Shown in pieces: positions 1 through 64,000 of a stretch of 64,000 bases of DNA. The stretch spans positions 186,001 to 250,000 of the forward strand of contig NZ_CAMLSE010000005.1 in NCBI RefSeq assembly GCF_946482605.1, written 5' to 3'. Positions within the stretch are counted from its first letter, which is position 1, and each line of letters opens with the position of its first letter. The position numbers and the translations under genes are program-made. The notes under the pieces were generated by a model that was given only the letters and a program-made list of their open reading frames with translations, ran no database searches and had not been told where the DNA came from. This DNA comes from an uncultured Dyadobacter sp. (GTDB lineage: Bacteria; Bacteroidota; Bacteroidia; Cytophagales; Spirosomataceae).

Positions 1-1279
1 AAACCGGCTTCGCTTTAAGGTAAATGTGAAAACAAACCGCAAGTCGGATGCCTATTTAAAATACTGGAAACGGAACAGTAAGGACACATTGTATTCCACT
101 ACTTCAAAAGACACTGATTCACACACACTCTGGGTTGTCAATACAACCGGAGACACGCGTTACACTTTTCAGGTAGTAGCTTCGACAGGCACCAAAACGG
201 TGCTGAGCAAAAAATACCCGCTCGAAACCCGCTCCATTTACCAGGCCACGCCTTACTTCACACTTGAACACATGGATAGTACTTTCTCCAAAGAAATGGA
301 GAATAAATACTTCCTGACCCAGATTTTATCCGAGCCCGGATCGGCCGTTATCATTGATCACAAGGGCGAGATTGTCTGGTACGAGCCATTTAAAAAAGGG
401 GTAAAAGTCTCACACTGGACACCCGAAAAAACAGTCATGTGCATTGTCGGGGCGGAGAAAATACCTTCTTCGGGCGGAGATGAAATTATCGAAATGGACC
501 TGACAGGAAAGGTGCTCACGCATTTACAGGTCGGCAAAGGCGACATGGATAAATTGGTCCACCACGAAGTCCGTACCGATAAGGATGGCAACATTTATGC
601 ACTCACTTTTGACAAGAAATTATTTGACCTGACCTCCGTTGGCGGAGCAAAACAGGACACCGTGAAAGGTGATGGAATCGTCATTTTCAGTCGTGACGGG
701 AAAAAACTGTGGGAATGGACCATGCTCGATCACCTGGACCCATTGTCGGATCCGGAAATTATGAAACATAAAAAAGACTGGGTACATGCCAACTCGGTTT
801 ACCGGGAAGACGATGGCAACTTCCTGATCTCCTACCGCGACCTGAATCAGATCTGGAAAATAGATTTCAAAACTGGAAAAGTGCTTTGGAAACTGGGCGA
901 TAAAGGGGATTTCCCGCTTACTGAAAACCAGCTTTTCAGCGCGCAGCATTTTGCGCATACCACTGCGAACAACGAGTTAATGATGCTCGATAATGGTGTT
1001 AAGAAGCAGACCACACGTGCGCTTTCATTCAAATTAGATCCCAACAACAAGACGGCGCAAACCGTGCTGGATATCAAATTACCTAAGGAATATTACACCA
1101 CAGCCAAAGGGAATGCCCAGTTTATCAATGGCGATAAAGTGGTGTTCAGCCTGACTGACCCTCGCTCCTTCCTGATCACCGATTTAAAGGGCCAAATCCT
1201 GTGGAAAATTCTGATTGGCGGCGATCCTTACCGATTGGAACAAACGCCGGGTTTTGCATTGAATAAACCGACATTCTGA
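1..1279 (+). CDS. Arylsulfotransferase (ASST family), 5' end outside window
   Basis: This is most of an ASST-family sulfotransferase. Such enzymes work outside the cytoplasm and move sulfate between phenolic esters through a sulfo-histidine, without PAPS. The frame is open to the left edge, so the gene begins upstream; the GTG at 26 is an internal codon. The first ~70 codons look like the beta-sandwich that precedes the catalytic propeller, followed by repeated propeller-like blades such as GKEIVW-type and GKVLWKLG strands. Conserved family His/Arg positions appear as HHEVR (His179-180 counted from codon 26), HANS (His254), SYRD, and AQHFAH (His308/His311), one of which should be the sulfated His. 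The stop lies 1 bp before the CHR transporter start, so the two are co-transcribed. The family call is firm; the acceptor is unknown. Confidence 0.85.
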   Translation, partial: NRLRFKVNVKTNRKSDAYLKYWKRNSKDTLYSTTSKDTDSHTLWVVNTTGDTRYTFQVVASTGTKTVLSKKYPLETRSIYQATPYFTLEHMDSTFSKEMENKYFLTQILSEPGSAVIIDHKGEIVWYEPFKKGVKVSHWTPEKTVMCIVGAEKIPSSGGDEIIEMDLTGKVLTHLQVGKGDMDKLVHHEVRTDKDGNIYALTFDKKLFDLTSVGGAKQDTVKGDGIVIFSRDGKKLWEWTMLDHLDPLSDPEIMKHKKDWVHANSVYREDDGNFLISYRDLNQIWKIDFKTGKVLWKLGDKGDFPLTENQLFSAQHFAHTTANNELMMLDNGVKKQTTRALSFKLDPNNKTAQTVLDIKLPKEYYTTAKGNAQFINGDKVVFSLTDPRSFLITDLKGQILWKILIGGDPYRLEQTPGFALNKPTF

Positions 1280-1280
1280 A

Positions 1281-2507
1281 ATGGCAGTTACTTTCGAAAC
1301 GGCTATTGAACGGCAAACGATCAGTTTGCGCTACCTGTTTTTCACTTTTCTGAAAATTGGGATGGTGTCTTTTGGAGGGCATATGGCGTTGATTTCCGTT
1401 ATTCAGCGCGAAATGGCGGAAAAGGACAAAACGATTTCCGCTGAGGCAATTCTGGACGCGGTTGGGATCGCAAGTCTCTTACCAGGCCCGATGGCAGTTA
1501 ATGTCGTCACCTACCTCGGTTATCATTTGAAGGGAAAAAGGGGGGCAGTGGTCAGTATGCTGGGAATCTTGCTTCCTGCCTGTACGCTGATGCTGGCGCT
1601 TTCCTGGGCGTACTTTGCTTATTCGTTTACCTCGGAAGGGGTTGGAAGTATGTACTTTGTCCCGGCTACGGTTGCGGCGATCATACTGTCGACCGGCGTT
1701 CAGATGTACCAGAAGGAAGTTGGCGGAAAGCCATTGAAGCTTGTTTTATGTTTCACAGCCATCTTACTGCTGCTATTTTTCAAGAGTTATTTCCTCACTG
1801 TATTGCTCCTGCTAGCCGGAGGCGTGGTCGGTGTACTGTTGAAATTGGGAACTGATAACAAATCCCGGAACAGTTCCATGACGGGTTTTAGTTTGAAACC
1901 AGGTAAGGCCGCCGCATGGACGCTTGCGCTGTTGGCACTGGTAGAAATCTCCTTCGTTGCCAATGTAGCCCGGTATTTTGAAAACATTTATATCAAAATA
2001 AGTCTCATCTTTTCGGGAATCAGCTTGTCGCTGTTTGGGGGAGGTTATGTGATGATCCCGATTATGCAGGCACTATTTGTGGATGACCTGAAATGGTTGC
2101 TGAAACAGGAATTTGTGGATGCCATCGCATTTAGCCAGATCACCCCGGGCCCCATCCTGGTGAGTGCGACCTTCATCGGATACAAGCTCGCCGGTGTTTG
2201 CGGAGCGTTGCTTGCCACGGCCGCGATATTTATTCCGTCGGCGATTGTGATGATCATCGTTTCCGGAATCTTCGAAAAAAATAAACACCGGCAATTTTTA
2301 CAAAATCTGCTTAGCGGCATAAAGGCCGTGGTAGTAGGGATGATCCTGGTCGCGGGCGTGAAAATCGTGCAAGGATTTGCCAGTGACTATCTGTTGATTG
2401 GCGTTACAGTGGTCGTTTTTGCACTGAGCTATCGCCTCAAAGTAAGTCCTGTATACCTGATCCTGCTCTCGATACTTACGGGTATCAGCTTTTATTCCTG
2501 GCAATAA
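1281..2507 (+). CDS. chrA: CHR-family (ChrA-like) chromate/anion transporter
   Basis: A 408-residue polytopic inner-membrane protein of the two-domain CHR family. Each half carries the family signature: SFGGHMALI followed by SLLPGPMAVN in the N-terminal half, and LFGGGYVMIP followed by QITPGPILVSA in the C-terminal half. This internal duplication and the length are typical of long-chain CHR proteins. Characterised members export chromate, a sulfate analogue. Its place between an arylsulfotransferase (1 bp upstream) and a PAPS-type sulfotransferase (12 bp downstream) suggests the physiological substrate here could be sulfate or a related oxyanion; that is inference. No regulator of the ChrB type is visible. 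Confidence 0.9.
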   Translation: MAVTFETAIERQTISLRYLFFTFLKIGMVSFGGHMALISVIQREMAEKDKTISAEAILDAVGIASLLPGPMAVNVVTYLGYHLKGKRGAVVSMLGILLPACTLMLALSWAYFAYSFTSEGVGSMYFVPATVAAIILSTGVQMYQKEVGGKPLKLVLCFTAILLLLFFKSYFLTVLLLLAGGVVGVLLKLGTDNKSRNSSMTGFSLKPGKAAAWTLALLALVEISFVANVARYFENIYIKISLIFSGISLSLFGGGYVMIPIMQALFVDDLKWLLKQEFVDAIAFSQITPGPILVSATFIGYKLAGVCGALLATAAIFIPSAIVMIIVSGIFEKNKHRQFLQNLLSGIKAVVVGMILVAGVKIVQGFASDYLLIGVTVVVFALSYRLKVSPVYLILLSILTGISFYSWQ

Positions 2508-2519
2508 AATTTTAAAGAC

Positions 2520-3593
2520 ATGGCTGAAAACATGAATAACGAATTCCTGGCGATAACCGAAAGCCGGTCGCAGCAAGCGGTCCACCGAAAGCCAACCGGC
2601 ATTCAGATCATCGGCACCCAGCGTTCCGGATCCAATTTGCTTCGGGTGATTCTGGATCAGTCGGCAGATATAGCGTCCCCGCATCCGCCACATATTCTGG
2701 TAGCATTCGCGCCATTGATGTCCAGGTATGAGCCATTGACCAAAGAAAATTATCAAATGCTGGTGAGCGACGTGGTCGATTTTGTGCATGCGAATCCGGT
2801 CCCATGGGAAGGTGTTGCATTGGATAAAGAAGCCATTTTCAATGCTTCGGACCGGTATACGCTTTTTGACCTCAACAGGCAGATTTATGAGGAGGCGGCC
2901 CATGCAAAAAACGCCCGGTACTGGTGCTGTAAAAGTATGGCCAATGTCCACTATGCGGAAGAGCTAGAAAAATACGGGATCATTGACAAGTACATTTTCC
3001 TTTACCGCGACGGACGGGACGTGGCTGCTTCGTTCAAAAAGGCTGTTGTAGGCGATAAACATACCTATTTCCTGGCCAGGCAGTGGAAGGAAGACCAGGA
3101 AGCTTGCTTGGCCCTCGCCTCGCAGCTGGATGCAGACCGTTTTTTTGCATTAAACTACGAAACGCTGATCAGCGAACCAGAGCGCACTGTCAAAGCATTG
3201 TGTGCGTTTCTGGATATTGCTTACAATGAAGAAATGCTCCATTTCCACACTTCCAATTCGTCAAAAATCACGGCAGCCGCGGGCGAAATGTGGGCCAATC
3301 TGGAAAAGCCGATCATGAGAGACAACACCGGAAAATTCATGAAAGCATTCCAAGAAGGCGATCTCGAAATATTTGAAATGGTGGCAGGGAAAACGCTTCA
3401 AAAACTAGGCTACCCTTTGTACACTTCCATGGATAATCCGGAGCTGATTTCGGAGGAAAGTTTGGACCAGTACCGGGAAGAAAATCAGTTGCTTAAAAAT
3501 GAAGTGCTTGCAACTGCACGAAAAAGTGACCTGGAAAAGCGGGAACCCCAATTAGTCATTCTTGGTGAAATCCGGACCCGACAAGCAATTTGA
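2520..3593 (+). CDS. PAPS-dependent sulfotransferase family protein
   Basis: A 357-residue cytoplasmic sulfotransferase-fold protein (Sulfotransfer_1/3 type), expected to transfer sulfate from PAPS to a hydroxyl of a glycan, lipid or small molecule. The 5'-phosphosulfate-binding loop is seen as GTQRSGSNLL (Arg35-Ser38) and the 3'-phosphate-binding motif as LYRDGRDVAASF (Arg163-Ser171). The last ~50 residues are charged and probably helical, and may mediate an interaction. No signal peptide or membrane segment is evident. It lies in the same transcription unit as PAPS-making (CysC) and PAP-removing (CysQ) genes, which supports PAPS use. The acceptor cannot be read from sequence; the neighbouring GH16 suggests a polysaccharide. 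Confidence 0.85.
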   Translation: MAENMNNEFLAITESRSQQAVHRKPTGIQIIGTQRSGSNLLRVILDQSADIASPHPPHILVAFAPLMSRYEPLTKENYQMLVSDVVDFVHANPVPWEGVALDKEAIFNASDRYTLFDLNRQIYEEAAHAKNARYWCCKSMANVHYAEELEKYGIIDKYIFLYRDGRDVAASFKKAVVGDKHTYFLARQWKEDQEACLALASQLDADRFFALNYETLISEPERTVKALCAFLDIAYNEEMLHFHTSNSSKITAAAGEMWANLEKPIMRDNTGKFMKAFQEGDLEIFEMVAGKTLQKLGYPLYTSMDNPELISEESLDQYREENQLLKNEVLATARKSDLEKREPQLVILGEIRTRQAI

Positions 3594-3654
3594 TCCTTAA
3601 TATAACACGCGCAGCTGATGGCCGAGAAGCCAGTCGCTGACAGCCCAAGTAACC

Positions 3655-4620
3655 ATGAAGAAATACATAGCAATAGTAAGTCTGGGATTGATGTTGTTCG
3701 TTAGTTGCAAATCCGATGGACAAACGGAAGCGCCGACTCCGGTACCGGAGGAAGAACAGTTGGATGGTGATCCGGATATAGGAGATTTGTCGGCCCCCGG
3801 TATTTTCTATGACAAATTCGAAGGGCCGATCGATGAAACCAAATGGGGGAAAATGAACCGCTTGTGGGGACAATCCGCAAATCCTGTGCACCAGCATGGC
3901 GGTGTGATTCCCGAGAATGTGTATTCCAAAAGTGGCAACGCGATTATGCGCGCATTGGGCGACCAGTATACCGGAACGCTTCGTGGGCCACAAGGGCATA
4001 CGAAGCGGTTGGGGGGAGTACTTACTTCCAAAGAGCGCTTTGCTTCGGGTCGATACGAGTTTAAAATGCGGGTATTGCAGGCGCCGGATATGGGTGTGCT
4101 GTCGGCAGCGTGGTCATTCTGGTACAAAGAAATTACGCAAGCTTCGGATCCGCTAGTTTGGAATAAGGCCATTGCCGCCGGGAATATTCCCGATAGCAAT
4201 GGCAAAATTATCCTGAACCATGAAATTGACATTGAGGTAAAAGGTGCGAATCTGAGTAACCCGATTTACACCAACTGGATCGGAGAGAAAACCGGGGAAT
4301 ACGATAGTAAAAATGTCGCCTATCCGACCGGATTAAATGACAAGAAGTTTCATGTGTACCGTTGGGACTGGCATACGGGTGGTAATGGACAGGAAGCCCG
4401 AGTCGAATATTATATTGATGACGTGCTGATGCGCACCAGTACCACGAGAGTTCCGTACTTTGCTTCCAATATTAACGTCGGCAACTGGTTTGCCTGGTGG
4501 GCCGGGAATGACAGTGGAACGTATAAAGCACCCAATTTCGAGTCGCTGGAAATGTATGTGGATTGGGTTAAATTTACCCCTTTCAATGAGCCTAACGACG
4601 ATTTCTTAGACAATAAATAG
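3655..4620 (+). CDS. GH16-family glycoside hydrolase lipoprotein
   Basis: A 321-residue lipoprotein with a short lipid signal ending at Cys18 (FVSC), followed by an acidic/Pro linker and a GH16 beta-jellyroll. The catalytic strand is HEIDIE with nucleophile/acid-base candidates Glu190 and Glu194 and assisting Asp192, the ExDxE form of the family. The segment FYDKFEGPIDETKW is the usual GH16 start, and YRWDWHTGG...VEYYIDDVLMR is the usual C-terminal sheet. GH16 members act on agar, carrageenan, porphyran, laminarin or related beta-galactans/glucans; the substrate cannot be fixed here. Its place between a sulfotransferase and the cysQ-cysC pair (5 bp to cysQ) suggests trimming or release of a sulfated exopolysaccharide, though a catabolic role is possible. 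Confidence 0.85.
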   Translation: MKKYIAIVSLGLMLFVSCKSDGQTEAPTPVPEEEQLDGDPDIGDLSAPGIFYDKFEGPIDETKWGKMNRLWGQSANPVHQHGGVIPENVYSKSGNAIMRALGDQYTGTLRGPQGHTKRLGGVLTSKERFASGRYEFKMRVLQAPDMGVLSAAWSFWYKEITQASDPLVWNKAIAAGNIPDSNGKIILNHEIDIEVKGANLSNPIYTNWIGEKTGEYDSKNVAYPTGLNDKKFHVYRWDWHTGGNGQEARVEYYIDDVLMRTSTTRVPYFASNINVGNWFAWWAGNDSGTYKAPNFESLEMYVDWVKFTPFNEPNDDFLDNK

Positions 4621-4625
4621 CAAGT

Positions 4626-5390
4626 ATGCATATTGATATAGAAGAACTCTTAACTATTGCCAGGGAAGCAGGCGAAGCAATTTTAAAGGTCTACAACGAT
4701 CCTGAAAAGGCGGAAGAAGTGACGGTTAAGGCCGACGATTCCCCTTTAACCCTTGCTGATGAAGCATCCAATGAGGTAATTACAAACCGCCTGAAAATTC
4801 TTACCCCCGACATCCCGGTACTGTCGGAGGAAGGCAGGAACATCCCCTACTCCGAACGGAAAAACTGGACGTATTTCTGGTGCGTAGACCCGCTTGACGG
4901 AACAAAAGAATTCGTGAAAAGAAATGGCGAATTCACCGTCAATATTGCTTTGATTCACAACCAGGCCCCTATTTTAGGCGTAATATATGTGCCGGTCACC
5001 GACACGATGTATTACGCAACCAAGCAAACCGGTGCCTGGAAAATCGACGGTAAGGGGAACAAAAGTCCTTTGCGAGTAGATAACAAGTCGTCGGACTGGA
5101 CGGCAGTGGGAAGCCGGACACACAGCGCTCCGGAAGAGGCTGAACTTTTGGCAAAATATCCCGTCATAAACAGTGTCTCAATTGGAAGCTCATTAAAATT
5201 CTGCCTGCTGGCCGAGGGATTAGCGCAAATTTATTTCCGCCAGGGACCTACCATGGAATGGGATACAGCTGCGGGCCAGGCGATATTAACGCTGAGCGGC
5301 GGGAGCCTCACCAAGCCGGACGGAACGCCATTTTTGTACAATAAAGAATCACTTTTAAATGGCAGCTTTCTGTGCCTAGTCAACGCGTAG
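4626..5390 (+). CDS. cysQ: 3'(2'),5'-bisphosphate nucleotidase (CysQ)
   Basis: A 254-residue member of the inositol-monophosphatase superfamily, of the CysQ type that dephosphorylates PAP (the by-product of PAPS-dependent sulfation) to AMP. The metal-binding motifs are present: LSEEG, DPLDGTKEF (Asp88, Asp91, Gly92, Thr93) and WDTAAG (Asp213). Length is typical. It follows the GH16 gene by 5 bp and precedes the APS kinase by 19 bp. PAP inhibits sulfotransferases, so coupling cysQ to them in one operon makes biochemical sense. A role as inositol phosphatase is less likely because the FVKRNGEFTVNIAL stretch after DPLDGT is CysQ-like. Confidence 0.93.
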   Translation: MHIDIEELLTIAREAGEAILKVYNDPEKAEEVTVKADDSPLTLADEASNEVITNRLKILTPDIPVLSEEGRNIPYSERKNWTYFWCVDPLDGTKEFVKRNGEFTVNIALIHNQAPILGVIYVPVTDTMYYATKQTGAWKIDGKGNKSPLRVDNKSSDWTAVGSRTHSAPEEAELLAKYPVINSVSIGSSLKFCLLAEGLAQIYFRQGPTMEWDTAAGQAILTLSGGSLTKPDGTPFLYNKESLLNGSFLCLVNA

Positions 5391-5409
5391 TTTAAGCTTT
5401 TAACCGGAT

Positions 5410-5967
5410 ATGAAGCAAAATATTCCGCATCAAAAAGGCATGGTTATCTGGCTGATGGGACTTTCCGGAGCAGGTAAAAGTACGATAGCAACAGGTTTGG
5501 AAGCGAAGCTCAACGAAAACGGATTTTTCACTTTCACCATGGATGGCGATCTGATCCGTTCCGGAATTAACAGTGATCTCACCTTCACGGAAGCCGACCG
5601 ACTGGAAAATATCAGGAGAGTGGTTGAGATTAGCAAAATGCTGGTACAGAAAGACATCATCACAATTTGCTCTTTCATCACACCCATGCAGAAACAGCGA
5701 GCGCTTTGCAGGGAAATCCTGAACGATCAATACTTTGAAGTCTTTGTAGATTGTCCCGTTTCAATTTGTGAAAACCGGGATGTCAAAGGCCTTTACAGAA
5801 AAGCCAGAACCAACGAAATCCCCAACTTTACTGGTATCAATGCAGATTTCGAACTTCCTCTCAATTCAAATCTTGTTTTAAACTCACATAAACATTCTCC
5901 CGGGGAATGCGTCGACTTAGCCTTCTCGGCAATCATTCCTTATATCTCTCAAAAAATGAATTTGTAG
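5410..5967 (+). CDS. cysC: Adenylylsulfate (APS) kinase
   Basis: A 185-residue APS kinase that phosphorylates adenylyl sulfate to PAPS, the sulfate donor. The Walker A loop is GLSGAGKST (Gly17-Thr25). It is followed by the substrate motif DGDLIRSGINSDLTF and the DRLENIRR segment that contact APS. The C-terminal KARTNEIPNFTGI region is also characteristic. It is a stand-alone kinase domain with no fused ATP sulfurylase; no cysD/cysN/sat gene is in the window, so APS must come from a gene elsewhere. It is the last gene of the sulfation run; 265 bp separate it from the next gene. Confidence 0.94.
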   Translation: MKQNIPHQKGMVIWLMGLSGAGKSTIATGLEAKLNENGFFTFTMDGDLIRSGINSDLTFTEADRLENIRRVVEISKMLVQKDIITICSFITPMQKQRALCREILNDQYFEVFVDCPVSICENRDVKGLYRKARTNEIPNFTGINADFELPLNSNLVLNSHKHSPGECVDLAFSAIIPYISQKMNL

Positions 5968-6232
5968 CAGCTCGTGTTCTCTGGCGTTAACTATACATGC
6001 TATCACCTTGAACATGAGTTCATTATAAAAGTTTTGTGAAAAATCAAACCAATCAGACTCAAACTTATTACTATCTATAAGTCAAGAAGATTAGCTACTA
6101 AAACTTACTGGATGCCATGCTTCAATATATGTCTGAAATAAGAAAACAATCGAAACATTATCATTGTTTGTACATTGCAAAGACTGTCAAAATGAGCACA
6201 CTATCCAGTGAGGAGATCAAACGAGTCAATTC

Positions 6233-6799
6233 ATGTATGCTGAAATTCTGAGGGCAACGGGCCATTACACCGATAACGAAGTAACGCTTTTCACAAAGCA
6301 GGTCCGGGAGCGGCAGATCTCTAAAAAAGAAATGCTACTCAAAACAGGTCAGACTGCCCGATCGTTGTATTATCTTCTAGAGGGCTCTGCCCAACAATAT
6401 GAAATGGCAGGCGAACTAGGGCAAAACGTGATCGATCTTCACGTTGCGGGTGAATGGTTTCTTAATTATGAGAGTCTGATTTCCCAACGTCCTTCCAGGG
6501 TTTTCATCGAAGCATACACCGATAGCCGGATTTTGGAATTAAGTTTGGAAACAGTCCATTATCTGACCGGAAAGTCGGTTTCATTTTTACAACTCAACAA
6601 GGTTTTAGAAGGGGCATTGGCAAGGATGAACTTTTTCGATCATGGAATGACTCCCGTGGAAAAATATCGCTACATCCTCGATCATCGCCCCAGCCTGATC
6701 CAGACTTTCCCATTACGACTAATTTCCTCCTATCTCAAAGTTACTCCTGAAACACTCAGTCGGGTAAGAAATGGTCTGGCCAAGAGAGGCATTTCTTGA
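6233..6799 (+). CDS. Crp/Fnr-family transcriptional regulator
   Basis: A 188-residue Crp/Fnr-fold regulator with an N-terminal cyclic-nucleotide-binding-type beta-roll (about 20-115), a dimerisation helix, and a short C-terminal helix-turn-helix (about 150-188). The recognition helix reads TPETLSRVR, keeping the Glu-x-x-Ser-Arg spacing that FNR uses to read TTGAT half-sites. There are no cysteines, so an Fe-S oxygen sensor is excluded; the effector is unknown. The start is the first ATG in frame. An FNR-type box overlaps its own stop codon and sits in front of the next gene, a VOC protein, which is the likely regulated target. Confidence 0.88.
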   Translation: MYAEILRATGHYTDNEVTLFTKQVRERQISKKEMLLKTGQTARSLYYLLEGSAQQYEMAGELGQNVIDLHVAGEWFLNYESLISQRPSRVFIEAYTDSRILELSLETVHYLTGKSVSFLQLNKVLEGALARMNFFDHGMTPVEKYRYILDHRPSLIQTFPLRLISSYLKVTPETLSRVRNGLAKRGIS

Positions 6800-6809
6800 T
6801 TTCGATCAA
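6796..6809. promoter_or_regulatory. FNR-type operator TTGAT-N4-ATCAA
   Basis: A perfect inverted repeat, TTGAT TTCG ATCAA, identical to the classical FNR/Crp-family consensus. It overlaps the stop codon of the Crp/Fnr regulator gene. It is centred about 43 bp upstream of the start site predicted from the adjacent promoter, close to the -41.5 position of class II activation sites. The regulator just upstream carries an E-x-x-S-R recognition helix, so it is the natural candidate to bind here. Confidence 0.6.
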
Positions 6810-6811
6810 GG

Positions 6812-6840
6812 TTGATAACGGGATTGACTTACTACTTTTG
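6812..6840 (+). promoter_or_regulatory. Bacteroidota-type promoter for the VOC gene
   Basis: A TTG at 6812-6814 is followed after 18 bp by TACTTTTG at 6833-6840. This matches the Bacteroidota housekeeping pattern of a -33 TTG/TTTG and a -7 TAnnTTTG. Transcription would begin near 6846, about 15 bp before the ATG of the VOC gene. Confidence 0.55.
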
Positions 6841-6860
6841 GGCAAACCAATCATACAATA

Positions 6861-7232
6861 ATGGAACATAACGCATTGTCCATCCGGCCCTTTATCGGCG
6901 CTGTTGATTTTGATACATCCAGAAATTTCTACCGTGACCTCGGGTTTCAGGAAACGGTTTTGACGCCACAAATGTCCCTATTCAAGTCAGGGGACTACGG
7001 CTTCTATCTCCAAAACGCATTCAATCGGGACTGGATCGACAACACCATGGTATTTCTCGAAGTCGAGGATGTGCAGACGTTCTGGGATGCGCTAGCGACT
7101 TTGGATCTCGTTGCGAAATACAAAAATGTACGGCTCACACCGATCCGTGTCGAGCATTGGGGCCGCGAATGTTTTGTTCACGACCCTTCCGGTATACTCT
7201 GGCATTTCGGAGAATTTTTTAGCAAATCATAG
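6861..7232 (+). CDS. VOC-superfamily (glyoxalase/bleomycin-resistance-like) protein
   Basis: A 123-residue protein with one vicinal-oxygen-chelate fold: an N-terminal half beginning IGAVDFDTSRNFYRDLGF and a second half ending in HDPSGILWHFGEFF. Such proteins are lyases, dioxygenases or drug-binding resistance proteins; nothing here fixes which. It follows the Crp/Fnr gene by 61 bp and has its own promoter and operator-like site. A decayed second VOC gene follows immediately. Confidence 0.8.
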   Translation: MEHNALSIRPFIGAVDFDTSRNFYRDLGFQETVLTPQMSLFKSGDYGFYLQNAFNRDWIDNTMVFLEVEDVQTFWDALATLDLVAKYKNVRLTPIRVEHWGRECFVHDPSGILWHFGEFFSKS

Positions 7233-7238
7233 TTCGCA

Positions 7239-7509
7239 ATGGCAGAGATAAAATTTACCAGGCTGGTACCAAATGTCTTGCGAGCAGCTTGCCAAAGCTT
7301 CCACAGAGGAGCAGCGATCGTTTGGCAACCAGTCAGGTGGACGCGTGTTTTTGTTTTTGTGGACTGATGACTTTTGGCGGGATTACAATAATCTCATCGA
7401 TAAAAATATACGTATTGTTCGTGAGCCGACACAGGACGTTTATGGCACAGTGGCTGTATTTGCAGATTTATATGGCAATTTATGGGATCTGATAGAGCCA
7501 AAGGAATAG
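7239..7509 (+). pseudogene. Remnant of a second VOC-family gene (internal deletion and frameshift)
   Basis: An ATG at 7239 begins MAEIKFTRLVPN, a typical first strand of a VOC protein, but that frame then runs into unrelated sequence. In another frame from about 7276 the distal VOC half reads without interruption to 7509, including GRVFLFLWTDDFWRDYNNL and a VFADLYGNLWDLIEP end. Roughly 50 residues of the middle (the LGF..Y strands) are absent, and the two halves are out of frame. The simplest reading is a deletion that fused the ends. The distal part could still be expressed from ATG 7273 as 78 residues, but would lack half the fold. Confidence 0.65.
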
Positions 7510-7580
7510 GCCTGATCAATGCGCGTATAGAATCACGCCCTGGTTGTAGCACTTTGTCATAAAATTGATTTCTTCGAATA

Positions 7581-8024
7581 ATGGAATCTGAATTAACGCT
7601 GCAAATCATACTAATTAAACCCACGCCAAACGTGGTTTTTGGCCTTCAGAAGGGCGCTGGTGCCAATTACGAAACGGTGCAAAAGCAGATCTCCACATCC
7701 AACGACTTAATTTTTACGTTTACTATCAAGGTAAAAGGTGACAGATTAAAAGACAAACTTCCCAAATTATCGGGCAGTTTTGTTCAAGGTTCTGCCGATA
7801 GTAGGTTTGTTTATATCGACATCGGCACCTATGCTGGTCAGCATGATACGGTCTGGTCTAGACGGCTTAAAATCCCTTTGACGGGAATTACCTGGAAAGA
7901 AATTGATTTAACAATATCTGGCGGTGCGATGTTGCAGAGTAATGTTCCCGGCACCGGCCGGGATGGTGGCCCAAACTGTGCGACTGTAAAACCTTTTGCA
8001 GGTTGGCATATTCAAGAATCATAA
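7581..8024 (+). CDS. DUF5990-family protein
   Basis: A 147-residue protein matching my recollection of the DUF5990 pattern: an opening LIKPTPNVVFGLQKG, a central SGSFVQGSADSRFVYIDIGTYAGQ, LKIPLTGITWKEI, and a closing GTGRDGGPNCATVKP. The function is unknown. It has no signal peptide or membrane segment and looks cytosolic. It stands alone, 71 bp after the VOC remnant and about 170 bp before the permease gene. Confidence 0.7.
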   Translation: MESELTLQIILIKPTPNVVFGLQKGAGANYETVQKQISTSNDLIFTFTIKVKGDRLKDKLPKLSGSFVQGSADSRFVYIDIGTYAGQHDTVWSRRLKIPLTGITWKEIDLTISGGAMLQSNVPGTGRDGGPNCATVKPFAGWHIQES

Positions 8025-8198
8025 ACAAAAAAAATCTTGAACCTCGTACGCTGTTTGCTTTTCAGCCATTGTCATACAAAATCTACAATTCCTGCTCATT
8101 TGCTTCATCATCGGATAAGACACCCACACATTTCAAGGATTTGCAACACTACTATTACTAAGTTAGTATTACTTTGTTATACCTCATTTCCTTAGCCC

Positions 8199-10556
8199 AT
8201 GATCCGAAACTACTTCAAAATGGCCCTTCGCAATCTGCATGCAGGTGGCTGGTACTCTGCATTGAACATTGGCGGCCTGGCCGTGGTGCTGGCTGTTGGT
8301 TTGCTTCTGTTCTGGTGGGTTCAGAATGAGCTGAGCTTTGATCGGTTTCATGCCGATGCCGAGCGGATTTACCAGATTAATATTCATTTTGGCAAAGGAG
8401 AGGACGAATATACTACCACTTCAACGCCAGGCCCTATTGCTGTGGCAGCACTCAGGGAAGTGCCAGAAGTGGAAAGCGCGGTGCGCATGGGTGATTATCC
8501 GTCAGCAACATTCCGCGCCAACAACAGAACATTTACGGAAAAGGATAATCTGGCCTATACGGATGCGAATTTTGTTGAGATCTTCAATGGCTTTAAAGTT
8601 CTTCACGGTAACAAAAATAAACTTTTCCCGGCCCCCAATGCCGTTGTATTGTCGGATAAACTGGCCCGTAAGTTCTTCGGAACGGCAGATGCCATTGGGA
8701 AAACATTCACCAATGTAGAAAGCAATGCCACCTTCACCGTAAGCGCAGTTTTGGAAGACGCACCCGACAATTCATCATTCAGACGGGACATGTATGTAAA
8801 TCTGGCCGTTTTGAAAAACCTTAATCCACAAAACGGGGGACGCCCGGTAGACGAAAATTGGGACGACTATGGGTTTGGGACTTATGTAAAACTGGCTGCC
8901 AAGGCTGATCCGTCGGCGGTGGCAAAAAAGCTGACTGCCCTACATGCCAAGATACGCAAGGATGCCACCAACCCGTCGGACTTCCGGTTGCAGCCGCTCT
9001 CTGAAATCCACCTTTATGCTGTGGAAGGGAATGAGTCGGCGGGTAAACAAGTGGGAATGATGGGAGCCGTTGCGCTGCTTTTGCTCAGCATTGGTTGCAT
9101 TAATTATGTCAATCTCACCACCGCGCGGGCCACGAGGCGGGCCAAGGAAATTGGTATTCGCAAAGTCGTAGGTGCCGGCTCCCGGCAGTTGGCCGCGCAG
9201 CTGCTGGTAGAATCTTTGCTCACGTTAAGCCTTTCACTGATTTTGTCGCTTGGGCTTTTGCAAGGGATCCTGCCGTTTTATGCAAGCGTTACGGGCAAAT
9301 CCGGTAACTTTTCACTGTTCGATCCGCATGTGTGGCAAATTCTGCTCGGCGCAATTACATTCTGTTTTGTTGTGGCAGGCATTTATCCCACATTTCTGAT
9401 TTCCGGATTTAACCCGATCCAGGCTTTGAGAGGACGTTCCGGCCAGGCGAGTGGCGCATTGCTGCGCAAATCGTTGGTGGTTGCTCAGTTCGGATTGGCA
9501 ACCATACTCCTGGTAGGCACCTTTGTCATAGGCAGCCAAATGCGTTTTATCCGAGAGCGCGATCCCGGTTTTGACCGAAAACACACCTTCACATTTGATG
9601 GCCGGACTTTTACACCGCAGTTCAAGCAGGCGCTCAGCAGTGAGTCGAGTGTAGTGGGCGTTAGTACTTCCACCGACACGCCGGTCAATGTCTCAACAGG
9701 TACTTTATCTACGGATTGGGATGGAAAAGCCAAGGATAGGGCATTAATTATGGCCCAACTGAATGTGGATCGGGACTTTATACCCAATTTCAGATTGAAA
9801 TTGCTGGCAGGACGAAATTTCAGGGGCGTCAAAGCAGATTCGACCGCCGTGATTCTGAATGAAACTGCTGTCAGACAAACAGGAATCAAGGATCCGATCG
9901 GCAAACGATTTAAGCTTAATGCCACGGAAGGGACTATCATTGGTGTGGTGAAAGATTTCAATATAACGTCGGTCCGCACTCCTATCTTCCCTTTGGTTAT
10001 ATTCAGTCACCCTGACGGCAACTACAAGGTGCACGTGCGGACAACGGCACGACTTGCGCCGGCCGCTATTCGAAAAGCCGAGCAGTTATGGAAGCAATAC
10101 ATCCCTGCCTATCCATTCGAATATGCTTTTTTGGACGCCGATTACAATGCGCTCTATCGCACTGAAGAGCAAACAGGCCGGCTATTTAATTTTTTTGCGG
10201 GTGTTGCAATGGTGATATCATGCCTGGGATTGCTGGGGTTAACCGCATTTACCACCGAACAGCGGACCAAAGAAATAGGCATCCGGAAAGTGCTCGGCGC
10301 AACGATTCTGAACATTACGACCTTGCTATCGAAGGATTTCATGAAACTGATCTTCATCGCCATCGTAATCGCATCGCCCGTTGCCTGGTTTGTCATGAAT
10401 AACTGGCTAAAAGATTTTGCCTATAAAGTGGAGATGCAGTGGTGGATTTTCTTGTTGGCCGGCCTATTGGCTGCGCTTACTGCATTGCTTACCACTTGTC
10501 TCCAGAGCGTCAAAGCCGCCCTCGTCAACCCAATCGAATCGATGAAGGCAGAGTAA
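8199..10556 (+). CDS. MacB/FtsX-type ABC transporter permease
   Basis: A 785-residue permease of the eight-to-ten-helix kind common in Bacteroidota, with two MacB_PCD-plus-FtsX repeats. The first has a TM helix at about 22-42 (ALNIGGLAVVLAVGLLLFWW), a periplasmic domain, and three helices around residues 285-400. The second repeats the pattern, ending with three helices at about 660-780. The conserved cytoplasmic motif RRAKEIGIRKVVGAG recurs as QRTKEIGIRKVLGAT, showing the duplication. No ATPase gene is adjacent, as is usual for these isolated permeases, which often act in lipoprotein or peptide export or antimicrobial response. The substrate is unknown. Confidence 0.9.
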   Translation: MIRNYFKMALRNLHAGGWYSALNIGGLAVVLAVGLLLFWWVQNELSFDRFHADAERIYQINIHFGKGEDEYTTTSTPGPIAVAALREVPEVESAVRMGDYPSATFRANNRTFTEKDNLAYTDANFVEIFNGFKVLHGNKNKLFPAPNAVVLSDKLARKFFGTADAIGKTFTNVESNATFTVSAVLEDAPDNSSFRRDMYVNLAVLKNLNPQNGGRPVDENWDDYGFGTYVKLAAKADPSAVAKKLTALHAKIRKDATNPSDFRLQPLSEIHLYAVEGNESAGKQVGMMGAVALLLLSIGCINYVNLTTARATRRAKEIGIRKVVGAGSRQLAAQLLVESLLTLSLSLILSLGLLQGILPFYASVTGKSGNFSLFDPHVWQILLGAITFCFVVAGIYPTFLISGFNPIQALRGRSGQASGALLRKSLVVAQFGLATILLVGTFVIGSQMRFIRERDPGFDRKHTFTFDGRTFTPQFKQALSSESSVVGVSTSTDTPVNVSTGTLSTDWDGKAKDRALIMAQLNVDRDFIPNFRLKLLAGRNFRGVKADSTAVILNETAVRQTGIKDPIGKRFKLNATEGTIIGVVKDFNITSVRTPIFPLVIFSHPDGNYKVHVRTTARLAPAAIRKAEQLWKQYIPAYPFEYAFLDADYNALYRTEEQTGRLFNFFAGVAMVISCLGLLGLTAFTTEQRTKEIGIRKVLGATILNITTLLSKDFMKLIFIAIVIASPVAWFVMNNWLKDFAYKVEMQWWIFLLAGLLAALTALLTTCLQSVKAALVNPIESMKAE

Positions 10557-10723
10557 CATTTTTATCCATTCACTGTTTGTGAAAGGTGAATATTTCAAAA
10601 CAGTCTTGCAAAATTCTTCCTACGAGAGAAACAAATCATCTGGAAGCTATCAGATTTTGGTCGTTCACCAAAATGAGACCGCTGACAGGGTGATGTCCTT
10701 GTATGCAACTAATCCCCACAATT

Positions 10724-11467
10724 TTATTGCCTGGGATCGGCGTTTGGCGCAGTAAAAATTCGGGCAAAATTGACAGCCTCCTTGAAAAGAACGTTGAAAC
10801 TAAAATCCGTAAAAACAATTGAGGGATCTGCAAAAACGTCCACTCTTTCGACGCCAATGTCTTCATTAACTAATTTTCGTATCAATTCAATTTCGAAGAC
10901 AAAAGTATTTGTTCTTGTTCCTTGTACAACCGGAAGAATCTGCCTTCTGAATCCCTTAACCCCCGCCTGAGTGTCTGTTATACTCCCGGTCAGGATCATC
11001 CGATTTAAAAACATAAGGATTTTTGAAAAAACTCTTCTTTTCAACGGAAGGTTTTCAAAATACTCCATACTTCTGTTGCCGTAAATGAAACAGCAGCCTG
11101 GGTTTCTATTAAATATTTCCACCATTTCCACGATCGGGTCCGTCCCGAATGGAAAATCGATATCAGTATAGATGATTAGCTCACCAGTTGCGTAATTTGA
11201 TCCCTTTCTTATCGCTGAGCCCTTTCCTTCATTTACAATATTGTCTACGAAAACGATACCTGAGATGGAACTGAGAAATGCAACTTCATTTCTTTCCAGA
11301 CTCGTTGATCCATCATTAGAAATAATATACTGAATCTCATGATCCGGCAATTTGCCATTTAACGTACTGATGTTCCCTAATAAGCCGGCAATCCAGCCAA
11401 CCGGCGGATTGAAACACGGAAGGATAATACTAATCTGCTGGTTCTGAATTGATTTATATTTGATCAT
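10724..11467 (-). CDS. GT2-family glycosyltransferase (dolichol-phosphate-sugar synthase-like)
   Basis: About 248 residues with a GT-A fold: ISIILPCFNPP at the N-terminus, NDGSTS, NEGKGSAIRKG, the metal-binding YTDIDFPF (DxD-type), and TDTQAGVKGFRR in the acceptor half. The start is placed at the ATG in front of IKYKS rather than ten codons upstream, because the shorter form begins directly before the first beta-strand. No membrane segments follow the catalytic domain. It probably transfers a sugar to a polyprenyl phosphate for the GT39-like enzyme encoded divergently at 13041. The donor sugar is unknown. Confidence 0.82.
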   Translation of the reverse strand: MIKYKSIQNQQISIILPCFNPPVGWIAGLLGNISTLNGKLPDHEIQYIISNDGSTSLERNEVAFLSSISGIVFVDNIVNEGKGSAIRKGSNYATGELIIYTDIDFPFGTDPIVEMVEIFNRNPGCCFIYGNRSMEYFENLPLKRRVFSKILMFLNRMILTGSITDTQAGVKGFRRQILPVVQGTRTNTFVFEIELIRKLVNEDIGVERVDVFADPSIVFTDFSFNVLFKEAVNFARIFTAPNADPRQ

Positions 11468-11839
11468 ATGAAAATAAAAGCGGGAACTGCAATGCAAGCC
11501 ACACTAAAAAGCATGGAATTAGTTTAATCAGATTTATCATTACAGCAATTCTTATAGGCGGATACTTGATAGGCATTGCCATGCAATCACCATAAAATAA
11601 GGTTATACATTCCGCTTCCCATACGGAATAAATGCCGCGACAGTGGGGTCAAAAATCCAACTTTCTAAGTTTTTTTATATTTCCACCAGTACCCCACCTT
11701 TCCCAATATTCAATCGTAATTATCGGCGACCTTTCATCAGTTTCCAATTAGGAAACCTGCATGACTTTCCCAATTATGGCTGTAAGTCATCAATGGGTTA
11801 ACATTCTGCTAATCCCATGAATGCAACTTTACATAATTT
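11468..11839. other. Divergent intergenic region
   Basis: About 370 bp between the divergently oriented GT2 and PHP genes, A+T-rich. It should hold both promoters, but I see no exact TAnnTTTG element on either strand and no clear inverted repeat or RNA gene. Confidence 0.5.
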
Positions 11840-13027
11840 ATGAAAGCCCTTTGGTCTGCCGCCATCTTCTTAGTAACTCTGGTGCTTTTTCTATTGATAC
11901 ACCAGTATTTTTTTTGCTCCAGATTTCAATTTTATCAGCCAGCACCCTTCCATGGCAACGCGATTTACAATCCATATAAATCGGCAAAACCGGACCATTG
12001 GGTAAAATGCAATTTTCACGCGCATGCAAGAAGCTGGAATGGAATTACTAATGGAAATGGGACCGCAAATGATATTCACAATGCCTACAAAGCGTTGAAA
12101 TATGGTGTTCATTGTGTTTCCAATTATCATAGCATCGACACAACCGGCTCACTTAAAAAGAGCTATATATCTGCTTATGAACACGGCTTTAATGTCAATA
12201 AAACGCACCAGCTCGTTTTGGGAAGCAAGAAAGTTTTATGGCTGGACTACCTTTTCCCACAAACTATTCACAATAAACAGGATGTGCTTAATCATTTGAG
12301 GGAAGCTAACTCAATTACTATATTAAATCACCCGGAATTAAGGAAAGGCTATCTTAATAGCGATTTTCAATCACTGTCAGGTTATGATTGCATCGAAGTT
12401 TTAAATCCCTCCGTGATTTCAACAGGTCAATGGGATGCCGCTCTCTCTGCCGGGAGAAGAGCTTTTGTTGTCGGAGATGATGATTTACACAATGTTATAA
12501 CAAAGGATCGACTTGGTAAGATGTGTACATTTGTAAACGTACAGGAAAACAGTAAAGGTCTAGTTCTAGAGGCGCTCAAATCCGGAAATAGTTATGGCGT
12601 TATAATGGGTGACAATCAGAGTGTGGATTCTGTACCTTATCTCAAAAGCCTGACAATCAATTCCGATATCATCACAATCGAGGTAAGCCAACATGCCAGA
12701 GAAATTGTTATTATCGGTCAGAATGGAAAGGTGATACAGTCGTTCAGCAATCTTGAAAAAGTCAAATTTGTACTCAATAAAAACGATCATTACGCCAGAG
12801 CCACCTGCACCTTTGACAACGGTACCAAGCTATTTCTAAATCCCTTGTTTTACTCGGATGATCATGATTCCATTCTTTCAACAGTTCCGGAAAATACTCT
12901 GGAAACGATGTTGTTTCGTGCATTAGGTGTTGGAATTATTTTCATATGGCTGTTTGTGGTGCGAAAAGTGGTGCAATGGAAGAAACAGGATTGTCACTCC
13001 CGAGAATGGGTCTCTTTCAAACTCTAA
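11840..13027 (+). CDS. Membrane-anchored PHP-domain phosphoesterase-like protein
   Basis: A 395-residue protein with a TM helix at about 5-22 and another near the C-terminus (about 361-380). Between them lies a PHP-type metal site: NFHAHAR (His60, His62), a YGVHCVSNYH strand, LNHPE, and GDDDLHN near residue 215. PHP domains are trinuclear metal phosphoesterases. The two anchoring helices would put the domain on the periplasmic side. The GT39-like gene begins 13 bp downstream, so the two are probably co-transcribed. This pairing suggests hydrolysis of a lipid-linked or glycan phosphate, but no substrate is shown. Confidence 0.72.
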   Translation: MKALWSAAIFLVTLVLFLLIHQYFFCSRFQFYQPAPFHGNAIYNPYKSAKPDHWVKCNFHAHARSWNGITNGNGTANDIHNAYKALKYGVHCVSNYHSIDTTGSLKKSYISAYEHGFNVNKTHQLVLGSKKVLWLDYLFPQTIHNKQDVLNHLREANSITILNHPELRKGYLNSDFQSLSGYDCIEVLNPSVISTGQWDAALSAGRRAFVVGDDDLHNVITKDRLGKMCTFVNVQENSKGLVLEALKSGNSYGVIMGDNQSVDSVPYLKSLTINSDIITIEVSQHAREIVIIGQNGKVIQSFSNLEKVKFVLNKNDHYARATCTFDNGTKLFLNPLFYSDDHDSILSTVPENTLETMLFRALGVGIIFIWLFVVRKVVQWKKQDCHSREWVSFKL

Positions 13028-13040
13028 CCCCCGCCTATTA

Positions 13041-14579
13041 GTGTCACAAATAACGCTGTCATTCAATCCATTAGCTCAAATTATTGTCATTACGACATTG
13101 ATACGCGTTCTATTAGCCACCTTTCTTAATCTTGGCAATGATGAAGTTTATTACTTTACCTACGCGGTACAACCCGACTGGAATCACTTTGATCATCCTC
13201 CGTTAGTCGGACTTTTTATTCGGCTCACTACGCTAAATCTGACCTGGATAAATGACGTGTCAATGCGCTTGCCAGCAATTTGCGGAGCTGCCATCAATAC
13301 ATGGCTTATTGCAAAATGCACACAACGAATAGCCAATGAAAGAGCAGGAATTTTCGCCTCCATTCTCTACAACGCTTCAATTTATACGAGTCTTATTTCC
13401 GGACTTTTTATTTTACCGGATTCGGTGCAGCTTATATTTTGGATGGCGGCGTTGCATGAAATGGTGAAGATAGTTGACGCACCAGAAAGTGCAAATAAAG
13501 ACAATCGCATTTTACTGGTTGGTATATGGATCGGTTTAGCAATGATGTGCAAAGTTCATGGCATTTTTCTTTGGCTTGGCTTTATAGGTTTCATTGTTTT
13601 TCATCGCCGCTCTTTACTGAAAAGCCCCTTTTTATATCTGGGAGTAGCGATTACACTTCTACTTATCTCCCCTATTCTCTACTGGAATGTCAGCAACGAT
13701 TTTATCACCTGGGGGTTCCATAGTGAAAGAGTTACAGTTCACGAGGGTATTAATTTCAAGTCATTTCTAGTGGCAACAATCGGGCAGGTCCTGTATGCGA
13801 ACGCTGCACAATTTGTTATTTATATCATTTGCCTTACAGCATTTGTCAAAAGAAAAAAGTTTACAGGAAACAATGTCACCCAGTTCTTGCTATGGTGCAG
13901 TGCTCCGATTATTTTTGCAACAACTCTGGTCTCCCTATTCAGAACTACACTCCCTCATTGGAGCGGGCCCGGATTTCTCGGATTGATGATTATTGCAGCG
14001 ATCTACATTGATTTCAGCATAACTCAACATTCAAAAAAACCGTATTATTTTTTAAAAGCTGCTGTCTTCATAACCAGCTTTGTCTGTGTTGCCAGCCCTT
14101 TGCTTATCTGCTTTTTTCCAGGTACAACCTCAGATAAGGCTTCTCCCGAGACAGGCCTAAACGACTCGACACTTGATTTGCATGGCTGGGATGAACTGCT
14201 ATCTGCTTTTGAGAAGATTCGGAAGGATGATATTGCAAACAAAAGAATGGTCGAAGCCGACCCGATGGTTGCACATAAGTGGTTTCCTGGCGGTCATATT
14301 TACCACTATGTTGCTTATCCTCTGAAAATGAGGTTTGTCGGATTAGGGAACCTGAACGATCTGCATAAATTCCAATGGCTCAATTCGATACATGGATCTA
14401 TCGAGCCCGGATCAAATGCTTATTATATTTCACCTTCTAACAATTTCACAGATCCAAAGACACTCTATTCTGGAAAATTTGACATAATAGAACAGGCTGC
14501 TACAATCACTCAAAAAAGAAGCGGAAAACTCGCCCGTTACTGGTATGTTTACAGGCTTAAAACATCAAAAGGAATGTAA
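13041..14579 (+). CDS. GT39/ArnT-like polyprenyl-phosphate glycosyltransferase
   Basis: A 512-residue polytopic membrane protein of the PMT/ArnT clan (GT-C). The first periplasmic loop carries LGNDEVYYFTYA and NHFDHPPLVG, matching the acidic metal/substrate motif and the DxPP-type motif of the clan. About ten further hydrophobic helices follow, then a ~150-residue soluble C-terminal domain. The open frame extends upstream to a GTG at 12927 inside the PHP gene, but I choose the GTG at 13041. It lies 13 bp after the PHP stop and directly precedes the first hydrophobic segment. The enzyme would transfer a sugar from a polyprenyl phosphate to a periplasmic acceptor. Confidence 0.82.
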   Translation: MSQITLSFNPLAQIIVITTLIRVLLATFLNLGNDEVYYFTYAVQPDWNHFDHPPLVGLFIRLTTLNLTWINDVSMRLPAICGAAINTWLIAKCTQRIANERAGIFASILYNASIYTSLISGLFILPDSVQLIFWMAALHEMVKIVDAPESANKDNRILLVGIWIGLAMMCKVHGIFLWLGFIGFIVFHRRSLLKSPFLYLGVAITLLLISPILYWNVSNDFITWGFHSERVTVHEGINFKSFLVATIGQVLYANAAQFVIYIICLTAFVKRKKFTGNNVTQFLLWCSAPIIFATTLVSLFRTTLPHWSGPGFLGLMIIAAIYIDFSITQHSKKPYYFLKAAVFITSFVCVASPLLICFFPGTTSDKASPETGLNDSTLDLHGWDELLSAFEKIRKDDIANKRMVEADPMVAHKWFPGGHIYHYVAYPLKMRFVGLGNLNDLHKFQWLNSIHGSIEPGSNAYYISPSNNFTDPKTLYSGKFDIIEQAATITQKRSGKLARYWYVYRLKTSKGM

Positions 14580-14979
14580 CAGTCCCTCCTTAAAAATTAC
14601 TACTATTAAAAACGGGAATATTTGCCAGCCTGGCTTTTCTTAAATTACGAAGCTAAGATTAGTTTGGTGATCCTGATCGCGGAGATACCGCAAATGGGTT
14701 TTTGAAGCTTTGTGTGTTACAGAAATTTCTAGAACCTCACACATAGATGAAAACCTTCCCAACTCTCCTCCCACAAATAAGTAAGGACAGCTAAAATCTC
14801 CTACTAAAATTGTTATCGACAACGTCCTGGCTGAAATGATCACCCTCTTCGGTAGCTATGTGCGAGGGGGCTGAGGTTACATATGAAATAACAACGAATT
14901 TCAGACCTGTAATCACTGCCAACTTCCAAGAATTTTTTTGCGAAAAATTGCAAATTCCATAACTATAACTCATTAAAAG
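14580..14979. other. Convergent intergenic region, no gene seen
   Basis: Four hundred A+T-rich bases between the convergent ends of the GT39-like gene and the anti-sigma/barrel gene. Short open frames on the minus strand have no recognisable content. A weak GCCA/TGGC hairpin followed by TTTTC near 14620-14640 could end the glycosyltransferase transcript, but the stem is too short to call. Confidence 0.4.
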
Positions 14980-16452
14980 TCACCTGTTTAGTTTATACAA
15001 AACCTGCACACTAGCTCCCCACAAAAGGTCCTTTCCAGAAAACTCTGTTTTACGCAATTGAGGATTAACGTAAGGGCTTACCCTAAACAGGAACTTGTTC
15101 GAGCGGCGCTCTAGACCCAGGTTAATTGTAATATCGTTAAAAGGCTTTATTGCCAATTTTGCATTATATTCTCCTTTATTAAAGGATTGACTATTTTCTT
15201 TATAATCGAAATGGATTTCCTTTTGGGAGTAAACCGAAAGGTCGGTTCCTATCCCGAACCGCAGAGCCCAATTCGGAATTATTTCGTGATGATAAGCGAC
15301 TGCCAAGGGAATTTGAACGAGCTGACAATTTTGTTCAATATTTAACAAATCAACATTTTGAGCTAAGTAGGGCGCATACAGAGCCCGAAAATCCCGGCCA
15401 GTCTCTTGACCAAACTGCTCGGCCGTGTCGTAACTTTTACCCGTGATCTCTGTCCAGCGAGCACCGGCTTGAAAACTCCATTTAGGAGTGATCCGTAGCT
15501 CCCCAAGAATTGAGCCTGCCACCTGTTTGTTACCTACCCCAAGACTTCCACCCACATAATAATCCATCTTTCTAAGAACCGACTTAATTGACTCTGAGTA
15601 GTATTTGGGTTTGTCTTTATTAACAGAAGATAATCTCTCCGGCGCCTTTAAAGCCGGCAATTTTAACCCCATAAATGAAAAATGACTGATACCAATAGGG
15701 TTTAGCTCCGACAGTAACCAGTTTTTGCTTTCCTTGCCTCGGGGCACATTATTTGAGTTGTCGGTAGCGGAGGAGTAATTTTTTATTGTCTTACCAGCTT
15801 TGGGAAAGTTGTCGTTGTTGGTGTCCCCTGCGTTGTCAGACGGTTTATTATCTTCACTGGCTACCTGGAAAGGTTCTTTCTTAACTACGGCATTGCCTGG
15901 TCTGTTGACGTTTAATTCTGTACCAGAAGCATTAATCTGAGCAATGGATTTTGAAGCCGTTTCAGCCTGTTCATTGGGCGCAGTGCCGGATGAATCTGTG
16001 GGCCTAAAGTTTGGGTTCCCTACTGTCTCATCGGTTAGTGGATCATTATTGGGCTGCTGAATTTCATTGTAAGAGTTCTGCCTGCTATAAAGTAACTCCG
16101 GCTGATCAGTTAGAGTGGATTTTTCAATATATCGGTTAATGTATACCGTGTCAACTCGTAAAGCCTGTTTTGGAGTAGAATGTAGATCATTATAAACGAT
16201 TTTGCTTTTTAAAGAATCCAGAGAGGATAACAGTTTTTTATTATTAAGGTTTAGAACGTAATTAAAGCTTAGAGAGGCAACCAACAACGAAGCAGCCAAT
16301 CCATAAATCAGGATTTTGGCCCATGAAAAATAGGATCTAATGTTACCATGCGAAGAGACATAGTTATATATCCGATCGACTTCTTCATCGCTTGGATCCA
16401 GACCCAATAACTTTTTCCGGAATTCATCGTCAAATTGTTCAGTTTTCATCAA
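14980..16452 (-). CDS. Anti-sigma-like inner-membrane protein with C-terminal outer-membrane barrel (dual-membrane-spanning)
   Basis: A 490-residue protein in four parts. Residues 1-42 are acidic/basic and cytosolic (FDDEFRKKLLGLDPSDEE). Residues about 44-66 form one TM helix. Residues about 70-280 are a low-complexity linker rich in Asn, Ser, Thr and Pro. Residues about 285-490 consist of alternating amphipathic strands (GGSLGVGNKQVAG, WSFQAGARW, NWALRFGIGTDLSVYS, LLWGASVQVLYKLNR), like a PorT/OmpA-type beta-barrel that ends on an Arg. The start overlaps the ECF sigma stop by 14 bp. This matches the architecture of the dual-membrane-spanning anti-sigma factors (Dma) described in Bacteroides thetaiotaomicron: sigma-binding tail inside, barrel in the outer membrane. 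That the N-terminus binds the sigma factor is inferred from gene order. Confidence 0.72.
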   Translation of the reverse strand: MMKTEQFDDEFRKKLLGLDPSDEEVDRIYNYVSSHGNIRSYFSWAKILIYGLAASLLVASLSFNYVLNLNNKKLLSSLDSLKSKIVYNDLHSTPKQALRVDTVYINRYIEKSTLTDQPELLYSRQNSYNEIQQPNNDPLTDETVGNPNFRPTDSSGTAPNEQAETASKSIAQINASGTELNVNRPGNAVVKKEPFQVASEDNKPSDNAGDTNNDNFPKAGKTIKNYSSATDNSNNVPRGKESKNWLLSELNPIGISHFSFMGLKLPALKAPERLSSVNKDKPKYYSESIKSVLRKMDYYVGGSLGVGNKQVAGSILGELRITPKWSFQAGARWTEITGKSYDTAEQFGQETGRDFRALYAPYLAQNVDLLNIEQNCQLVQIPLAVAYHHEIIPNWALRFGIGTDLSVYSQKEIHFDYKENSQSFNKGEYNAKLAIKPFNDITINLGLERRSNKFLFRVSPYVNPQLRKTEFSGKDLLWGASVQVLYKLNR

Positions 16453-17047
16453 ATCCTTTATTTGGCCAGTTATAAAGTTGATACAAATTCGGAAAGTTTA
16501 TTTTTATCATAGTTTGAAGCTTTCGTCTGGCATCCCTTAGGTTAGATTTTGATGTTCCCTCCTGAATACCAAGCATGTTGGCTATTTCCTTATGCGAATA
16601 CCCATCAATCACAAAAAGTGTAAAAACCATTCTATAAGCGGGCGGAAGGCGCTGAATCATTAGCAATATTTCCTGGGCAGATATTTCACTTAAAATATCA
16701 TCACTCCAGTCCGTAACTTCCAGATCATCCAGACTAAGCTGTCCCTGCCATTTAAGATTCTTCCGATAATAGTCAATGGCTGTGTTAATAGCAATTGTTC
16801 GAAACCATGCTTTAAAAGGTTGAGCTTTGTCATAGCTATGTAAATTTATAAACACTTTTAAAAAGCAGTCATTGACAATCTCCTCGGCTTCCTCGAAGGT
16901 AGCTGCATATCTAACCGAAATGCTTTTGGCATATCCTGCAAATTGTCGGATCAGACATCGCTGTGCCTGCGTATTTCCATCCTTACAGGCATCCAAAATG
17001 CTTGAGAGATCCTGATCGTTAAAGAGAGTTTTCCTTTTGAATAGCAA
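16439..17047 (-). CDS. ECF RNA polymerase sigma factor
   Basis: A 202-residue sigma-70 family ECF factor. The region 2 core is seen as FEEAEEIVNDCFLKVF and FKAWFRTIAINTAIDYYRK, and region 4 as LPPAYRMVFTLFVIDGYSHKEIANMLGIQEGTSKSNLRDAR with its helix-turn-helix. It overlaps the following anti-sigma/barrel gene by 14 bp, a layout typical of translationally coupled sigma/anti-sigma pairs. Likely targets include its own promoter. A short CCGTACGG palindrome lies upstream around 17076-17083, but no -7 element is obvious. Confidence 0.9.
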   Translation of the reverse strand: MLFKRKTLFNDQDLSSILDACKDGNTQAQRCLIRQFAGYAKSISVRYAATFEEAEEIVNDCFLKVFINLHSYDKAQPFKAWFRTIAINTAIDYYRKNLKWQGQLSLDDLEVTDWSDDILSEISAQEILLMIQRLPPAYRMVFTLFVIDGYSHKEIANMLGIQEGTSKSNLRDARRKLQTMIKINFPNLYQLYNWPNKGFDEN

Positions 17048-17654
17048 GGGATAATTATATTTGACATCATCTTCCCCGTACGGAAGGGGATGTCTAAAGG
17101 TGGGGTATGGTTCTGTATTTTTTTAGGAGGAAGGATTTTTTAGGATTCACCCCACCACTTTTTCGGACAGTCCGTAATGGCTTTTGAAAACAGTGTATCC
17201 CCGTTCCCTAACCACGTTTCGCTTTTCAACTATGGTTTACTTAAAAAAAGATCACGTCGACTGTACCGTTTTTGTGGTTGCCGGGCAGGACTTCACTGTT
17301 ACCAGGGTGCATGATCCCAAATGGCACAGAATTGCCCGCTAAGGCTGTGTTCGTCTGAGACTAAATCTACGAAAAAGAGCTTAAATATAGAAAATGAGAA
17401 TAAATAAAAAACAGGATAAGTCTGATGAGCCGGTGTATACCCTCGCAAATAGAGAGGTTTTGCTGATCAACTATTCTGATAGATGGAGATATCACTTCGG
17501 CAGCCGACATATGGCTGATAGATAGAAGATTAGATGTGACACAGCGGACTCAGTCCGACGGATGATCGTATTGACAAAGAACCGGTTATCCTCCAATTGC
17601 AAGGCGTGAAATCAGGCGGATAGTCAACAAAGTCAAAGAAAACAATTAAACTTT
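17048..17654. other. Long intergenic region, no convincing gene
   Basis: About 600 bp upstream of both the sigma gene and the ACP-like gene. It should hold the sigma promoter on the minus strand. A 36-codon frame (17232-17342, plus, beginning MVYLKKDHVDCTVFVVAG) looks protein-like but is too short to call and could be a remnant. No RNA gene or strong repeat is visible. Confidence 0.4.
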
Positions 17655-17993
17655 ATGAAGTTCAATTTGGATATTCTTAAATATCACCTGTTAATTCAGC
17701 AAGGAATTTCTCCCGAACGTGTCAACCTCGAAACTAATTTCAAGGCTGATCTGAAAATGTCTAATAACCAGATTAGACGTATGCTTGGCTTCGTTCAAGG
17801 GCAAACCGGAGTTATTTTCCCAAGCGATGCCACGTTTTATCTGACCGATGTTTTTGATCTGATGATCCACATTATGATCCGTGCGGTGGAAGTTGAAATA
17901 AGTGACGAATATTTCAATTCCCGATCTGAGACAGTCTGGCAAAACTTTCTCCGCACAAAGTTTATGCTTCCGGTTTATGCTCATCTTAATTAG
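17655..17993 (+). CDS. Small acyl-carrier-protein-like protein
   Basis: A 112-residue protein whose first ~75 residues follow the ACP pattern: a first helix, then SPERVNLETNFKADLKMSNNQIRRML in the place of the DSL-loop and helix II, then FPSDATFYLTDVFDLM for helices III-IV. The phosphopantetheine Ser of DSL is not cleanly conserved: the only nearby Ser sits one position early in KMSNN. It may therefore be a non-acylated ACP homologue of a kind common in Bacteroidota, or a decaying one. The surrounding 17.6-18.9 kb contains pseudogene material. Confidence 0.45.
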   Translation: MKFNLDILKYHLLIQQGISPERVNLETNFKADLKMSNNQIRRMLGFVQGQTGVIFPSDATFYLTDVFDLMIHIMIRAVEVEISDEYFNSRSETVWQNFLRTKFMLPVYAHLN

Positions 17994-17999
17994 CAGACA

Positions 18000-18338
18000 A
18001 TGACCAAACATCTGTATTTTTTAAGTTTACTGGGGACACCAATTAGCAATGTGTCGGGCAGGTCCGTGGTACTGAGTGGTTGTGTCAATGATGCCCGGGC
18101 AGGTGAAGTTTCACAGAGTGGCTATAATTCTCAAATCAATACAGGTATCCGTGACGATTCATTTAAGTTAGACCGGGAATGTCATCTACAATGGAGAGGT
18201 GCGGTGATCATGTACGCTTTTTCAGTGGTATCATCGTCTTCCAGAACACCTAAGAGCGGTAAGATACCAGCATTTTCTCTGTACTGCACTCACTGGCAGG
18301 ATGCAACGGAAAGCGCTCGTTATATTAGCGATGGCTAG
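18000..18338 (+). CDS. Uncharacterised short open frame, doubtful gene
   Basis: A 112-codon frame beginning 6 bp after the ACP-like stop. The start could resemble a signal peptide (MTKHLYFLSLLGTPIS), but the rest has no recognisable domain. Amino-acid composition is irregular, and the next 500 bp is clearly a pseudogene. It may be a real but fast-evolving small protein or a degraded one; I do not recognise it. Confidence 0.25.
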   Translation: MTKHLYFLSLLGTPISNVSGRSVVLSGCVNDARAGEVSQSGYNSQINTGIRDDSFKLDRECHLQWRGAVIMYAFSVVSSSSRTPKSGKIPAFSLYCTHWQDATESARYISDG

Positions 18339-18360
18339 AATATTAGAAAGCGTATAGTAA

Positions 18361-18886
18361 TATCCGTTATTTTTGACTGTCGCCCAAGTTTATCATCAGG
18401 CTATCGATCTGGCATCGTCATGGTTATTCGATCAACTTGACAAACAAACACTGGCTAAGATCGATCCGGGTTTTCTTCTCGTCGCCGGATTTTTCAATTA
18501 TTATGAGGGAGTATGTGCACATCAAACCATTTTATAAAACATTTATCTGGTTTATGCAGGATCGGGATAAAACCGAAGGGTTGAAACAACTTAAAAATGG
18601 CTTCGGAAACATCCATGTTCTCAAAGGCGGAGGCAGGCATTTATCTCGCACATATTATGATAAAAAACCTTTTGAGGCATTGCAACACCTAATATCCCTT
18701 TCGGAATCATATCCCAATAGTCCATATATCGAAGGAAAATTGGCAGAAGTATTACTAAGCGCGGGTAAACCGGGAAATGACCTTGTGCATATTCAAAATC
18801 TAATGGATAGCGATATAACGGGATATAGAAATCTCGCCCTTGTAAAAATAGCGAACAATATATCAAACTTAACAAATGAACATTAA
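18361..18886 (+). pseudogene. Multiply frameshifted TPR-like protein gene
   Basis: Protein-like segments run one after another in different frames. Frame of 18361 gives QAIDLASSWLFDQLDKQTL and DPGFLLVAGFFNYYEG up to a TAA at 18535. Frame of 18437 gives FYKTFIWFMQDRDKTEGLKQLK (about 18517-18594). Frame of 18597 gives MASETSMFSKAEAGIYLAHI (to about 18655). Then back to the 18437 frame with YDKKPFEALQHLISLSESY, SPYIEGKLAEVLLSAGK and a final helix to 18886. Joined, these read as one helical-repeat protein with TPR-like helices (EAGIYLAHI-YDKKPFEALQHL). At least three frameshifts and no intact start are seen. Identity of the parent protein is not known to me. Confidence 0.6.
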
Positions 18887-18930
18887 TGAAACATCTTAAA
18901 AAACACGTAAACAAACTTTTAGAAAATATT

Positions 18931-21339
18931 ATGAGAAAAACGAATCAGTTAAAATTCCTTAGGTCACTAAAAAGGCAGGTGCTACTTGCCGTTATGATAT
19001 TTTGCCCAGCATTCATTTTTGCACAGACAAAATATTCAATTAGTGGTATAGTGAAGGATGCTGGCAATGGCGAAACACTCGCGGGCGCAACTGTCCTTTT
19101 AAAAGGCACGTCGATTGGAAGCACGACCAACGAATATGGTTTTTACTCTATCACAGCACCCGAGGGAAATTATACCTTAATCATTTCCTATTTGGGATTT
19201 ACAACTCTTGAAAGGGCCGTGGACCTAAGCTCGAATCAAAACCTTAACATCGAGATCAAAGGGGATGCCGCTGAATTAGATGAAGTAGTCATTACAGCTG
19301 AGGAATCCAAGAAAATTGACCTTCAAACACCCCAAATGAGTGTGGCAAAACTCTCAACGAAGGACATCAAAAAGATACCTGTTGTTTTGGGTGAGGTGGA
19401 TTTGATCAAGTCCATTCAATTACTCCCAGGTGTAACCAACGCCGGCGAGGGCGCATCGGGTTTCAATGTACGCGGCGGCGCTGAAGACCAGAACCTAATT
19501 CTCTTGGATGAAGCAATTATTTACAACGCTTCCCATTTGTTTGGTTTCTTTTCGGTGTTCAATGCTGATGCCATTAAAGATGTTAACCTTTATAAGGGAG
19601 GAATTCCTGCACGTTTTGGAGGGCGAGTTTCTTCGGTACTAGATATACGACAAAAAGACGGAAATAGTAAAGACTTTGAACTCAATGGCGGCATTGGTGC
19701 TATTTCCAGTCGTTTAGCGGCAGAAGGGCCAATGTTTAAAGACAAAGGTTCGTTCTTAGTAGCCGGAAGAGCTTCTTATGTAAATTTATTTCTAGCCTTG
19801 GCTAACCAAAGCAGCAGAGCCGGGTTCTACGATTTAAATCTGAAAGCTAATTATGAAATTGATGAAAAGAACAAACTATATCTATCTGGCTATTTAGGCA
19901 GTGACAACTTTGATCTGGCCGGATTTTTTACTAATTCATACGGAAACCTCTCAGGAAACTTGCGATGGAATCACATCTTTAGTAACAAGTTATTCTCCAA
20001 TGCATCCCTAATATACAGTCGGTATAATTACAATCTGGAAATTCCGATTGAGGGAATTGACTGGACCTCGGATATAAACAATTATAATGTGCGCTATGAC
20101 TTAGGGTACTATGCGAGCGATAAATTAAAATTTGATTTTGGAGTAAATGGCATTTATTACAACTTTAATCCAGGAAGACTCAATCCCTTAAATGCAGCTT
20201 CGGGTGTCAATCCGGAGAAGTTAGATAACAAATTTGCTTTTGAGACTGGGGCTTACGCAAGTTTAGAACATAAAATGTCCGGAAAGCTCACCGCTCAATA
20301 CGGCTTGCGTTTTAGCTACTTCAATCGACTTGGAAAGCAAATATTAAACAACTACGCCAATAATTTACCAGTAATTTACAACAAGGAGCTAGGTATTTAT
20401 GAGCGTGCTGAGCCCATTTCAAATACAAACTACGATAAAGGAAAGAGCATAGCTACATTCAATAACTTAGAGCCTCGGTTTGCTCTTTCGTATCAACTTA
20501 ACGAGAAGTCTTCCCTTAAAGCAAGTTATAACCGAATTGCTCAATACCTGCATCTAATTTCCAATACCTCATCAGCCACGCCATTAGATGTTTGGGCACC
20601 CAGCGGAAAGTTTATTAAACCACAGATTGCAGACCAATATGCTGTTGGCTACTTCAAAAATTTAAACGAAAATATGTTTTCGATCGAAGCAGAAGCCTAT
20701 TATAAAACTATCGGCAACAGGATCGATTATATCAACGGCGCAGAACTTATAGCACAAAACACCATCGAAACCGAAATTTTGACTGGTGAAGCCCGAGCTT
20801 ATGGGTTAGAGTTTCTATTGCGGAAAAATCAAGGTGATTTTACAGGTTGGGTGGAGTATACGTTGTCAAAATCCCAACAGCTCACACCCGGAGGAGCAGC
20901 CGGAGGACCAGGCATTAACAATGGGAAATGGTATAGTTCTAACTCGGACAGAACCCACGACGTTTCGTTTACTGGAAGTTACAAATTCAACGAAAAATGG
21001 CGATTTGGGGCTAACATGGTATTCCAGACAGGGCGACCCGTGACCTACCCGAACGGACAGTTTGTGTACAGCGGATTATCCGTCGCGACTTATTCCGAAA
21101 GGAATGCAAACCGATTGCCAGCCTACCACAGACTAGATCTTTCTGCAACCTTAACACCTCAAAAAAACAAAAATAGAAAATGGCAAGCAGAATGGGTATT
21201 TGGAATATATAACGCTTATAACCGAAAAAATACAGCATCTATTGCTTTCGCTCAAAACCAAAAGACCGGCGTCACCGAAGCCACTCGCACCTCCATATTT
21301 GGTATTGTACCCTCAGTAACATATAATTTTAATTTTTAA
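18931..21339 (+). CDS. TonB-dependent receptor with CarboxypepD_reg-like N-terminal domain
   Basis: An outer-membrane receptor of about 802 residues. I place the start at the ATG at 18931, which opens a standard signal peptide ending FIFAQ; an upstream ATG at 18886 would add 15 charged residues. After the signal come a beta-sandwich carboxypeptidase-regulatory-like domain (YSISGIVKDAGNGETLAGAT), a plug (GEVDLIKSIQLLPGV, FNVRGGAEDQNLILLDEA) and a 22-strand barrel ending in VPSVTYNFNF with a terminal Phe. It is not of the SusC class. The DUF4249 lipoprotein gene begins 4 bp downstream, a recurrent Bacteroidota pair. The ligand is unknown. Confidence 0.9.
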   Translation: MRKTNQLKFLRSLKRQVLLAVMIFCPAFIFAQTKYSISGIVKDAGNGETLAGATVLLKGTSIGSTTNEYGFYSITAPEGNYTLIISYLGFTTLERAVDLSSNQNLNIEIKGDAAELDEVVITAEESKKIDLQTPQMSVAKLSTKDIKKIPVVLGEVDLIKSIQLLPGVTNAGEGASGFNVRGGAEDQNLILLDEAIIYNASHLFGFFSVFNADAIKDVNLYKGGIPARFGGRVSSVLDIRQKDGNSKDFELNGGIGAISSRLAAEGPMFKDKGSFLVAGRASYVNLFLALANQSSRAGFYDLNLKANYEIDEKNKLYLSGYLGSDNFDLAGFFTNSYGNLSGNLRWNHIFSNKLFSNASLIYSRYNYNLEIPIEGIDWTSDINNYNVRYDLGYYASDKLKFDFGVNGIYYNFNPGRLNPLNAASGVNPEKLDNKFAFETGAYASLEHKMSGKLTAQYGLRFSYFNRLGKQILNNYANNLPVIYNKELGIYERAEPISNTNYDKGKSIATFNNLEPRFALSYQLNEKSSLKASYNRIAQYLHLISNTSSATPLDVWAPSGKFIKPQIADQYAVGYFKNLNENMFSIEAEAYYKTIGNRIDYINGAELIAQNTIETEILTGEARAYGLEFLLRKNQGDFTGWVEYTLSKSQQLTPGGAAGGPGINNGKWYSSNSDRTHDVSFTGSYKFNEKWRFGANMVFQTGRPVTYPNGQFVYSGLSVATYSERNANRLPAYHRLDLSATLTPQKNKNRKWQAEWVFGIYNAYNRKNTASIAFAQNQKTGVTEATRTSIFGIVPSVTYNFNF

Positions 21340-21343
21340 GACA

Positions 21344-22180
21344 ATGAAAAACATAAGTATATACAGCAAATTAGGAACACTCCTTCTATTATTAGGATTT
21401 TTAAACTCATGCACAGATGTCATAGATGTTAAGGTCCCGAACGGTGGTGCACGGTTGGTGATTGATGCCTCAATTAAGTGGCAGAAAGGTACTTTGGGGG
21501 AAACACAAACCATTAAACTCAGAAGATCAACTGCTTTTTTTGATAAAAATACAGATGTCCCTGTTACGGGTGCCGTAGTAACGGTGACCAAAGAGAACGA
21601 CGGGTCAATATTTGTGTTTGCCGACCAGAATAATGGCAGTTACACTGCTACCGATTTTGCCCCGGAATTAAACGCATCGTACACTTTGAAAGTCCTTTAC
21701 AACGGCAATACCTACACAGCAACAGAAACCTTAATTGCAGCGCCTGTTATTGATCGAGTTGAGCAAACCGTTGAAGGCTCAGATGGTGACACAGAAATCC
21801 TGCTTCAGGTGTTTTTTGACGACCTCAGAGGTGCTAAAAATTATTATCTGGGCGAATTTACTCCGTCCAATTTACCACTGCCATCTCTTGCAGTTATTAG
21901 TGATAAATTTTCCGATGGCAACGAAAACTATATTGAGAACGATAACGAAAATTATATTGCCGGAGTAACTGTGGGAATTAATGTGTACGGTGTTTCAAAG
22001 CGACATTATGACTATTTAAATATCTTGATTCAGCAATCTGGAAGTGATGAAGCTGGCCCTTTTCCAATTATTCCCGTGCCGTTAAAAGGAAACTGTACCA
22101 ATGTCAATGATCCCAACGAAGAAGTGTTGGGATATTTCAGGCTAGGCGAATTTGATACTACATCCTATAAAATCAACTAG
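21344..22180 (+). CDS. DUF4249-family lipoprotein
   Basis: A 278-residue lipoprotein with a lipid signal ending at Cys23 (FLNSC) and the opening TDVIDVKVPNGGARLVIDASI typical of DUF4249. Next come an Ig-like domain of strands (VTGAVVTVTKENDGS, YTLKVLYNGNTYTA) and a second beta-rich half. DUF4249 proteins are usually encoded directly after a TonB receptor and are thought to be surface or periplasmic partners of it. That fits here, with the start 4 bp after the receptor stop. The function is not established. Confidence 0.85.
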   Translation: MKNISIYSKLGTLLLLLGFLNSCTDVIDVKVPNGGARLVIDASIKWQKGTLGETQTIKLRRSTAFFDKNTDVPVTGAVVTVTKENDGSIFVFADQNNGSYTATDFAPELNASYTLKVLYNGNTYTATETLIAAPVIDRVEQTVEGSDGDTEILLQVFFDDLRGAKNYYLGEFTPSNLPLPSLAVISDKFSDGNENYIENDNENYIAGVTVGINVYGVSKRHYDYLNILIQQSGSDEAGPFPIIPVPLKGNCTNVNDPNEEVLGYFRLGEFDTTSYKIN

Positions 22181-22299
22181 CAAGAATCCCGAGCTGCATT
22201 TATTTATCCAGCCATTTTCCGCAGATCGATGTGCTTGAAACGGGCAAGAATCCGATGAACGACCAGGAAGCTCAACACAGAATTCAATAACGAACATTA

Positions 22300-22989
22300 A
22301 TGGAGGATTTGGAACAATACATAGATAACCTTTTTGAAAATAGTAGGAAAAAGGCCGCAGCCCGTCCAAATCCTAAATCCGACGTCAGATTCGGGCTGCC
22401 GGACATTGAAAAGTTTGTCGTTACGTTTTTTGAAAACAACAGTAATTCTGAGCTCAAGTATCATAATTTGAAACACACTTTTAAGGTGGTGTGCCATACC
22501 AGGGAGATTTCACAACATTCTGGGTTAAATGATGACGATTCATTCATTGTGGAAAGTGCTGCCTGGTTTCATGACATCGGATACCTGATCCGGAATGAGC
22601 CTGAAGGTCATGAAGTTCTCGGAGCCGAACTTGCTGAGAAGTATCTGAAAGGTAATTTTGTTTCTGCCGAGATAATTGCAGGAGTGCGGGCATGCATTAT
22701 GGCCACGATTTTACCTCAAAGACCTCAGGATCTTTTACAAGAAATTATCTGTGATGCTGATCTTTACCATTTGGGCACTTCGGAATTGTTTTTCCAGGAT
22801 ACCTTGCTGCACAAGGAGGTGGAGTTCAGGATCGGACAGCCGATCGATGAACGCCGATGGACGGAAGGCACATTAGGCTTATTGAATGCTCATAGTTATC
22901 ACACCAAGTATTGCCAGAGGTTGTTGGGCCAGCAGAAGAGATCAAATCTGAATAGACTGGAAATGATTCTGAGGAAATTGAATCCGTAA
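22300..22989 (+). CDS. HD-domain phosphohydrolase-like protein
   Basis: A 229-residue soluble protein with a full HD metal site: YHNLKHT for the first His, AAWFHDIGY for the HD pair, GHEVLGAELA, and ICDADLYHLG for the last Asp. The run from YHNLKHT to LLNAHSYHTKYCQ closely resembles the N-terminal half of the HD-plus-DUF5706 proteins of Bacteroidota, the family that includes Pycsar transmembrane effectors. Here the protein stops before the two TM helices would begin, and no nucleotide cyclase is adjacent. It may be a stand-alone hydrolase of a nucleotide or phosphate ester, or a shortened relative of those proteins. Confidence 0.78.
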   Translation: MEDLEQYIDNLFENSRKKAAARPNPKSDVRFGLPDIEKFVVTFFENNSNSELKYHNLKHTFKVVCHTREISQHSGLNDDDSFIVESAAWFHDIGYLIRNEPEGHEVLGAELAEKYLKGNFVSAEIIAGVRACIMATILPQRPQDLLQEIICDADLYHLGTSELFFQDTLLHKEVEFRIGQPIDERRWTEGTLGLLNAHSYHTKYCQRLLGQQKRSNLNRLEMILRKLNP

Positions 22990-23032
22990 TTGTGCTTCGT
23001 GGGGAGCCCCTTAATGTCTGGCCGAACACCTG

Positions 23033-26000
23033 TCAAAACTGCGCACTCACACCTAAAACAAAGGCCTTGCGCACCGGATAATTCCCCACGTCGATCCCGA
23101 ATGCCACGTCCGAAATCCCCCCTACTGCCGGATCGAGGCCGCTATACGAGGTGACGGTGAAAAGATTTGAAGCCATTACTACTAGCCGCAACTGCTCCGA
23201 CCGCACGACGCGAGCCATGCGGTCGGGGAATGTGAAGCCGAGGCTGAGGTGTTGCAGGCGCGCATAGGAGCCGTTTTCGACGTAGTAAGAATTGGCCTGC
23301 GTATTGGTACTGAAATTGGCGGCGCTTTCAAATATCGGAACGCCGCCGCCGGTGCGCGTGGGAAGCCATGAGTCGCGGACGCGAGTGCTCACAGCGGCCC
23401 CGCTGAACGAGGGGTAAAAATCCGAAAACCAGCGCTGGTTGTTGAAAATCTGACTGCCGAGCGAGGTGTACAGGCTGGCATTAAGGTCGAGGCCCTTGTA
23501 ACGCAGCACTACGGCCAGGCTTCCGGTGAATTTCGGAATGGGGCTGCCGAGGTAAGTCCGGTCGCTGTCGTTGATGCGTCCATCGGCATTCAGGTCCCTG
23601 AACCGGAACCGGCCTGGGGCGGCCCCGGATTGCGCCGGCGCAGAAGCTACTTCTTCCTTGCTTTGGAAAAGCCCCGTAACCTCGTAGCCATAAAACGAAG
23701 ACAATGCATGCCCCGGCTCGTTGCGGATAACGGGCGTCCCCAGGCGCGTCCCACCCGCTGAAAAGTAAGGCACAAGCGGTGCAATGCGCGTGATTTTGTT
23801 GCTTAAAAAACTGCCCGATACCGAGATTTCGTACCCAAGCGCGCCGTTGACCGTCCCTTTTGTCGCCAGGGCAAGGTCCACGCCCTGGTTGCGCATCCGC
23901 GCTACATTCACGAACGGCGCGCTCGCCCGCGTACCAACCACGCCCGGAATGGGCAGCTGGTACAGCAAATCACGCGTTTCCTTGCGCCATACATCCACTA
24001 CCGCTTCCAGTTTGTGATTAAAAAAAGATGCATCAAAACCCGCATTATAAGTGATGCTCGTCTCCCACCGCGCTTTGGGATTCCCGATCTGGCTCGCATA
24101 ATACCCGGCTTCGATGCTGCCGTTCGTTGCCCCGAGGTCGTAGCCGTTGGCTGCATTGGAAAGATACAGGCTGTACTGATTGGTGGAGCTCAGATAATTA
24201 GAATTACCCATCCGCCCATAGCCCGCCCGGATTTTCAAATCCGTAATCCAATGCACGTTGCGCATAAAACCCTCATTGGCCAGCAGCCAGCCTGCCGAGA
24301 ATGCCGGGAAAAAGCCAAAGCGGTTCTCCGCCCCGAATTGCGACGAGCCGTCCCTTCGCATTACCGATGTGAAAATATAGCGATCGTTATAGATGTATTT
24401 CAACTGCCCGAACAGTGAGTAAAACCGGTTGCCCATCGCCCTGCCGCTCCCAACCTGGCGCGTGGAGCCAGGAACCGTGGTCCCGAGCGTAATGTAGTTA
24501 GGGTCGGTGGAGAATGGGTTCACGCCCGACCCGCTCATGTTCCTGCCCGCGCCGGTGTTCAACGCCTCCATGCCCAGCAATGCGCCCAGCTGGTGGCGGC
24601 CGAGCTGTTTGTTGAACCGCAAGGTATTCGTGAAAGTCCAGGCGACACCATAGCCGGAGCCTTCCGTATAGGTGGTGTTGGCGATGTTCTCCGAGTTTTC
24701 GTAGGTCGCGCGGGTGAGTGAGCCGTTGTAATTGGCAAACAAGGTACCGCCTATACTGCTGCGGAAAACCAGAAACGGGGCAATGTCATATTCCGCAAAT
24801 GCATTGCCGAAGCCATACACGGTGCGGTTGAAGTTGTTGGCAGCCGCCTGCCTGCTGGCAACCGGATTGCGTGGATTACTGAACCCCGGTGCCGCCGTGC
24901 CTGCGTACCCGCCAAATGCATTGTAAACCGGGATGATCGGTGCCATGCGGAATGCCGCCAGAATATCGTTTTCATCGGCCGATACACTAGGATTGTTGTT
25001 TAAGTTATTTCCTAAAAATCCCCCGCTGCTGCCCTGCTGGCCGGTGGTAGAGATGTAGGTCAATTGCAGGTTTTCGCCCAGGCGTAACTTTTTAGTAAGG
25101 CCGTAATCAGAGTTAATGCGAAAAGTGTAGCGGTCGAAATTGTTGTTGATCACCATTCCGTCCTGCTTCTGGTAGCTGATACCGAGATAATAGCGGTTTT
25201 GCCCGCCCCCGCCCGAGAGCCCGAGCGAGTGGCGCATCAGCGCCGCATTGCGGGTAATGGCCTTATACCAGTCGGTGCCGGCCGGGTTGGCCGGAATGAC
25301 GAGGTAGTAAGGCCCTGCTGCGGGATCGGTGTTGTATCTGGCACGTTCAGCCGGCAAACCCACCGTCGAAGCCGACAGACCCGGCCGGTTTCCTACCAGC
25401 AGGTAATCCGGCAAAACCGGTGTTTCGCCGGAACCGTACTGCCCGTTGGCAATGCCATTGAAGCTCCCCGGGCCCGTCGTCCCTCCCGCCTGGAAAATAT
25501 CATTACGCCTCGCCTGCCAGGTCCATTCGGCTTGCTCCTGCGGGCTTAGCACCGGCAGGCCCTTGCCGCGGACCGTCACACCAAACAGCCCGTCATAGCT
25601 CAGCCGGATGCCGTTGCTATCCTTGCGCCCTTGTTTGGTAGTGATCACAATCACCCCCGCCGCCGCCCGCGCACCATATACCGACGCCGAGGCGGCATCT
25701 TTCAGCACCGTGGTGGAAGCTATATCGGCCGGATTAAGGAAACTGATCGTTTGCGTTGGCACGCCGTCTACCACATACAAAGGATGATTGCCCCCGAATG
25801 AACCAAATCCGCGGATACGTACCTGGCTAGATGTGCCTGGCTGACCATTGGTAATGAGCGTCAGCCCGGCTACTCTGCCCTGCAATTGCTGCTCCACATT
25901 GGCCGATGGCACGGTCATCAGGTCTTGCGGCCTTACTGTCGATACCGCACCGGTAAACTCCCGCCGCTCCTCGCTAGCATAACCCGTCACCACCATTTCG

Positions 26001-26614
26001 CCAAGCAACTGCGTGTCCTCTGCCAGCTGCACAAGTACGGTTCCCGCATTTTTAAATGCAATTTCCTTCCGCTCGAAACCCACAGACGAAAACACCAGTT
26101 TGCCTTCCTCAGGCGGGACGTCGAGCAAAAAGTTGCCCTTACCGTCCGCTGCGGTGCCGGTAGCCGAATTTTTCAGGGCAACCGTGGTACCCGGCAGCGG
26201 CTCACCCAATGCATTCTCCACCCGGCCTGTAAGCTGCCATTTGAAGGTTCCATTGCCCTCACTGGCCGACCTTCCCTCGCCCACCCTCTCGTCGCCCGCA
26301 TTGTCCTCATCATTTTCCAGATACAGAATGTAGATATTTCCACTACGCCGGAAGCGGATGCGGTGTGGTTCAAGCAGTTTTTGTAAAACCTTGTCCGGGT
26401 CTGCATTGGCCTCGAAACGGTCGAAAACGGCCATTTTGCCATCCAGCAAATCGGTGTCGTAATTGAATGTCACATGGTAAACTTCCGCGAAACGCCGCAG
26501 GATTGACGGCAGCGTTTGCTGCTGGGCGAAGGTTTCAAAGCCACACAACAATGCAAGCATCAGTACGACCCCAATCCGCATTCGCGACCAGCCCTTTCCT
26601 TGCATTGACGCCAT
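23033..26614 (-). CDS. SusC/RagA TonB-linked outer-membrane protein with STN domain
   Basis: A 1193-residue outer-membrane importer of the SusC class. In order: signal peptide to about residue 30 (CGFETFAQ), an STN (secretin/TonB N-terminal) signalling domain at about 35-100, a CarboxypepD_reg-like domain at about 128-205, and the plug with SusC motifs (TGAVSTVRPQDL, VRIRGFGSFGGNHPLYVVDG, VLKDAASASVYGARAA). The barrel ends YPVRKAFVLGVSAQF. The STN domain marks it as a signal transducer to the FecR anti-sigma factor encoded 14 bp upstream. No SusD gene follows; the other SusC in this region (36138-39428) is closely similar along its whole length. Confidence 0.93.
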   Translation of the reverse strand: MASMQGKGWSRMRIGVVLMLALLCGFETFAQQQTLPSILRRFAEVYHVTFNYDTDLLDGKMAVFDRFEANADPDKVLQKLLEPHRIRFRRSGNIYILYLENDEDNAGDERVGEGRSASEGNGTFKWQLTGRVENALGEPLPGTTVALKNSATGTAADGKGNFLLDVPPEEGKLVFSSVGFERKEIAFKNAGTVLVQLAEDTQLLGEMVVTGYASEERREFTGAVSTVRPQDLMTVPSANVEQQLQGRVAGLTLITNGQPGTSSQVRIRGFGSFGGNHPLYVVDGVPTQTISFLNPADIASTTVLKDAASASVYGARAAAGVIVITTKQGRKDSNGIRLSYDGLFGVTVRGKGLPVLSPQEQAEWTWQARRNDIFQAGGTTGPGSFNGIANGQYGSGETPVLPDYLLVGNRPGLSASTVGLPAERARYNTDPAAGPYYLVIPANPAGTDWYKAITRNAALMRHSLGLSGGGGQNRYYLGISYQKQDGMVINNNFDRYTFRINSDYGLTKKLRLGENLQLTYISTTGQQGSSGGFLGNNLNNNPSVSADENDILAAFRMAPIIPVYNAFGGYAGTAAPGFSNPRNPVASRQAAANNFNRTVYGFGNAFAEYDIAPFLVFRSSIGGTLFANYNGSLTRATYENSENIANTTYTEGSGYGVAWTFTNTLRFNKQLGRHQLGALLGMEALNTGAGRNMSGSGVNPFSTDPNYITLGTTVPGSTRQVGSGRAMGNRFYSLFGQLKYIYNDRYIFTSVMRRDGSSQFGAENRFGFFPAFSAGWLLANEGFMRNVHWITDLKIRAGYGRMGNSNYLSSTNQYSLYLSNAANGYDLGATNGSIEAGYYASQIGNPKARWETSITYNAGFDASFFNHKLEAVVDVWRKETRDLLYQLPIPGVVGTRASAPFVNVARMRNQGVDLALATKGTVNGALGYEISVSGSFLSNKITRIAPLVPYFSAGGTRLGTPVIRNEPGHALSSFYGYEVTGLFQSKEEVASAPAQSGAAPGRFRFRDLNADGRINDSDRTYLGSPIPKFTGSLAVVLRYKGLDLNASLYTSLGSQIFNNQRWFSDFYPSFSGAAVSTRVRDSWLPTRTGGGVPIFESAANFSTNTQANSYYVENGSYARLQHLSLGFTFPDRMARVVRSEQLRLVVMASNLFTVTSYSGLDPAVGGISDVAFGIDVGNYPVRKAFVLGVSAQF

Positions 26615-26628
26615 CGTTTTCCAGTTGA

Positions 26629-27612
26629 TTATTTTAATACATAACCACCCTGCACCGGCTGCACCTGTAAATGGTAAATGACGCCCAACTGGTTGTAGAA
26701 ATTGGCAATGGAATCGGTGGTAACCGAACCGGTAAAGCGCTTTTTGAGGATTTCGGGGCTGGCAACGCGCGTGCTGATCCCGAAACCGTCTTGCAGCTGC
26801 TCGAATACCGTTTGCAGTGTTTCTCCATTATAAACCAGCTCATGCCGCAGCCAGGCGGTTTGCTGTTCGCCGTCTGTTTTGAATTTTTTCAATTGATTTG
26901 CCCTCGCGTCAAGCGTCGCCTGTTCTCCGGGAGCGAGGTCCAGCTGCGCGCCGGCAGTTTCCAGCCTTACCTTGCCTTCCGTGAGCACCACCGCCACGTG
27001 CTCGCGCCGGTTGCGGACATTGAAAACCGTCCCGAGCACATTCACCTGCACCCGACCGGCCTCTACCCTGAATCCTATCGCCCGGCCCAGCTTCTGTTCT
27101 TTTTTTACTTTGAAATATGCCTCCCCATTCAGGCTGACTTTCCGGGCAAGCAACCCTCTCGCGAAGGATAACTCCGTATTACCGTTCAGCGTAACTTCCG
27201 AGCCGTCGGGTAATGTAATCGTTTTAATCTCTCCGAATGCCGTGGCAAAGCCCACCGGCCTGGTATACTGCCAGAAACCGAAACCCGCCAAAACCAGCAA
27301 GGCCACACTCGCCGCTACTGCCAGCCATCTTCTGCCAGACGGCAATGGCATTACGGGCGTTTCACGGACTATCGTTTTTTGCCGGATGCGATCCCAGTTG
27401 GCCTGCAACTCTTCTGCTCCGAAAACGTCGGTCTGCGCCGCGAGCTCTTTCACGATCCGCACCGCCGCTTCCACTTCGGGGCGCTTGTGCGGGTGCAGTC
27501 TGAGCCATTGCAGCCAGAATGCATCGGAAGATTCGGAAGGATCGGTTACCCATTTGATAAAGGCATCATCCGCCACGAAATCCTGGCTCGAAAAATGCTC
27601 GTACGACTGCAT
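26629..27612 (-). CDS. FecR-family anti-sigma factor
   Basis: A 327-residue FecR protein. It has an N-terminal cytosolic anti-sigma region with a conserved Trp segment (FIKWVTDPSESSDAFWLQWL), one TM helix at about 93-112 (WLAVAASVALLVLAGFGFW), and a periplasmic FecR domain (TLPDGSEVTLNGNTELSF, GTVFNVRN, EGKVRLE). The C-terminal DUF4974-type domain (LVYNGETLQTVFEQLQDGFG) contacts the STN domain of the receptor. It sits between the divergent sigma gene (27825) and its receptor (14 bp downstream), completing a FecI-FecR-SusC cell-surface signalling set. Confidence 0.93.
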   Translation of the reverse strand: MQSYEHFSSQDFVADDAFIKWVTDPSESSDAFWLQWLRLHPHKRPEVEAAVRIVKELAAQTDVFGAEELQANWDRIRQKTIVRETPVMPLPSGRRWLAVAASVALLVLAGFGFWQYTRPVGFATAFGEIKTITLPDGSEVTLNGNTELSFARGLLARKVSLNGEAYFKVKKEQKLGRAIGFRVEAGRVQVNVLGTVFNVRNRREHVAVVLTEGKVRLETAGAQLDLAPGEQATLDARANQLKKFKTDGEQQTAWLRHELVYNGETLQTVFEQLQDGFGISTRVASPEILKKRFTGSVTTDSIANFYNQLGVIYHLQVQPVQGGYVLK

Positions 27613-27756
27613 ATTTGAATGTATTAGTTTACCCTACCCGCTCACTTCCGGGCAATTAGGTTATTTTGGTAAAATTCCCGGATCAGCCATTCGGCACCGG
27701 CCTCCAAAACGGTTCTATAAATATAGAAAGATATTTTTTTCTGATTTATTTATCGG

Positions 27757-27764
27757 TATTTTTG
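27757..27764 (+). promoter_or_regulatory. Candidate -7 element of the ECF sigma gene
   Basis: TATTTTTG matches TAnnTTTG exactly and lies about 60 bp before the sigma start codon. The upstream sequence is T-rich (run of seven T at about 27734-27740) but has no clean TTTG at the right distance, so only the -7 box is supported. Confidence 0.35.
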
Positions 27765-27824
27765 AATCTGCTTAAATAAATAATTAATTGGACAAAACGC
27801 AGGAACCCGCTGCGTGCCACGCGT

Positions 27825-28481
27825 ATGAAAACAGATCAGAACCTGCAAAATGCTCCCGACGGGAACCATGCAAGTTCTGACGAAACGATGGCCCTGGGGT
27901 GCTGGTCCAGGTTGCAACAAAAAGACGAAACCGCGCTCGAATGGCTGTATAAAACCTACGCGCGCATGCTTCATAACTACGGTTACCGCCTCGTCGCCGA
28001 TAAGGAGCTCGTCAAAGACGCCGTGCAGGACCTTTTCGTCCAGATCTGGCACCAGGCCGACCGCCTTCCGGCCGTCACCTCCGTAAAAGCCTACATGATC
28101 GTTGCCCTGCGCCGGGAGCTGCTGCGCCGCATTACCCGCCAGCGCCAGTTTGTCACCCAGGAAACCGAACTTCCCGACGCTTCTTTCGAAGACCAGCTCA
28201 TTGAAATACAAACAGGAGAAATGATCTCCGAAGGCTTGTCGGCATTTATTCAAAAACTGCCTACGCGCCAGCGGGAGATCATTTTCCTCAAATATTATAG
28301 CGGCCTATCCACTGAGGAGATCGCCGCTGCGATGGAACTTACATCGGGCTCGGTTTACAAGCTGATTTACAAGGCACTCGCCAGCCTCAAAGACCTCACT
28401 TCTGACTGGAAAGCACTCTGGACGATTGTACTGCTCGCATTGCATTTGCTATTGCTCAAATCGGATATTGGTGAGCTTTAA
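27825..28481 (+). CDS. ECF sigma factor (FecI-like) with hydrophobic C-terminal tail
   Basis: A 218-residue ECF sigma factor. Region 2 is seen as MLHNYGYRLVADKELVKDAVQDLFVQIW and region 4 as LPTRQREIIFLKYYSGLSTEEIAAAM with the recognition helix after SGSVYKLIYKAL. The last ~20 residues are strongly hydrophobic (LWTIVLLALHLLLL), a feature seen again in the other FecI-like factor at 59852. It is divergent from its fecR partner and converges on the ThuA/dehydrogenase gene, overlapping its 3' end by 33 bp. It likely activates the SusC/FecR genes when the receptor is loaded. Confidence 0.9.
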   Translation: MKTDQNLQNAPDGNHASSDETMALGCWSRLQQKDETALEWLYKTYARMLHNYGYRLVADKELVKDAVQDLFVQIWHQADRLPAVTSVKAYMIVALRRELLRRITRQRQFVTQETELPDASFEDQLIEIQTGEMISEGLSAFIQKLPTRQREIIFLKYYSGLSTEEIAAAMELTSGSVYKLIYKALASLKDLTSDWKALWTIVLLALHLLLLKSDIGEL

Positions 28482-31400
28482 AATTTCGTCATTGGGCTTT
28501 TCGGGTTTAATGGCGAAAAAGTAAATGTCGTGCCGCCCGCTGATCGCCTTCTGCAAAGTACCCGTCACCTTTTGAAGCGTGTCCCACGAGCCCGTTGGCC
28601 CGAATGCCACGGTGCTGATCACGGGCCCGGCCTGCGAATCCATGCGCACCTGGATAGTACCCTGCTGGCCCGCCGACGCATATTCATACACAAATTGCCG
28701 GATGCCGGTCAGGTCGATGTTTTTTAGTAAAATAAAAGACTTGTGGCCGCCCTGCGAAAGATTATCGCGGAACCTCGCAAAACCTGTGTAGGCATCGGCA
28801 AAGGCCGGTTTCACATTCGCGCTCCGCAATTTCACGACGTCGATGCCCGTGAGCGGGCCTACCACATTTCCACCTTTATCCGCATAGGAAGCCACAATGG
28901 TATATTGGCCCTTCTGATCGCCAGCAGGATGTTCCGTGAGGCTGGCCTGGCCCTGGATCGGCAATGCCTTGCTGCCCTTTTTGCGGTCGGTGAGGGAGAA
29001 AATGTAGCGCACCATTTCCTGCGCGTCCTGGGTCGATAGCTGCGGGTGGGCGCTCATAATGTGCTCCTTGCCCCAGCTGCCTCCGCCGCCATTGATGATC
29101 TTCACGGCCAACGCCTCCGTGGAGCCGGGTTTTTCCTTGTACCGCCGGGCGATGGCCGTAAAAGTAGGTCCTACCGAAGGCTTATCGATGGTGTGACAAG
29201 CCCGGCAATCGCTGGACGCCATGAGTGTTTTGCCCAATGGAACAGACTCTTGCAGCAATGCGCCGGCATTTTCAGGAATGAGGTTTTGCTGGCTCTCGGG
29301 CTGTTGGTTATAGCGCATGGTCACCTTAATGCGCTTCGGATCGGCCTGCCCATCTTCGCGGTCTTTGACCTTCACGGCGTAATTGAACGGCTTACCATCC
29401 CAGAAGAACGACTTGTTGGACACGCCCGCGATGCTGACCTGCGGTTTGGTATTGCCCACCTGCACCGTGAGCGTGTCGGTGCTCACCAGCCCCGCCTTGT
29501 CGGTTACGCGCAAAACCGGATGGTAAATGCCTGGCTTTTTGTAAACATAACCGGCCACAGGCTTGCTGCTGCCGACGGTTTTGCCATCGAACAGCCATTG
29601 GTAGGTAATGTCGTCATCATCATCGAGGTCCTTGCTTCCCTTGCTGCTGAACGTGATGCGCAGCGGCGACTGGCCGCTCATTTGCCGGGCCATCGGGAAA
29701 TTTCTTCGTTCGGACGTCAGAAACACGGTTTTGTCCACATATGCTTCCCGGGCGGAATCCACGATGTAGGCCTGCGCGACAGGCGGGCGGTTACCGGTGT
29801 TGTATTCGATCTTCACCAGGCGGGCATCGTCATTATCAGCCCCGTACACCGAGCCGTATTCGAGCATGTACATAGCCCCGTCCGGCCCGAATGCGAGGTC
29901 GATCGGGCGGCGGAAATCTCCATTGGCGGCCATGAACGGTTCGCTGCGGACGTAGTTTTCCTGATCGTCGAACCGTAGCGCCATTACCCAGTTACGCATC
30001 CAGTCGAACACAAATAGCGCCCCGTCGTAGTAATCCGGGAATTTGGAAGGACTGGTCACTTTATTGTCGAAGGTGTAAAATTCGCCAGCCATTGCGCTCC
30101 GTCCACCGACGCCGAGCTCAGGAAACGCTTCCGAAGCGGCATAGGGGTACCAGATCATGGCCGGTACCGCCGGGGGCAGTTCACGAAGCCCGGTATTGTT
30201 CGGAGAGTTGTTCACCGGTGCTGCCGGGTCAAATTTCGGGCCGGCAGTTTTGGTAGCGAAGTCCCATTTGGCATAAGCTGCATTGTTCCCCGAAAAATAG
30301 GGCCAACCATAGTTACCGGCCTCTTTGGCCTGGTTAAACTCGTCGTAACCGCGTGGCCCCTGCGCACCGTCATTACCCGCATCCGGCCCGATTTCACCCC
30401 AATACAGCACGGAAGTTTTCGGGTTCACGGCAATGCGGTAGGGATTGCGGCAGCCCATTACGTAAATCTCGGGCCGGGTACCAGCCATGTCTTTCGGGAA
30501 CAGGTTTCCTTCGGGAATGGTGACCGTGCCGTCCGGTTCGGGGTGGATGCGCAGGATTTTTCCTTTCAAATCGTTGGTATTGGCCGAAGAACGCTGCGAA
30601 TCCTGGCTATAAAATTCCTTGCCCGACCGCTCGTCCATGGGCGAGTAACCGCCCGACGGAAAGGGCGTCGAACTGTCGCCGGTGGAAAGGTACAGGTTAC
30701 CCGCTTTGTCCCACGCCAGCGAGCCGCCGTGGTGCGATCCGCTGTTTTTCTGCACAGGCACTTTCAGCAGGATTTTCTCAGACGCGAGGTCAATGGCATA
30801 GTCGCCTGTCAATGTAAACCTCGCAAGCTGGAACGCCAGGTTTTCCTCGGTAAGCCCTTCCGGCGCGTAGTAAAGGTAAAGCCGCCGGTTTTGGGCAAAA
30901 TGCGGATCTAATGCAATGCCTATCAGCCCCGTACCGCCCATGTTGGTGATGGAAAACTTATGAATAAGCCGCGACTTCCCCGTTTTAGGATCAAAAACAG
31001 ACAGGTTACCGAATAATTCGGTGTAAAAAACCTTTCCATCCGGCGCGATGGCCAGCTCCATCGGCGAGTTCAGATCATTGGCGACAATGCTTTTGACAAA
31101 CCGGTTCTGCTCGGGCGTCACTTTGGAATAGGCTTTGGCATAATCCAGATGCACATTCTCTCCGATCGCATACCGGATGCCGCCGAGCAAATGTTTCAGG
31201 AATGCAGGATCACTGTAACTCTCGTCGGTGTGCCCGTTGCCGGTATAAAACGCCCGACCGCCATCGAATGCATGGTACCAGGCAATCGGGTGGCGCGTGC
31301 CGTTGGTCCCGCCGTCGTAGGAATTTTCATCCAGCTCGGCCAGCACTTTAATGCCCGAATAAAACGAGCGGTAATTGTACCATTCGTCCGCGCGTTCCCA

Positions 31401-31907
31401 TTGGTCGGGTAATGCGCTGGTGGCGGGATGCGTTTTGTCGAGCACGCGTACCGTCGCTTTCCGCACGTTGGGATTGTGCGGGTGGCTCGCGAAATGCGCC
31501 CCCATTAATTTACCATACCACGGCCAATCATACTCCGTATCCGCCGCCGCGTGAACGCCCACATAGCCGCCGCCGGCCTGGATGTAGCGTTCAAATGCTG
31601 CCTGCTGCCCGCCATTGAGTACATTCCCCGTAGTGTTAAGCCAAATAACGGCCGCGTAGTTTTTCAGGTTCTGATCCGTAAATGCGGTAGCATCGGTGGT
31701 GGTATCGACTGAGAAACCATGCTCCGAACCTAGTTTTTGAATGGCGCCAATGCCGTATGGAATCGAGCTGTGATGCCAGCCTTTTGTTTTGGTAAAAACC
31801 AGCACTTTCAATGGCGCTGCGGCCTGGCGCACCGTCATGGCCGAGTACAGCAGCCAAAGCGAAGCCAGCAAAACGACGCCTGTAACTTTTAATCTGAATG
31901 AGGTCAT
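28449..31907 (-). CDS. Multidomain ThuA / PQQ-type sugar dehydrogenase / PKD / cytochrome c / carbohydrate-binding protein
   Basis: A 1152-residue exported protein. After a signal/anchor helix (residues 8-24) come, in order: a ThuA-like glutamine-amidotransferase-fold domain (about 33-255); a glucose/sorbosone-dehydrogenase six-blade propeller (about 260-700; MELAIAPDGKVFYTEL, GSHHGGSLAWDKAGNLYLSTGD); a PKD domain (about 740-820); a class I cytochrome c (heme site CRACH, Cys901/Cys904/His905, Met ligand near MSAHP); and a C-terminal CBM6-like beta-sandwich. The chain suggests periplasmic oxidation of a bound sugar with electrons passed to the heme. It is the last gene of the susC-susD operon, 9 bp after the small thuA gene. 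Confidence 0.88.
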   Translation of the reverse strand: MTSFRLKVTGVVLLASLWLLYSAMTVRQAAAPLKVLVFTKTKGWHHSSIPYGIGAIQKLGSEHGFSVDTTTDATAFTDQNLKNYAAVIWLNTTGNVLNGGQQAAFERYIQAGGGYVGVHAAADTEYDWPWYGKLMGAHFASHPHNPNVRKATVRVLDKTHPATSALPDQWERADEWYNYRSFYSGIKVLAELDENSYDGGTNGTRHPIAWYHAFDGGRAFYTGNGHTDESYSDPAFLKHLLGGIRYAIGENVHLDYAKAYSKVTPEQNRFVKSIVANDLNSPMELAIAPDGKVFYTELFGNLSVFDPKTGKSRLIHKFSITNMGGTGLIGIALDPHFAQNRRLYLYYAPEGLTEENLAFQLARFTLTGDYAIDLASEKILLKVPVQKNSGSHHGGSLAWDKAGNLYLSTGDSSTPFPSGGYSPMDERSGKEFYSQDSQRSSANTNDLKGKILRIHPEPDGTVTIPEGNLFPKDMAGTRPEIYVMGCRNPYRIAVNPKTSVLYWGEIGPDAGNDGAQGPRGYDEFNQAKEAGNYGWPYFSGNNAAYAKWDFATKTAGPKFDPAAPVNNSPNNTGLRELPPAVPAMIWYPYAASEAFPELGVGGRSAMAGEFYTFDNKVTSPSKFPDYYDGALFVFDWMRNWVMALRFDDQENYVRSEPFMAANGDFRRPIDLAFGPDGAMYMLEYGSVYGADNDDARLVKIEYNTGNRPPVAQAYIVDSAREAYVDKTVFLTSERRNFPMARQMSGQSPLRITFSSKGSKDLDDDDDITYQWLFDGKTVGSSKPVAGYVYKKPGIYHPVLRVTDKAGLVSTDTLTVQVGNTKPQVSIAGVSNKSFFWDGKPFNYAVKVKDREDGQADPKRIKVTMRYNQQPESQQNLIPENAGALLQESVPLGKTLMASSDCRACHTIDKPSVGPTFTAIARRYKEKPGSTEALAVKIINGGGGSWGKEHIMSAHPQLSTQDAQEMVRYIFSLTDRKKGSKALPIQGQASLTEHPAGDQKGQYTIVASYADKGGNVVGPLTGIDVVKLRSANVKPAFADAYTGFARFRDNLSQGGHKSFILLKNIDLTGIRQFVYEYASAGQQGTIQVRMDSQAGPVISTVAFGPTGSWDTLQKVTGTLQKAISGRHDIYFFAIKPEKPNDEILKLTNIRFEQ

Positions 31908-31916
31908 AAGCGTGGA

Positions 31917-32648
31917 TTAAGGGTTAGGAAGGCCAATGGCATACCGGATACCGCCCAGCAAATGCTTCTGAAAAAGCGGGTCTTCATAGGCGGAGGCCAA
32001 ATGCCCCAGCGCGGTGTAGAATGCCCTGCCGCCGTCGAACGAATGTTTCCAGGCCAGCGGATGGTAGTCGCCCTCGGTGCCGCCTTCGTAGGTTTTTTCG
32101 TCAGCCAGGAAAAGCACTTCCACATTGCCGGTGCGCTTGTTGAAATTATACCATTCGTCTTTCCACTCCCAGCGCTCGGGCAAATGCGCGGTCGAAGGGT
32201 CTTTGCGGTTGGTCACCTGCACTACGCCGGGGACTGGGTCGGGCGGGTGGTTGACGAACACGGCGCCCGTCAATTGCCCAAACCACGGCCATTCTTTTTC
32301 CGAAGCGGAGGCCGAATGAATGCCCACATAACCCCGCCCGCTGCGGATGTATCGCTCAAATGCTTCCTGCTGAGCTGCATTCAATACGTCGCCGGTTGTG
32401 GAAAGCCAGATTACGGCCGCATATTGCTTCAATGTCTGGTCGGTGAAATAGCCCGCGTCTTTGGTCGTGTCCACATCGAACCCATTGGCCTTGCCGAGCG
32501 CCGTGATGGCCCGGATACCGCTGGGGATCGATTCGTGGTAGTAGCGGAGTGTTTTGCTGAAAATCAGCACCCTGGGCCGCTTTTGGGCAAGGCACGCCCA
32601 GGAAAAGCCGAGGCTTAGGAATAGTAACAGGATGAGTTTCTTATTCAT
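31917..32648 (-). CDS. Secreted ThuA-domain protein
   Basis: A 243-residue protein with a cleavable signal peptide (ending WACLAQ) and a single ThuA domain: RVLIFSKTLRYYHESIPSGI, QYAAVIWLSTTGDVLN, GRGYVGIHSASASEKEWPW, and a closing GRAFYTALGHL...LLGGIRYAIG. ThuA was named from a rhizobial trehalose/disaccharide utilisation locus. The biochemical role remains unclear; oxidised-disaccharide processing has been proposed. Its closest relative in the window is the first domain of the next gene (28449-31907), so the operon contains two paralogous ThuA domains. Confidence 0.9.
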   Translation of the reverse strand: MNKKLILLLFLSLGFSWACLAQKRPRVLIFSKTLRYYHESIPSGIRAITALGKANGFDVDTTKDAGYFTDQTLKQYAAVIWLSTTGDVLNAAQQEAFERYIRSGRGYVGIHSASASEKEWPWFGQLTGAVFVNHPPDPVPGVVQVTNRKDPSTAHLPERWEWKDEWYNFNKRTGNVEVLFLADEKTYEGGTEGDYHPLAWKHSFDGGRAFYTALGHLASAYEDPLFQKHLLGGIRYAIGLPNP

Positions 32649-32676
32649 AATGACAGGTCATTCAATGACCGTAGTT

Positions 32677-34359
32677 TTAAAAATCTCTTTTGTAAAAAAT
32701 GCGCTCTAAAAGCTGGCGTGCCGGGCCGTCGGGGTCGATTCGGACTTCACTTTTATTGTCGAAAACCATCATGGCGCCTTTGCTTTTGGAAAACTCCGGC
32801 CATTCGGGCAGACCTTTGTGCGACGGGTTGCCGGTTCGCGCGAAATGGATCCAGGCTTTGCTCATGCGGTCGGCGAGTTCGCGGGCTTGCGGGCCGCCGC
32901 CGGTCATCGTCTCGCAACGGTCGGTATTGGCGAATGCAAACGGGATTTCGCTGCAATGGAAAGCGCGCGGCCGCTGGTCGAGCACGGGCGTTTGCCAGGC
33001 GAAAAGGTAGAGGTAAACCGGCGCTGCCTGCTGCTGCGCCTTTCGTTCGGCTTGCAGGTAAGCAAGCGTGTTGTAGGGAGAAATGTAGGAGAGTATTTCA
33101 ACCGGTTTGGCATGCTTGTGAACGCCCCGCATGACTTCATACACCTGCCGGCCTTTCGCGCCGAAACGCTCGGAGAGCTTTTTCTTTAAACCATCTTCAT
33201 CCAGCGACTCCATTGCCGCATTGTTAATGCTGGCCGAAGCCTCGTTCCGGTTGGTACCGATCAGCATTGGAATGTGCGCGGAGTAATCCGGCACCACGGG
33301 ATCGAACGGGTGCGCCGGGAGCACCTTACCGTCCACCACCGGCTGCCATCCTGCCCTGCCCACGCCCACCGGAAATTGCGTTTCCAGCTTTTGCTCGGCG
33401 GCGGTACTGGCCCGCACAATGTCGGAAAAAGGTATTTGATGAATGTCCCCGATATTGGACCGGCTGATTTTCAATTCATTCAATACCAAACCCGACAGCT
33501 CCGAAGCATAGGCCTGCGTGGCCACCTGCACCGTAGAGCTGCTTTGGGAGATCGCCTTATGAAAAAGCCCCTTTGCCGACGGCATCGCCATGAGCGTGGT
33601 AACCTTGGCCGCCCCACCCGACTGCCCGAAAATGGTAACATTGCCCGCATCGCCGCCGAAGCCTGCGATATTGTCGCGTACCCATTCGAGCGCGGCCACG
33701 AGGTCGAGCATGCCCGCATTGCCCGAGTAGGCGTAGGAATCGCCATAATCCGACAAATCCAGAAAGCCAAATGCATTGAGGCGGTGATTCACCGAAACCA
33801 CCACCGCATCGCCCGACCGGCTCAGGTTTTCGCCGTCGTAGGACGGGTGTTCCTGAGCCGAACCGGAGAAAAATGCCCCGCCGTGCATCCAGAACAGCAC
33901 CGGTCGCTTTTTGTTGTCATTAATACCCGGCGTCCAGATGTTCAGCCGCAGGCAGTCTTCGCCCTGGAAGCCGTCATTCCATTGGTATAAAAAAGCATAT
34001 TCCTCCATGCCCCAGCCTTTGTTGGGCTTTTGCGGACACACGGGCCCGTAGGTGAGCGTATCGCGTACGCCCGACCATGCTTCCGGCTTGGATGACGGCA
34101 TAAACCTGCCCTTTCCGGCTGTGGAAGCGCCGTAGGGAATGCCTTTGAAATTGAAAATGTCACGATGCACGTAGCCACGCACTTTGCCGTTAGCTGTGTC
34201 GGCTACGGCCAGGCCACGGGAGGCTTTCACTGTCTCGCCTTCCGGCGCCACGGGGGCCGCTACCACGGAGGCCGACGAAGCGTCGGCCGCGTGGCTCAGG
34301 CCCAGCGCAGGAATGCCTAAAGTGAGGTTTTGCAGGAAATCCCTTCTGCTGTTTTTCAT
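32677..34359 (-). CDS. Carboxylesterase type B family protein with Tat-type signal
   Basis: About 560 residues, alpha/beta-hydrolase fold of the type B carboxylesterase family. The N-terminus has a twin-arginine motif (SRRDFLQN), suggesting export in folded form; the start is set at the ATG six codons inside the longest frame to place that motif normally and to avoid overlapping susD. Family landmarks are FKGIPYGA, GEDCLRLNIWTPG, PVLFWMHGGAFFSGS (oxyanion loop), the nucleophile elbow FGQSGGAAK, an acidic residue near GTNRNEAS, and the His in FHCSEIPF. In a SusCD operon the likely job is removal of acyl (acetyl, feruloyl or similar) groups from the imported glycoside; the substrate is not shown. 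Confidence 0.9.
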   Translation of the reverse strand: MKNSRRDFLQNLTLGIPALGLSHAADASSASVVAAPVAPEGETVKASRGLAVADTANGKVRGYVHRDIFNFKGIPYGASTAGKGRFMPSSKPEAWSGVRDTLTYGPVCPQKPNKGWGMEEYAFLYQWNDGFQGEDCLRLNIWTPGINDNKKRPVLFWMHGGAFFSGSAQEHPSYDGENLSRSGDAVVVSVNHRLNAFGFLDLSDYGDSYAYSGNAGMLDLVAALEWVRDNIAGFGGDAGNVTIFGQSGGAAKVTTLMAMPSAKGLFHKAISQSSSTVQVATQAYASELSGLVLNELKISRSNIGDIHQIPFSDIVRASTAAEQKLETQFPVGVGRAGWQPVVDGKVLPAHPFDPVVPDYSAHIPMLIGTNRNEASASINNAAMESLDEDGLKKKLSERFGAKGRQVYEVMRGVHKHAKPVEILSYISPYNTLAYLQAERKAQQQAAPVYLYLFAWQTPVLDQRPRAFHCSEIPFAFANTDRCETMTGGGPQARELADRMSKAWIHFARTGNPSHKGLPEWPEFSKSKGAMMVFDNKSEVRIDPDGPARQLLERIFYKRDF

Positions 34360-34373
34360 GCTGAGGTAGCCGG

Positions 34374-36113
34374 TCAATAGTTAGGATTCTGCGTGAGCAC
34401 GTCGGGTCCCTGGTAGTCGATCTGCGTTTGCGGGATCGGGGCATATTCGTCGCGACCGGACGTGAACTTGCCGCCGGCGTATGCTACGGGCAATTTGGTC
34501 TTTTCGTAATTCAGGAAATCGTTCAGGACTTTCTCCGCATCGCCCCAGCGCACAAGGTCGAAAAAGCGGTGGCCTTCGCCGGAGAGTTCCAGCTTACGCT
34601 CGAAACGGACGGCCTGGCGGGCAATGGCCTTATCGCCCCATACCGCTGCATAAGGTGCAATAGTGTAGTTCGCGGCATTTTTGCCGTCGGCCGTTTTCAC
34701 CCAGGATTCCCGGTTGGCAGCCCGTTCACGCACCATATTCACGTAGGTCTGCGCCTTTTGCAAGCTGCCCACCTCTATTTCCGCTTCCGCAGCCATCAGC
34801 AGCACATCAGCGAAGCGGATAATGTTGTAGTTGATCGCCGAATAGGTATCGGTGCTAGCCGTCGCATCCGACAGGTTCTTTACCTGTGATTTGTAGTGAA
34901 TGAACTTCTTGGGCGAATACGGCCCTCCAAAGCTCTGGTCGCGGATCCAGGAGTAGCCCGGATGCACGCCCCAATCGAGGAACGGGATGCCGCGACGGCC
35001 TACCGACCAGTCGAGGCGCGGGTCCACCGGCCCGGCGTCGGGCGCAAAAGCTTGGTCCGAAACCATTCCCTGGTCGGTTTTCAGTTGGTTGGCAGTGGCA
35101 TTATATGAACCGTCGAGCAATGGCAGGCCCTGCGCATTCACGCGGAACGAATTGGCCAGCTCGAAGCTCGGCTGGAAATAGCCGCAGCATCCGCCGGGCG
35201 CGCTGGAACCGTAGGGGTAATTCAGCCCCAGATCGGTGTTTGCATTGTCGGTACTGCCCGTGTTGGCCGCTGCCTGGATCGCGAATACCGATTCGGAGTT
35301 CGTTTCTTTGGCTGCATTGAAAATGTCGGTATAGTTGGCTACCAATGCGTATTTCAACCCGCCGCTGGTGACGCCGTTGGCGATTACCTCGTCGAACAGT
35401 GTTTTGGCTTCCTGGTATTTTTTCTGGTACAAATAAATTTTAGCCAGATAAGCCGCCGCCGCCCATTTGTTGGCCCGGCCTACGAGCGATTGCGTGGCGG
35501 GGAGGTTTTTGTAGGCATAATCCAGGTCTGCCTCGATTTTCGGCCAGATGTCCGCATTGTTAGGTACTTTTTCAATCCCGTTTCCATAGGTCATCGTCTC
35601 ATCCACGAACGGCACTTTGTCGAACATCCGTTTGAGATCGAAATAATAATGGGCACGCAGAAACCGCGCTTCGGCCGAAATGCGCTGCTTGTCGGCGTCG
35701 GAAACGTCCGCACCTGCCTCGGGAAGGATACGCAGGACAGCATTGGTGCGGCTGACGCCTTCGTACATCGCATTCCATTTCTGGCCGATATCGAAAAGGC
35801 TTGGATAGAGCTGGTAGGTCATCCAGGGAATAAGGTCGCCATAGTCGCCCGAGTTAGAGCCCTTGTTGGCATCCCCCCCGGAAATGCTGCCGCGCAGCCA
35901 ATTGAAAGTACTCGTTACCCGTCTGAAACCGCGGCCGTTCGTTTCGGCGTATGCCGCTACCAGCAAGCCTTCGATGCCGGCTTTCGAATTCAGTTGCGCT
36001 TCTGAAAGCTGGCCCGTTGCGGGCACTTCCAGGAATTTGTCCGAGCATGCGCTGTTGCAGAAAGTGAGCAGCAGCATGATGACCCAGGATTTATGAATGT
36101 GTTTTTTGATCAT
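34374..36113 (-). CDS. SusD/RagB-family glycan-binding lipoprotein
   Basis: A 579-residue SusD-like lipoprotein with a lipid signal ending at Cys23 (CNSAC). The TPR-like fold is seen through LSEAQLNSKAGIEGLLVAAYA, ISAEARFLRAHYYFDLKRMF, YLAKIYLYQKKYQEAKTLFDEV and the C-terminal IRFADVLLMAAEAEIE...RRFFDLVRWGD-type segment (here HRFFDLVRWGDAE). It is encoded 24 bp after susC (36138-39428) and would form the lid of that SusC barrel at the cell surface. It is the only SusD in the window. Confidence 0.95.
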   Translation of the reverse strand: MIKKHIHKSWVIMLLLTFCNSACSDKFLEVPATGQLSEAQLNSKAGIEGLLVAAYAETNGRGFRRVTSTFNWLRGSISGGDANKGSNSGDYGDLIPWMTYQLYPSLFDIGQKWNAMYEGVSRTNAVLRILPEAGADVSDADKQRISAEARFLRAHYYFDLKRMFDKVPFVDETMTYGNGIEKVPNNADIWPKIEADLDYAYKNLPATQSLVGRANKWAAAAYLAKIYLYQKKYQEAKTLFDEVIANGVTSGGLKYALVANYTDIFNAAKETNSESVFAIQAAANTGSTDNANTDLGLNYPYGSSAPGGCCGYFQPSFELANSFRVNAQGLPLLDGSYNATANQLKTDQGMVSDQAFAPDAGPVDPRLDWSVGRRGIPFLDWGVHPGYSWIRDQSFGGPYSPKKFIHYKSQVKNLSDATASTDTYSAINYNIIRFADVLLMAAEAEIEVGSLQKAQTYVNMVRERAANRESWVKTADGKNAANYTIAPYAAVWGDKAIARQAVRFERKLELSGEGHRFFDLVRWGDAEKVLNDFLNYEKTKLPVAYAGGKFTSGRDEYAPIPQTQIDYQGPDVLTQNPNY

Positions 36114-36137
36114 GGTTAAATGCTTTGATCTGATAAT

Positions 36138-39100
36138 TTACAGCGTGAAACTCAAACCCAGGTTATAGCCGCGGGTCACCGGATAATTGCCCACGTCGAT
36201 CCCGAATGCAGAATCCGACGAGCCGCCCACCGCCGGGTCGAGGCCCGAATATTTGGTAATGGTGAAAAGGTTGGTGGCCGACACCGATACCCGCAGCCTG
36301 CTTACGCCAATGCGCTTGATAGCCGCCGCCGGGAATGTATAGCCCAGGTTGAGGTACTGCATCCGGGCGTAAGAACCGTTCTCTACATAATAGGAATTGG
36401 CCTGGGTGTTGGTACTGAAATTCCCCGCGCTTTCGAAAATGGGCACGGTGGTATCGGTACGGTCGGGTAGCCAGGAGTCTTTCACCCGCGTGCTGAGGGC
36501 ACCGCCAGTGAACGAAGGGTAGAAATCTGTGAACCAGCGTTGGTTATTGAAAATTTTGTTCCCCAATGAGGTGTACACATTTGTATTGATATCAAAGCCA
36601 TTATAAGTCAGCCCAAGGGAAATACTACCGGTGAATTTCGGCACCGGGCTACCCAGGTAAGCGCGGTCGGCGTCGTTGATTTTGCCGTCGTTGTTGAGGT
36701 CGGCGAACCGGAACCTTCCCGGCGCGGCACCTGCCTGCGTGGGCGCACCGGCGACTTCCTCCTTGCTATTGAACAGCCCAGCCACCTGGTAGCCGAAAAA
36801 CTCCGACAGCGTATGCCCCACTTCATTGCGCACCACCGGCGTACCAAGGCGCGTCCCGCCACCCGTGAAATATGGAACCAATGGCGCAATGGCGGTGATT
36901 CTGTTACTCAGAAAACTCCCGATGGCCGTCACTTCATAGTTGAGGTCGCCGGTAACCTTGCCCCGGTTGGTGAGCAACAAATCTATCCCTTGGTTACGCA
37001 TGCTTGCCACGTTCACGAAAGGTGCATTGGCGCGCACGCCCACCACGCCCGGCAATGCGAGCTGGTAGAGCAGGTCACGCGTGTCCTTCCGCCAAAAATC
37101 CACAACAATTTCCAGCTTGTTATTGAACAGCGCGCCGTCGATACCGATATTGGAAGTGACGCTCGTTTCCCATTTCGCATCCTGGTTACCGATCTGGCTC
37201 GTAAAGTAGCCAGGCAGAATGGTGTTGTTGGTACCGCCCAGATCGTAGCCGTTTGCGGCATTGGAAGCATACAGGCTATACTGGTTCGTCGAGCTCAGGT
37301 AGTTGGAATTACCCATTTGCCCATAGCCGCCGCGGATTTTCAGGTCGGAGATCCAATTGATATCCTTCATGAAATTTTCCGCAGAAATCCGCCATGCACC
37401 CGAGAATGCGGGGAACACGCCAAACCGGTTACCGGGCGAAAATTGCGACGAGCCATCGCGCCGCACCACCGCTGTCAGAATGTAACGGTCGTTATAAACG
37501 TATTTGGCCTGCCCGAAGAGCGAATAGAAATTATTTCCTTTGGAATAACCACTGTTTACCTGCCGTGTGGTACCAGGTGTGGTGGTGCTCAGCGTAATGT
37601 AATCCGGGTCGGTCGAGAAGGGATTCAGGCCGGAGCCGTTCATATTGCGGCCCGCGCCGGTATTCAGCGACTCGATGCCGCCGAGCACATTGATTTCGTG
37701 CTTGCCGAAGGTCTTTTTGAATGTAGCCGTATTGGTGAATGTCCAGGCCAGCCCGTACCCGGAAGATTCATTATAGGTAAAGTTGGCGATGTTCTCGGAG
37801 TTCTCGTACGTGGCGCGCGAGGAGCTGGTGTTGTAATTCCCAAAATAGGTACCGCCAATGCTGCTGCGCAATGTCAGAGAAGGGATCACATCGTATTCAA
37901 TATATGCATTGCCAAATCCGTACAACGTGCGGTTGCGGTTGTTGGCGGCCGCTTGTCTGCTGGCGAGCGGGTTTCGCGGGTTACCAAAGCCCGGTGCCGC
38001 CGTGCCGCCATACCCGCCGAATGCATCGTACACCGGAAGTATCGGCGCCATGCGGAATGCCGAGAGGATATCGTTCTCGTCGGACGAAATGCTGGAATTG
38101 TTATTGGTACTATTGCCCAATGCGCTGCCCGAATTGCCTTGCAGGCCGGTTGCACCGACGTAAGCGAGCTGGATGTTTTCACCGATCCTCAGCTTTTTAC
38201 TCAAATCAAATTCCGTATTCGTACGAAGCGTGTAGCGCGAAAACTTGTTGTTGATCACAATCCCGTCCTGCTGCTGCATACCGAAGCTCACATAGTACCG
38301 GCTGAAATCCGAGCCGCCCGAAAACCCGAGCGTGTGCCGGGTCATGGGGGCATTGCGGGTAATGGCTTTGTACCAGTCGGTGCCCTGCTTATTGGCCTCC
38401 ATGACGAGGTAGTGGGCCCCATTAGCCGGGTTGGTGTTGTATTTTGCACGTTCGGCGTCCAGGTTCACGGCCGAGGCTGGCTGCCCCACCTTGCTGCCCA
38501 CCAGCAGGTAATCGGGCAAAACGGGGCTTGCGCCGGAACCGTACTGCCCGTTGGCAATGCCGGAGAAGCTGTTAGGGCCAATGGTGCCGCCATTCTGAAA
38601 AATGTCGTTTTTGCGCGCCTGCCAGGTCCAGTCGGCCTGCTCCTGCGGGTTTAATATTTCCTGACCTTTGCCCGGATTGGTAAAACCATACAAGCCGTCG
38701 TAGGTCACTTGCAGTTTCTGCGCTTTCTTTTGTCCTTTTTTGGTGGTTAGCACGATCACCCCCGCCGCAGCCCGCGCACCGTAAATGGATGCCGAAGCAG
38801 CGTCTTTCAACACCGTCGTCGATTCGATGTCGTTGGGATTGATAAACTGGATGCTCTGCGTGGGCACCCCATCGACCACATACAGCGGCTGATTACCCCC
38901 AAAGGACCCGAACCCACGGATACGCACCTGGCTGGATGTCCCCGGCTGGCCATTGGAAATGACCGTCAGGCCGGATACCCGTCCCTGCAACTGCTGCTCC
39001 ACGTTGGACGATGGGACAACCTGCAATTGCTGCGGTTTTACGGTCGAAACCGCCCCGGTGACCTGGCTGCGGTTTTCGGTGGTATAGCCCGTCACCACTA

Positions 39101-39428
39101 CTTCCGTCAGCACGGCGATATCATCTTCGAGCGTGATGGTGATGCTGGAACTGTTGCCCACCCGCACTTCCTGCGATTTGTAGCCGATCGAAGAAGCGAC
39201 GAGCACGGGGTCGGCGCCCTGGACCGTGATACTGAAATTGCCGTCGACATCCGTGGATGTTCCGGTCTGGCTGCCTTTGAGCAGGATATTGACGCCGGGA
39301 ACGGGCCCCGCGACGCTGCTGACCTTGCCGGTCACGACGCGGCCCTGCCCGAAGGCATTCATTGCAAAACAGAGCATTATGCCTAAAAGCGTAATGGCCC
39401 TCGATGCCTGGTAAACGATTTTTCTCAT
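36138..39428 (-). CDS. SusC/RagA TonB-linked outer-membrane protein
   Basis: About 1096 residues. The start is set at the ATG at 39428, which opens a clean signal peptide (MRKIVYQASRAITLLGIMLC, cleavage after NAFGQ); the frame continues 39 codons upstream without signal-like content. There is no STN domain. A CarboxypepD_reg-like domain (VVTGKVSSVAGPVPGVNILL) is followed by the SusC plug (QVRIRGFGSFGGNQPLYVVDG, VLKDAASASIYGARAAAG) and a barrel ending NYPVTRGYNLGLSFTL. It pairs with the SusD gene 24 bp downstream and heads the operon susC-susD-esterase-thuA-thuA/dehydrogenase. It is closely similar to the STN-bearing SusC at 23033-26614. Confidence 0.94.
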   Translation of the reverse strand: MRKIVYQASRAITLLGIMLCFAMNAFGQGRVVTGKVSSVAGPVPGVNILLKGSQTGTSTDVDGNFSITVQGADPVLVASSIGYKSQEVRVGNSSSITITLEDDIAVLTEVVVTGYTTENRSQVTGAVSTVKPQQLQVVPSSNVEQQLQGRVSGLTVISNGQPGTSSQVRIRGFGSFGGNQPLYVVDGVPTQSIQFINPNDIESTTVLKDAASASIYGARAAAGVIVLTTKKGQKKAQKLQVTYDGLYGFTNPGKGQEILNPQEQADWTWQARKNDIFQNGGTIGPNSFSGIANGQYGSGASPVLPDYLLVGSKVGQPASAVNLDAERAKYNTNPANGAHYLVMEANKQGTDWYKAITRNAPMTRHTLGFSGGSDFSRYYVSFGMQQQDGIVINNKFSRYTLRTNTEFDLSKKLRIGENIQLAYVGATGLQGNSGSALGNSTNNNSSISSDENDILSAFRMAPILPVYDAFGGYGGTAAPGFGNPRNPLASRQAAANNRNRTLYGFGNAYIEYDVIPSLTLRSSIGGTYFGNYNTSSSRATYENSENIANFTYNESSGYGLAWTFTNTATFKKTFGKHEINVLGGIESLNTGAGRNMNGSGLNPFSTDPDYITLSTTTPGTTRQVNSGYSKGNNFYSLFGQAKYVYNDRYILTAVVRRDGSSQFSPGNRFGVFPAFSGAWRISAENFMKDINWISDLKIRGGYGQMGNSNYLSSTNQYSLYASNAANGYDLGGTNNTILPGYFTSQIGNQDAKWETSVTSNIGIDGALFNNKLEIVVDFWRKDTRDLLYQLALPGVVGVRANAPFVNVASMRNQGIDLLLTNRGKVTGDLNYEVTAIGSFLSNRITAIAPLVPYFTGGGTRLGTPVVRNEVGHTLSEFFGYQVAGLFNSKEEVAGAPTQAGAAPGRFRFADLNNDGKINDADRAYLGSPVPKFTGSISLGLTYNGFDINTNVYTSLGNKIFNNQRWFTDFYPSFTGGALSTRVKDSWLPDRTDTTVPIFESAGNFSTNTQANSYYVENGSYARMQYLNLGYTFPAAAIKRIGVSRLRVSVSATNLFTITKYSGLDPAVGGSSDSAFGIDVGNYPVTRGYNLGLSFTL

Positions 39429-39943
39429 GAAGAAAAAGGCTTTTGGAATAAGCGAAACTTCATCGCGCAGTTTCGCATTGTGCGCAAAGCCTTCCCATTT
39501 CCGCGGTTGTCTAGAATGCCTGCGGAGCATTGGAAGCAGCTTCAAAGCCTTAGTGCAATACTTACCCAGGATTATCCTCTTTTATCAAAAATTTTTTTTC
39601 AGTAGCAGCGTCCGAGAGATTGAATGTTCGGCAAAGTGTCCACTTTTGATCTAAAAACTAACATATGGACGAAGATGACTGTTGTCCAAAACCAGAATTG
39701 CACAGATACTTTTTCATATTGTCAGTCAACTAAGGCGCAAGGCTAGCCGGTGATGGGAAGCTTACAGAACCCAAAATTATCGCGGTTTCCACATATGAAG
39801 AATGCTCTTCCGCGCACCTGCTGACATACTGTTGTCAAACCTTCTTGTTTAATTGCGTCTGCATCGGAGCATAACAAACGCCTTACCCCAAGTTAAGCCG
39901 TTGCATTACACCGAATTTTCCATTGTCAAAAAATTAGCAATCC
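39429..39943. other. Divergent intergenic region upstream of susC
   Basis: About 515 bp between susC and the AHSA1 gene, holding the promoters of both. No exact TAnnTTTG element is seen on either strand. The first ~115 bp is an open extension of the susC frame, probably leader. T8/A-rich tracts near 39585-39600 could be promoter-associated. No RNA gene or repeat is recognised. Confidence 0.4.
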
Positions 39944-40363
39944 ATGGAAGCAACGCAAAAGAAAAAACCGACCGGACTCACAAAAGACGCAGGCTGGCAA
40001 TTTGGTGTGCGCAAAACCTTTCATCGCTCACGCGAGGATGTTTGGGATTTTCTTTTTTCAGAGATAGGGCTCAGGATATGGTTGGGAAAGCTCGATACAG
40101 ATTTTGATACAAACAAGGTGTATAGCACTGCTGAGGGAATTGAGGGGCGCATCAATGTCTTACATCCTTACTCACATATCAGATTGACCTGGCAGCCAAA
40201 GAATCGCGAACAGGCCACCCATCTGCAGGTACGTGTCATGGGCGACAAGCAAAAAGCGATCGTCAGTTTTCATCATGACCACCTGGAAAGCGAAAAGGAA
40301 CGTGATGCGGTCAAAGTGTATTGGAACGACAAAATGAAGAAAATCGCCGAAGCATTATTATAG
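39944..40363 (+). CDS. SRPBCC/AHSA1-domain protein
   Basis: A 139-residue protein of the START-like/AHSA1 class. It has a first strand FGVRKTFHRSREDVWDFLFSE, the conserved GLRIWLG turn, a middle GIEGRINVLHPYSHIRLTWQP, and a C-terminal long helix (DAVKVYWNDKMKKIAEALL). These small proteins bind hydrophobic ligands in a cavity; most are uncharacterised. It stands alone with its own intergenic regions on both sides and no evident partner. Confidence 0.78.
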   Translation: MEATQKKKPTGLTKDAGWQFGVRKTFHRSREDVWDFLFSEIGLRIWLGKLDTDFDTNKVYSTAEGIEGRINVLHPYSHIRLTWQPKNREQATHLQVRVMGDKQKAIVSFHHDHLESEKERDAVKVYWNDKMKKIAEALL

Positions 40364-40572
40364 GACGTGGCGCGAAGTTCGGCCAGTTGCAGACAAAAAG
40401 CCTATCGAAGATTTGCGTAGCAGACCGGACAAATTCCGCCTTTCGAAAGTGCCTTTGGATCGATTTAGTAAATATTAGTTAGCTCGTCGTTGTTACGGTT
40501 TGACTTCACCCGACAGAGGCAGTCGGCAAAATAAATTCTGTGTCTGAGTAGTTTTTAAAATCAATGCCCTTA

Positions 40573-40598
40573 TAGTGTTGTAGATATCTACAACACTA
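40573..40598. promoter_or_regulatory. Perfect 26-bp palindromic operator of the GntR/ABC operon
   Basis: The arms TAGTGTTGTAGAT and ATCTACAACACTA are exact reverse complements and adjoin with no spacer. The palindrome ends 11 bp before the ATG of the ABC ATPase, where a bound repressor would block transcription or initiation. The last main gene of the operon is a GntR regulator, and outer AGTGT/ACACT arms are the general form known for YtrA-subfamily GntR operators. Confidence 0.7.
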
Positions 40599-40609
40599 AA
40601 TCGCAAGAT

Positions 40610-41467
40610 ATGATAGACTTCGACCAAGTTGGCTTTGGGTATGGAAAGCAAAAGGCATTATTTGAAAATTTAGACCTGCATTTGTGCCCTGGACGGATAT
40701 ATGGGCTTTTGGGTAAAAATGGGGAAGGAAAATCCAGTTTGCTTCGAAATATGGCCGGGCTGCTTTTTCCGAATCGGGGAGAAATCAGTGTAATGGGTTT
40801 CAAGCCGAGCAACAGGCAGGCTGAATTCTTGCAGGATGTATTTTTTATTCCGGAGGAGCCCTATCTACCAACGCTTACAGTAAAAAAGTTCTCGGAGTCG
40901 TTTGGTAAGCTTTATCCGAAATATGACCAAACCAAATTCCTTGAAGGCATTTCAAATTTTAGTGTTTCTCATACTGATAGACTGGATCAAATGTCCTACG
41001 GACAAAGAAAGAAAGTGTTCATCTCTTTCGGACTGGCTTGCAATACAAAAGTGCTTCTAATGGATGAACCTACTAATGGTTTGGACATCCCATCAAAGAT
41101 CCAATTCAGAAAATTGGTACTCTCCGCTCTGACGGATGAAAAGATTATAGTGATTGCCACACACCAGGTTCGTGATCTTGATAATATTATTGATAGCGTC
41201 ATTATTCTAAACGAAAACAAGGTAGCCATCCATGTTGAGCTGGAAACGGTTGCCCAGCATTTGTCTTTTGATACGTATGCTGGCACTGATGAGGAAAGCG
41301 ACAGTGTCCTTTATGCACAACCTGGCCCGGATGGATGCAAAGTAGTCAGCAGAAATATCTTTGGTAATGAGACGAGAATGGACCTTGAACAATTTTTTAA
41401 TGCGGTCGTCAAAAATCCAACAGAAATGCAGAAAATCTTCCATCAGAGGCCCCCACACTGGAATTAA
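40610..41467 (+). CDS. ABC transporter ATP-binding protein
   Basis: A 285-residue ABC ATPase with Walker A GLLGKNGEGKSSL, a Q-loop region near FIPEEPYLP, the signature loop as MSYGQRKK (in place of LSGGQ), Walker B KVLLMDEPTNGLD and a switch His in IATHQVRD. The last ~70 residues form an extra C-terminal domain. It is the first gene of an operon with a membrane permease (15 bp downstream) and a GntR regulator, the layout of YtrA-controlled exporters that respond to cell-envelope stress or antibiotics. The substrate is unknown. Confidence 0.92.
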   Translation: MIDFDQVGFGYGKQKALFENLDLHLCPGRIYGLLGKNGEGKSSLLRNMAGLLFPNRGEISVMGFKPSNRQAEFLQDVFFIPEEPYLPTLTVKKFSESFGKLYPKYDQTKFLEGISNFSVSHTDRLDQMSYGQRKKVFISFGLACNTKVLLMDEPTNGLDIPSKIQFRKLVLSALTDEKIIVIATHQVRDLDNIIDSVIILNENKVAIHVELETVAQHLSFDTYAGTDEESDSVLYAQPGPDGCKVVSRNIFGNETRMDLEQFFNAVVKNPTEMQKIFHQRPPHWN

Positions 41468-41482
41468 CATTAACAGCTATAT

Positions 41483-42268
41483 ATGAAAACGTCATCTACC
41501 TTTTACCGGATCCGTATTTTGTTCGGTCTTTACTTTGCCCAAAATGGCAAAAATTATATGTGGGTTAGCTGCTTGCTGATTATAGGTGTATTAGCTATGA
41601 CATTGCCCACATTGTATTTTGATACCTACAACCACCAATGCCAGCTACTCCAATATGCTGCAATTCCGCTGGTCCTTATCTTCGGAAGCAGTTTTTACAC
41701 AAGTACTGCATTATCCGACTACGCGGCGGGCAACAAAGGAATGTTTGCATTAATGACACCTGCCTCAATAAGTGAAAAGACGCTTGCTGCCCTATTGGTT
41801 AACCTGGTTTTTTTAATCTCCTTTCTGACCTTCTTTTGGATAATGCATTTTTATACAATGCTTTTTGCAAATGCAAGAATTCCAGTAGCACATGCCAAGT
41901 ATAGCCCTGTCACACGTGAAGTGGCGATATATCTCACCTACTGTTATTTCTTATTTAACAGCATGGTGTTTGCCGGATCAATCTATTTCACTAAGTCCTC
42001 ATTTGTGAAGACACTGGTCTGCGCCATCCTGGGAGTGTTTGCGCTTAGCTGGGCTAACACGTCTTTTGCCAAATATTTAGCCTCGTACCCAATGATGTTA
42101 GGCGCAGTTCCATTTGGGGGCTGGAACGTGGTTCAGGATAGTAGCCTTAAAGTTTATAAAATTCAGTTTCCGGACATGGCTTACGCATGGCTTTATAGTT
42201 TGCCTGCCCTCATGGTATTGGGCTTGTGGCTTGTGGCTTACAAGCGATTGCAGGAAAAGCAGCTTTAA
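41483..42268 (+). CDS. ABC transporter permease-like membrane protein
   Basis: A 261-residue protein with about six TM helices (near 25-45, 55-70, 95-120, 150-175, 185-205 and 235-255) and no large periplasmic domain. It shows ABC-2-type features only weakly. The call rests on hydropathy and on its position between the ATPase and the GntR gene (10 bp before it). It would be the membrane half of the transporter. Confidence 0.75.
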   Translation: MKTSSTFYRIRILFGLYFAQNGKNYMWVSCLLIIGVLAMTLPTLYFDTYNHQCQLLQYAAIPLVLIFGSSFYTSTALSDYAAGNKGMFALMTPASISEKTLAALLVNLVFLISFLTFFWIMHFYTMLFANARIPVAHAKYSPVTREVAIYLTYCYFLFNSMVFAGSIYFTKSSFVKTLVCAILGVFALSWANTSFAKYLASYPMMLGAVPFGGWNVVQDSSLKVYKIQFPDMAYAWLYSLPALMVLGLWLVAYKRLQEKQL

Positions 42269-42278
42269 CCAAATTGCG

Positions 42279-42683
42279 GTGGAATTCAGAGATAAACAAT
42301 CAATTTATTTACAGATCGCAGATCACATTTGCGAGGGCATCCTGCAAGGAAAATGGCAAGAGGGCGAACGAATACCGTCAGTGCGCGAGCTTGCAGTTAT
42401 CATGGAGGTAAATCCTCATACGATTTTGCGCAGCTATGATTTTCTTTTAAATAAAGACATCATTTTCAATAAACGCGGACTGGGATACTCCGCGTCTCAT
42501 TCTGCCAAAGCCTTAATCATTGTTTATCGCAAGCAAAGATTCATGGATAAAGAACTACCTGTTTTCTTTTCCAACCTTGTATTGCTGGACATCAGCATTG
42601 AAGAAATCAAAGTACTCTACAATGAATTTATTTCAACAAATAATCCAGTCAACCTTCAAAATCAAGCCGATGAAAACCAGTGA
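42279..42683 (+). CDS. GntR-family (YtrA-type) transcriptional repressor
   Basis: About 134 residues: an N-terminal winged helix-turn-helix (QSIYLQIADHICEGILQGKW, ERIPSVRELAVIMEVNPHTILRSYDFL) and a short helical C-terminus without an effector domain, as in the YtrA subfamily. The start is the GTG at 42279, ten bases after the permease stop, because the frame upstream of it overlaps the permease and lacks sense. It probably represses its own operon through the 26-bp palindrome at 40573. Its 3' end overlaps the next small gene by 14 bp. Confidence 0.85.
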   Translation: MEFRDKQSIYLQIADHICEGILQGKWQEGERIPSVRELAVIMEVNPHTILRSYDFLLNKDIIFNKRGLGYSASHSAKALIIVYRKQRFMDKELPVFFSNLVLLDISIEEIKVLYNEFISTNNPVNLQNQADENQ

Positions 42684-42792
42684 TAAATTATTACTTTTCT
42701 TAATACTCGCCTTCCTGGTTGCTACACTGGGAAGCAACCTTATACTTAGAAATGAGTATAAAAAAGTCGAAACATCTACAAAAAAGCACTAA
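42670..42792 (+). CDS. Small single-pass membrane protein, possibly a truncated gene
   Basis: Forty residues: MKTSDKLLLFLILAFLVATL and a short charged tail. It overlaps the GntR stop by 14 bp, so it is translationally coupled. The start resembles the membrane anchor of larger proteins often found at the end of such ABC/GntR operons. After the stop, a different frame reads LNADGNVKVLAALFDRHPFE before ending, so this may be the stump of a longer gene. A genuine small protein is equally possible. Confidence 0.45.
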   Translation: MKTSDKLLLFLILAFLVATLGSNLILRNEYKKVETSTKKH

Positions 42793-42852
42793 ATGCCGAT
42801 GGCAATGTAAAAGTACTGGCCGCATTGTTCGATCGTCATCCATTTGAACCGT

Positions 42853-43251
42853 CTACTGACGTTCTGTAGCCTCCCGAGTAACAGGGGTAAAGAAATTAAC
42901 CAGGTTACCATCAGGATCGCGGAAAAGCAGCGACCGGTTGCCCCATGGCATTGTGGTCGGTTCCTGCACGAGCGCTTGCCCAAGGTAGTCTGCAAGTCGT
43001 TTGAAATGCGAATCCACATCATCGACGCGGAATTCAAGAATGAGCGAACGGTTTGTGGCAGGTGAAGCGACGCTGTCGCCGCCAAACAACTGCAGAGTTC
43101 GCGTACTTCCTATCGCAAGTACGGCCAACGGCGTGCGGACCTCTGCAAAATCGTCCGTGTAGCGGACAGCAGAGTGGCCGGTAATCTGCTCGTAAAAATC
43201 GACAAGGGCACCGACGTTGGCGGTGATGATACGGGTCGAAACAAATGTCAT
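42853..43251 (-). CDS. VOC-family protein (glyoxalase/dioxygenase-like)
   Basis: A 132-residue VOC protein: VSTRIITANVGALVDFYEQITG at the start, FAEVRTPLAVLAIG, a second module with LILEFRVDDVDSHFKRL, and the closing NRSLLFRDPDGNLVNFFTPV. The metal-site pattern (Glu in LEFRV and terminal DPDGN) is that of small VOC proteins linked to drug binding or small-molecule lyase activity. It is convergent with the GntR operon and has about 335 bp between it and the next gene. The function is not specified. Confidence 0.82.
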   Translation of the reverse strand: MTFVSTRIITANVGALVDFYEQITGHSAVRYTDDFAEVRTPLAVLAIGSTRTLQLFGGDSVASPATNRSLILEFRVDDVDSHFKRLADYLGQALVQEPTTMPWGNRSLLFRDPDGNLVNFFTPVTREATERQ

Positions 43252-43586
43252 AAAGGGAATCGTTCAGTTTTTGAATTCCCAAAGAAATACCCACCGATTG
43301 ACAGCCGTATGTCAGTAGCTGCAAAAAAACACAGCATATGATTTGCATTATTACGTCTGATCTGTCCATGCATCCAACTCATTTGATCGAAGCCCCGTCC
43401 AAACCGCTTCTATCAATCCAGAAGCACCATTCCGCCCCGGCAAATCTTGATGGCAAGTTCGCCGGGGCGTGCATATACTTTTCGAGTGAAGACAGGGGGA
43501 ATATTGAAATACCGAAAAATCCCGGCAGGACCATCATCAGCATCATGGCCAGTGTGCAAACATCTCGTCCGGTTTTCTCGGAAAGA
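43252..43586. other. Intergenic region with a strong GC hairpin
   Basis: About 335 bp between the VOC and GH13 genes. Apart from the hairpin at 43433-43469, I see no gene; an open frame on the plus strand overlaps the GH13 3' end and looks spurious. Confidence 0.4.
43433..43469. other. Two-stage hairpin in the GH13 3' flank
   Basis: CGCCCCGGC (43433-43441) pairs perfectly with GCCGGGGCG (43461-43469). Inside, CTTG (43446-43449) pairs with CAAG (43454-43457) around an ATGG loop. Neither side has a U-run, so it is not a standard terminator. It lies about 120 bp beyond the GH13 stop on that gene's transcript and could stabilise its 3' end. Confidence 0.5.
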
Positions 43587-45422
43587 CTATTTAAGCCGCA
43601 TTATAATAACACTCCACTTGGGCAAGTTAACATAAATCTTATTATCGGGTTGAGTCCACGGCTCATGAAAAGCGTTTCCTGATCCATCCCACCCTCCAAA
43701 TGAACTATCTTGGGTACACAAGATTTGTGACCATTGCCCTTGCCGAGCACCTGTGGCAACACCATAACTGTGGTTGGAAAAGTCGTGCTCACTAAGGTTG
43801 ACAATCGTCAGGACGATATTGTTAAAGTCTTCTCTGACAAAACCAAGGACCTGATTAAATTCATCTGAATGGACAATATCGAGCGAATCAACGCGCAAAG
43901 CTTTATTTGTCAAACGAATTTGATTGCATTCACTTACCAGGCGCCGCATTTGAATGCCGAGTGGATCGCCTGCTATCGCCCAGTTAAAGCGGTGATCACC
44001 ATAATTGTCCGAGCCGTCATGCCAGTACCCAAACGGCACATGTGGCGATGCCATGTGGCACTCGGATCCCATAAAAAGCATCGGCGTACCGGGCATGGCA
44101 ATGTTAAGTGCCCAAGCCAGCCGACATTTGGCTCGCGCCGTCCAATCCTCACGTCCCCCCAAAAGGTCGATCAGATAACGATGTCTGGTATCCCAGTTAC
44201 TGAGCCCGTGTTCTGCATCTCCATTTTCCATATCGCCGATATCGTCGTGGGAACCCAGCGTATATTTTACAAGGTTCCATGCGTGATCGTAGCCATCCCA
44301 GCCTAAAATGCTCTTGATCCTTTGCAAGGGCTGCTGTCCTGCCAGCGCACGCTGGCATTCATGGTGTGATTCGGCAAACCAGGTAGCGGAAAATCCGCCA
44401 GTTTTGATGATCCATGGATGTGCGGGCAGGTGTTCGGCGATAAAGTATTTTTCCGGAAAATCTTCCCGGAGCCTGTCGATTACCAATTTTAAAGCATTAC
44501 CGTCAATTTGAGTGGTCACATCAAAGCGTAACCCGTCTGCATGGTATTCTTCAATGAACATGCGGGCGTTTTGATAAAAATAGTCCTGTACCTCCCTTTT
44601 CCACCATGCCGGTCCACGCCCCCACCAAGTGTTTTGCCCACCCTCGAAGTACATTCCGTCGGGATGAACGGCATCAGGTGCAAGCTCATCGTGCTCGATG
44701 CAGCCAAAATGATGCAGGGCGTTATCACCAGGTCCGGCGTGATTGTAAACGACGTCAATAATGACTGCCAATCCGGTTTCATGCGCAGCGTTGATCAGGT
44801 GCGCCAAATTGTAGGGTGAGCCGTAGGATGATTCTGGCGCGAAAAATGAAGCTGGATTATATCCCCAGGAGCGGTCGAACTGCCATTCGTGGACAGGCAT
44901 AAGCTCTATACAGGTAAAACCCATTTCCCTGATATAACCAAGTTTACTTTCAATGTCCAGAAATGTCGACCAGGATTTGTGGAGATGATCTCCCCGACCG
45001 GCAAAGCTACCCACATGTAATTCATAAATAATGAATGCATCAAATTTCGGAGTTTGGAACGGGAGCCAAGACGTCAGCGTAATGCCAGGAATCACCGAAG
45101 CATTCCGGCTGCTTGGATCGTTTCTTGTAAGTTCGGAACTGATTACATCACGTGCCGCCGGATCTAACCGTTCAACAACCTTGCCGCTGGCAAATGTCAG
45201 GCGGTACCTATAAAGCTGCCAGGCCTGAGCCTCCCTTACCGTGGCACTCCAATAGTCGCCGTCTTGAATCAGCTCCATCTCCACCAGGGTGTCATCACCG
45301 ACGTTCTCCCAATAAGGACCCTGCTGAATCAGAAGGGATACTATTTGAGCATCTGGTGCCCAAACCCGGAAGAAGTAACCATGGTCTGTATTAGTTACGC
45401 CAATTCGATCGAATGCTTCCAT
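43587..45422 (-). CDS. GH13-family 1,4-alpha-glucan branching-enzyme-like protein
   Basis: About 611 residues. The order is a CBM48-type N-terminal sandwich (FFRVWAPDAQIVSLLIQQG), a catalytic barrel, and a C-terminal beta-domain. GH13 motifs are visible: VIIDVVYNH, the nucleophile in DGLRFDVT, the acid-base Glu in FIAEHLP, and LGSHDDIGD. The sequence around WGYNPASFFAPESSYGSP and the CBM48 favour branching enzyme or maltooligosyltrehalose hydrolase over plain amylase. The start is set at the internal Met in front of EAFDRIG. No glycogen-synthesis neighbours are present. No signal peptide is seen. Confidence 0.85.
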   Translation of the reverse strand: MEAFDRIGVTNTDHGYFFRVWAPDAQIVSLLIQQGPYWENVGDDTLVEMELIQDGDYWSATVREAQAWQLYRYRLTFASGKVVERLDPAARDVISSELTRNDPSSRNASVIPGITLTSWLPFQTPKFDAFIIYELHVGSFAGRGDHLHKSWSTFLDIESKLGYIREMGFTCIELMPVHEWQFDRSWGYNPASFFAPESSYGSPYNLAHLINAAHETGLAVIIDVVYNHAGPGDNALHHFGCIEHDELAPDAVHPDGMYFEGGQNTWWGRGPAWWKREVQDYFYQNARMFIEEYHADGLRFDVTTQIDGNALKLVIDRLREDFPEKYFIAEHLPAHPWIIKTGGFSATWFAESHHECQRALAGQQPLQRIKSILGWDGYDHAWNLVKYTLGSHDDIGDMENGDAEHGLSNWDTRHRYLIDLLGGREDWTARAKCRLAWALNIAMPGTPMLFMGSECHMASPHVPFGYWHDGSDNYGDHRFNWAIAGDPLGIQMRRLVSECNQIRLTNKALRVDSLDIVHSDEFNQVLGFVREDFNNIVLTIVNLSEHDFSNHSYGVATGARQGQWSQILCTQDSSFGGWDGSGNAFHEPWTQPDNKIYVNLPKWSVIIMRLK

Positions 45423-46279
45423 TTTCCTAGCTATTGTTACATTAATATTTCCAGTAATATAAATAAAAGCATTGGCCTTTACGGCTGAAACAATCAATAG
45501 GCTAAATTTTTGGCAGAACGTATCGAGACACCTCGTTGAATAGCCGGTAAATAAGTTTCCTGCGGCAAAGCTGGCGCTCTCTGGAAATACTGGTTAATGA
45601 GAAGGTCCCAAACCACCGGTAGCCAAGAAAACAAAATCGAGAGCCACCGGTCGACCTGAGACTTTTAGTCTGGTCGGGGGGCACGGTTACGGTGATTTAA
45701 ACAGGGCCCTCCCGGGATGACATGCGCTTTGTCAAAACTGTGGTAAAACACAGGGATCGAAGAGGTGGCGCGCAGATCTTGCAAGTAAAGCACAGTTGCA
45801 TCATCGGCCGGTTCGGGCCCGACAATAATATTACTCACTGGCAGATTATAGACACCAAGCTGCAAAACGTCGCGGTCTTCCCGGCGGATGTTTCGGCATT
45901 TGAAACTGTGATGCCAGCCCCATCACTTAATAATGCAAAATTACGCGCTTGGCTATCTGGCATATGACAATATGCTACGAATGCTGACTTCGAACGCGCT
46001 CACATTGGTAGAACAGCAACTTCCGGCCGAACGATTTGAGAAACTTCCCGGGCAATTGGTTCCCGGTTAGCATTTAAGCGCTATCAATCAGGACTTGAGT
46101 GAACGGTTGGTGGGCTGTTTGACCACGGCTCAATCGGTTTCTGATGCGTCTTAGAAGATTTAAATATATGGAAAGGGGGACGCCGGCCTAGTTTTGCCCC
46201 CGGTTTTGAGGAGTAACCGGTACCAGTTGCTTCCATTTCCAACCATTTACCAAGATTCAAATTATCCAATTGTCAAGTC
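45423..46279. other. Long intergenic region with possible gene remnants
   Basis: About 850 bp between two divergent genes. A short plus-strand frame starting near 45938 reads NALTLVEQQLPAERFEKLPG before a stop; its form resembles the LTLxxLEEQLPxxRF segment of LytTR domains, but there is too little to claim it. On the minus strand, 45665-45865 has a protein-like run (NLPVSNIIVGPEPADDATVL). No intact gene, RNA or terminator is seen. Confidence 0.35.
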
Positions 46280-47773
46280 ATGAAAACAGCAATCAAACAG
46301 TTTTTTATTCAAATGAAGTATGGGTCCGTGTTCTTGCTAACCATTGCCGCGGCCACGCAGGGATGTAATGATCCTCAGGAACTTGCAGCCCCGACTGTGA
46401 CAAACGAGCAGTCGGCTGGCTTTCCCGTTGAAAGCCTGAAAGCGTTTTTAGCCTCTGAAACCGGGACGTCACCAAAGGAAGTGCAGTACGATTCGACCAG
46501 TGAGGAGTTTATTATTCACAACGAAATCATTGTTTCGAAAAAGGACGCTGCAAACCGTCTGAACGTTTCTAAAACAGCGCAACGCCGCGGCCCGTTTCTG
46601 CTTCGCGATGATGTTGCCAGGCAGATCAAGATCGATATAGTCCCCGACCACACCTCGGAATGGCGGATTGCGCTCTCCGAAGCGGTGAAGGAATGGAATG
46701 CTCTTGGAGGAAAAATCCAGTTCAAGATCGTGACCACAGGTTCGCATATCACCATGGATTTTTCCCGGAAGGCAAACGGAGATATCACCTGGTCAGTCCG
46801 CGAGCCGATGCCTACCTACGAAGGATACTTTGACAAAAACCTGACAACAAACCCATCGGCCAATTACCTGACGGCCAACCAGAAAAAAGGCGCGCTCGTC
46901 CATGCTCTTGGTCACATGATAGGCCTCTCGCACACCGGCACAACCAATGAATGGGTTCCAAGCCAGATTAATGGCACCAACCGGCTCGATCCGAAATCAG
47001 TCATGCAGCCCTATTACATGAATTGGGAAGGTTTCACTATCGACGACCAGCGTGCAGCCGACTACCTGTATCCAAGCAGCGGCTGGAAGCAGCTGCCGGG
47101 TGAAGCACGGGATGTGGCCGCTGCTTATGGCGGGAAACTTTGGGCGATAGGCAACACTCCTGTTTCCGGCGGCTATTCGGTCCACTATTATGATGTGACC
47201 TACAAGGTTTGGAAACAGGTACCAGGTGGTGGCGTCAGGATTGCCGCAGGCGGGCCCGAAAAAGCCCCCTGGATTGTCAATAATGAAGGTAAAATTTTCA
47301 AACGCCTGGAAAGCGGCGCGTGGCAGCCATATCCTGGACAGGCGACTGATATCGGGGTTGGTAAAGGCGGCGAGGCCTGGATTATCGGCAAAACTCCTGT
47401 CTCAGGCGGCTACACCATTTACAAATGGGAGAACGGCAGCTGGGCCTTAAAACCGGGCGGAGCAGTTCGGATCACTGTTTTACCCGGTGGAGATGCGATG
47501 ATTGTGAATAACGTAGGCCAGATTTTCATATTTAACGGACATCATTTCGTCCAGATTCCCGGCCTTGCTTATGATATCGCCTCCGGCCCGGATTCGTATT
47601 ACTATATCATCGGTCGCACGCCGATGCCGTCGGGAGGCTACTCGATCCACCGCTGGCAGGGCAACCTGTGGACGCAGCTTCCGGGAGGGGGCACCAACAT
47701 CACCGCATTTGAAGAACCCCGTGGCCCGGTTGTGACGAACAATCTTTTGAAGATCAGTCAGTGGGATCTTTAA
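46280..47773 (+). CDS. Secreted metzincin-like domain (catalytic Glu absent) fused to a tectonin-like propeller
   Basis: A 497-residue exported lipoprotein-like protein (signal to about Cys29, ATQGC). Residues about 110-265 look like a Bacteroidota M57/M10-type zinc peptidase: a strand-helix start (IKIDIVPDHTSEWRIALSEA), LVHALGHMIGLSH, and a met-turn-like SVMQPYYM. The zinc site is HALGHxxGxxH (His208, His212, His218), where the family has HExGH. The catalytic Glu is replaced by Ala209 (codon GCT, two changes from GAA/GAG). Residues 270-497 form six ~38-residue repeats (WKQLPG..DVA..GGKLWAIG; WKQVPGGG; WQPYPG; WALKPGG; FVQIPG; WTQLPGGG), a tectonin/lectin-like six-blade propeller. It likely binds zinc and a glycan or surface without proteolysis. 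Confidence 0.75.
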   Translation: MKTAIKQFFIQMKYGSVFLLTIAAATQGCNDPQELAAPTVTNEQSAGFPVESLKAFLASETGTSPKEVQYDSTSEEFIIHNEIIVSKKDAANRLNVSKTAQRRGPFLLRDDVARQIKIDIVPDHTSEWRIALSEAVKEWNALGGKIQFKIVTTGSHITMDFSRKANGDITWSVREPMPTYEGYFDKNLTTNPSANYLTANQKKGALVHALGHMIGLSHTGTTNEWVPSQINGTNRLDPKSVMQPYYMNWEGFTIDDQRAADYLYPSSGWKQLPGEARDVAAAYGGKLWAIGNTPVSGGYSVHYYDVTYKVWKQVPGGGVRIAAGGPEKAPWIVNNEGKIFKRLESGAWQPYPGQATDIGVGKGGEAWIIGKTPVSGGYTIYKWENGSWALKPGGAVRITVLPGGDAMIVNNVGQIFIFNGHHFVQIPGLAYDIASGPDSYYYIIGRTPMPSGGYSIHRWQGNLWTQLPGGGTNITAFEEPRGPVVTNNLLKISQWDL

Positions 47774-47809
47774 TGTACATGCATTGCTGATAAAAACGCT
47801 TCCGGCGTA

Positions 47810-47853
47810 GTTAGCCACGCTTCATCAGCGGGTTAGCTACGCTTGATGCATAA
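47810..47853. repeat. Imperfect tandem 22-bp repeat
   Basis: GTTAGCCACGCTTCATCAGCGG (47810-47831) is followed directly by GTTAGCTACGCTTGATGCATAA (47832-47853). The first 16 positions match with two differences. It sits in the gap between two plus-strand genes. No role is evident; it may be part of the upstream region of the lipoprotein gene. Confidence 0.6.
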
Positions 47854-47911
47854 AAAATTCTCCTGTCGGGCAAGCGCGTCTATTTTTAGTCGCATCATTT
47901 AAACTGTTTCT

Positions 47912-48346
47912 ATGAAAATCAAAATCTCCCAGCTGTATCCATTCCTGTTGCTGCTATTATTATCGGCCTGCACAGACCACGTCACCCCGGACAAAATTGC
48001 CCCCATAATCGTTACGCTAAAATACAGCGACGATCCGGACGAACAGGTGCCTCACCGGTATTACAAAGTGAGTTTTACAGAGCTCGGCAACCGGCCTGTC
48101 ACCGAGTATGGAGTTGTGCTCCGTGCTTCGCCCGAGAATGACAGTTCCGAACCGACTGTTAGTGATGTCAAAAAGCCGTTTTCAAGCCCGGTAGCATCAG
48201 CTACGACGCTTACCCAGTCCGTTTTATTGGCCGAGGAACCGGAGTTGACGGGGGTATTCCGGTATTCCTATCGTGCTTATGCCATCACGGACGATGGTGC
48301 AGTCGTTTATGGAAGCACTTTTTCAACGATTTACGCTCCGCTCTAA
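47912..48346 (+). CDS. Lipoprotein of unknown function
   Basis: A 144-residue lipoprotein with a lipid signal ending at Cys20 (LLSAC) and a beta-rich body of Ig/fibronectin type III character (TLKYSDDPDEQVPHRYYKVSF, GVFRYSYRAYAITDDGAV). The strand pattern and the phrase YGVVLRAS are like the repeated extracellular domains of Bacteroidota surface proteins. It follows the tectonin gene on the same strand by 138 bp and is followed by a good terminator. I do not recognise a specific family. Confidence 0.65.
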   Translation: MKIKISQLYPFLLLLLLSACTDHVTPDKIAPIIVTLKYSDDPDEQVPHRYYKVSFTELGNRPVTEYGVVLRASPENDSSEPTVSDVKKPFSSPVASATTLTQSVLLAEEPELTGVFRYSYRAYAITDDGAVVYGSTFSTIYAPL

Positions 48347-48368
48347 CTCCCACACGCATGAGGCAAAT

Positions 48369-48401
48369 AAGGGAAGTGTTCCATTGGATACTTCCCTTTT
48401 T
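48369..48401 (+). terminator. Rho-independent terminator
   Basis: AAGGGAAGT (48369-48377) pairs with ACTTCCCTT (48390-48398) around a 12-base loop and runs into TTTTT (48397-48401). It starts 23 bp after the lipoprotein stop. Confidence 0.8.
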
Positions 48402-48482
48402 ACTGCCTTTTGCCGATTTGCACGGTAAAACATAACGGGATTTACCACGCTACCGCCGCAACAACATCTGCCATCCGCAGTA

Positions 48483-49964
48483 TCAGTTGTGAATCGCGAG
48501 CGTAGCATCAAGTCCCAGGTCTACAATCCTGTATTCGCCTGTTTGTCTGATGGAATCCAGCATCATGTCCTTTGTGTCATCAAAAAACAAATACCGGGTG
48601 TCATTGGGGTCGTAGGCGATGGACAACCGGCTATACCTTTGAAAGGAGGTATGAATTTCGGGATAATCCGAGATTTGCTCCGGAAGATAAATTTTTGAAT
48701 TGGGCGGGACGTGCTCGGAAAGCTTTTTTGAAACATCGAACAGGCGGTTCGGTTCGGGATGGGCCAGCGAGTAAGTCATTGTAACCAATGATGTGATTGA
48801 CAAAACCCACAGCGCGGCATGGGTTGCATTTGGAAAACTCGAAGTCAATGGCAAAAGCAGCTCAATGGAACAAGCTGCAAAAAACAATCCGACGAAGGGC
48901 AGCGCGGGCAGCAGGTAGTGGTCGCCTTGTTTCACGCTGGCCAACATAGGCAGGACTACCGAGGCCGAAATCAAACACGTCAGTAAACATACCTTTTTCG
49001 TGTGAGCAGAAATGGCCGGTCCGAGTTTAAAATACAGATTAGCTGCCCAAAGGCCGGCAACTACGAGAAGATGCGGAATGATATTGAGCAATAGCAACCT
49101 GAGCAGGTGAAAATGTGCGGTCCAGTCATCGCCGACCTTCTCCCTTTTTTGCAAAAGTGCTGCCATAACCTGGCCCTGGAAATAATTATCGAGAAAATAC
49201 CTGGCAGGTGGATATTGAAGAACGAGGTACATCAGTGACAGAAATACCGAAGTGGTCACAAATGTACCTTTCAACGCGGTCCTGATAAAACTTTTTCCAT
49301 AAACAAAAGAATAAATCGCCGGAAACGCAAGTGAATAAATTCCAACAGGCCCTTTTGTCATACATGCCAGAAAGATCATTAAACCGGAAAGCATCCAATA
49401 ACCTGGTTTGAATATTTTGCTGGTAATTCCGGCCAATTGGAAATAGCAGGAGCACAAACAAAAGACAGTCATTGTTGTATCCAATAAATTATTTGGCACA
49501 CTCCACCATACGATTCTAAGGCCATACCAAAATAATATCGGAAGCCATGCATGATCCCTGATTTCACTATTTTTTTCAAATAATTTTTGCCAGATAAGAA
49601 ATATCAACCAGACGCTGAAAGCTAGAATAATTGCATTATATATATTTTCAACTGCCGTCGTATCACCCAGGATTATAAATAATATAGATTCAAGTCCGAA
49701 CATCCATGGCGGATGTTCGCAAAAAAAGGCACAATAATTAAATGGCAGCCAAAATGAATCAGCAAAATGTGGTTCCCAAAAACTACCTTGCCCTAGCGCC
49801 ATATTCCGGGAAATCGCGGCATATGCTAACCCGTCCATGAACAACACGTCATCGAGAGACCTAGGAATAAATGTCATTACAATGAAGCAGATGGTCGCCA
49901 GCCAACCTAAATTTTTCATGCTCGCATTTATCCAACGTGGTAAAAATTCCTTTTCCAATTTCAT
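48483..49964 (-). CDS. GT39/ArnT-like membrane glycosyltransferase
   Basis: A 493-residue polytopic protein of the PMT/ArnT clan with about ten hydrophobic helices and a short soluble C-terminus. The first loop carries the clan's acidic motif (LDDVLFMDGLAYAAISRNM) and CEHPPWMFGLES in place of the HPP motif. Like the GT39-like protein at 13041, it should move a sugar from a polyprenyl phosphate to a periplasmic acceptor. It is encoded divergently from the GT2/glf-like operon at 50459-53861, which could supply its donor. The acceptor is unknown. Confidence 0.8.
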   Translation of the reverse strand: MKLEKEFLPRWINASMKNLGWLATICFIVMTFIPRSLDDVLFMDGLAYAAISRNMALGQGSFWEPHFADSFWLPFNYCAFFCEHPPWMFGLESILFIILGDTTAVENIYNAIILAFSVWLIFLIWQKLFEKNSEIRDHAWLPILFWYGLRIVWWSVPNNLLDTTMTVFCLCSCYFQLAGITSKIFKPGYWMLSGLMIFLACMTKGPVGIYSLAFPAIYSFVYGKSFIRTALKGTFVTTSVFLSLMYLVLQYPPARYFLDNYFQGQVMAALLQKREKVGDDWTAHFHLLRLLLLNIIPHLLVVAGLWAANLYFKLGPAISAHTKKVCLLTCLISASVVLPMLASVKQGDHYLLPALPFVGLFFAACSIELLLPLTSSFPNATHAALWVLSITSLVTMTYSLAHPEPNRLFDVSKKLSEHVPPNSKIYLPEQISDYPEIHTSFQRYSRLSIAYDPNDTRYLFFDDTKDMMLDSIRQTGEYRIVDLGLDATLAIHN

Positions 49965-50458
49965 TTAAATAGGATTACTTCAATAAAAAATGAGGATTAA
50001 TAATGTTTACGATATGGAAATTTATAGGCCAATTAAGGTCTCCAATTTAACCCATAATTGCCATTTTTGAATCACTTTTAATGCATTTTGGAACGAATAT
50101 ATTATTTAACGGTCAAGAGTTTTCGTGAGAACTTGTCGGAATTTCTCCTGCAATGCGGTACGTATTGCCGTTAAATAACATTTAGATTGTGTGATCAACA
50201 ATTCTGATCACATTTGACTAATGTTAAGTTTCTATGACGAGCGAATTGATTTGCAATGACGTCGGGAATATCCCGAATTGAACACGGAATCATTGGCTTA
50301 TTGAGTGAATACCTTTTTTATCGAATAGTTTGTTCCTTTCCTGATATTAATCACGGGAAAGCAATGGTTTTTCATCTGATAAATGGCGGTCATTACCGAA
50401 AATTATGCCCGCCAAAAATATTACTAACGTTTACCATCCTATACTGAAATTTATTTTA
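49965..50458. other. Divergent intergenic region with a distant 11-bp inverted repeat
   Basis: About 490 A+T-rich bp between the two glycosyltransferase units. TTATTTAACGG (50102-50112) and CCGTTAAATAA (50168-50178) form a perfect 11-bp inverted repeat 55 bp apart. Otherwise no gene or clear promoter element is seen; TAGTTTG near 50325 is one base short of TAnnTTTG. Confidence 0.45.
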
Positions 50459-51223
50459 ATGAATGCTGATTTGGCTACTGGCGAGCATCGTCAGATACCG
50501 CCTGAACTCGCGGTAGTAATTCCCGTTTACAACGAGCAGGATTCTATTCAAAAAGTGATTAGTGAATGGATACCGGCGCTGGAAAAATGGTCCCCGAATT
50601 TTGTTATACTGGCTATCGACGACGGTTCGCGGGACAACTCGCTGGCCATTTTATATCAGTTGCAAGCGCAATATGGGCAGCGGCTGATGATCATCAGCCG
50701 ACCGAACCGGGGGCATGGACAAACATGCCTGGAAGGATATCACCGCGCGGGCGAGCTAGGCGCGCGTTTTGTTTTTCAAATCGACTCCGACTGGCAATGC
50801 GATCCCCGCTATTTCCAGGCTTTCTGGCAACTTCGCAACCAGGCATTGGTGGTTTCCGGAATCAGAACAAGCCGGGATGATGGCTGGAAACGCATTATCG
50901 TCACGAAAACCTTGCGACTGATGTTGCTGCTGGCATTCAGGGTCGATTGTCCGGATGCCAATGTCCCTTACCGACTCATGCAAACGGATAGCATTCAGAA
51001 TGCCATCCTTCAAATTCCCGTGGATTTCCACCTGGCCAACGTGGCGCTTGCCGTCCTGTTACGACGCGACAAGTCGGTGACCCACAGTTATGTCCCCATT
51101 GGTTTCAGAGAACGCTATGGCGGCGAACCGAGCGTAAAACTGCCGCTTTTCGGCAGGAAGGCAGTGGAGCTGTACCGCAATATCCAGGATATGTTGAACA
51201 ACCAGGCAAGAAGCATCCGATGA
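50459..51223 (+). CDS. GT2-family glycosyltransferase (polyprenyl-phosphate-sugar synthase-like)
   Basis: About 254 residues, GT-A fold: LAVVIPVYNEQDSI, IDDGSRDNS, NRGHGQTCLEG and the metal-binding QIDSDWQCD (DxD-type). The C-terminal half (VPYRLMQTDSI) is of the DPM1/ArnC-like kind, without added TM helices. I choose the ATG at 50459, since the 18 codons before it lack sense. The stop overlaps the start of the FAD-enzyme gene by 4 bp (ATGA), so the two are coupled. It probably makes a polyprenyl-phosphate sugar for the GT-C enzymes nearby. Confidence 0.85.
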   Translation: MNADLATGEHRQIPPELAVVIPVYNEQDSIQKVISEWIPALEKWSPNFVILAIDDGSRDNSLAILYQLQAQYGQRLMIISRPNRGHGQTCLEGYHRAGELGARFVFQIDSDWQCDPRYFQAFWQLRNQALVVSGIRTSRDDGWKRIIVTKTLRLMLLLAFRVDCPDANVPYRLMQTDSIQNAILQIPVDFHLANVALAVLLRRDKSVTHSYVPIGFRERYGGEPSVKLPLFGRKAVELYRNIQDMLNNQARSIR

Positions 51224-52302
51224 AAGTTGATTACCTGATCGTTGGCTCCGGGCTCACCGGGGCAACCATTGCCCGGCATCTGGCCGACAATAACCGGGAA
51301 GTAATGGTGATCGACCGGCGTTCGCACGGGGGCGGGAACGTGCATGACCATACGCACGCGAGCGGCATACGTATGCACACCTACGGACCTCATTATTTTC
51401 GAACAAACTCAGATAAACTGTGGGCTTATGTGAACCGGTTCGGAGCATTTTACCGGTTTGAAGCCCAGGTGAAGTCCTGGGTGGATAACGCCTACGAGCA
51501 ATGGCCCGTCGACGAAGCTTACATCCGGCGCGTGGCAGGTATGCCGTGGCAACCGGCACATCAGGGTGTCGCGCGCAATTTCGAAGAAGCCTCGCTGGCC
51601 ATGATGCCGCGGGCGATCTACGAAAAGTTTGTGAAAGGATACAGCGAAAAACAATGGGGCGTACCAGCCAGCCAGCTGTCCGCGGACCTGGCAAAGCGCT
51701 TCGATGTCAGATCGGACGACGATCCCAGGTTCAGCCGGCACAAGCACCAGGGTCTTCCGGTCGATGGCTACGCGGCTTGGATGGCCAATATGCTGAAAGG
51801 CATTCCCACTGCGCTGAATGTAGATTACCTGACAAACCGGGAAGCATTCCAGGCCAGGCGACTGCTCATATTCACCGGTCCTATCGACGAATATTTCGGG
51901 TTCTGTCTCGGGAAATTGCAATATCGCGGCCAGCAGCGCACACACCAGTACGTGCCCGACGTCACCTATGCGCACCCCTGGCCGCAGATTAACAATCCCC
52001 AAATGCACAACGGACCTCATATTCGCACATTGGAATGGAAACATATGCTTCCGCCTGAGATTGCGAAACGAATCCCGGGGACACTGCTCACGCGGGAACA
52101 AACCATCACACCCGATGTGCCGGACCACTACGAGTATCCTTTCCCGGATGCCGGCAACCGGGCTTTGTTCGAGCGGTATGCGCGGCTTGCAGAGCAAGAA
52201 ACAAATACCCTTATTTGCGGACGGCTCGGCGAATACCGGTATTATGACATGGACCAGGCCATCAGCAGGGCAAGAATGCTCGCAGCAAAGATCCTTTTAT
52301 AA
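51220..52302 (+). CDS. glf: UDP-galactopyranose mutase-like FAD enzyme
   Basis: A 360-residue flavoenzyme with an N-terminal dinucleotide-binding GSGLTGATIARHLAD, the substrate-side HTYGPHYFRTN, EKQWGVPASQL, FTGPIDEYFG and the C-terminal GRLGEYRYYDMDQAI that closes the active site. All are typical of the mutase that interconverts UDP-galactopyranose and UDP-galactofuranose. Length is normal. It overlaps both neighbours (4 bp upstream, 1 bp downstream as TAATG), so this is a tightly coupled operon that probably builds galactofuranose-containing surface glycan. Specificity for another NDP-sugar cannot be excluded. Confidence 0.88.
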   Translation: MKVDYLIVGSGLTGATIARHLADNNREVMVIDRRSHGGGNVHDHTHASGIRMHTYGPHYFRTNSDKLWAYVNRFGAFYRFEAQVKSWVDNAYEQWPVDEAYIRRVAGMPWQPAHQGVARNFEEASLAMMPRAIYEKFVKGYSEKQWGVPASQLSADLAKRFDVRSDDDPRFSRHKHQGLPVDGYAAWMANMLKGIPTALNVDYLTNREAFQARRLLIFTGPIDEYFGFCLGKLQYRGQQRTHQYVPDVTYAHPWPQINNPQMHNGPHIRTLEWKHMLPPEIAKRIPGTLLTREQTITPDVPDHYEYPFPDAGNRALFERYARLAEQETNTLICGRLGEYRYYDMDQAISRARMLAAKILL

Positions 52303-53861
52303 TGAAAAAGTTTTCTCTAAGTGATCCCCGATCGATTATTTGTCTATGCCTCATTGGTGCTTCGCTGCTAGTAGGTGTTTTATTTCTGGCCATCCAACTC
52401 CGCCTCATGCGCATAGACGTGCTGCGTGATTATGGCGAGGGGCATACGCTTTGGATGTCGCAGCAAATCACCAACCTGGCAATCGCCTATAAGCCGCTCG
52501 ACGGACTCCCCTATGTCATTTTCCCTTATCCGCCATTATATCTGATTATTTCAAAAATAGTCAGTTTCGCAACCGGTGATTTGCTGCTCGCCGGCAGGAG
52601 CGTTTCCCTGATGAGCACGCTGGGTTTGGCGGCATTAATGGGATTGCTGGCTTTTCAGGGCATCCCAGGATCCTACCCGCGACTGTGGCGCCGGGCGATC
52701 GGTGCTTTGGGAGCGGCAATGGTGTTTACCACTGGAAGCGTGATTGGTTGGGCGAGTCTGATGCGGGTAGATATGCTCGGGCTCATGCTGATGTATGGCG
52801 GCCTGGCTGTTTATATTCGCTCAGGCAAAAGCGAATCTGGACAGTATTGTGCGGCCATTCTGTTTGTCCTGGCTGTTTTCGCGAAGCAAACGCTCCTTAG
52901 CGCACCCTTGGCCTGTGCAGCTTTTGGTCTTTTTGCATACCCCAAAACGACGGTCCGGGTGTTCGGTTTTGCGGTTTTGTTTGGCCTTGCCGGACTTTCC
53001 ATTTGTTATGGGTTGACGGACGGCGGCTTTCTGAAAAACATTCTCAACTACAACCTCAACCCGTTTTCCTGGAATATCGTATTTGCCCAATTCGCGAGTC
53101 ACCTGCGGCTGAACATCACACTGAAACTGATACTTTCCGCGGCTGCATTAATGGCTTTGTACAACAGAAAAGGCATTCGGCGCATCGGTTGGAGGCATTT
53201 TGTTTCCTTAAAATCCGGCAATGCCTACGGCCGGACGATCTTGATAGGCAGCATCAATGCAGGATTTGCGGGCCTGCTGGCGATATCCATCGGTAAAATG
53301 GGGTCGATCTACAACTTCTTTCTTGCGTTGGATTTGTCGCTTTGCTTGCTTGCGACACTCTTTTTGTTTCGTTTGCTGGCCACCTTACGTATGCATTGCA
53401 GGCCCACAAAAAGCCGTCCGTTTGTCCTCTTCGCATTGGTTATGCTTTTATTCGTTCCCAGTCGCTGGGTAATTTCCACAGTCACGGAGGATTTTGGCCG
53501 ACAAATAAAGGAAGAGGCGCAACTCGTAGCATTGATCAAGGCCACGCCGGGCCCCGTGTTGTCCGACAATATGCTGGCCATTACCAAAGCGGGCCGCGCT
53601 ATTGAGGCCGAACCGGCCACCCTCAGCTTTCTGACAATGGCCGGAGGCTGGGACGAAAGTCCTTACTTGCAGCTTTTAGAGCGCGGCTATTACAGCTTAA
53701 TTGTAACCATGCCACTTCGGAGTGCTGATCGATATAGTCCTGCGGCAATAGCCCTGATCGATAAAAATTATCAACAGGCAGGCAAAATCGGCAGCTATCT
53801 CATTTACCGGCCGAGATTCTCCGGCGAAAGGCCACCTGTAAAGACATTGCCGCTCTATTGA
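52302..53861 (+). CDS. GT-C-type polytopic membrane protein
   Basis: A 519-residue protein with about eleven TM helices. A first loop carries DYGEGHTLWMSQQ and IFPYPPLYLI, the acidic and PP motifs of GT-C glycosyltransferases that use polyprenyl-linked sugars. The C-terminal ~120 residues are soluble and probably periplasmic. It is the last gene of the GT2-glf operon (start overlaps the glf stop), so it is the likely transferase of the polyprenyl sugar made there. Its 3' end overlaps the convergent agmatine-deiminase gene by 7 bp. Confidence 0.68.
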   Translation: MKKFSLSDPRSIICLCLIGASLLVGVLFLAIQLRLMRIDVLRDYGEGHTLWMSQQITNLAIAYKPLDGLPYVIFPYPPLYLIISKIVSFATGDLLLAGRSVSLMSTLGLAALMGLLAFQGIPGSYPRLWRRAIGALGAAMVFTTGSVIGWASLMRVDMLGLMLMYGGLAVYIRSGKSESGQYCAAILFVLAVFAKQTLLSAPLACAAFGLFAYPKTTVRVFGFAVLFGLAGLSICYGLTDGGFLKNILNYNLNPFSWNIVFAQFASHLRLNITLKLILSAAALMALYNRKGIRRIGWRHFVSLKSGNAYGRTILIGSINAGFAGLLAISIGKMGSIYNFFLALDLSLCLLATLFLFRLLATLRMHCRPTKSRPFVLFALVMLLFVPSRWVISTVTEDFGRQIKEEAQLVALIKATPGPVLSDNMLAITKAGRAIEAEPATLSFLTMAGGWDESPYLQLLERGYYSLIVTMPLRSADRYSPAAIALIDKNYQQAGKIGSYLIYRPRFSGERPPVKTLPLY

Positions 53862-55204
53862 ATCTTGGGCATCTGGCGCGTAATGCAGTGAATGCCGCCT
53901 CCGCCTACATTGATCGATCGCACGTCAATCCCGATCACGGTCTTGCCTGGAAATGCCTGTTGGAGCTTCTGAATGGCTTCCGAATCATTGGTGGCCATGT
54001 CAGCGGACAATCCCGCGTATTGCGCAACCAGCACTACCCCATTGATCACCAGGTAATTCAGGTAACTCGCGGCTAATACACCTTTGAAGCTGCCATTTTC
54101 GTCGATATTTTGTTTCCCTGCCGAGGCAAAATTAAGCGTACTCATCAGGATAAACATCTCATCGCTTCCGTCCAGGTCCACGTACAAGGGCTTTACTTCC
54201 GGAAAGTCGATAATGGTGATCGGGCTGCCGTCCTGATCGGTCGAGTTGGTCAGTATCTGCCTGGTTTCAAGAATGGCCTTCCGGCTCTGCGCGGCGATCG
54301 GGTTATGAGCTGCTTCCTGCTCTGATGGCGGCTCGGCAAGCAGTACCGTGCTGGAATTGATGAACCGGACGAATTCATCGGTATGACCGTTCGTAGTCAG
54401 CAGCGTGTAAACGTTTTGTGTCGTGTTTCCAAAAGGCACCGCAAATGGCGCGTTGATCACCGGATGCGCATCATTGCCCAGGTAGCCTTTGAGCCAGATC
54501 ACTTTTCGGGTGCCCAAAACCCTGCTGAATTCCGCTTCTACCTGCGGTTTGGTCCAGGTCGGATTGCGCTGAAATACCACATCTTCCGAAACAAGGACTG
54601 TCCCTTTTCCATTAAACTCCAACGCCCCGCCTTCCATGATCAGTGCAGAGGAGGTGAAGGGCACATTCACCTTCTGTGAAATCTGCTTATCGAGCGTTTC
54701 GTCCAACAGGATTCCATCGTGATATGCCGGATCCTGAATAAACGAAAGCCCCCAGCCCCAGCCGTCAAATTTGAAATCTACGGTTTCAGTGTGCCCGTTT
54801 TTCTCGATGAAAATGGGCCCGGTGTCCCGGAGCCAGATGTCGGCGTAATCCGTTACATGGAAGCGGATCTTGTCGGCCAATGCCGACTGCGGCACCCCGT
54901 TGCTTCCGAGGTAAGCCCTGGCTTCGGCCGCGGTGGCCTCATCGGGCACGCACAGATCGACATGTGCGGTACCGACCAACCCCTTGATGATCTGAGCATA
55001 TGCCGTCTGGGCGGACCAGTCATGCTTGTTGTCATAAGTAGGCCAGGCCATCCACACCGACTCCTGCTCCTCCCACTCCGCCGGCACCCGGATTTGTTCG
55101 CCCCCCGGTGTTACGACGTGGTCTTTGACACACGACAACAAGAATTCGGATGCGGAAAGGCACACGGCAATGCATAGCACGAGCCTGGTAAAGTTATTTT
55201 TCAT
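53855..55204 (-). CDS. aguA: Agmatine deiminase / PAD-family lipoprotein
   Basis: A 449-residue guanidino-group-modifying enzyme of the PAD_porph family. The core shows RVPAEWEEQESVWMAWP, the Asp-containing LRDTGPIF, EGGALEFNGKGT, NGHTDEFVRF and the catalytic Cys440 in GGGGIHCIT, as in agmatine deiminases that make N-carbamoylputrescine. It is exported as a lipoprotein (Cys25 in LLSC), which is unusual for agmatine deiminase and closer to extracellular PAD-like enzymes of Bacteroidota. Free agmatine or protein C-terminal Arg are both possible substrates. No ptcA/aguB partner is present. A lipoprotein gene precedes it by 51 bp. Confidence 0.85.
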   Translation of the reverse strand: MKNNFTRLVLCIAVCLSASEFLLSCVKDHVVTPGGEQIRVPAEWEEQESVWMAWPTYDNKHDWSAQTAYAQIIKGLVGTAHVDLCVPDEATAAEARAYLGSNGVPQSALADKIRFHVTDYADIWLRDTGPIFIEKNGHTETVDFKFDGWGWGLSFIQDPAYHDGILLDETLDKQISQKVNVPFTSSALIMEGGALEFNGKGTVLVSEDVVFQRNPTWTKPQVEAEFSRVLGTRKVIWLKGYLGNDAHPVINAPFAVPFGNTTQNVYTLLTTNGHTDEFVRFINSSTVLLAEPPSEQEAAHNPIAAQSRKAILETRQILTNSTDQDGSPITIIDFPEVKPLYVDLDGSDEMFILMSTLNFASAGKQNIDENGSFKGVLAASYLNYLVINGVVLVAQYAGLSADMATNDSEAIQKLQQAFPGKTVIGIDVRSINVGGGGIHCITRQMPKIQ

Positions 55205-55255
55205 GGCATTGATAGATTAATTGTGTTTAAACCTTCTTGGTAGTCAGGTAATCGC

Positions 55256-55645
55256 TTATTCCGTCCAGTTAATAGGCGTGCATTTACCTTCATTGATCGT
55301 TTCAGACTCCTCGTCCCATTCACCCACATTTTCACCGTTTTTGTATTGGATAGCATAAACTTTGTGCGTTCCGACAGGCAGCTCAATGCTTGTCACGCTC
55401 GCGGATGCTGCTGCGCCGCAGGTCGGTTTCACTGCAAAAGGCTTGGTAAGTGTTCCGGCAACTTTTCCGTCCACGATGATATCAATGCGGTCGAAACTGC
55501 GGTCGTTGATATTGGTGTAGGTCAGCAAAGTTCCCTTTGGAGCCGGAGCAGGAGCAGGATCTTTATCTTTACTGCAACCGGTAAAAATGAATGCAAGAGC
55601 CAGTACGAAGCAAAATTTGCGCAGAAGCTGAAATGAATTTCTCAT
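55256..55645 (-). CDS. Small lipoprotein of unknown function
   Basis: A 129-residue lipoprotein: lipid signal ending at Cys24 (FIFTGC), a Lys/Asp and Ala-Pro linker, and a small beta-sandwich with two internal Cys (PTCGAAAS, EGKCTPINW), possibly disulfide-bonded. The strand pattern TYTNINDRSFDRIDIIVDGK is Ig-like. It precedes the agmatine-deiminase gene on the same strand by 51 bp and is probably co-transcribed. I do not recognise a family. Confidence 0.7.
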   Translation of the reverse strand: MRNSFQLLRKFCFVLALAFIFTGCSKDKDPAPAPAPKGTLLTYTNINDRSFDRIDIIVDGKVAGTLTKPFAVKPTCGAAASASVTSIELPVGTHKVYAIQYKNGENVGEWDEESETINEGKCTPINWTE

Positions 55646-55670
55646 GGATTTGTCGTTTTGTTTTCTGACA

Positions 55671-55678
55671 CAAACCTA
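55671..55678 (-). promoter_or_regulatory. Candidate -7 element of the lipoprotein/agmatine-deiminase operon
   Basis: On the minus strand this reads TAGGTTTG, an exact TAnnTTTG, ending 25 bp before the lipoprotein ATG. No TTTG lies at the expected -33 distance, so support is moderate. Confidence 0.4.
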
Positions 55679-55862
55679 GTCCCACCGGCTCCGACGGGCT
55701 AAATTTATTCCTTTCAAACAGGGCAGAAATCCATCGAGACAGGGCGAAATTGCCCGCGAACCGTTAACTCAATTCATCGCCGGGTGACATGCTGTTTTTC
55801 AACGCCTGGAATCGATCTGAGCACGTTCCAGCAGCTTTTTGGTATGTTTTAGTCATTAAAAA

Positions 55863-55893
55863 TTGTCAGTTAATAATCATTCGACCACTTTTG
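55863..55893 (+). promoter_or_regulatory. Candidate promoter of the LytTR/kinase operon
   Basis: TTG at 55863-55865 is followed after 20 bp by CACTTTTG (55886-55893), one mismatch from TAnnTTTG. Start of transcription would be near 55900, about 50 bp before the regulator ATG. Confidence 0.35.
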
Positions 55894-55952
55894 ATAAGAC
55901 ATAAGCAGCATAATTGTCTTCTCCATTACTTTACTATAAAAACGATGTTAAA

Positions 55953-56723
55953 ATGATCAAGGCCATAATCCTGGAAGATGAGCTGCTGGTAGCTAAACAA
56001 TTGGAAAGGAAAATACAGCTCGTGGCCAGCGATATCGAAATCATCCATATCCTGCCGAGCTTGAAGACGGCACGCAAATGGTTTATGGAAAACGCCGAGC
56101 CAGACTTGATTTTTATGGATGTACAGCTGGGCGACGGGATGAGTTTTGAGCTGTTTGACTTCTACCAGCTGTCGAGCCCGGTCATATTTACAACGGCTTA
56201 TGATGAATACGCGATCCGCGCCTTCAAAGTCAACGGGATCGACTACCTGCTGAAACCCGTTGGCGAAACAGAATTACAGAAGGCCATTGATAAATGCCGG
56301 AAGCTGCTGGAATCGAGCATCCAAAGTCAGCTGGACATTCAAAACCTGTTGCATTCCATTTCGAACAGGCAGGGGCAGCCCGTGTATAAGGAAAAATTCA
56401 TAATCAGTGTCAGAAACCGGTGGGTACCCGTGGACACCGCCGACGTGGCCTACTTTGTAAAAGACAACATTTATTACCTGTATACATTTCAGGGCGAGAA
56501 GCATCCGCTGGAATACGACTCGATGGATGAGTTGGAAGAAATCCTGGACCCGAGAACTTTTTACCGCGCGAACCGGCAGTTTATCGTCAATATCAATGCA
56601 ATCGCATCGGTGCAGCTCCATGAAAACCAGAAATTGACCGTGTTTATGAAAAAACCATTAAAGGCTGAAATCGATGTAAGCAGGGAAAAAGCACCGTCCT
56701 TCAAAAAATGGTTCGACCGCTAA
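55953..56723 (+). CDS. LytTR-family response regulator
   Basis: About 256 residues. The N-terminal receiver domain (KAIILEDELLVAKQL, LIFMDVQLGDG with phosphoacceptor Asp56, VIFTTAYDEYAIRAF, GIDYLLKPVG) is followed by a LytTR DNA-binding domain (KEKFIISVRNRWVPV, YVKDNIYYLYT-type strands, FYRANRQFIVNINAI). The start is the ATG at 55953, placing the receiver strand first; the earlier frame has no sense. The stop overlaps the kinase start by 16 bp, so the two are translationally coupled and form one two-component system. Confidence 0.93.
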   Translation: MIKAIILEDELLVAKQLERKIQLVASDIEIIHILPSLKTARKWFMENAEPDLIFMDVQLGDGMSFELFDFYQLSSPVIFTTAYDEYAIRAFKVNGIDYLLKPVGETELQKAIDKCRKLLESSIQSQLDIQNLLHSISNRQGQPVYKEKFIISVRNRWVPVDTADVAYFVKDNIYYLYTFQGEKHPLEYDSMDELEEILDPRTFYRANRQFIVNINAIASVQLHENQKLTVFMKKPLKAEIDVSREKAPSFKKWFDR

Positions 56724-59662
56724 ACCTCTGCCTGCTTCTGTTGTGGTTTGTACTCTCAATGAGGGTGCAAAATGCGCATGCCCAGCTGGCAGACTACAAT
56801 GTTCAGCTGCTCGACGAAGGAGATCAGATTCGAACATCCAACATACTAAAGATGGTCAAGGACATCCATGGTTTTCTGTGGATGCTTTCGCCGCGATACA
56901 TACAGCGTTTCGACGGCCAGAACCTGAAAAGGTTTGACATCGATGGTGAGGATTTGCTGGATATAGTCGCGGATCACGACGGGAAAATATGGGTAAGTAC
57001 GCAGTCGACGATCAGGCGCTTTGTCAGCGACAGCCGGGGATTTCAACGGCTGCGTATCGACGGCCCTTTGCCGACCAAGTTTAATGTAATGCAGGTGAGC
57101 ACGCAAAACCAGGTGTGGATTATCAGTGGAAAAGGGCTGTTTGCTTACGACAAACGCACCGACGCATTTCTCCACCAGCCGATTCCGGGGCTTGCCGATA
57201 CGCAGTTTTATAGAAAAATATTCCAGAAATCCGGGGATGAGTTCTTCATAGGCAACACACACATCCTATTTGCATACAATACCAATACTAAGAAGGTCCG
57301 AAGCATTCCGTTTAATGCCGTAAGCGCGATAGCTCCGTTTTCTGGAGATGTTCTCTGGGTTACCGACGCGCGTTTGCAGACATTTGAGCTCGATTTCAGG
57401 ACCGGCAGCAGCTCCCCTATTCAGGCCGGCAAATTCCAACCCCGTCTTGAATCAAACTTTATGGAAATCAGCGCGGTAGCACCGCTGGGCGGCGACAATT
57501 ACCTGGTCAGCACGAGTAAGGGCTGCTTCCGCTACAACCGAAAATCGGGCTTGTTCAACAAAGCAGTCCTTTACCATTATGGCAGCGAGCTGGCCAACAA
57601 CGAAATCTACACAAGCTATTTCGACCAGGACAAGACCCTTTGGATGCTCGGACAGCAGGGCATTATCTTCTTCAAGCCATTGCAGCACACCATAAGCTGG
57701 CTCAGAAGCTTCAACAGGAAGGGGATGGATTGGAATAACAACATACGCGCACTAACCGGTGATAACCAGGGAAATATATGGATGGCGACCTCCGCGGGCT
57801 TGTCCAGGCTAAGTTTAAAAGACGGTACCGTGAAATCCTTCCATGCCAGTAACTCGCGATCAGCCGCATTCCAGTTCCCGTCCATCCAGGGGATCGTTTA
57901 TGACGGAAAAAACCTGATTCTGGGACCTGGGGCCGGTGGTGTAGTGCTGTTTGACCCAATAAGCGAAACGTTCAAAAAACCGGTTTACCCGGCCAGTCAA
58001 CCCGCGCTCGGTATGAAGGCCAGCCAGGATTACATTTACTCGATCGTACCGCTTTCAAATGGTAATGTGCTCGTTTTGGGGGACTTGTCATGTTATTTGC
58101 TGGAACGTAACACCTACAAAATCTCCGAACTGGCATTTACCGGCTCGAATTTTATCCTGCAAACCGCGGCTCAGGACCATGCCGGGAAAATATGGGTGGG
58201 CACCTACAAAGGGCTTCTGCTTTTGGATCAAAAGTTCAAAACGCTGGCTATGGATACTACTATGGCGCCCAGTAAGCTGGTGACATCGCTTCTGGTCAGG
58301 AACGACTCCACTGCCTGGGCCGGGAGCGTGGGGCTGTTCGAGGTTACCAGGCGCGGCGACCGGCTCACCAGACGGGCTATTCTTCCCGAACTTGCCAATC
58401 AGCAGATCACAATGCTTTTTCAGGATAAAACCGGTCAAATCTGGATAGGCGCCGACGACGGCTTCTACCGCTACGATGCAGGGAGCAAAAAACTCGAATG
58501 GTTTGATATCTGGGACAATGTTCAGAACAAGCAATTGAATCCCAACAGTCTGTTTCAGGCGGGCGACGGCAACCTGTACCTGGGCGGCAACAATGGCCTT
58601 AACTATTTCCGTCCCGAACTGATCGGCGCACAGCGAAAAGACCTGACGGTACTGGTCACTTCGGTTAAAATCAACCAGAATGATTCGCTTTATCAGGGAC
58701 GGCCATTGGAACTGTCGTGGAACCAGAATACAGTGGAAATACAGTTTGTGACGACCTATTTTCAGAATGCCTCCAAAGTAAAATACCGCTACCGGCTTGC
58801 GGGACTTGATGATGGCTGGATTTACCACGGCAATAACAACATCGTACGCTTTTCCTCGCTTGCTCCCGGCCAATACCGGTTCGATCTGCAAGCGAGCCTC
58901 GACGGGATTTCGTGGCATGCTTCACGGCAGGCGGTGGTGTTTTCAATTTTATCGCCAATCTGGAAGCGGCCGTGGTTTTTTCTTCTGGCAGCGGTCGTGA
59001 TCCTGGCGATCATCAACTTGCTGTTTAAAATTCGCGTGGCGGCAGTACGTAAACAGCAAGCGGCTGTTTTCGCATTGCAAAGCAAGGCCAACGAGCTCGA
59101 AAAAGAAAAAGCAATGGCTATGTACGAAAGCCTCAAACAGCAGCTGAATCCCCACTTCCTGTTCAACTCCCTAACATCACTTGACAGCCTCATCTGGCTG
59201 GATGCTGCCAAGGCTAGCACGTTCCTGGACGGGTTGAGCCGCATTTACCGTTACATTCTAAAAAACCGGGAAAAAGAGCTCGTTCCGCTGAAAGAAGAAA
59301 TCAGCTTTGCCCAAAACTACATAGCGCTGCAAAGTACCCGGTTTGGAAGTGGATTGATAGTCGATACGGCTGTGCCGGAAACAATGGGCAATTTCAGGAT
59401 AGCGCCTGTTACGATACAAAACCTGATTGAAAATGCGATCAAGCATAACATCATCAGCGATGACGCGCCGCTCGTGATACGGATTTATACCGAGGGCCAG
59501 CACCTGGTAGTCAGCAACAATGTGCAGAAAAAGAACTTCGTGGAAACCAGTAATAAACAGGGACTTATTCACCTGGTAAACTTGTATAGTTTTCTATCAC
59601 CGATAGCGGTGCAAATCATTGAGACGCCGGACGACTTTGTAATTAAACTTCCATTGGTGTAG
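56708..59662 (+). CDS. LytS-type histidine kinase with Reg_prop beta-propeller sensor
   Basis: A 984-residue membrane sensor. After a signal peptide (ending NAHAQ) come a large periplasmic two-component regulator propeller made of repeated DxxGxIWxGT blades (HDGKIWVSTQS, DNQGNIWMATSAGL, DHAGKIWVGTYKGL, DKTGQIWIGADDGFY) and a Y_Y_Y domain (YRYRLAGLDDGWIYHG). A TM helix at about 757-777 and a His_kinase/HATPase module follow, with the phosphoacceptor His816 in QLNPHFLFNS and N-box ENAIKHN. The propeller is the type that senses sugars or polysaccharide fragments in Bacteroidota, but without a fused DNA-binding domain; the output goes through the LytTR regulator just upstream. Confidence 0.93.
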   Translation: MVRPLNLCLLLLWFVLSMRVQNAHAQLADYNVQLLDEGDQIRTSNILKMVKDIHGFLWMLSPRYIQRFDGQNLKRFDIDGEDLLDIVADHDGKIWVSTQSTIRRFVSDSRGFQRLRIDGPLPTKFNVMQVSTQNQVWIISGKGLFAYDKRTDAFLHQPIPGLADTQFYRKIFQKSGDEFFIGNTHILFAYNTNTKKVRSIPFNAVSAIAPFSGDVLWVTDARLQTFELDFRTGSSSPIQAGKFQPRLESNFMEISAVAPLGGDNYLVSTSKGCFRYNRKSGLFNKAVLYHYGSELANNEIYTSYFDQDKTLWMLGQQGIIFFKPLQHTISWLRSFNRKGMDWNNNIRALTGDNQGNIWMATSAGLSRLSLKDGTVKSFHASNSRSAAFQFPSIQGIVYDGKNLILGPGAGGVVLFDPISETFKKPVYPASQPALGMKASQDYIYSIVPLSNGNVLVLGDLSCYLLERNTYKISELAFTGSNFILQTAAQDHAGKIWVGTYKGLLLLDQKFKTLAMDTTMAPSKLVTSLLVRNDSTAWAGSVGLFEVTRRGDRLTRRAILPELANQQITMLFQDKTGQIWIGADDGFYRYDAGSKKLEWFDIWDNVQNKQLNPNSLFQAGDGNLYLGGNNGLNYFRPELIGAQRKDLTVLVTSVKINQNDSLYQGRPLELSWNQNTVEIQFVTTYFQNASKVKYRYRLAGLDDGWIYHGNNNIVRFSSLAPGQYRFDLQASLDGISWHASRQAVVFSILSPIWKRPWFFLLAAVVILAIINLLFKIRVAAVRKQQAAVFALQSKANELEKEKAMAMYESLKQQLNPHFLFNSLTSLDSLIWLDAAKASTFLDGLSRIYRYILKNREKELVPLKEEISFAQNYIALQSTRFGSGLIVDTAVPETMGNFRIAPVTIQNLIENAIKHNIISDDAPLVIRIYTEGQHLVVSNNVQKKNFVETSNKQGLIHLVNLYSFLSPIAVQIIETPDDFVIKLPLV

Positions 59663-59716
59663 CCCTTGCTGCCAACACTTAGGAAGTTCAGATTATTCAT
59701 TTTGAGGATATAAAGT

Positions 59717-59734
59717 CGTAGGGTGCGCCCTACG
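59717..59734. terminator. Weak hairpin after the kinase gene
   Basis: CGTAGGG and CCCTACG pair around a TGCG loop, 55 bp after the kinase stop. There is no U-run, so termination is not assured. Confidence 0.35.
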
Positions 59735-59851
59735 CCGTTCTAGCCCACTCGACCAGATTCTTAAACTTATTCAAGATTTTTTAACAAAATTATCAGCCCA
59801 CCGTTACGGGTAACATCAGATTTACTTGTCTAATGGCAAAAGCGCACTCAT

Positions 59852-60535
59852 TTGTTGGGGACGGTTATTTTTCAAAACTATATCGTGTTGCAGCAGCCAT
59901 TAAATCACCCGGCATCCATCGCCAATCCACTACCTGTCCAGGATACGCCTTGCCCAAATCCAGTGCGCGACGACGAGCACCTGATCAGGTTGGCCTTCGC
60001 CACAGATTCGGTGGCGGGTTGTGAATTGCTTTTCCGACGGTACTACGCTCCATTGCGAAACCATGCGGTACGTTTTGTGTATTCGCGGCAGATCGCCGAA
60101 GACCTGGTATCGGATGTATTCTGTACTTTCTGGGATAACAGGCTACATGAGCAGATCACCACTTCATATCGGGCATATTTGTTCAAGGCGGTGCGCAACC
60201 GTGCCCGAAATTACGTGCTTTGGGAGCTCAAAAAAGACAGCAACGGCGCCGAAGAGGGCTTGTTGCTCACCGACAGTTCTCCGGGTCCGGAAGGCACGCT
60301 GCTGCTGGAAGAGCTTAGAATGCAGTTAGACAAAAGCGTTCAGAACTTGCCAAACCAATGCAGGAGAGTGTTCCTGCTTAGCCGGCTGGAAGGCAAATCC
60401 TACCGCGAAATCGCCGACCAGACCAACCTTTCGGTAAGAACGGTAGAAGTGCATATCCGAAAAGCGCTTTCGACAATCCGCCAGGCACTTAACAAAGAGT
60501 GGATTTTGCTCATTGTATTTTACTGGCTTCACTAA
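59852..60535 (+). CDS. ECF sigma factor (FecI-like) with hydrophobic tail
   Basis: About 227 residues if read from a TTG at 59852; the true start may be further in, since the first ~40 residues lack conserved features. Region 2 is LLFRRYYAPLRNHAVRFVYSRQIAEDLVSDVFCTFW and region 4 is LPNQCRRVFLLSRLEGKSYREIADQTNLSVRTVEVHIRKAL. It ends with a hydrophobic tail (WILLIVFYWLH), as does the ECF factor at 27825. It is followed by fecR and a SusC with STN domain, the standard surface-signalling cassette. Confidence 0.88.
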   Translation: MLGTVIFQNYIVLQQPLNHPASIANPLPVQDTPCPNPVRDDEHLIRLAFATDSVAGCELLFRRYYAPLRNHAVRFVYSRQIAEDLVSDVFCTFWDNRLHEQITTSYRAYLFKAVRNRARNYVLWELKKDSNGAEEGLLLTDSSPGPEGTLLLEELRMQLDKSVQNLPNQCRRVFLLSRLEGKSYREIADQTNLSVRTVEVHIRKALSTIRQALNKEWILLIVFYWLH

Positions 60536-60588
60536 GGGGAATGACGCATTTACTTGTCCATCTCCGAGAAACATCATTCCTATCAAAA

Positions 60589-61611
60589 ATGACTGAGCAT
60601 ATCACTGAGCAAACCCTTTTTCTCTTCTTTGACGGGCGGGCCACCTCATTGCAACGCAAATTGATCGAGGATTGGCTTCAAGATACGGCCAATGAGGAGC
60701 TTTATTTTGCCGCGCTGGAAGCCTGGGAGCGGCAGCATCCGCAATTGAGCGGGGACACGGGCGATGCGCAGGATCGCTTTTTCTCCTACCTGCGCGAGCC
60801 TTCCCGCAATACCAATCCGGCTCTGCCGCAGCAGGTGCAGCATAATGCCTCCTGGTTTTGGTGGCAACGCGGGTTAATGGCCGCTTCCGTAACGATCGCG
60901 TTACTTGCCGGCCTGGGCTTTCTTTTTAGGGACACAATCCGCTATCAACACTTCGCCACCGATTTTGGAGAAACCCGCTCGATCCAATTGGCAGATGGAA
61001 GCCGGGTTACGCTAAATGCCAATTCGGAGCTGAAAGTGCTGCGTTGGTCTGATGAAAACGACAATCGGGAAGTATGGCTGACCGGTGAAGCCGAGTTTGT
61101 GGTAACCCATACAAAAGACCACCGCCGCTTTATAGTCCGCACGCGGGATAACCTTTCGGTTGATGTTTTAGGAACTGTGTTCTCAGTTAACGACAGAGGT
61201 TCAAAGGCGACCGTCGCGCTGCTGAAAGGAAAGGTTAATGTCCGGTATACCGAAGCAGGATTTGGGCAAAAGCAAATTATCCTCAAACCTGGAAACGTGG
61301 TTACAGTCAATGAAAAAGGAAATGTTGCATTGACCAGCCAGACTGATCCCGAGGTATTCTCATCATGGAAAAAAGGGCAGTTTGTCTTTAACAATTCAAG
61401 CCTTTTGGAAATAATGCAACTCATCAAGGACAACTATGGTGTGACCGTGCGGCTGACCGACCCGGCATTGAGCCAAAAACGCGTTTCAGGAACTTTCACA
61501 GCACAAAGTGCCCAGGAATTGTTGTCAGTACTCGCCCAGATGTACTCGCTAAAACTCGAACCCGACAACGATAATTTCATTCTGATTTCCCCACATTCAA
61601 CCCCCATTTAA
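60589..61611 (+). CDS. FecR-family anti-sigma factor
   Basis: About 340 residues. A cytosolic N-terminal region (LFLFFDGRATSLQRKLIEDWL) precedes one TM helix near 90-115 (GLMAASVTIALLAGLGFLF), a FecR domain (SIQLADGSRVTLNANSELKVL, GTVFSVNDRGSKATVALLKGKVNV) and the C-terminal STN-contacting domain (FVFNNSSLLEIMQLIKDNYG). The ATG at 60589 is chosen because the 30 codons before it are unlike the family. It lies 53 bp after the sigma stop and 14 bp before the SusC start. Confidence 0.92.
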   Translation: MTEHITEQTLFLFFDGRATSLQRKLIEDWLQDTANEELYFAALEAWERQHPQLSGDTGDAQDRFFSYLREPSRNTNPALPQQVQHNASWFWWQRGLMAASVTIALLAGLGFLFRDTIRYQHFATDFGETRSIQLADGSRVTLNANSELKVLRWSDENDNREVWLTGEAEFVVTHTKDHRRFIVRTRDNLSVDVLGTVFSVNDRGSKATVALLKGKVNVRYTEAGFGQKQIILKPGNVVTVNEKGNVALTSQTDPEVFSSWKKGQFVFNNSSLLEIMQLIKDNYGVTVRLTDPALSQKRVSGTFTAQSAQELLSVLAQMYSLKLEPDNDNFILISPHSTPI

Positions 61612-61625
61612 TAACTAATTCCATA

Positions 61626-64000
61626 ATGAAACGAACTGCTACCTGCCTGTATTTACTACTTGCGGCTGGGATTGGGCCAGCTTTGAGTAATCCGGCCAAC
61701 TTTGCCCAAGAACAGCGAATTTCAAAACGCACGGGCGAACAGGCGCCCCGTAAACTGAAAGATGTGTTGCTCGAAGTAAAACAACTGTTCAAGGTAGACC
61801 TGCTTTTTGATGAAGAGCTCGTCGAAGGACTTGTCAGTACCGCCGCGATCGAAAAAAACGACCGGGTTGAAAAGGTGCTCGACTTGCTGTTGCTACCAAT
61901 GGACCTGCAATACCGAAAGGTAAAAGCAAAGGCTTACATCATTGTTGCAAAACCATCCCTCAAAAACAAGACTACGTCCGATCAGGTGGATAGCGTAAGC
62001 GACAGCCCTATGCGGTCGACGCTCGCGAGTACCGGAACGTCCCTCCGAAACGAAGCGGCCCCGTCTGCCCGGGTAATCGTAGCGAAGACGGTAAATGGCG
62101 TGGTGACCGATAGCCAATCAGGTGAAGGTATCCCCGGAGTTACCGTGCTGATTTCCGGAAAAAATACAGGAACCTCCACCGATGACAAGGGCAAGTACAC
62201 GATTTCGGTGGAAGATGGCGACGTGCTGGTATTTAGCTACGTGGGATACCTGGCCCGCGAGGAAAAAGTAGGAAACCGGACGCAGATCGATGTTAAGATG
62301 GCACCGGATACCAAGTCGCTTGAAGAAGTGGTGGTAGTCGGTTACGGGACGCAGAAGCGCCAGGATATTACCGGATCTATCTCCTCAATTTCCGAATCGG
62401 AAATCAAGAAAGTTGTCCTCACTTCCGCAGACCAGGCGCTGCAAGGCCGGTCTGCCGGGGTTCAGATGACGCAAACTTCCTCAGCGCCAGGTGGAAATAC
62501 GTCGGTAAGGATACGGGGAGGAAATTCTTTGAGTGCCGGTAACGAGCCGTTGTATGTGATTGACGGATTTCCGGTTTACAACGATAATGGACAGTATAGC
62601 TCGGGAGCGCTTAATAACGGTCAGCCTACCAACGTATTGGCATCGATCAACCCGAGTGATATCGAGTCTATCGAGATCCTGAAAGACGCCTCTGCGACAG
62701 CCATTTACGGAGCGAGGGGCGCCAATGGCGTTGTAATTATCACTACGAAAAGAGGCAAATCGGGCCAATCCAATATAACCCTGGAAGCATATTATGGTTT
62801 GCAGCAGGTCAATAAGGAAATACCACTGTTGAATGCGACGGACTTTGCGATCGTAGCGAATGAGTATCAAAAGAACCTGGGCCGGCCTGCGCCCTATCCC
62901 GATCCTCAGTCGTACGGACAGGGCACCAACTGGCAGAAGGCGGCTTTCCGTACTGCGCCCATTGAAAATTACCAGCTTGCATTCAACGGTGGCGATGCCA
63001 AAACGCAATACGCCATCTCGGGAAATTATTTCCGGCAGCAGGGTGTCATCCTCGGTTCGGACCTGAACAGGGGTTCTATCCGGGTGAACCTGGACAGAAG
63101 TGTGAGCGACAAGTTCAAGATCGGCATCAGTTTCAATGCATCGCGGACGGTCAACAAGCAGATTACCTCAGACACCGATCCAAATAGTAACAACACGCTC
63201 GGATCGGTATCATCCCTGCTTTCCACGCCTCCGACTGAGCCGGTGTATGATCAAAACGGCAATTACAGCCGGTTTATCGACGCCAACAGCAACTTTGTGA
63301 TCAACCCGATCGCGCGATTGCTGGAAGTAACCAACCAGTCGAAAACTAACCGGGTACTGGGCAATTTTTTCGCCGACTATCAAATTCTGGAAGGTTTGAC
63401 GGCCCGCGTCAGTTTAGGTGCCGACCAGATTTCGGTGAAAGAGGATTACTATCTCCCCGCATTCATCCAGGATGCTGGTGTAGACGCGGTGGGCAGGCTA
63501 GGTTTTGTTCAAAGTTTCAGCTGGTTGAACGAAAACACACTTACCTATCAAAAAACGTTTGCAAAAAAACACGCCTTAACTGCCTTATTGGGTTTTACAC
63601 GCCAGGCTTTCACGCGTGAGTCTGCACGGACCGGTTCCCAGCGTTTTGTGAATGACATTCTAGGCTCAAATTCCCTGGGTAGCGGCGCATTGACTTTGCC
63701 TCCGCAATCAGGCAAGACTGACTGGGCACTCGAATCCTACATTGGCAGGGTTAATTACGGCTATCAGGACCGTTTTTTGGTGACCTTGACGGGCCGTATT
63801 GACGGTTCTTCACGCTTTGGCGCCGACAATAAATACAGCTTCTTCCCGTCCGGATCGGTTGCATGGCGCATTTCCGAAGAGAAATTTTTAAAACCGGTGA
63901 AAATGGTGAGCGACCTAAAACTACGCGTGAGCTATGGCAGAACCGGTAATCAGGAAATCCCGCAATACCGCAGTTTGGCGGCCCTGGGTAATAATAATTA
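61626..64000 (+). CDS. SusC/RagA TonB-linked outer-membrane protein with STN domain, 3' end outside window
   Basis: The frame opens at ATG 61626 and is still open at the right edge (about 791 codons seen; a full SusC is usually ~1000-1150). A signal peptide (MKRTATCLYLLLAAGIGPAL) is followed by an STN domain at about 40-105 (RKLKDVLLEVKQLFKVDLLFDEE), a CarboxypepD_reg-like domain at about 155-225 (NGVVTDSQSGEGIPGVTVLI) and the SusC plug (SLEEVVVVGYGTQKRQDITG, VRIRGGNSLSAGNEPLYVIDG, EILKDASATAIYGARGA), then barrel strands. It is the receptor of the FecI/FecR pair upstream. Any SusD would lie beyond the window. Confidence 0.93.
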   Translation, partial: MKRTATCLYLLLAAGIGPALSNPANFAQEQRISKRTGEQAPRKLKDVLLEVKQLFKVDLLFDEELVEGLVSTAAIEKNDRVEKVLDLLLLPMDLQYRKVKAKAYIIVAKPSLKNKTTSDQVDSVSDSPMRSTLASTGTSLRNEAAPSARVIVAKTVNGVVTDSQSGEGIPGVTVLISGKNTGTSTDDKGKYTISVEDGDVLVFSYVGYLAREEKVGNRTQIDVKMAPDTKSLEEVVVVGYGTQKRQDITGSISSISESEIKKVVLTSADQALQGRSAGVQMTQTSSAPGGNTSVRIRGGNSLSAGNEPLYVIDGFPVYNDNGQYSSGALNNGQPTNVLASINPSDIESIEILKDASATAIYGARGANGVVIITTKRGKSGQSNITLEAYYGLQQVNKEIPLLNATDFAIVANEYQKNLGRPAPYPDPQSYGQGTNWQKAAFRTAPIENYQLAFNGGDAKTQYAISGNYFRQQGVILGSDLNRGSIRVNLDRSVSDKFKIGISFNASRTVNKQITSDTDPNSNNTLGSVSSLLSTPPTEPVYDQNGNYSRFIDANSNFVINPIARLLEVTNQSKTNRVLGNFFADYQILEGLTARVSLGADQISVKEDYYLPAFIQDAGVDAVGRLGFVQSFSWLNENTLTYQKTFAKKHALTALLGFTRQAFTRESARTGSQRFVNDILGSNSLGSGALTLPPQSGKTDWALESYIGRVNYGYQDRFLVTLTGRIDGSSRFGADNKYSFFPSGSVAWRISEEKFLKPVKMVSDLKLRVSYGRTGNQEIPQYRSLAALGNNN

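Follow-up and report, generated by a model that had tools for sequence, protein, structure and literature searches.

How does a Gram-negative cell report the state of its outer membrane to RNA polymerase? Proteins that join an outer membrane barrel to a σ factor in one chain would represent the shortest path, and a locus in the 64,000-nucleotide stretch of DNA analysed here (the window) appears to encode such a protein beside an extracytoplasmic function (ECF) σ factor. Our leading interpretation, to which we assign a probability of roughly 0.7, is that this pair belongs to the Dma/Reo class, with a σ factor that would be released by outer membrane disturbance and would fire a small group of nearby genes acting on envelope lipids and glycans.

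An ECF σ factor gene and its barrel-bearing partner

The two genes lie on the same strand and overlap:

16439..17047, minus strand: ECF σ factor gene (202 aa, TTG start) with Sigma70_r2 and r4_2 domains
14980..16449, minus strand: Dma-like anti-σ factor gene (489 aa, ATG start)
16439..16449, minus strand: overlap of the σ and anti-σ factor genes (11 nt)

A σ orthologue with the identical 11-nt overlap was found directly upstream of the anti-σ factor gene in all 14 related loci (L001–L014; eight from Dyadobacter, one from Spirosoma, two Flectobacillus records, one record labelled Cellulophaga, and two Cytophagales MAGs). The overlap described in the original prediction is confirmed, and is likely to reflect translational coupling. 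Thirteen of these loci have TTG where the σ start aligns, and the ATG at 16449 is most likely the start of the partner, which is a single open frame of 432–527 aa in each of the 14. Relatives of the anti-σ factor that bear a genus name are from Dyadobacter, and most of the matches listed are 55–75% identical, which marks the window as Dyadobacter-like. Dma/Reo σ factors belong to group ECF21; among the best 25 NCBIfam rows for the σ factor, only superfamily TIGR02937 exceeds its cut-off; PADLOC returned a match of the σ C-terminus to a CARF model (3.4e-6) and nothing else. The window also contains two ordinary ECF σ/FecR pairs (26629–28481 and 59852–61611), which differ in this respect from the Dma-like pair.

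The anti-σ factor divides into four segments:

16324..16449, minus strand: predicted cytosolic σ-binding segment (residues 1–42)
16243..16311, minus strand: predicted inner membrane helix (residues 47–69), inside AlphaFold2 helix 43–89
15592..16182, minus strand: disordered tether (residues 90–286)
14983..15582, minus strand: 8-stranded OmpA-like barrel (residues 290–489; AlphaFold2 prediction)

Residues 1–34 presented the highest conservation among the regions measured (0.78) and residues 111–286 the lowest (0.43); the short sequences P0017 and P0019 were omitted from alignments A1 and A2, and the partial P0021 from the conservation count. Within the N-terminal segment, residues 3–15 and 21–34 were predicted with low confidence to form helices, and these matched no known anti-σ Pfam domain in a Pfam scan. 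In the 74% orthologue from D. crusticola, the hydrophobic peak begins at residue 44, and the tether of the window protein presented pLDDT < 50 across residues 86–286. Structure prediction of the C-terminal region, suggested as a check when the locus was first described, yielded an 8-stranded barrel over residues 290–489; AlphaFold2, disorder, and conservation support the Dma-like order (tail, one TM helix, disordered linker, and barrel) proposed for the protein. Conservation of the large loop predicted on the surface (residues 343–366; 0.71) is close to that of the strands (0.70), suggesting a surface role. The Pfam scan gave no PF13568 or PF13505 barrel match for the window protein, and a PF13505 match below cut-off (0.0026) for its D. 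crusticola orthologue; the profile of alignment A2 found no sequence relatives in the PDB at E 1. Co-divergence of the σ factor with either end of its partner did not discriminate between the ends or point to the N-terminus as the σ contact, as the correlation was higher for the barrel (r = 0.68) than for the N-terminus (r = 0.55). A conserved DTVYI-like motif (residues 98–107; 16129–16158, minus strand) was also observed in the tether, approximately 30 residues past the TM helix; its D100 is invariant across the 31 rows of alignment A2, and the pattern occurs in six of 65 long partners surveyed as described below, as compared to 0.1 expected from shuffles, and is possibly a protease or docking site.

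Partners of related σ factors across the phylum

Of the 198 genomes sampled from the phylum, 92 contained a match to the σ profile, and the survey of σ–barrel pairs that had been suggested alongside the structure prediction covered 100 σ–partner pairs from 57 genomes (L015 and 99 places chosen among the matches listed). These pairs lean to σ factors most similar to that of the window, and most places flagged with internal stops were left out; L141, a region with a 10-base filler, held no σ factor, L016–L044 duplicate later loci, and the partner of L062 starts at a doubtful TTG. After iteration, a barrel HMM matched 63 of the 100 partners, all of them among the 65 with at least 370 aa, whereas the 35 shorter partners gave no match. 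On the first pass it matched 29 partners at E 0.001 and 35 at E 0.01, so that a total of 63 depends on iterating among these sequences; the 100 reversed partners gave three weak matches (E 0.004–0.006) and shuffled partners none. Pfam matches at E ≤ 0.01 to PF13568 (38 partners) and PF13505 (19 partners) provide independent support for a smaller number of barrel partners. Among the pairs taken, 37 of the 57 genomes contained at least one barrel partner, and in D. crusticola, which has nine σ matches, five of the six pairs examined had a barrel. The tethers of the 63 barrel partners were 141–339 residues long (median, 194), taking the TM helix to be the most hydrophobic 19-residue stretch; the floor of 141 residues is expected of a chain that crosses the periplasm, although family resemblance could also account for it.

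An N-terminal HMM, run without a shuffle control, initially matched 27 of the 100 partners, a number that rose to 99 once iterated. The survey suggests that a common N-terminal module can carry different tails, which may be a barrel, a short end, or in single cases a PKD-like or plug-like stretch. The 436-residue anti-σ-like partner at L112 (G046:C4:82834-86670) has a PKD domain (PF18911, 3.4e-19) replacing the barrel and a weak CHU_C type IX secretion tail below cut-off (0.0034), perhaps another route by which an anti-σ factor may reach the surface; a stronger CHU_C match among the 100 partners reached 1.2e-13, and a CHU_C assignment for L108 was rejected. At L135, L136, and L137 (G096, G013, and G155), the partners also have the common N-terminal module, and their ends by eye resemble a TonB-receptor plug; Pfam Plug gave a match below cut-off for L135 (0.0013) and none for L136 or L137.

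Dma factors are described as confined to Bacteroidota (PMC13088901). Barrel-type partners were also observed in Balneolaceae (L064 and relatives P0027–P0146), which NCBI places in the phylum Balneolota, outside Bacteroidota; L064 was considered as a Bacteroidales Reo and rejected, as the relatives that carry a name fall mostly within Balneolaceae or Balneolales.

Promoter-like DNA and predicted targets

Alignment of the DNA upstream of the σ gene revealed two back-to-back copies of one bipartite element, with a gap in the pair of about 42:

17079..17107, minus strand: predicted σ promoter of the σ/anti-σ operon (TACCCCAC-N16-CCGTA)
17148..17176, plus strand: predicted divergent σ promoter (CACCCCAC-N16-CCGTA)

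Both copies are present within two mismatches in the window and in all nine of the closest loci (eight Dyadobacter and one Spirosoma), and the spacer is 16 nt in 19 of the 20 copies. A looser version was found in the Cytophagales MAG L013, whereas a search of 220 bp at ≤3 mismatches found no pair in L011 or in three Flectobacillus-like loci (L010, L012, and L014). Among 150 genomes of the family, a slightly trimmed pair occurs exactly in four, each time beside an anti-σ orthologue, and its reversed control in none; close anti-σ orthologues (E 1e-149 or better) were found in five genomes, these four and one with a 1-mismatch pair, and two genomes with more distant anti-σ matches (G297, 9.5e-70; G335, 4.8e-61) lack the exact pair. 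The pair predicts that this σ factor activates its own operon as well as divergent transcription. The regulon and paralogues were assessed in D. crusticola (G001) and relatives. Exact copies across nine genomes are located at the σ locus in 14 of 15 cases, and these genomes presented no excess away from that locus (26 matches at ≤1 mismatch vs. 35 for the reversed control), suggesting that the regulon, if real, is small and local. Several matches were rejected as promoters, including an exact one in D. crusticola (G001:C4:460605) that lies antisense inside a PF02405 MlaE gene, one-mismatch relatives in G205 and G202 that lie antisense inside a gene of similar start sequence, and the one-mismatch regions L179, L180, and L181, which lie inside open frames on the opposite strand.

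The divergent copy faces the following features:

17406..17501, plus strand: decayed remnant of a secreted-type gene (tblastn, 50% over 32 aa, E 4.7e-4)
17655..17993, plus strand: acyl-carrier-protein-fold gene, predicted target (112 aa; AlphaFold2 mean pLDDT 77)
18886..21339, plus strand: TonB-dependent receptor gene without an STN signalling domain (Pfam), possible target; σ-adjacent in L001–L006
21344..22180, plus strand: DUF4249 protein gene (Pfam), possible target

The remnant was identified against a tblastn database consisting of the window and the 14 loci; an intact secreted-type gene follows the promoter, at the position of the remnant, in D. psychrotolerans (L007) and Spirosoma spitsbergense (L009). 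The best Foldseek rows for the 112-aa protein were acyl carrier proteins (probability 1.00; best E 0.001, none below), no Pfam match was obtained, and Ser36 is invariant in six aligned relatives. The start of this gene is approximately 480 nt from its proposed promoter in the window, which counts against reading it as a target. In L008, the first divergent gene encodes a fatty-acid hydroxylase and is followed by an ACP-like gene; the lipid part of the proposed repair set consists of the ACP fold and this hydroxylase of one genome, and is put forward here as tentative. The receptor presented Pfam rows for CarboxypepD_reg types, Plug, and barrel, as well as weak rows for PEGA and DUF2490. The receptor/DUF4249 pair adjoins the σ gene in all six of L001–L006, and in the flanks examined in L007–L014 the receptor is absent or merely 35% similar. 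The original prediction placed the σ factor beside an unrelated receptor locus; this is probably wrong, as one of the promoter-like copies faces the receptor genes, and the receptor and DUF4249 genes lie beside the σ gene in L001–L006, so that the receptor is probably a target.

Further predicted targets lie 3.3 kb beyond the anti-σ factor gene, where a second back-to-back pair, 11650(−)/11690(+), is located between a GT2 gene and the genes for a CehA-like hydrolase and a PMT_2 glycosyltransferase:

11690..11718, plus strand: predicted σ promoter of the CehA-like/PMT_2 genes (2 mismatches)
11622..11650, minus strand: predicted σ promoter of the GT2 gene (1 mismatch)
11840..13027, plus strand: CehA/McbA-like metallohydrolase gene, predicted target (NCBIfam NF038032, 4.6e-15, below cut-off)
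12927..14579, plus strand: PMT_2 glycosyltransferase gene, predicted target (PF13231, 7.6e-24; true start probably downstream of 12927)
10724..11497, minus strand: GT2 glycosyltransferase gene of polyprenyl-phosphate-sugar type, predicted target (PF00535, 2.7e-12)

Random sequence with the dinucleotide composition of the window is expected to contain, per 64 kb, 0.15 copies at ≤1 mismatch and 2.45 at ≤2, so that the 11690(+) site alone is weak; the three further sites with two mismatches (window positions 9950, 27151, and 49499) are of about the number expected by chance. A one-mismatch copy was found upstream of the hydrolase gene in both of the other genomes with a close orthologue (80% and 71%), and a third genome, with a 55% hydrolase relative near the σ gene, presented a weak pair with two mismatches in each copy; all three hydrolase paralogues away from the σ gene lack a copy at ≤2 mismatches. 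The hydrolase had no sequence relatives in the PDB at E 0.01, and the NCBIfam matches of the GT2 protein were to glycosyltransferase models, polyprenyl-phosphate types among them, none of which reached its cut-off. The GT2 and PMT_2 genes together resemble, with weak NCBIfam model support, the ArnC/ArnT pair, which makes and uses a polyprenyl-phosphate sugar.

Proposed circuit and comparison with known systems

Under the proposed mechanism, the N-terminal tail of the partner would hold the ECF σ factor at the inner membrane, one helix would cross that membrane, the disordered tether of approximately 200 residues would span the periplasm, and the 8-stranded barrel would sit in the outer membrane. 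Outer membrane disturbance, sensed at the barrel or at its conserved surface loop, would send a signal down the tether and free the σ factor, perhaps via cleavage of the partner; the freed σ factor would then fire the divergent promoters and raise expression of its own operon and of the local envelope lipid and glycan genes. With a target set of this kind, the response would repair or remodel the surface being monitored. A stronger version, in which the locus is a self-contained repair circuit whose barrel reads outer membrane lipid state via the loop and whose portable lipid and ArnC/ArnT-like sugar-transfer set changes the same membrane, is less likely than not.

Two alternatives concern what the barrel does. 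It could act as a sentinel that depends on the BAM machinery as a client, such that failed folding or insertion would expose strands to cutting and free the σ factor, with neither a surface ligand nor a membrane state being sensed. A single-chain tether and a small barrel suit a folding sentinel, and a related ecfO-reo pair of P. vulgatus is reported to be among the genes most up-regulated with the toxins BcpT and Bd-A (PMC13114119) and BamA to be bound and inhibited by bacteroidetocin A (PMC9308784); however, the conservation of loop 343–366 suggests a surface role, and the predicted targets are lipid and glycan genes, with no BAM or chaperone gene seen among them, which together make assembly surveillance rather unlikely. 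Less probable still is that the chain is cut in the cell, leaving a separate outer membrane protein and an ordinary inner membrane anti-σ factor. The long tether would be easy to cleave, and nearly all of the 37 surveyed partners with no detected barrel share the N-terminus, indicating that the N-terminal module can work alone; against this, all 14 loci encode the fusion as a single open frame and the tether does not fall below 141 residues.

The remaining alternatives concern the sensor and the DNA. Surface signalling in the style of FecI-FecR-FecA, with the TonB receptor (18886–21339) as the sensor, would account for the receptor gene adjoining the pair in L001–L006, but we regard it as highly improbable: neither Pfam nor NCBIfam, at E up to 1, finds a FecR domain in the partner, while the same library does score the two ordinary FecR proteins of the window; Pfam finds no STN domain in the receptor; and in the flanks examined in L007–L014 the receptor is absent or of low similarity (35%). 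The upstream inverted repeat, a common operator shape, might instead bind a transcription factor; this is unlikely given that each arm consists of two conserved blocks with a spacer that is fixed in 19 of 20 copies and that two other genomes carry a single arm ahead of their CehA/PMT_2 genes. A σ factor with an outer-membrane-tethered inhibitor and a small local regulon is our preferred reading.

The window pair adds a member to a known class, as the class is known in Bacteroidota and our survey finds it widely spread in the phylum. The original prediction's suggestion that the pair extends the class is accordingly weak, the class being described for Bacteroidota (PMC13088901), a phylum that includes Cytophagales-like genomes, and barrels being found in 63 of the 100 partners, five of the six D. 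crusticola pairs examined among them. The different cue that it proposed is hypothetical. A literature search, mostly without subscription papers, found no promoter code or lipid/glycan regulon reported for a Dma-class pair in this group, and no paper naming both "anti-sigma" and "Dyadobacter". The Dma/Reo studies cited here concern gut Bacteroidales (PMC13088901, PMC9308784, PMC13114119); a promoter code proposed from DNA makes the targets, and the likely repair function, testable in an environmental relative.

Among known systems, the OmpA transmembrane domain shares 14% identity with the barrel, which is here fused to an anti-σ module. FecR-type systems likewise place a membrane anti-σ factor beside an ECF σ factor and a TonB receptor, whereas the window pair has neither a FecR nor an STN domain and carries its own barrel. 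Dma1 and Dma2 of Bacteroides thetaiotaomicron, with Das1 and Das2, share with the window pair an adjacent ECF σ factor, one TM helix, a disordered tether, and a C-terminal barrel; their N-terminal binding domain has a candidate counterpart here in the low-confidence N-terminal helices, and the domain order of Dma2 is the same as that predicted here (PMC13088901). The host here is Dyadobacter-like, and the likeness is one of architecture. A further mark of the class is that loss of the anti-σ factor frees the σ factor and alters vesiculation or the envelope. Their targets also differ, being PULs for Dma2 and nigD1 for Dma1, as compared to the predicted ACP-fold, glycosyltransferase, and TonB-receptor genes of the window. 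EcfO-Reo of Bacteroides fragilis and Phocaeicola vulgatus differs in having nigD genes in its regulon; PF17415 (NigD_C), which also served as a marker for Bacteroidales in the sample, was found at E 1e-8 in none of the 198 sampled genomes, D. crusticola included. For EcfO-Reo, an envelope-spanning anti-σ factor with an outer membrane barrel is predicted, LPS glycan is touched by the regulon, and outer membrane stress is the proposed cue (PMC9308784, PMC13114119); Reo is reported to extend through every compartment and to respond to that stress as its sensor (PMC13114119). The P. vulgatus σ gene is reported to be up-regulated 33-fold with BcpT (PMC9308784), and free σ factor to lead to longer O-antigen, in a response tied to envelope stress (PMC9308784, PMC13114119). 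The predicted lipid and glycan targets of the window pair would fit the outer-membrane-stress model proposed for Reo (PMC9308784, PMC13114119).
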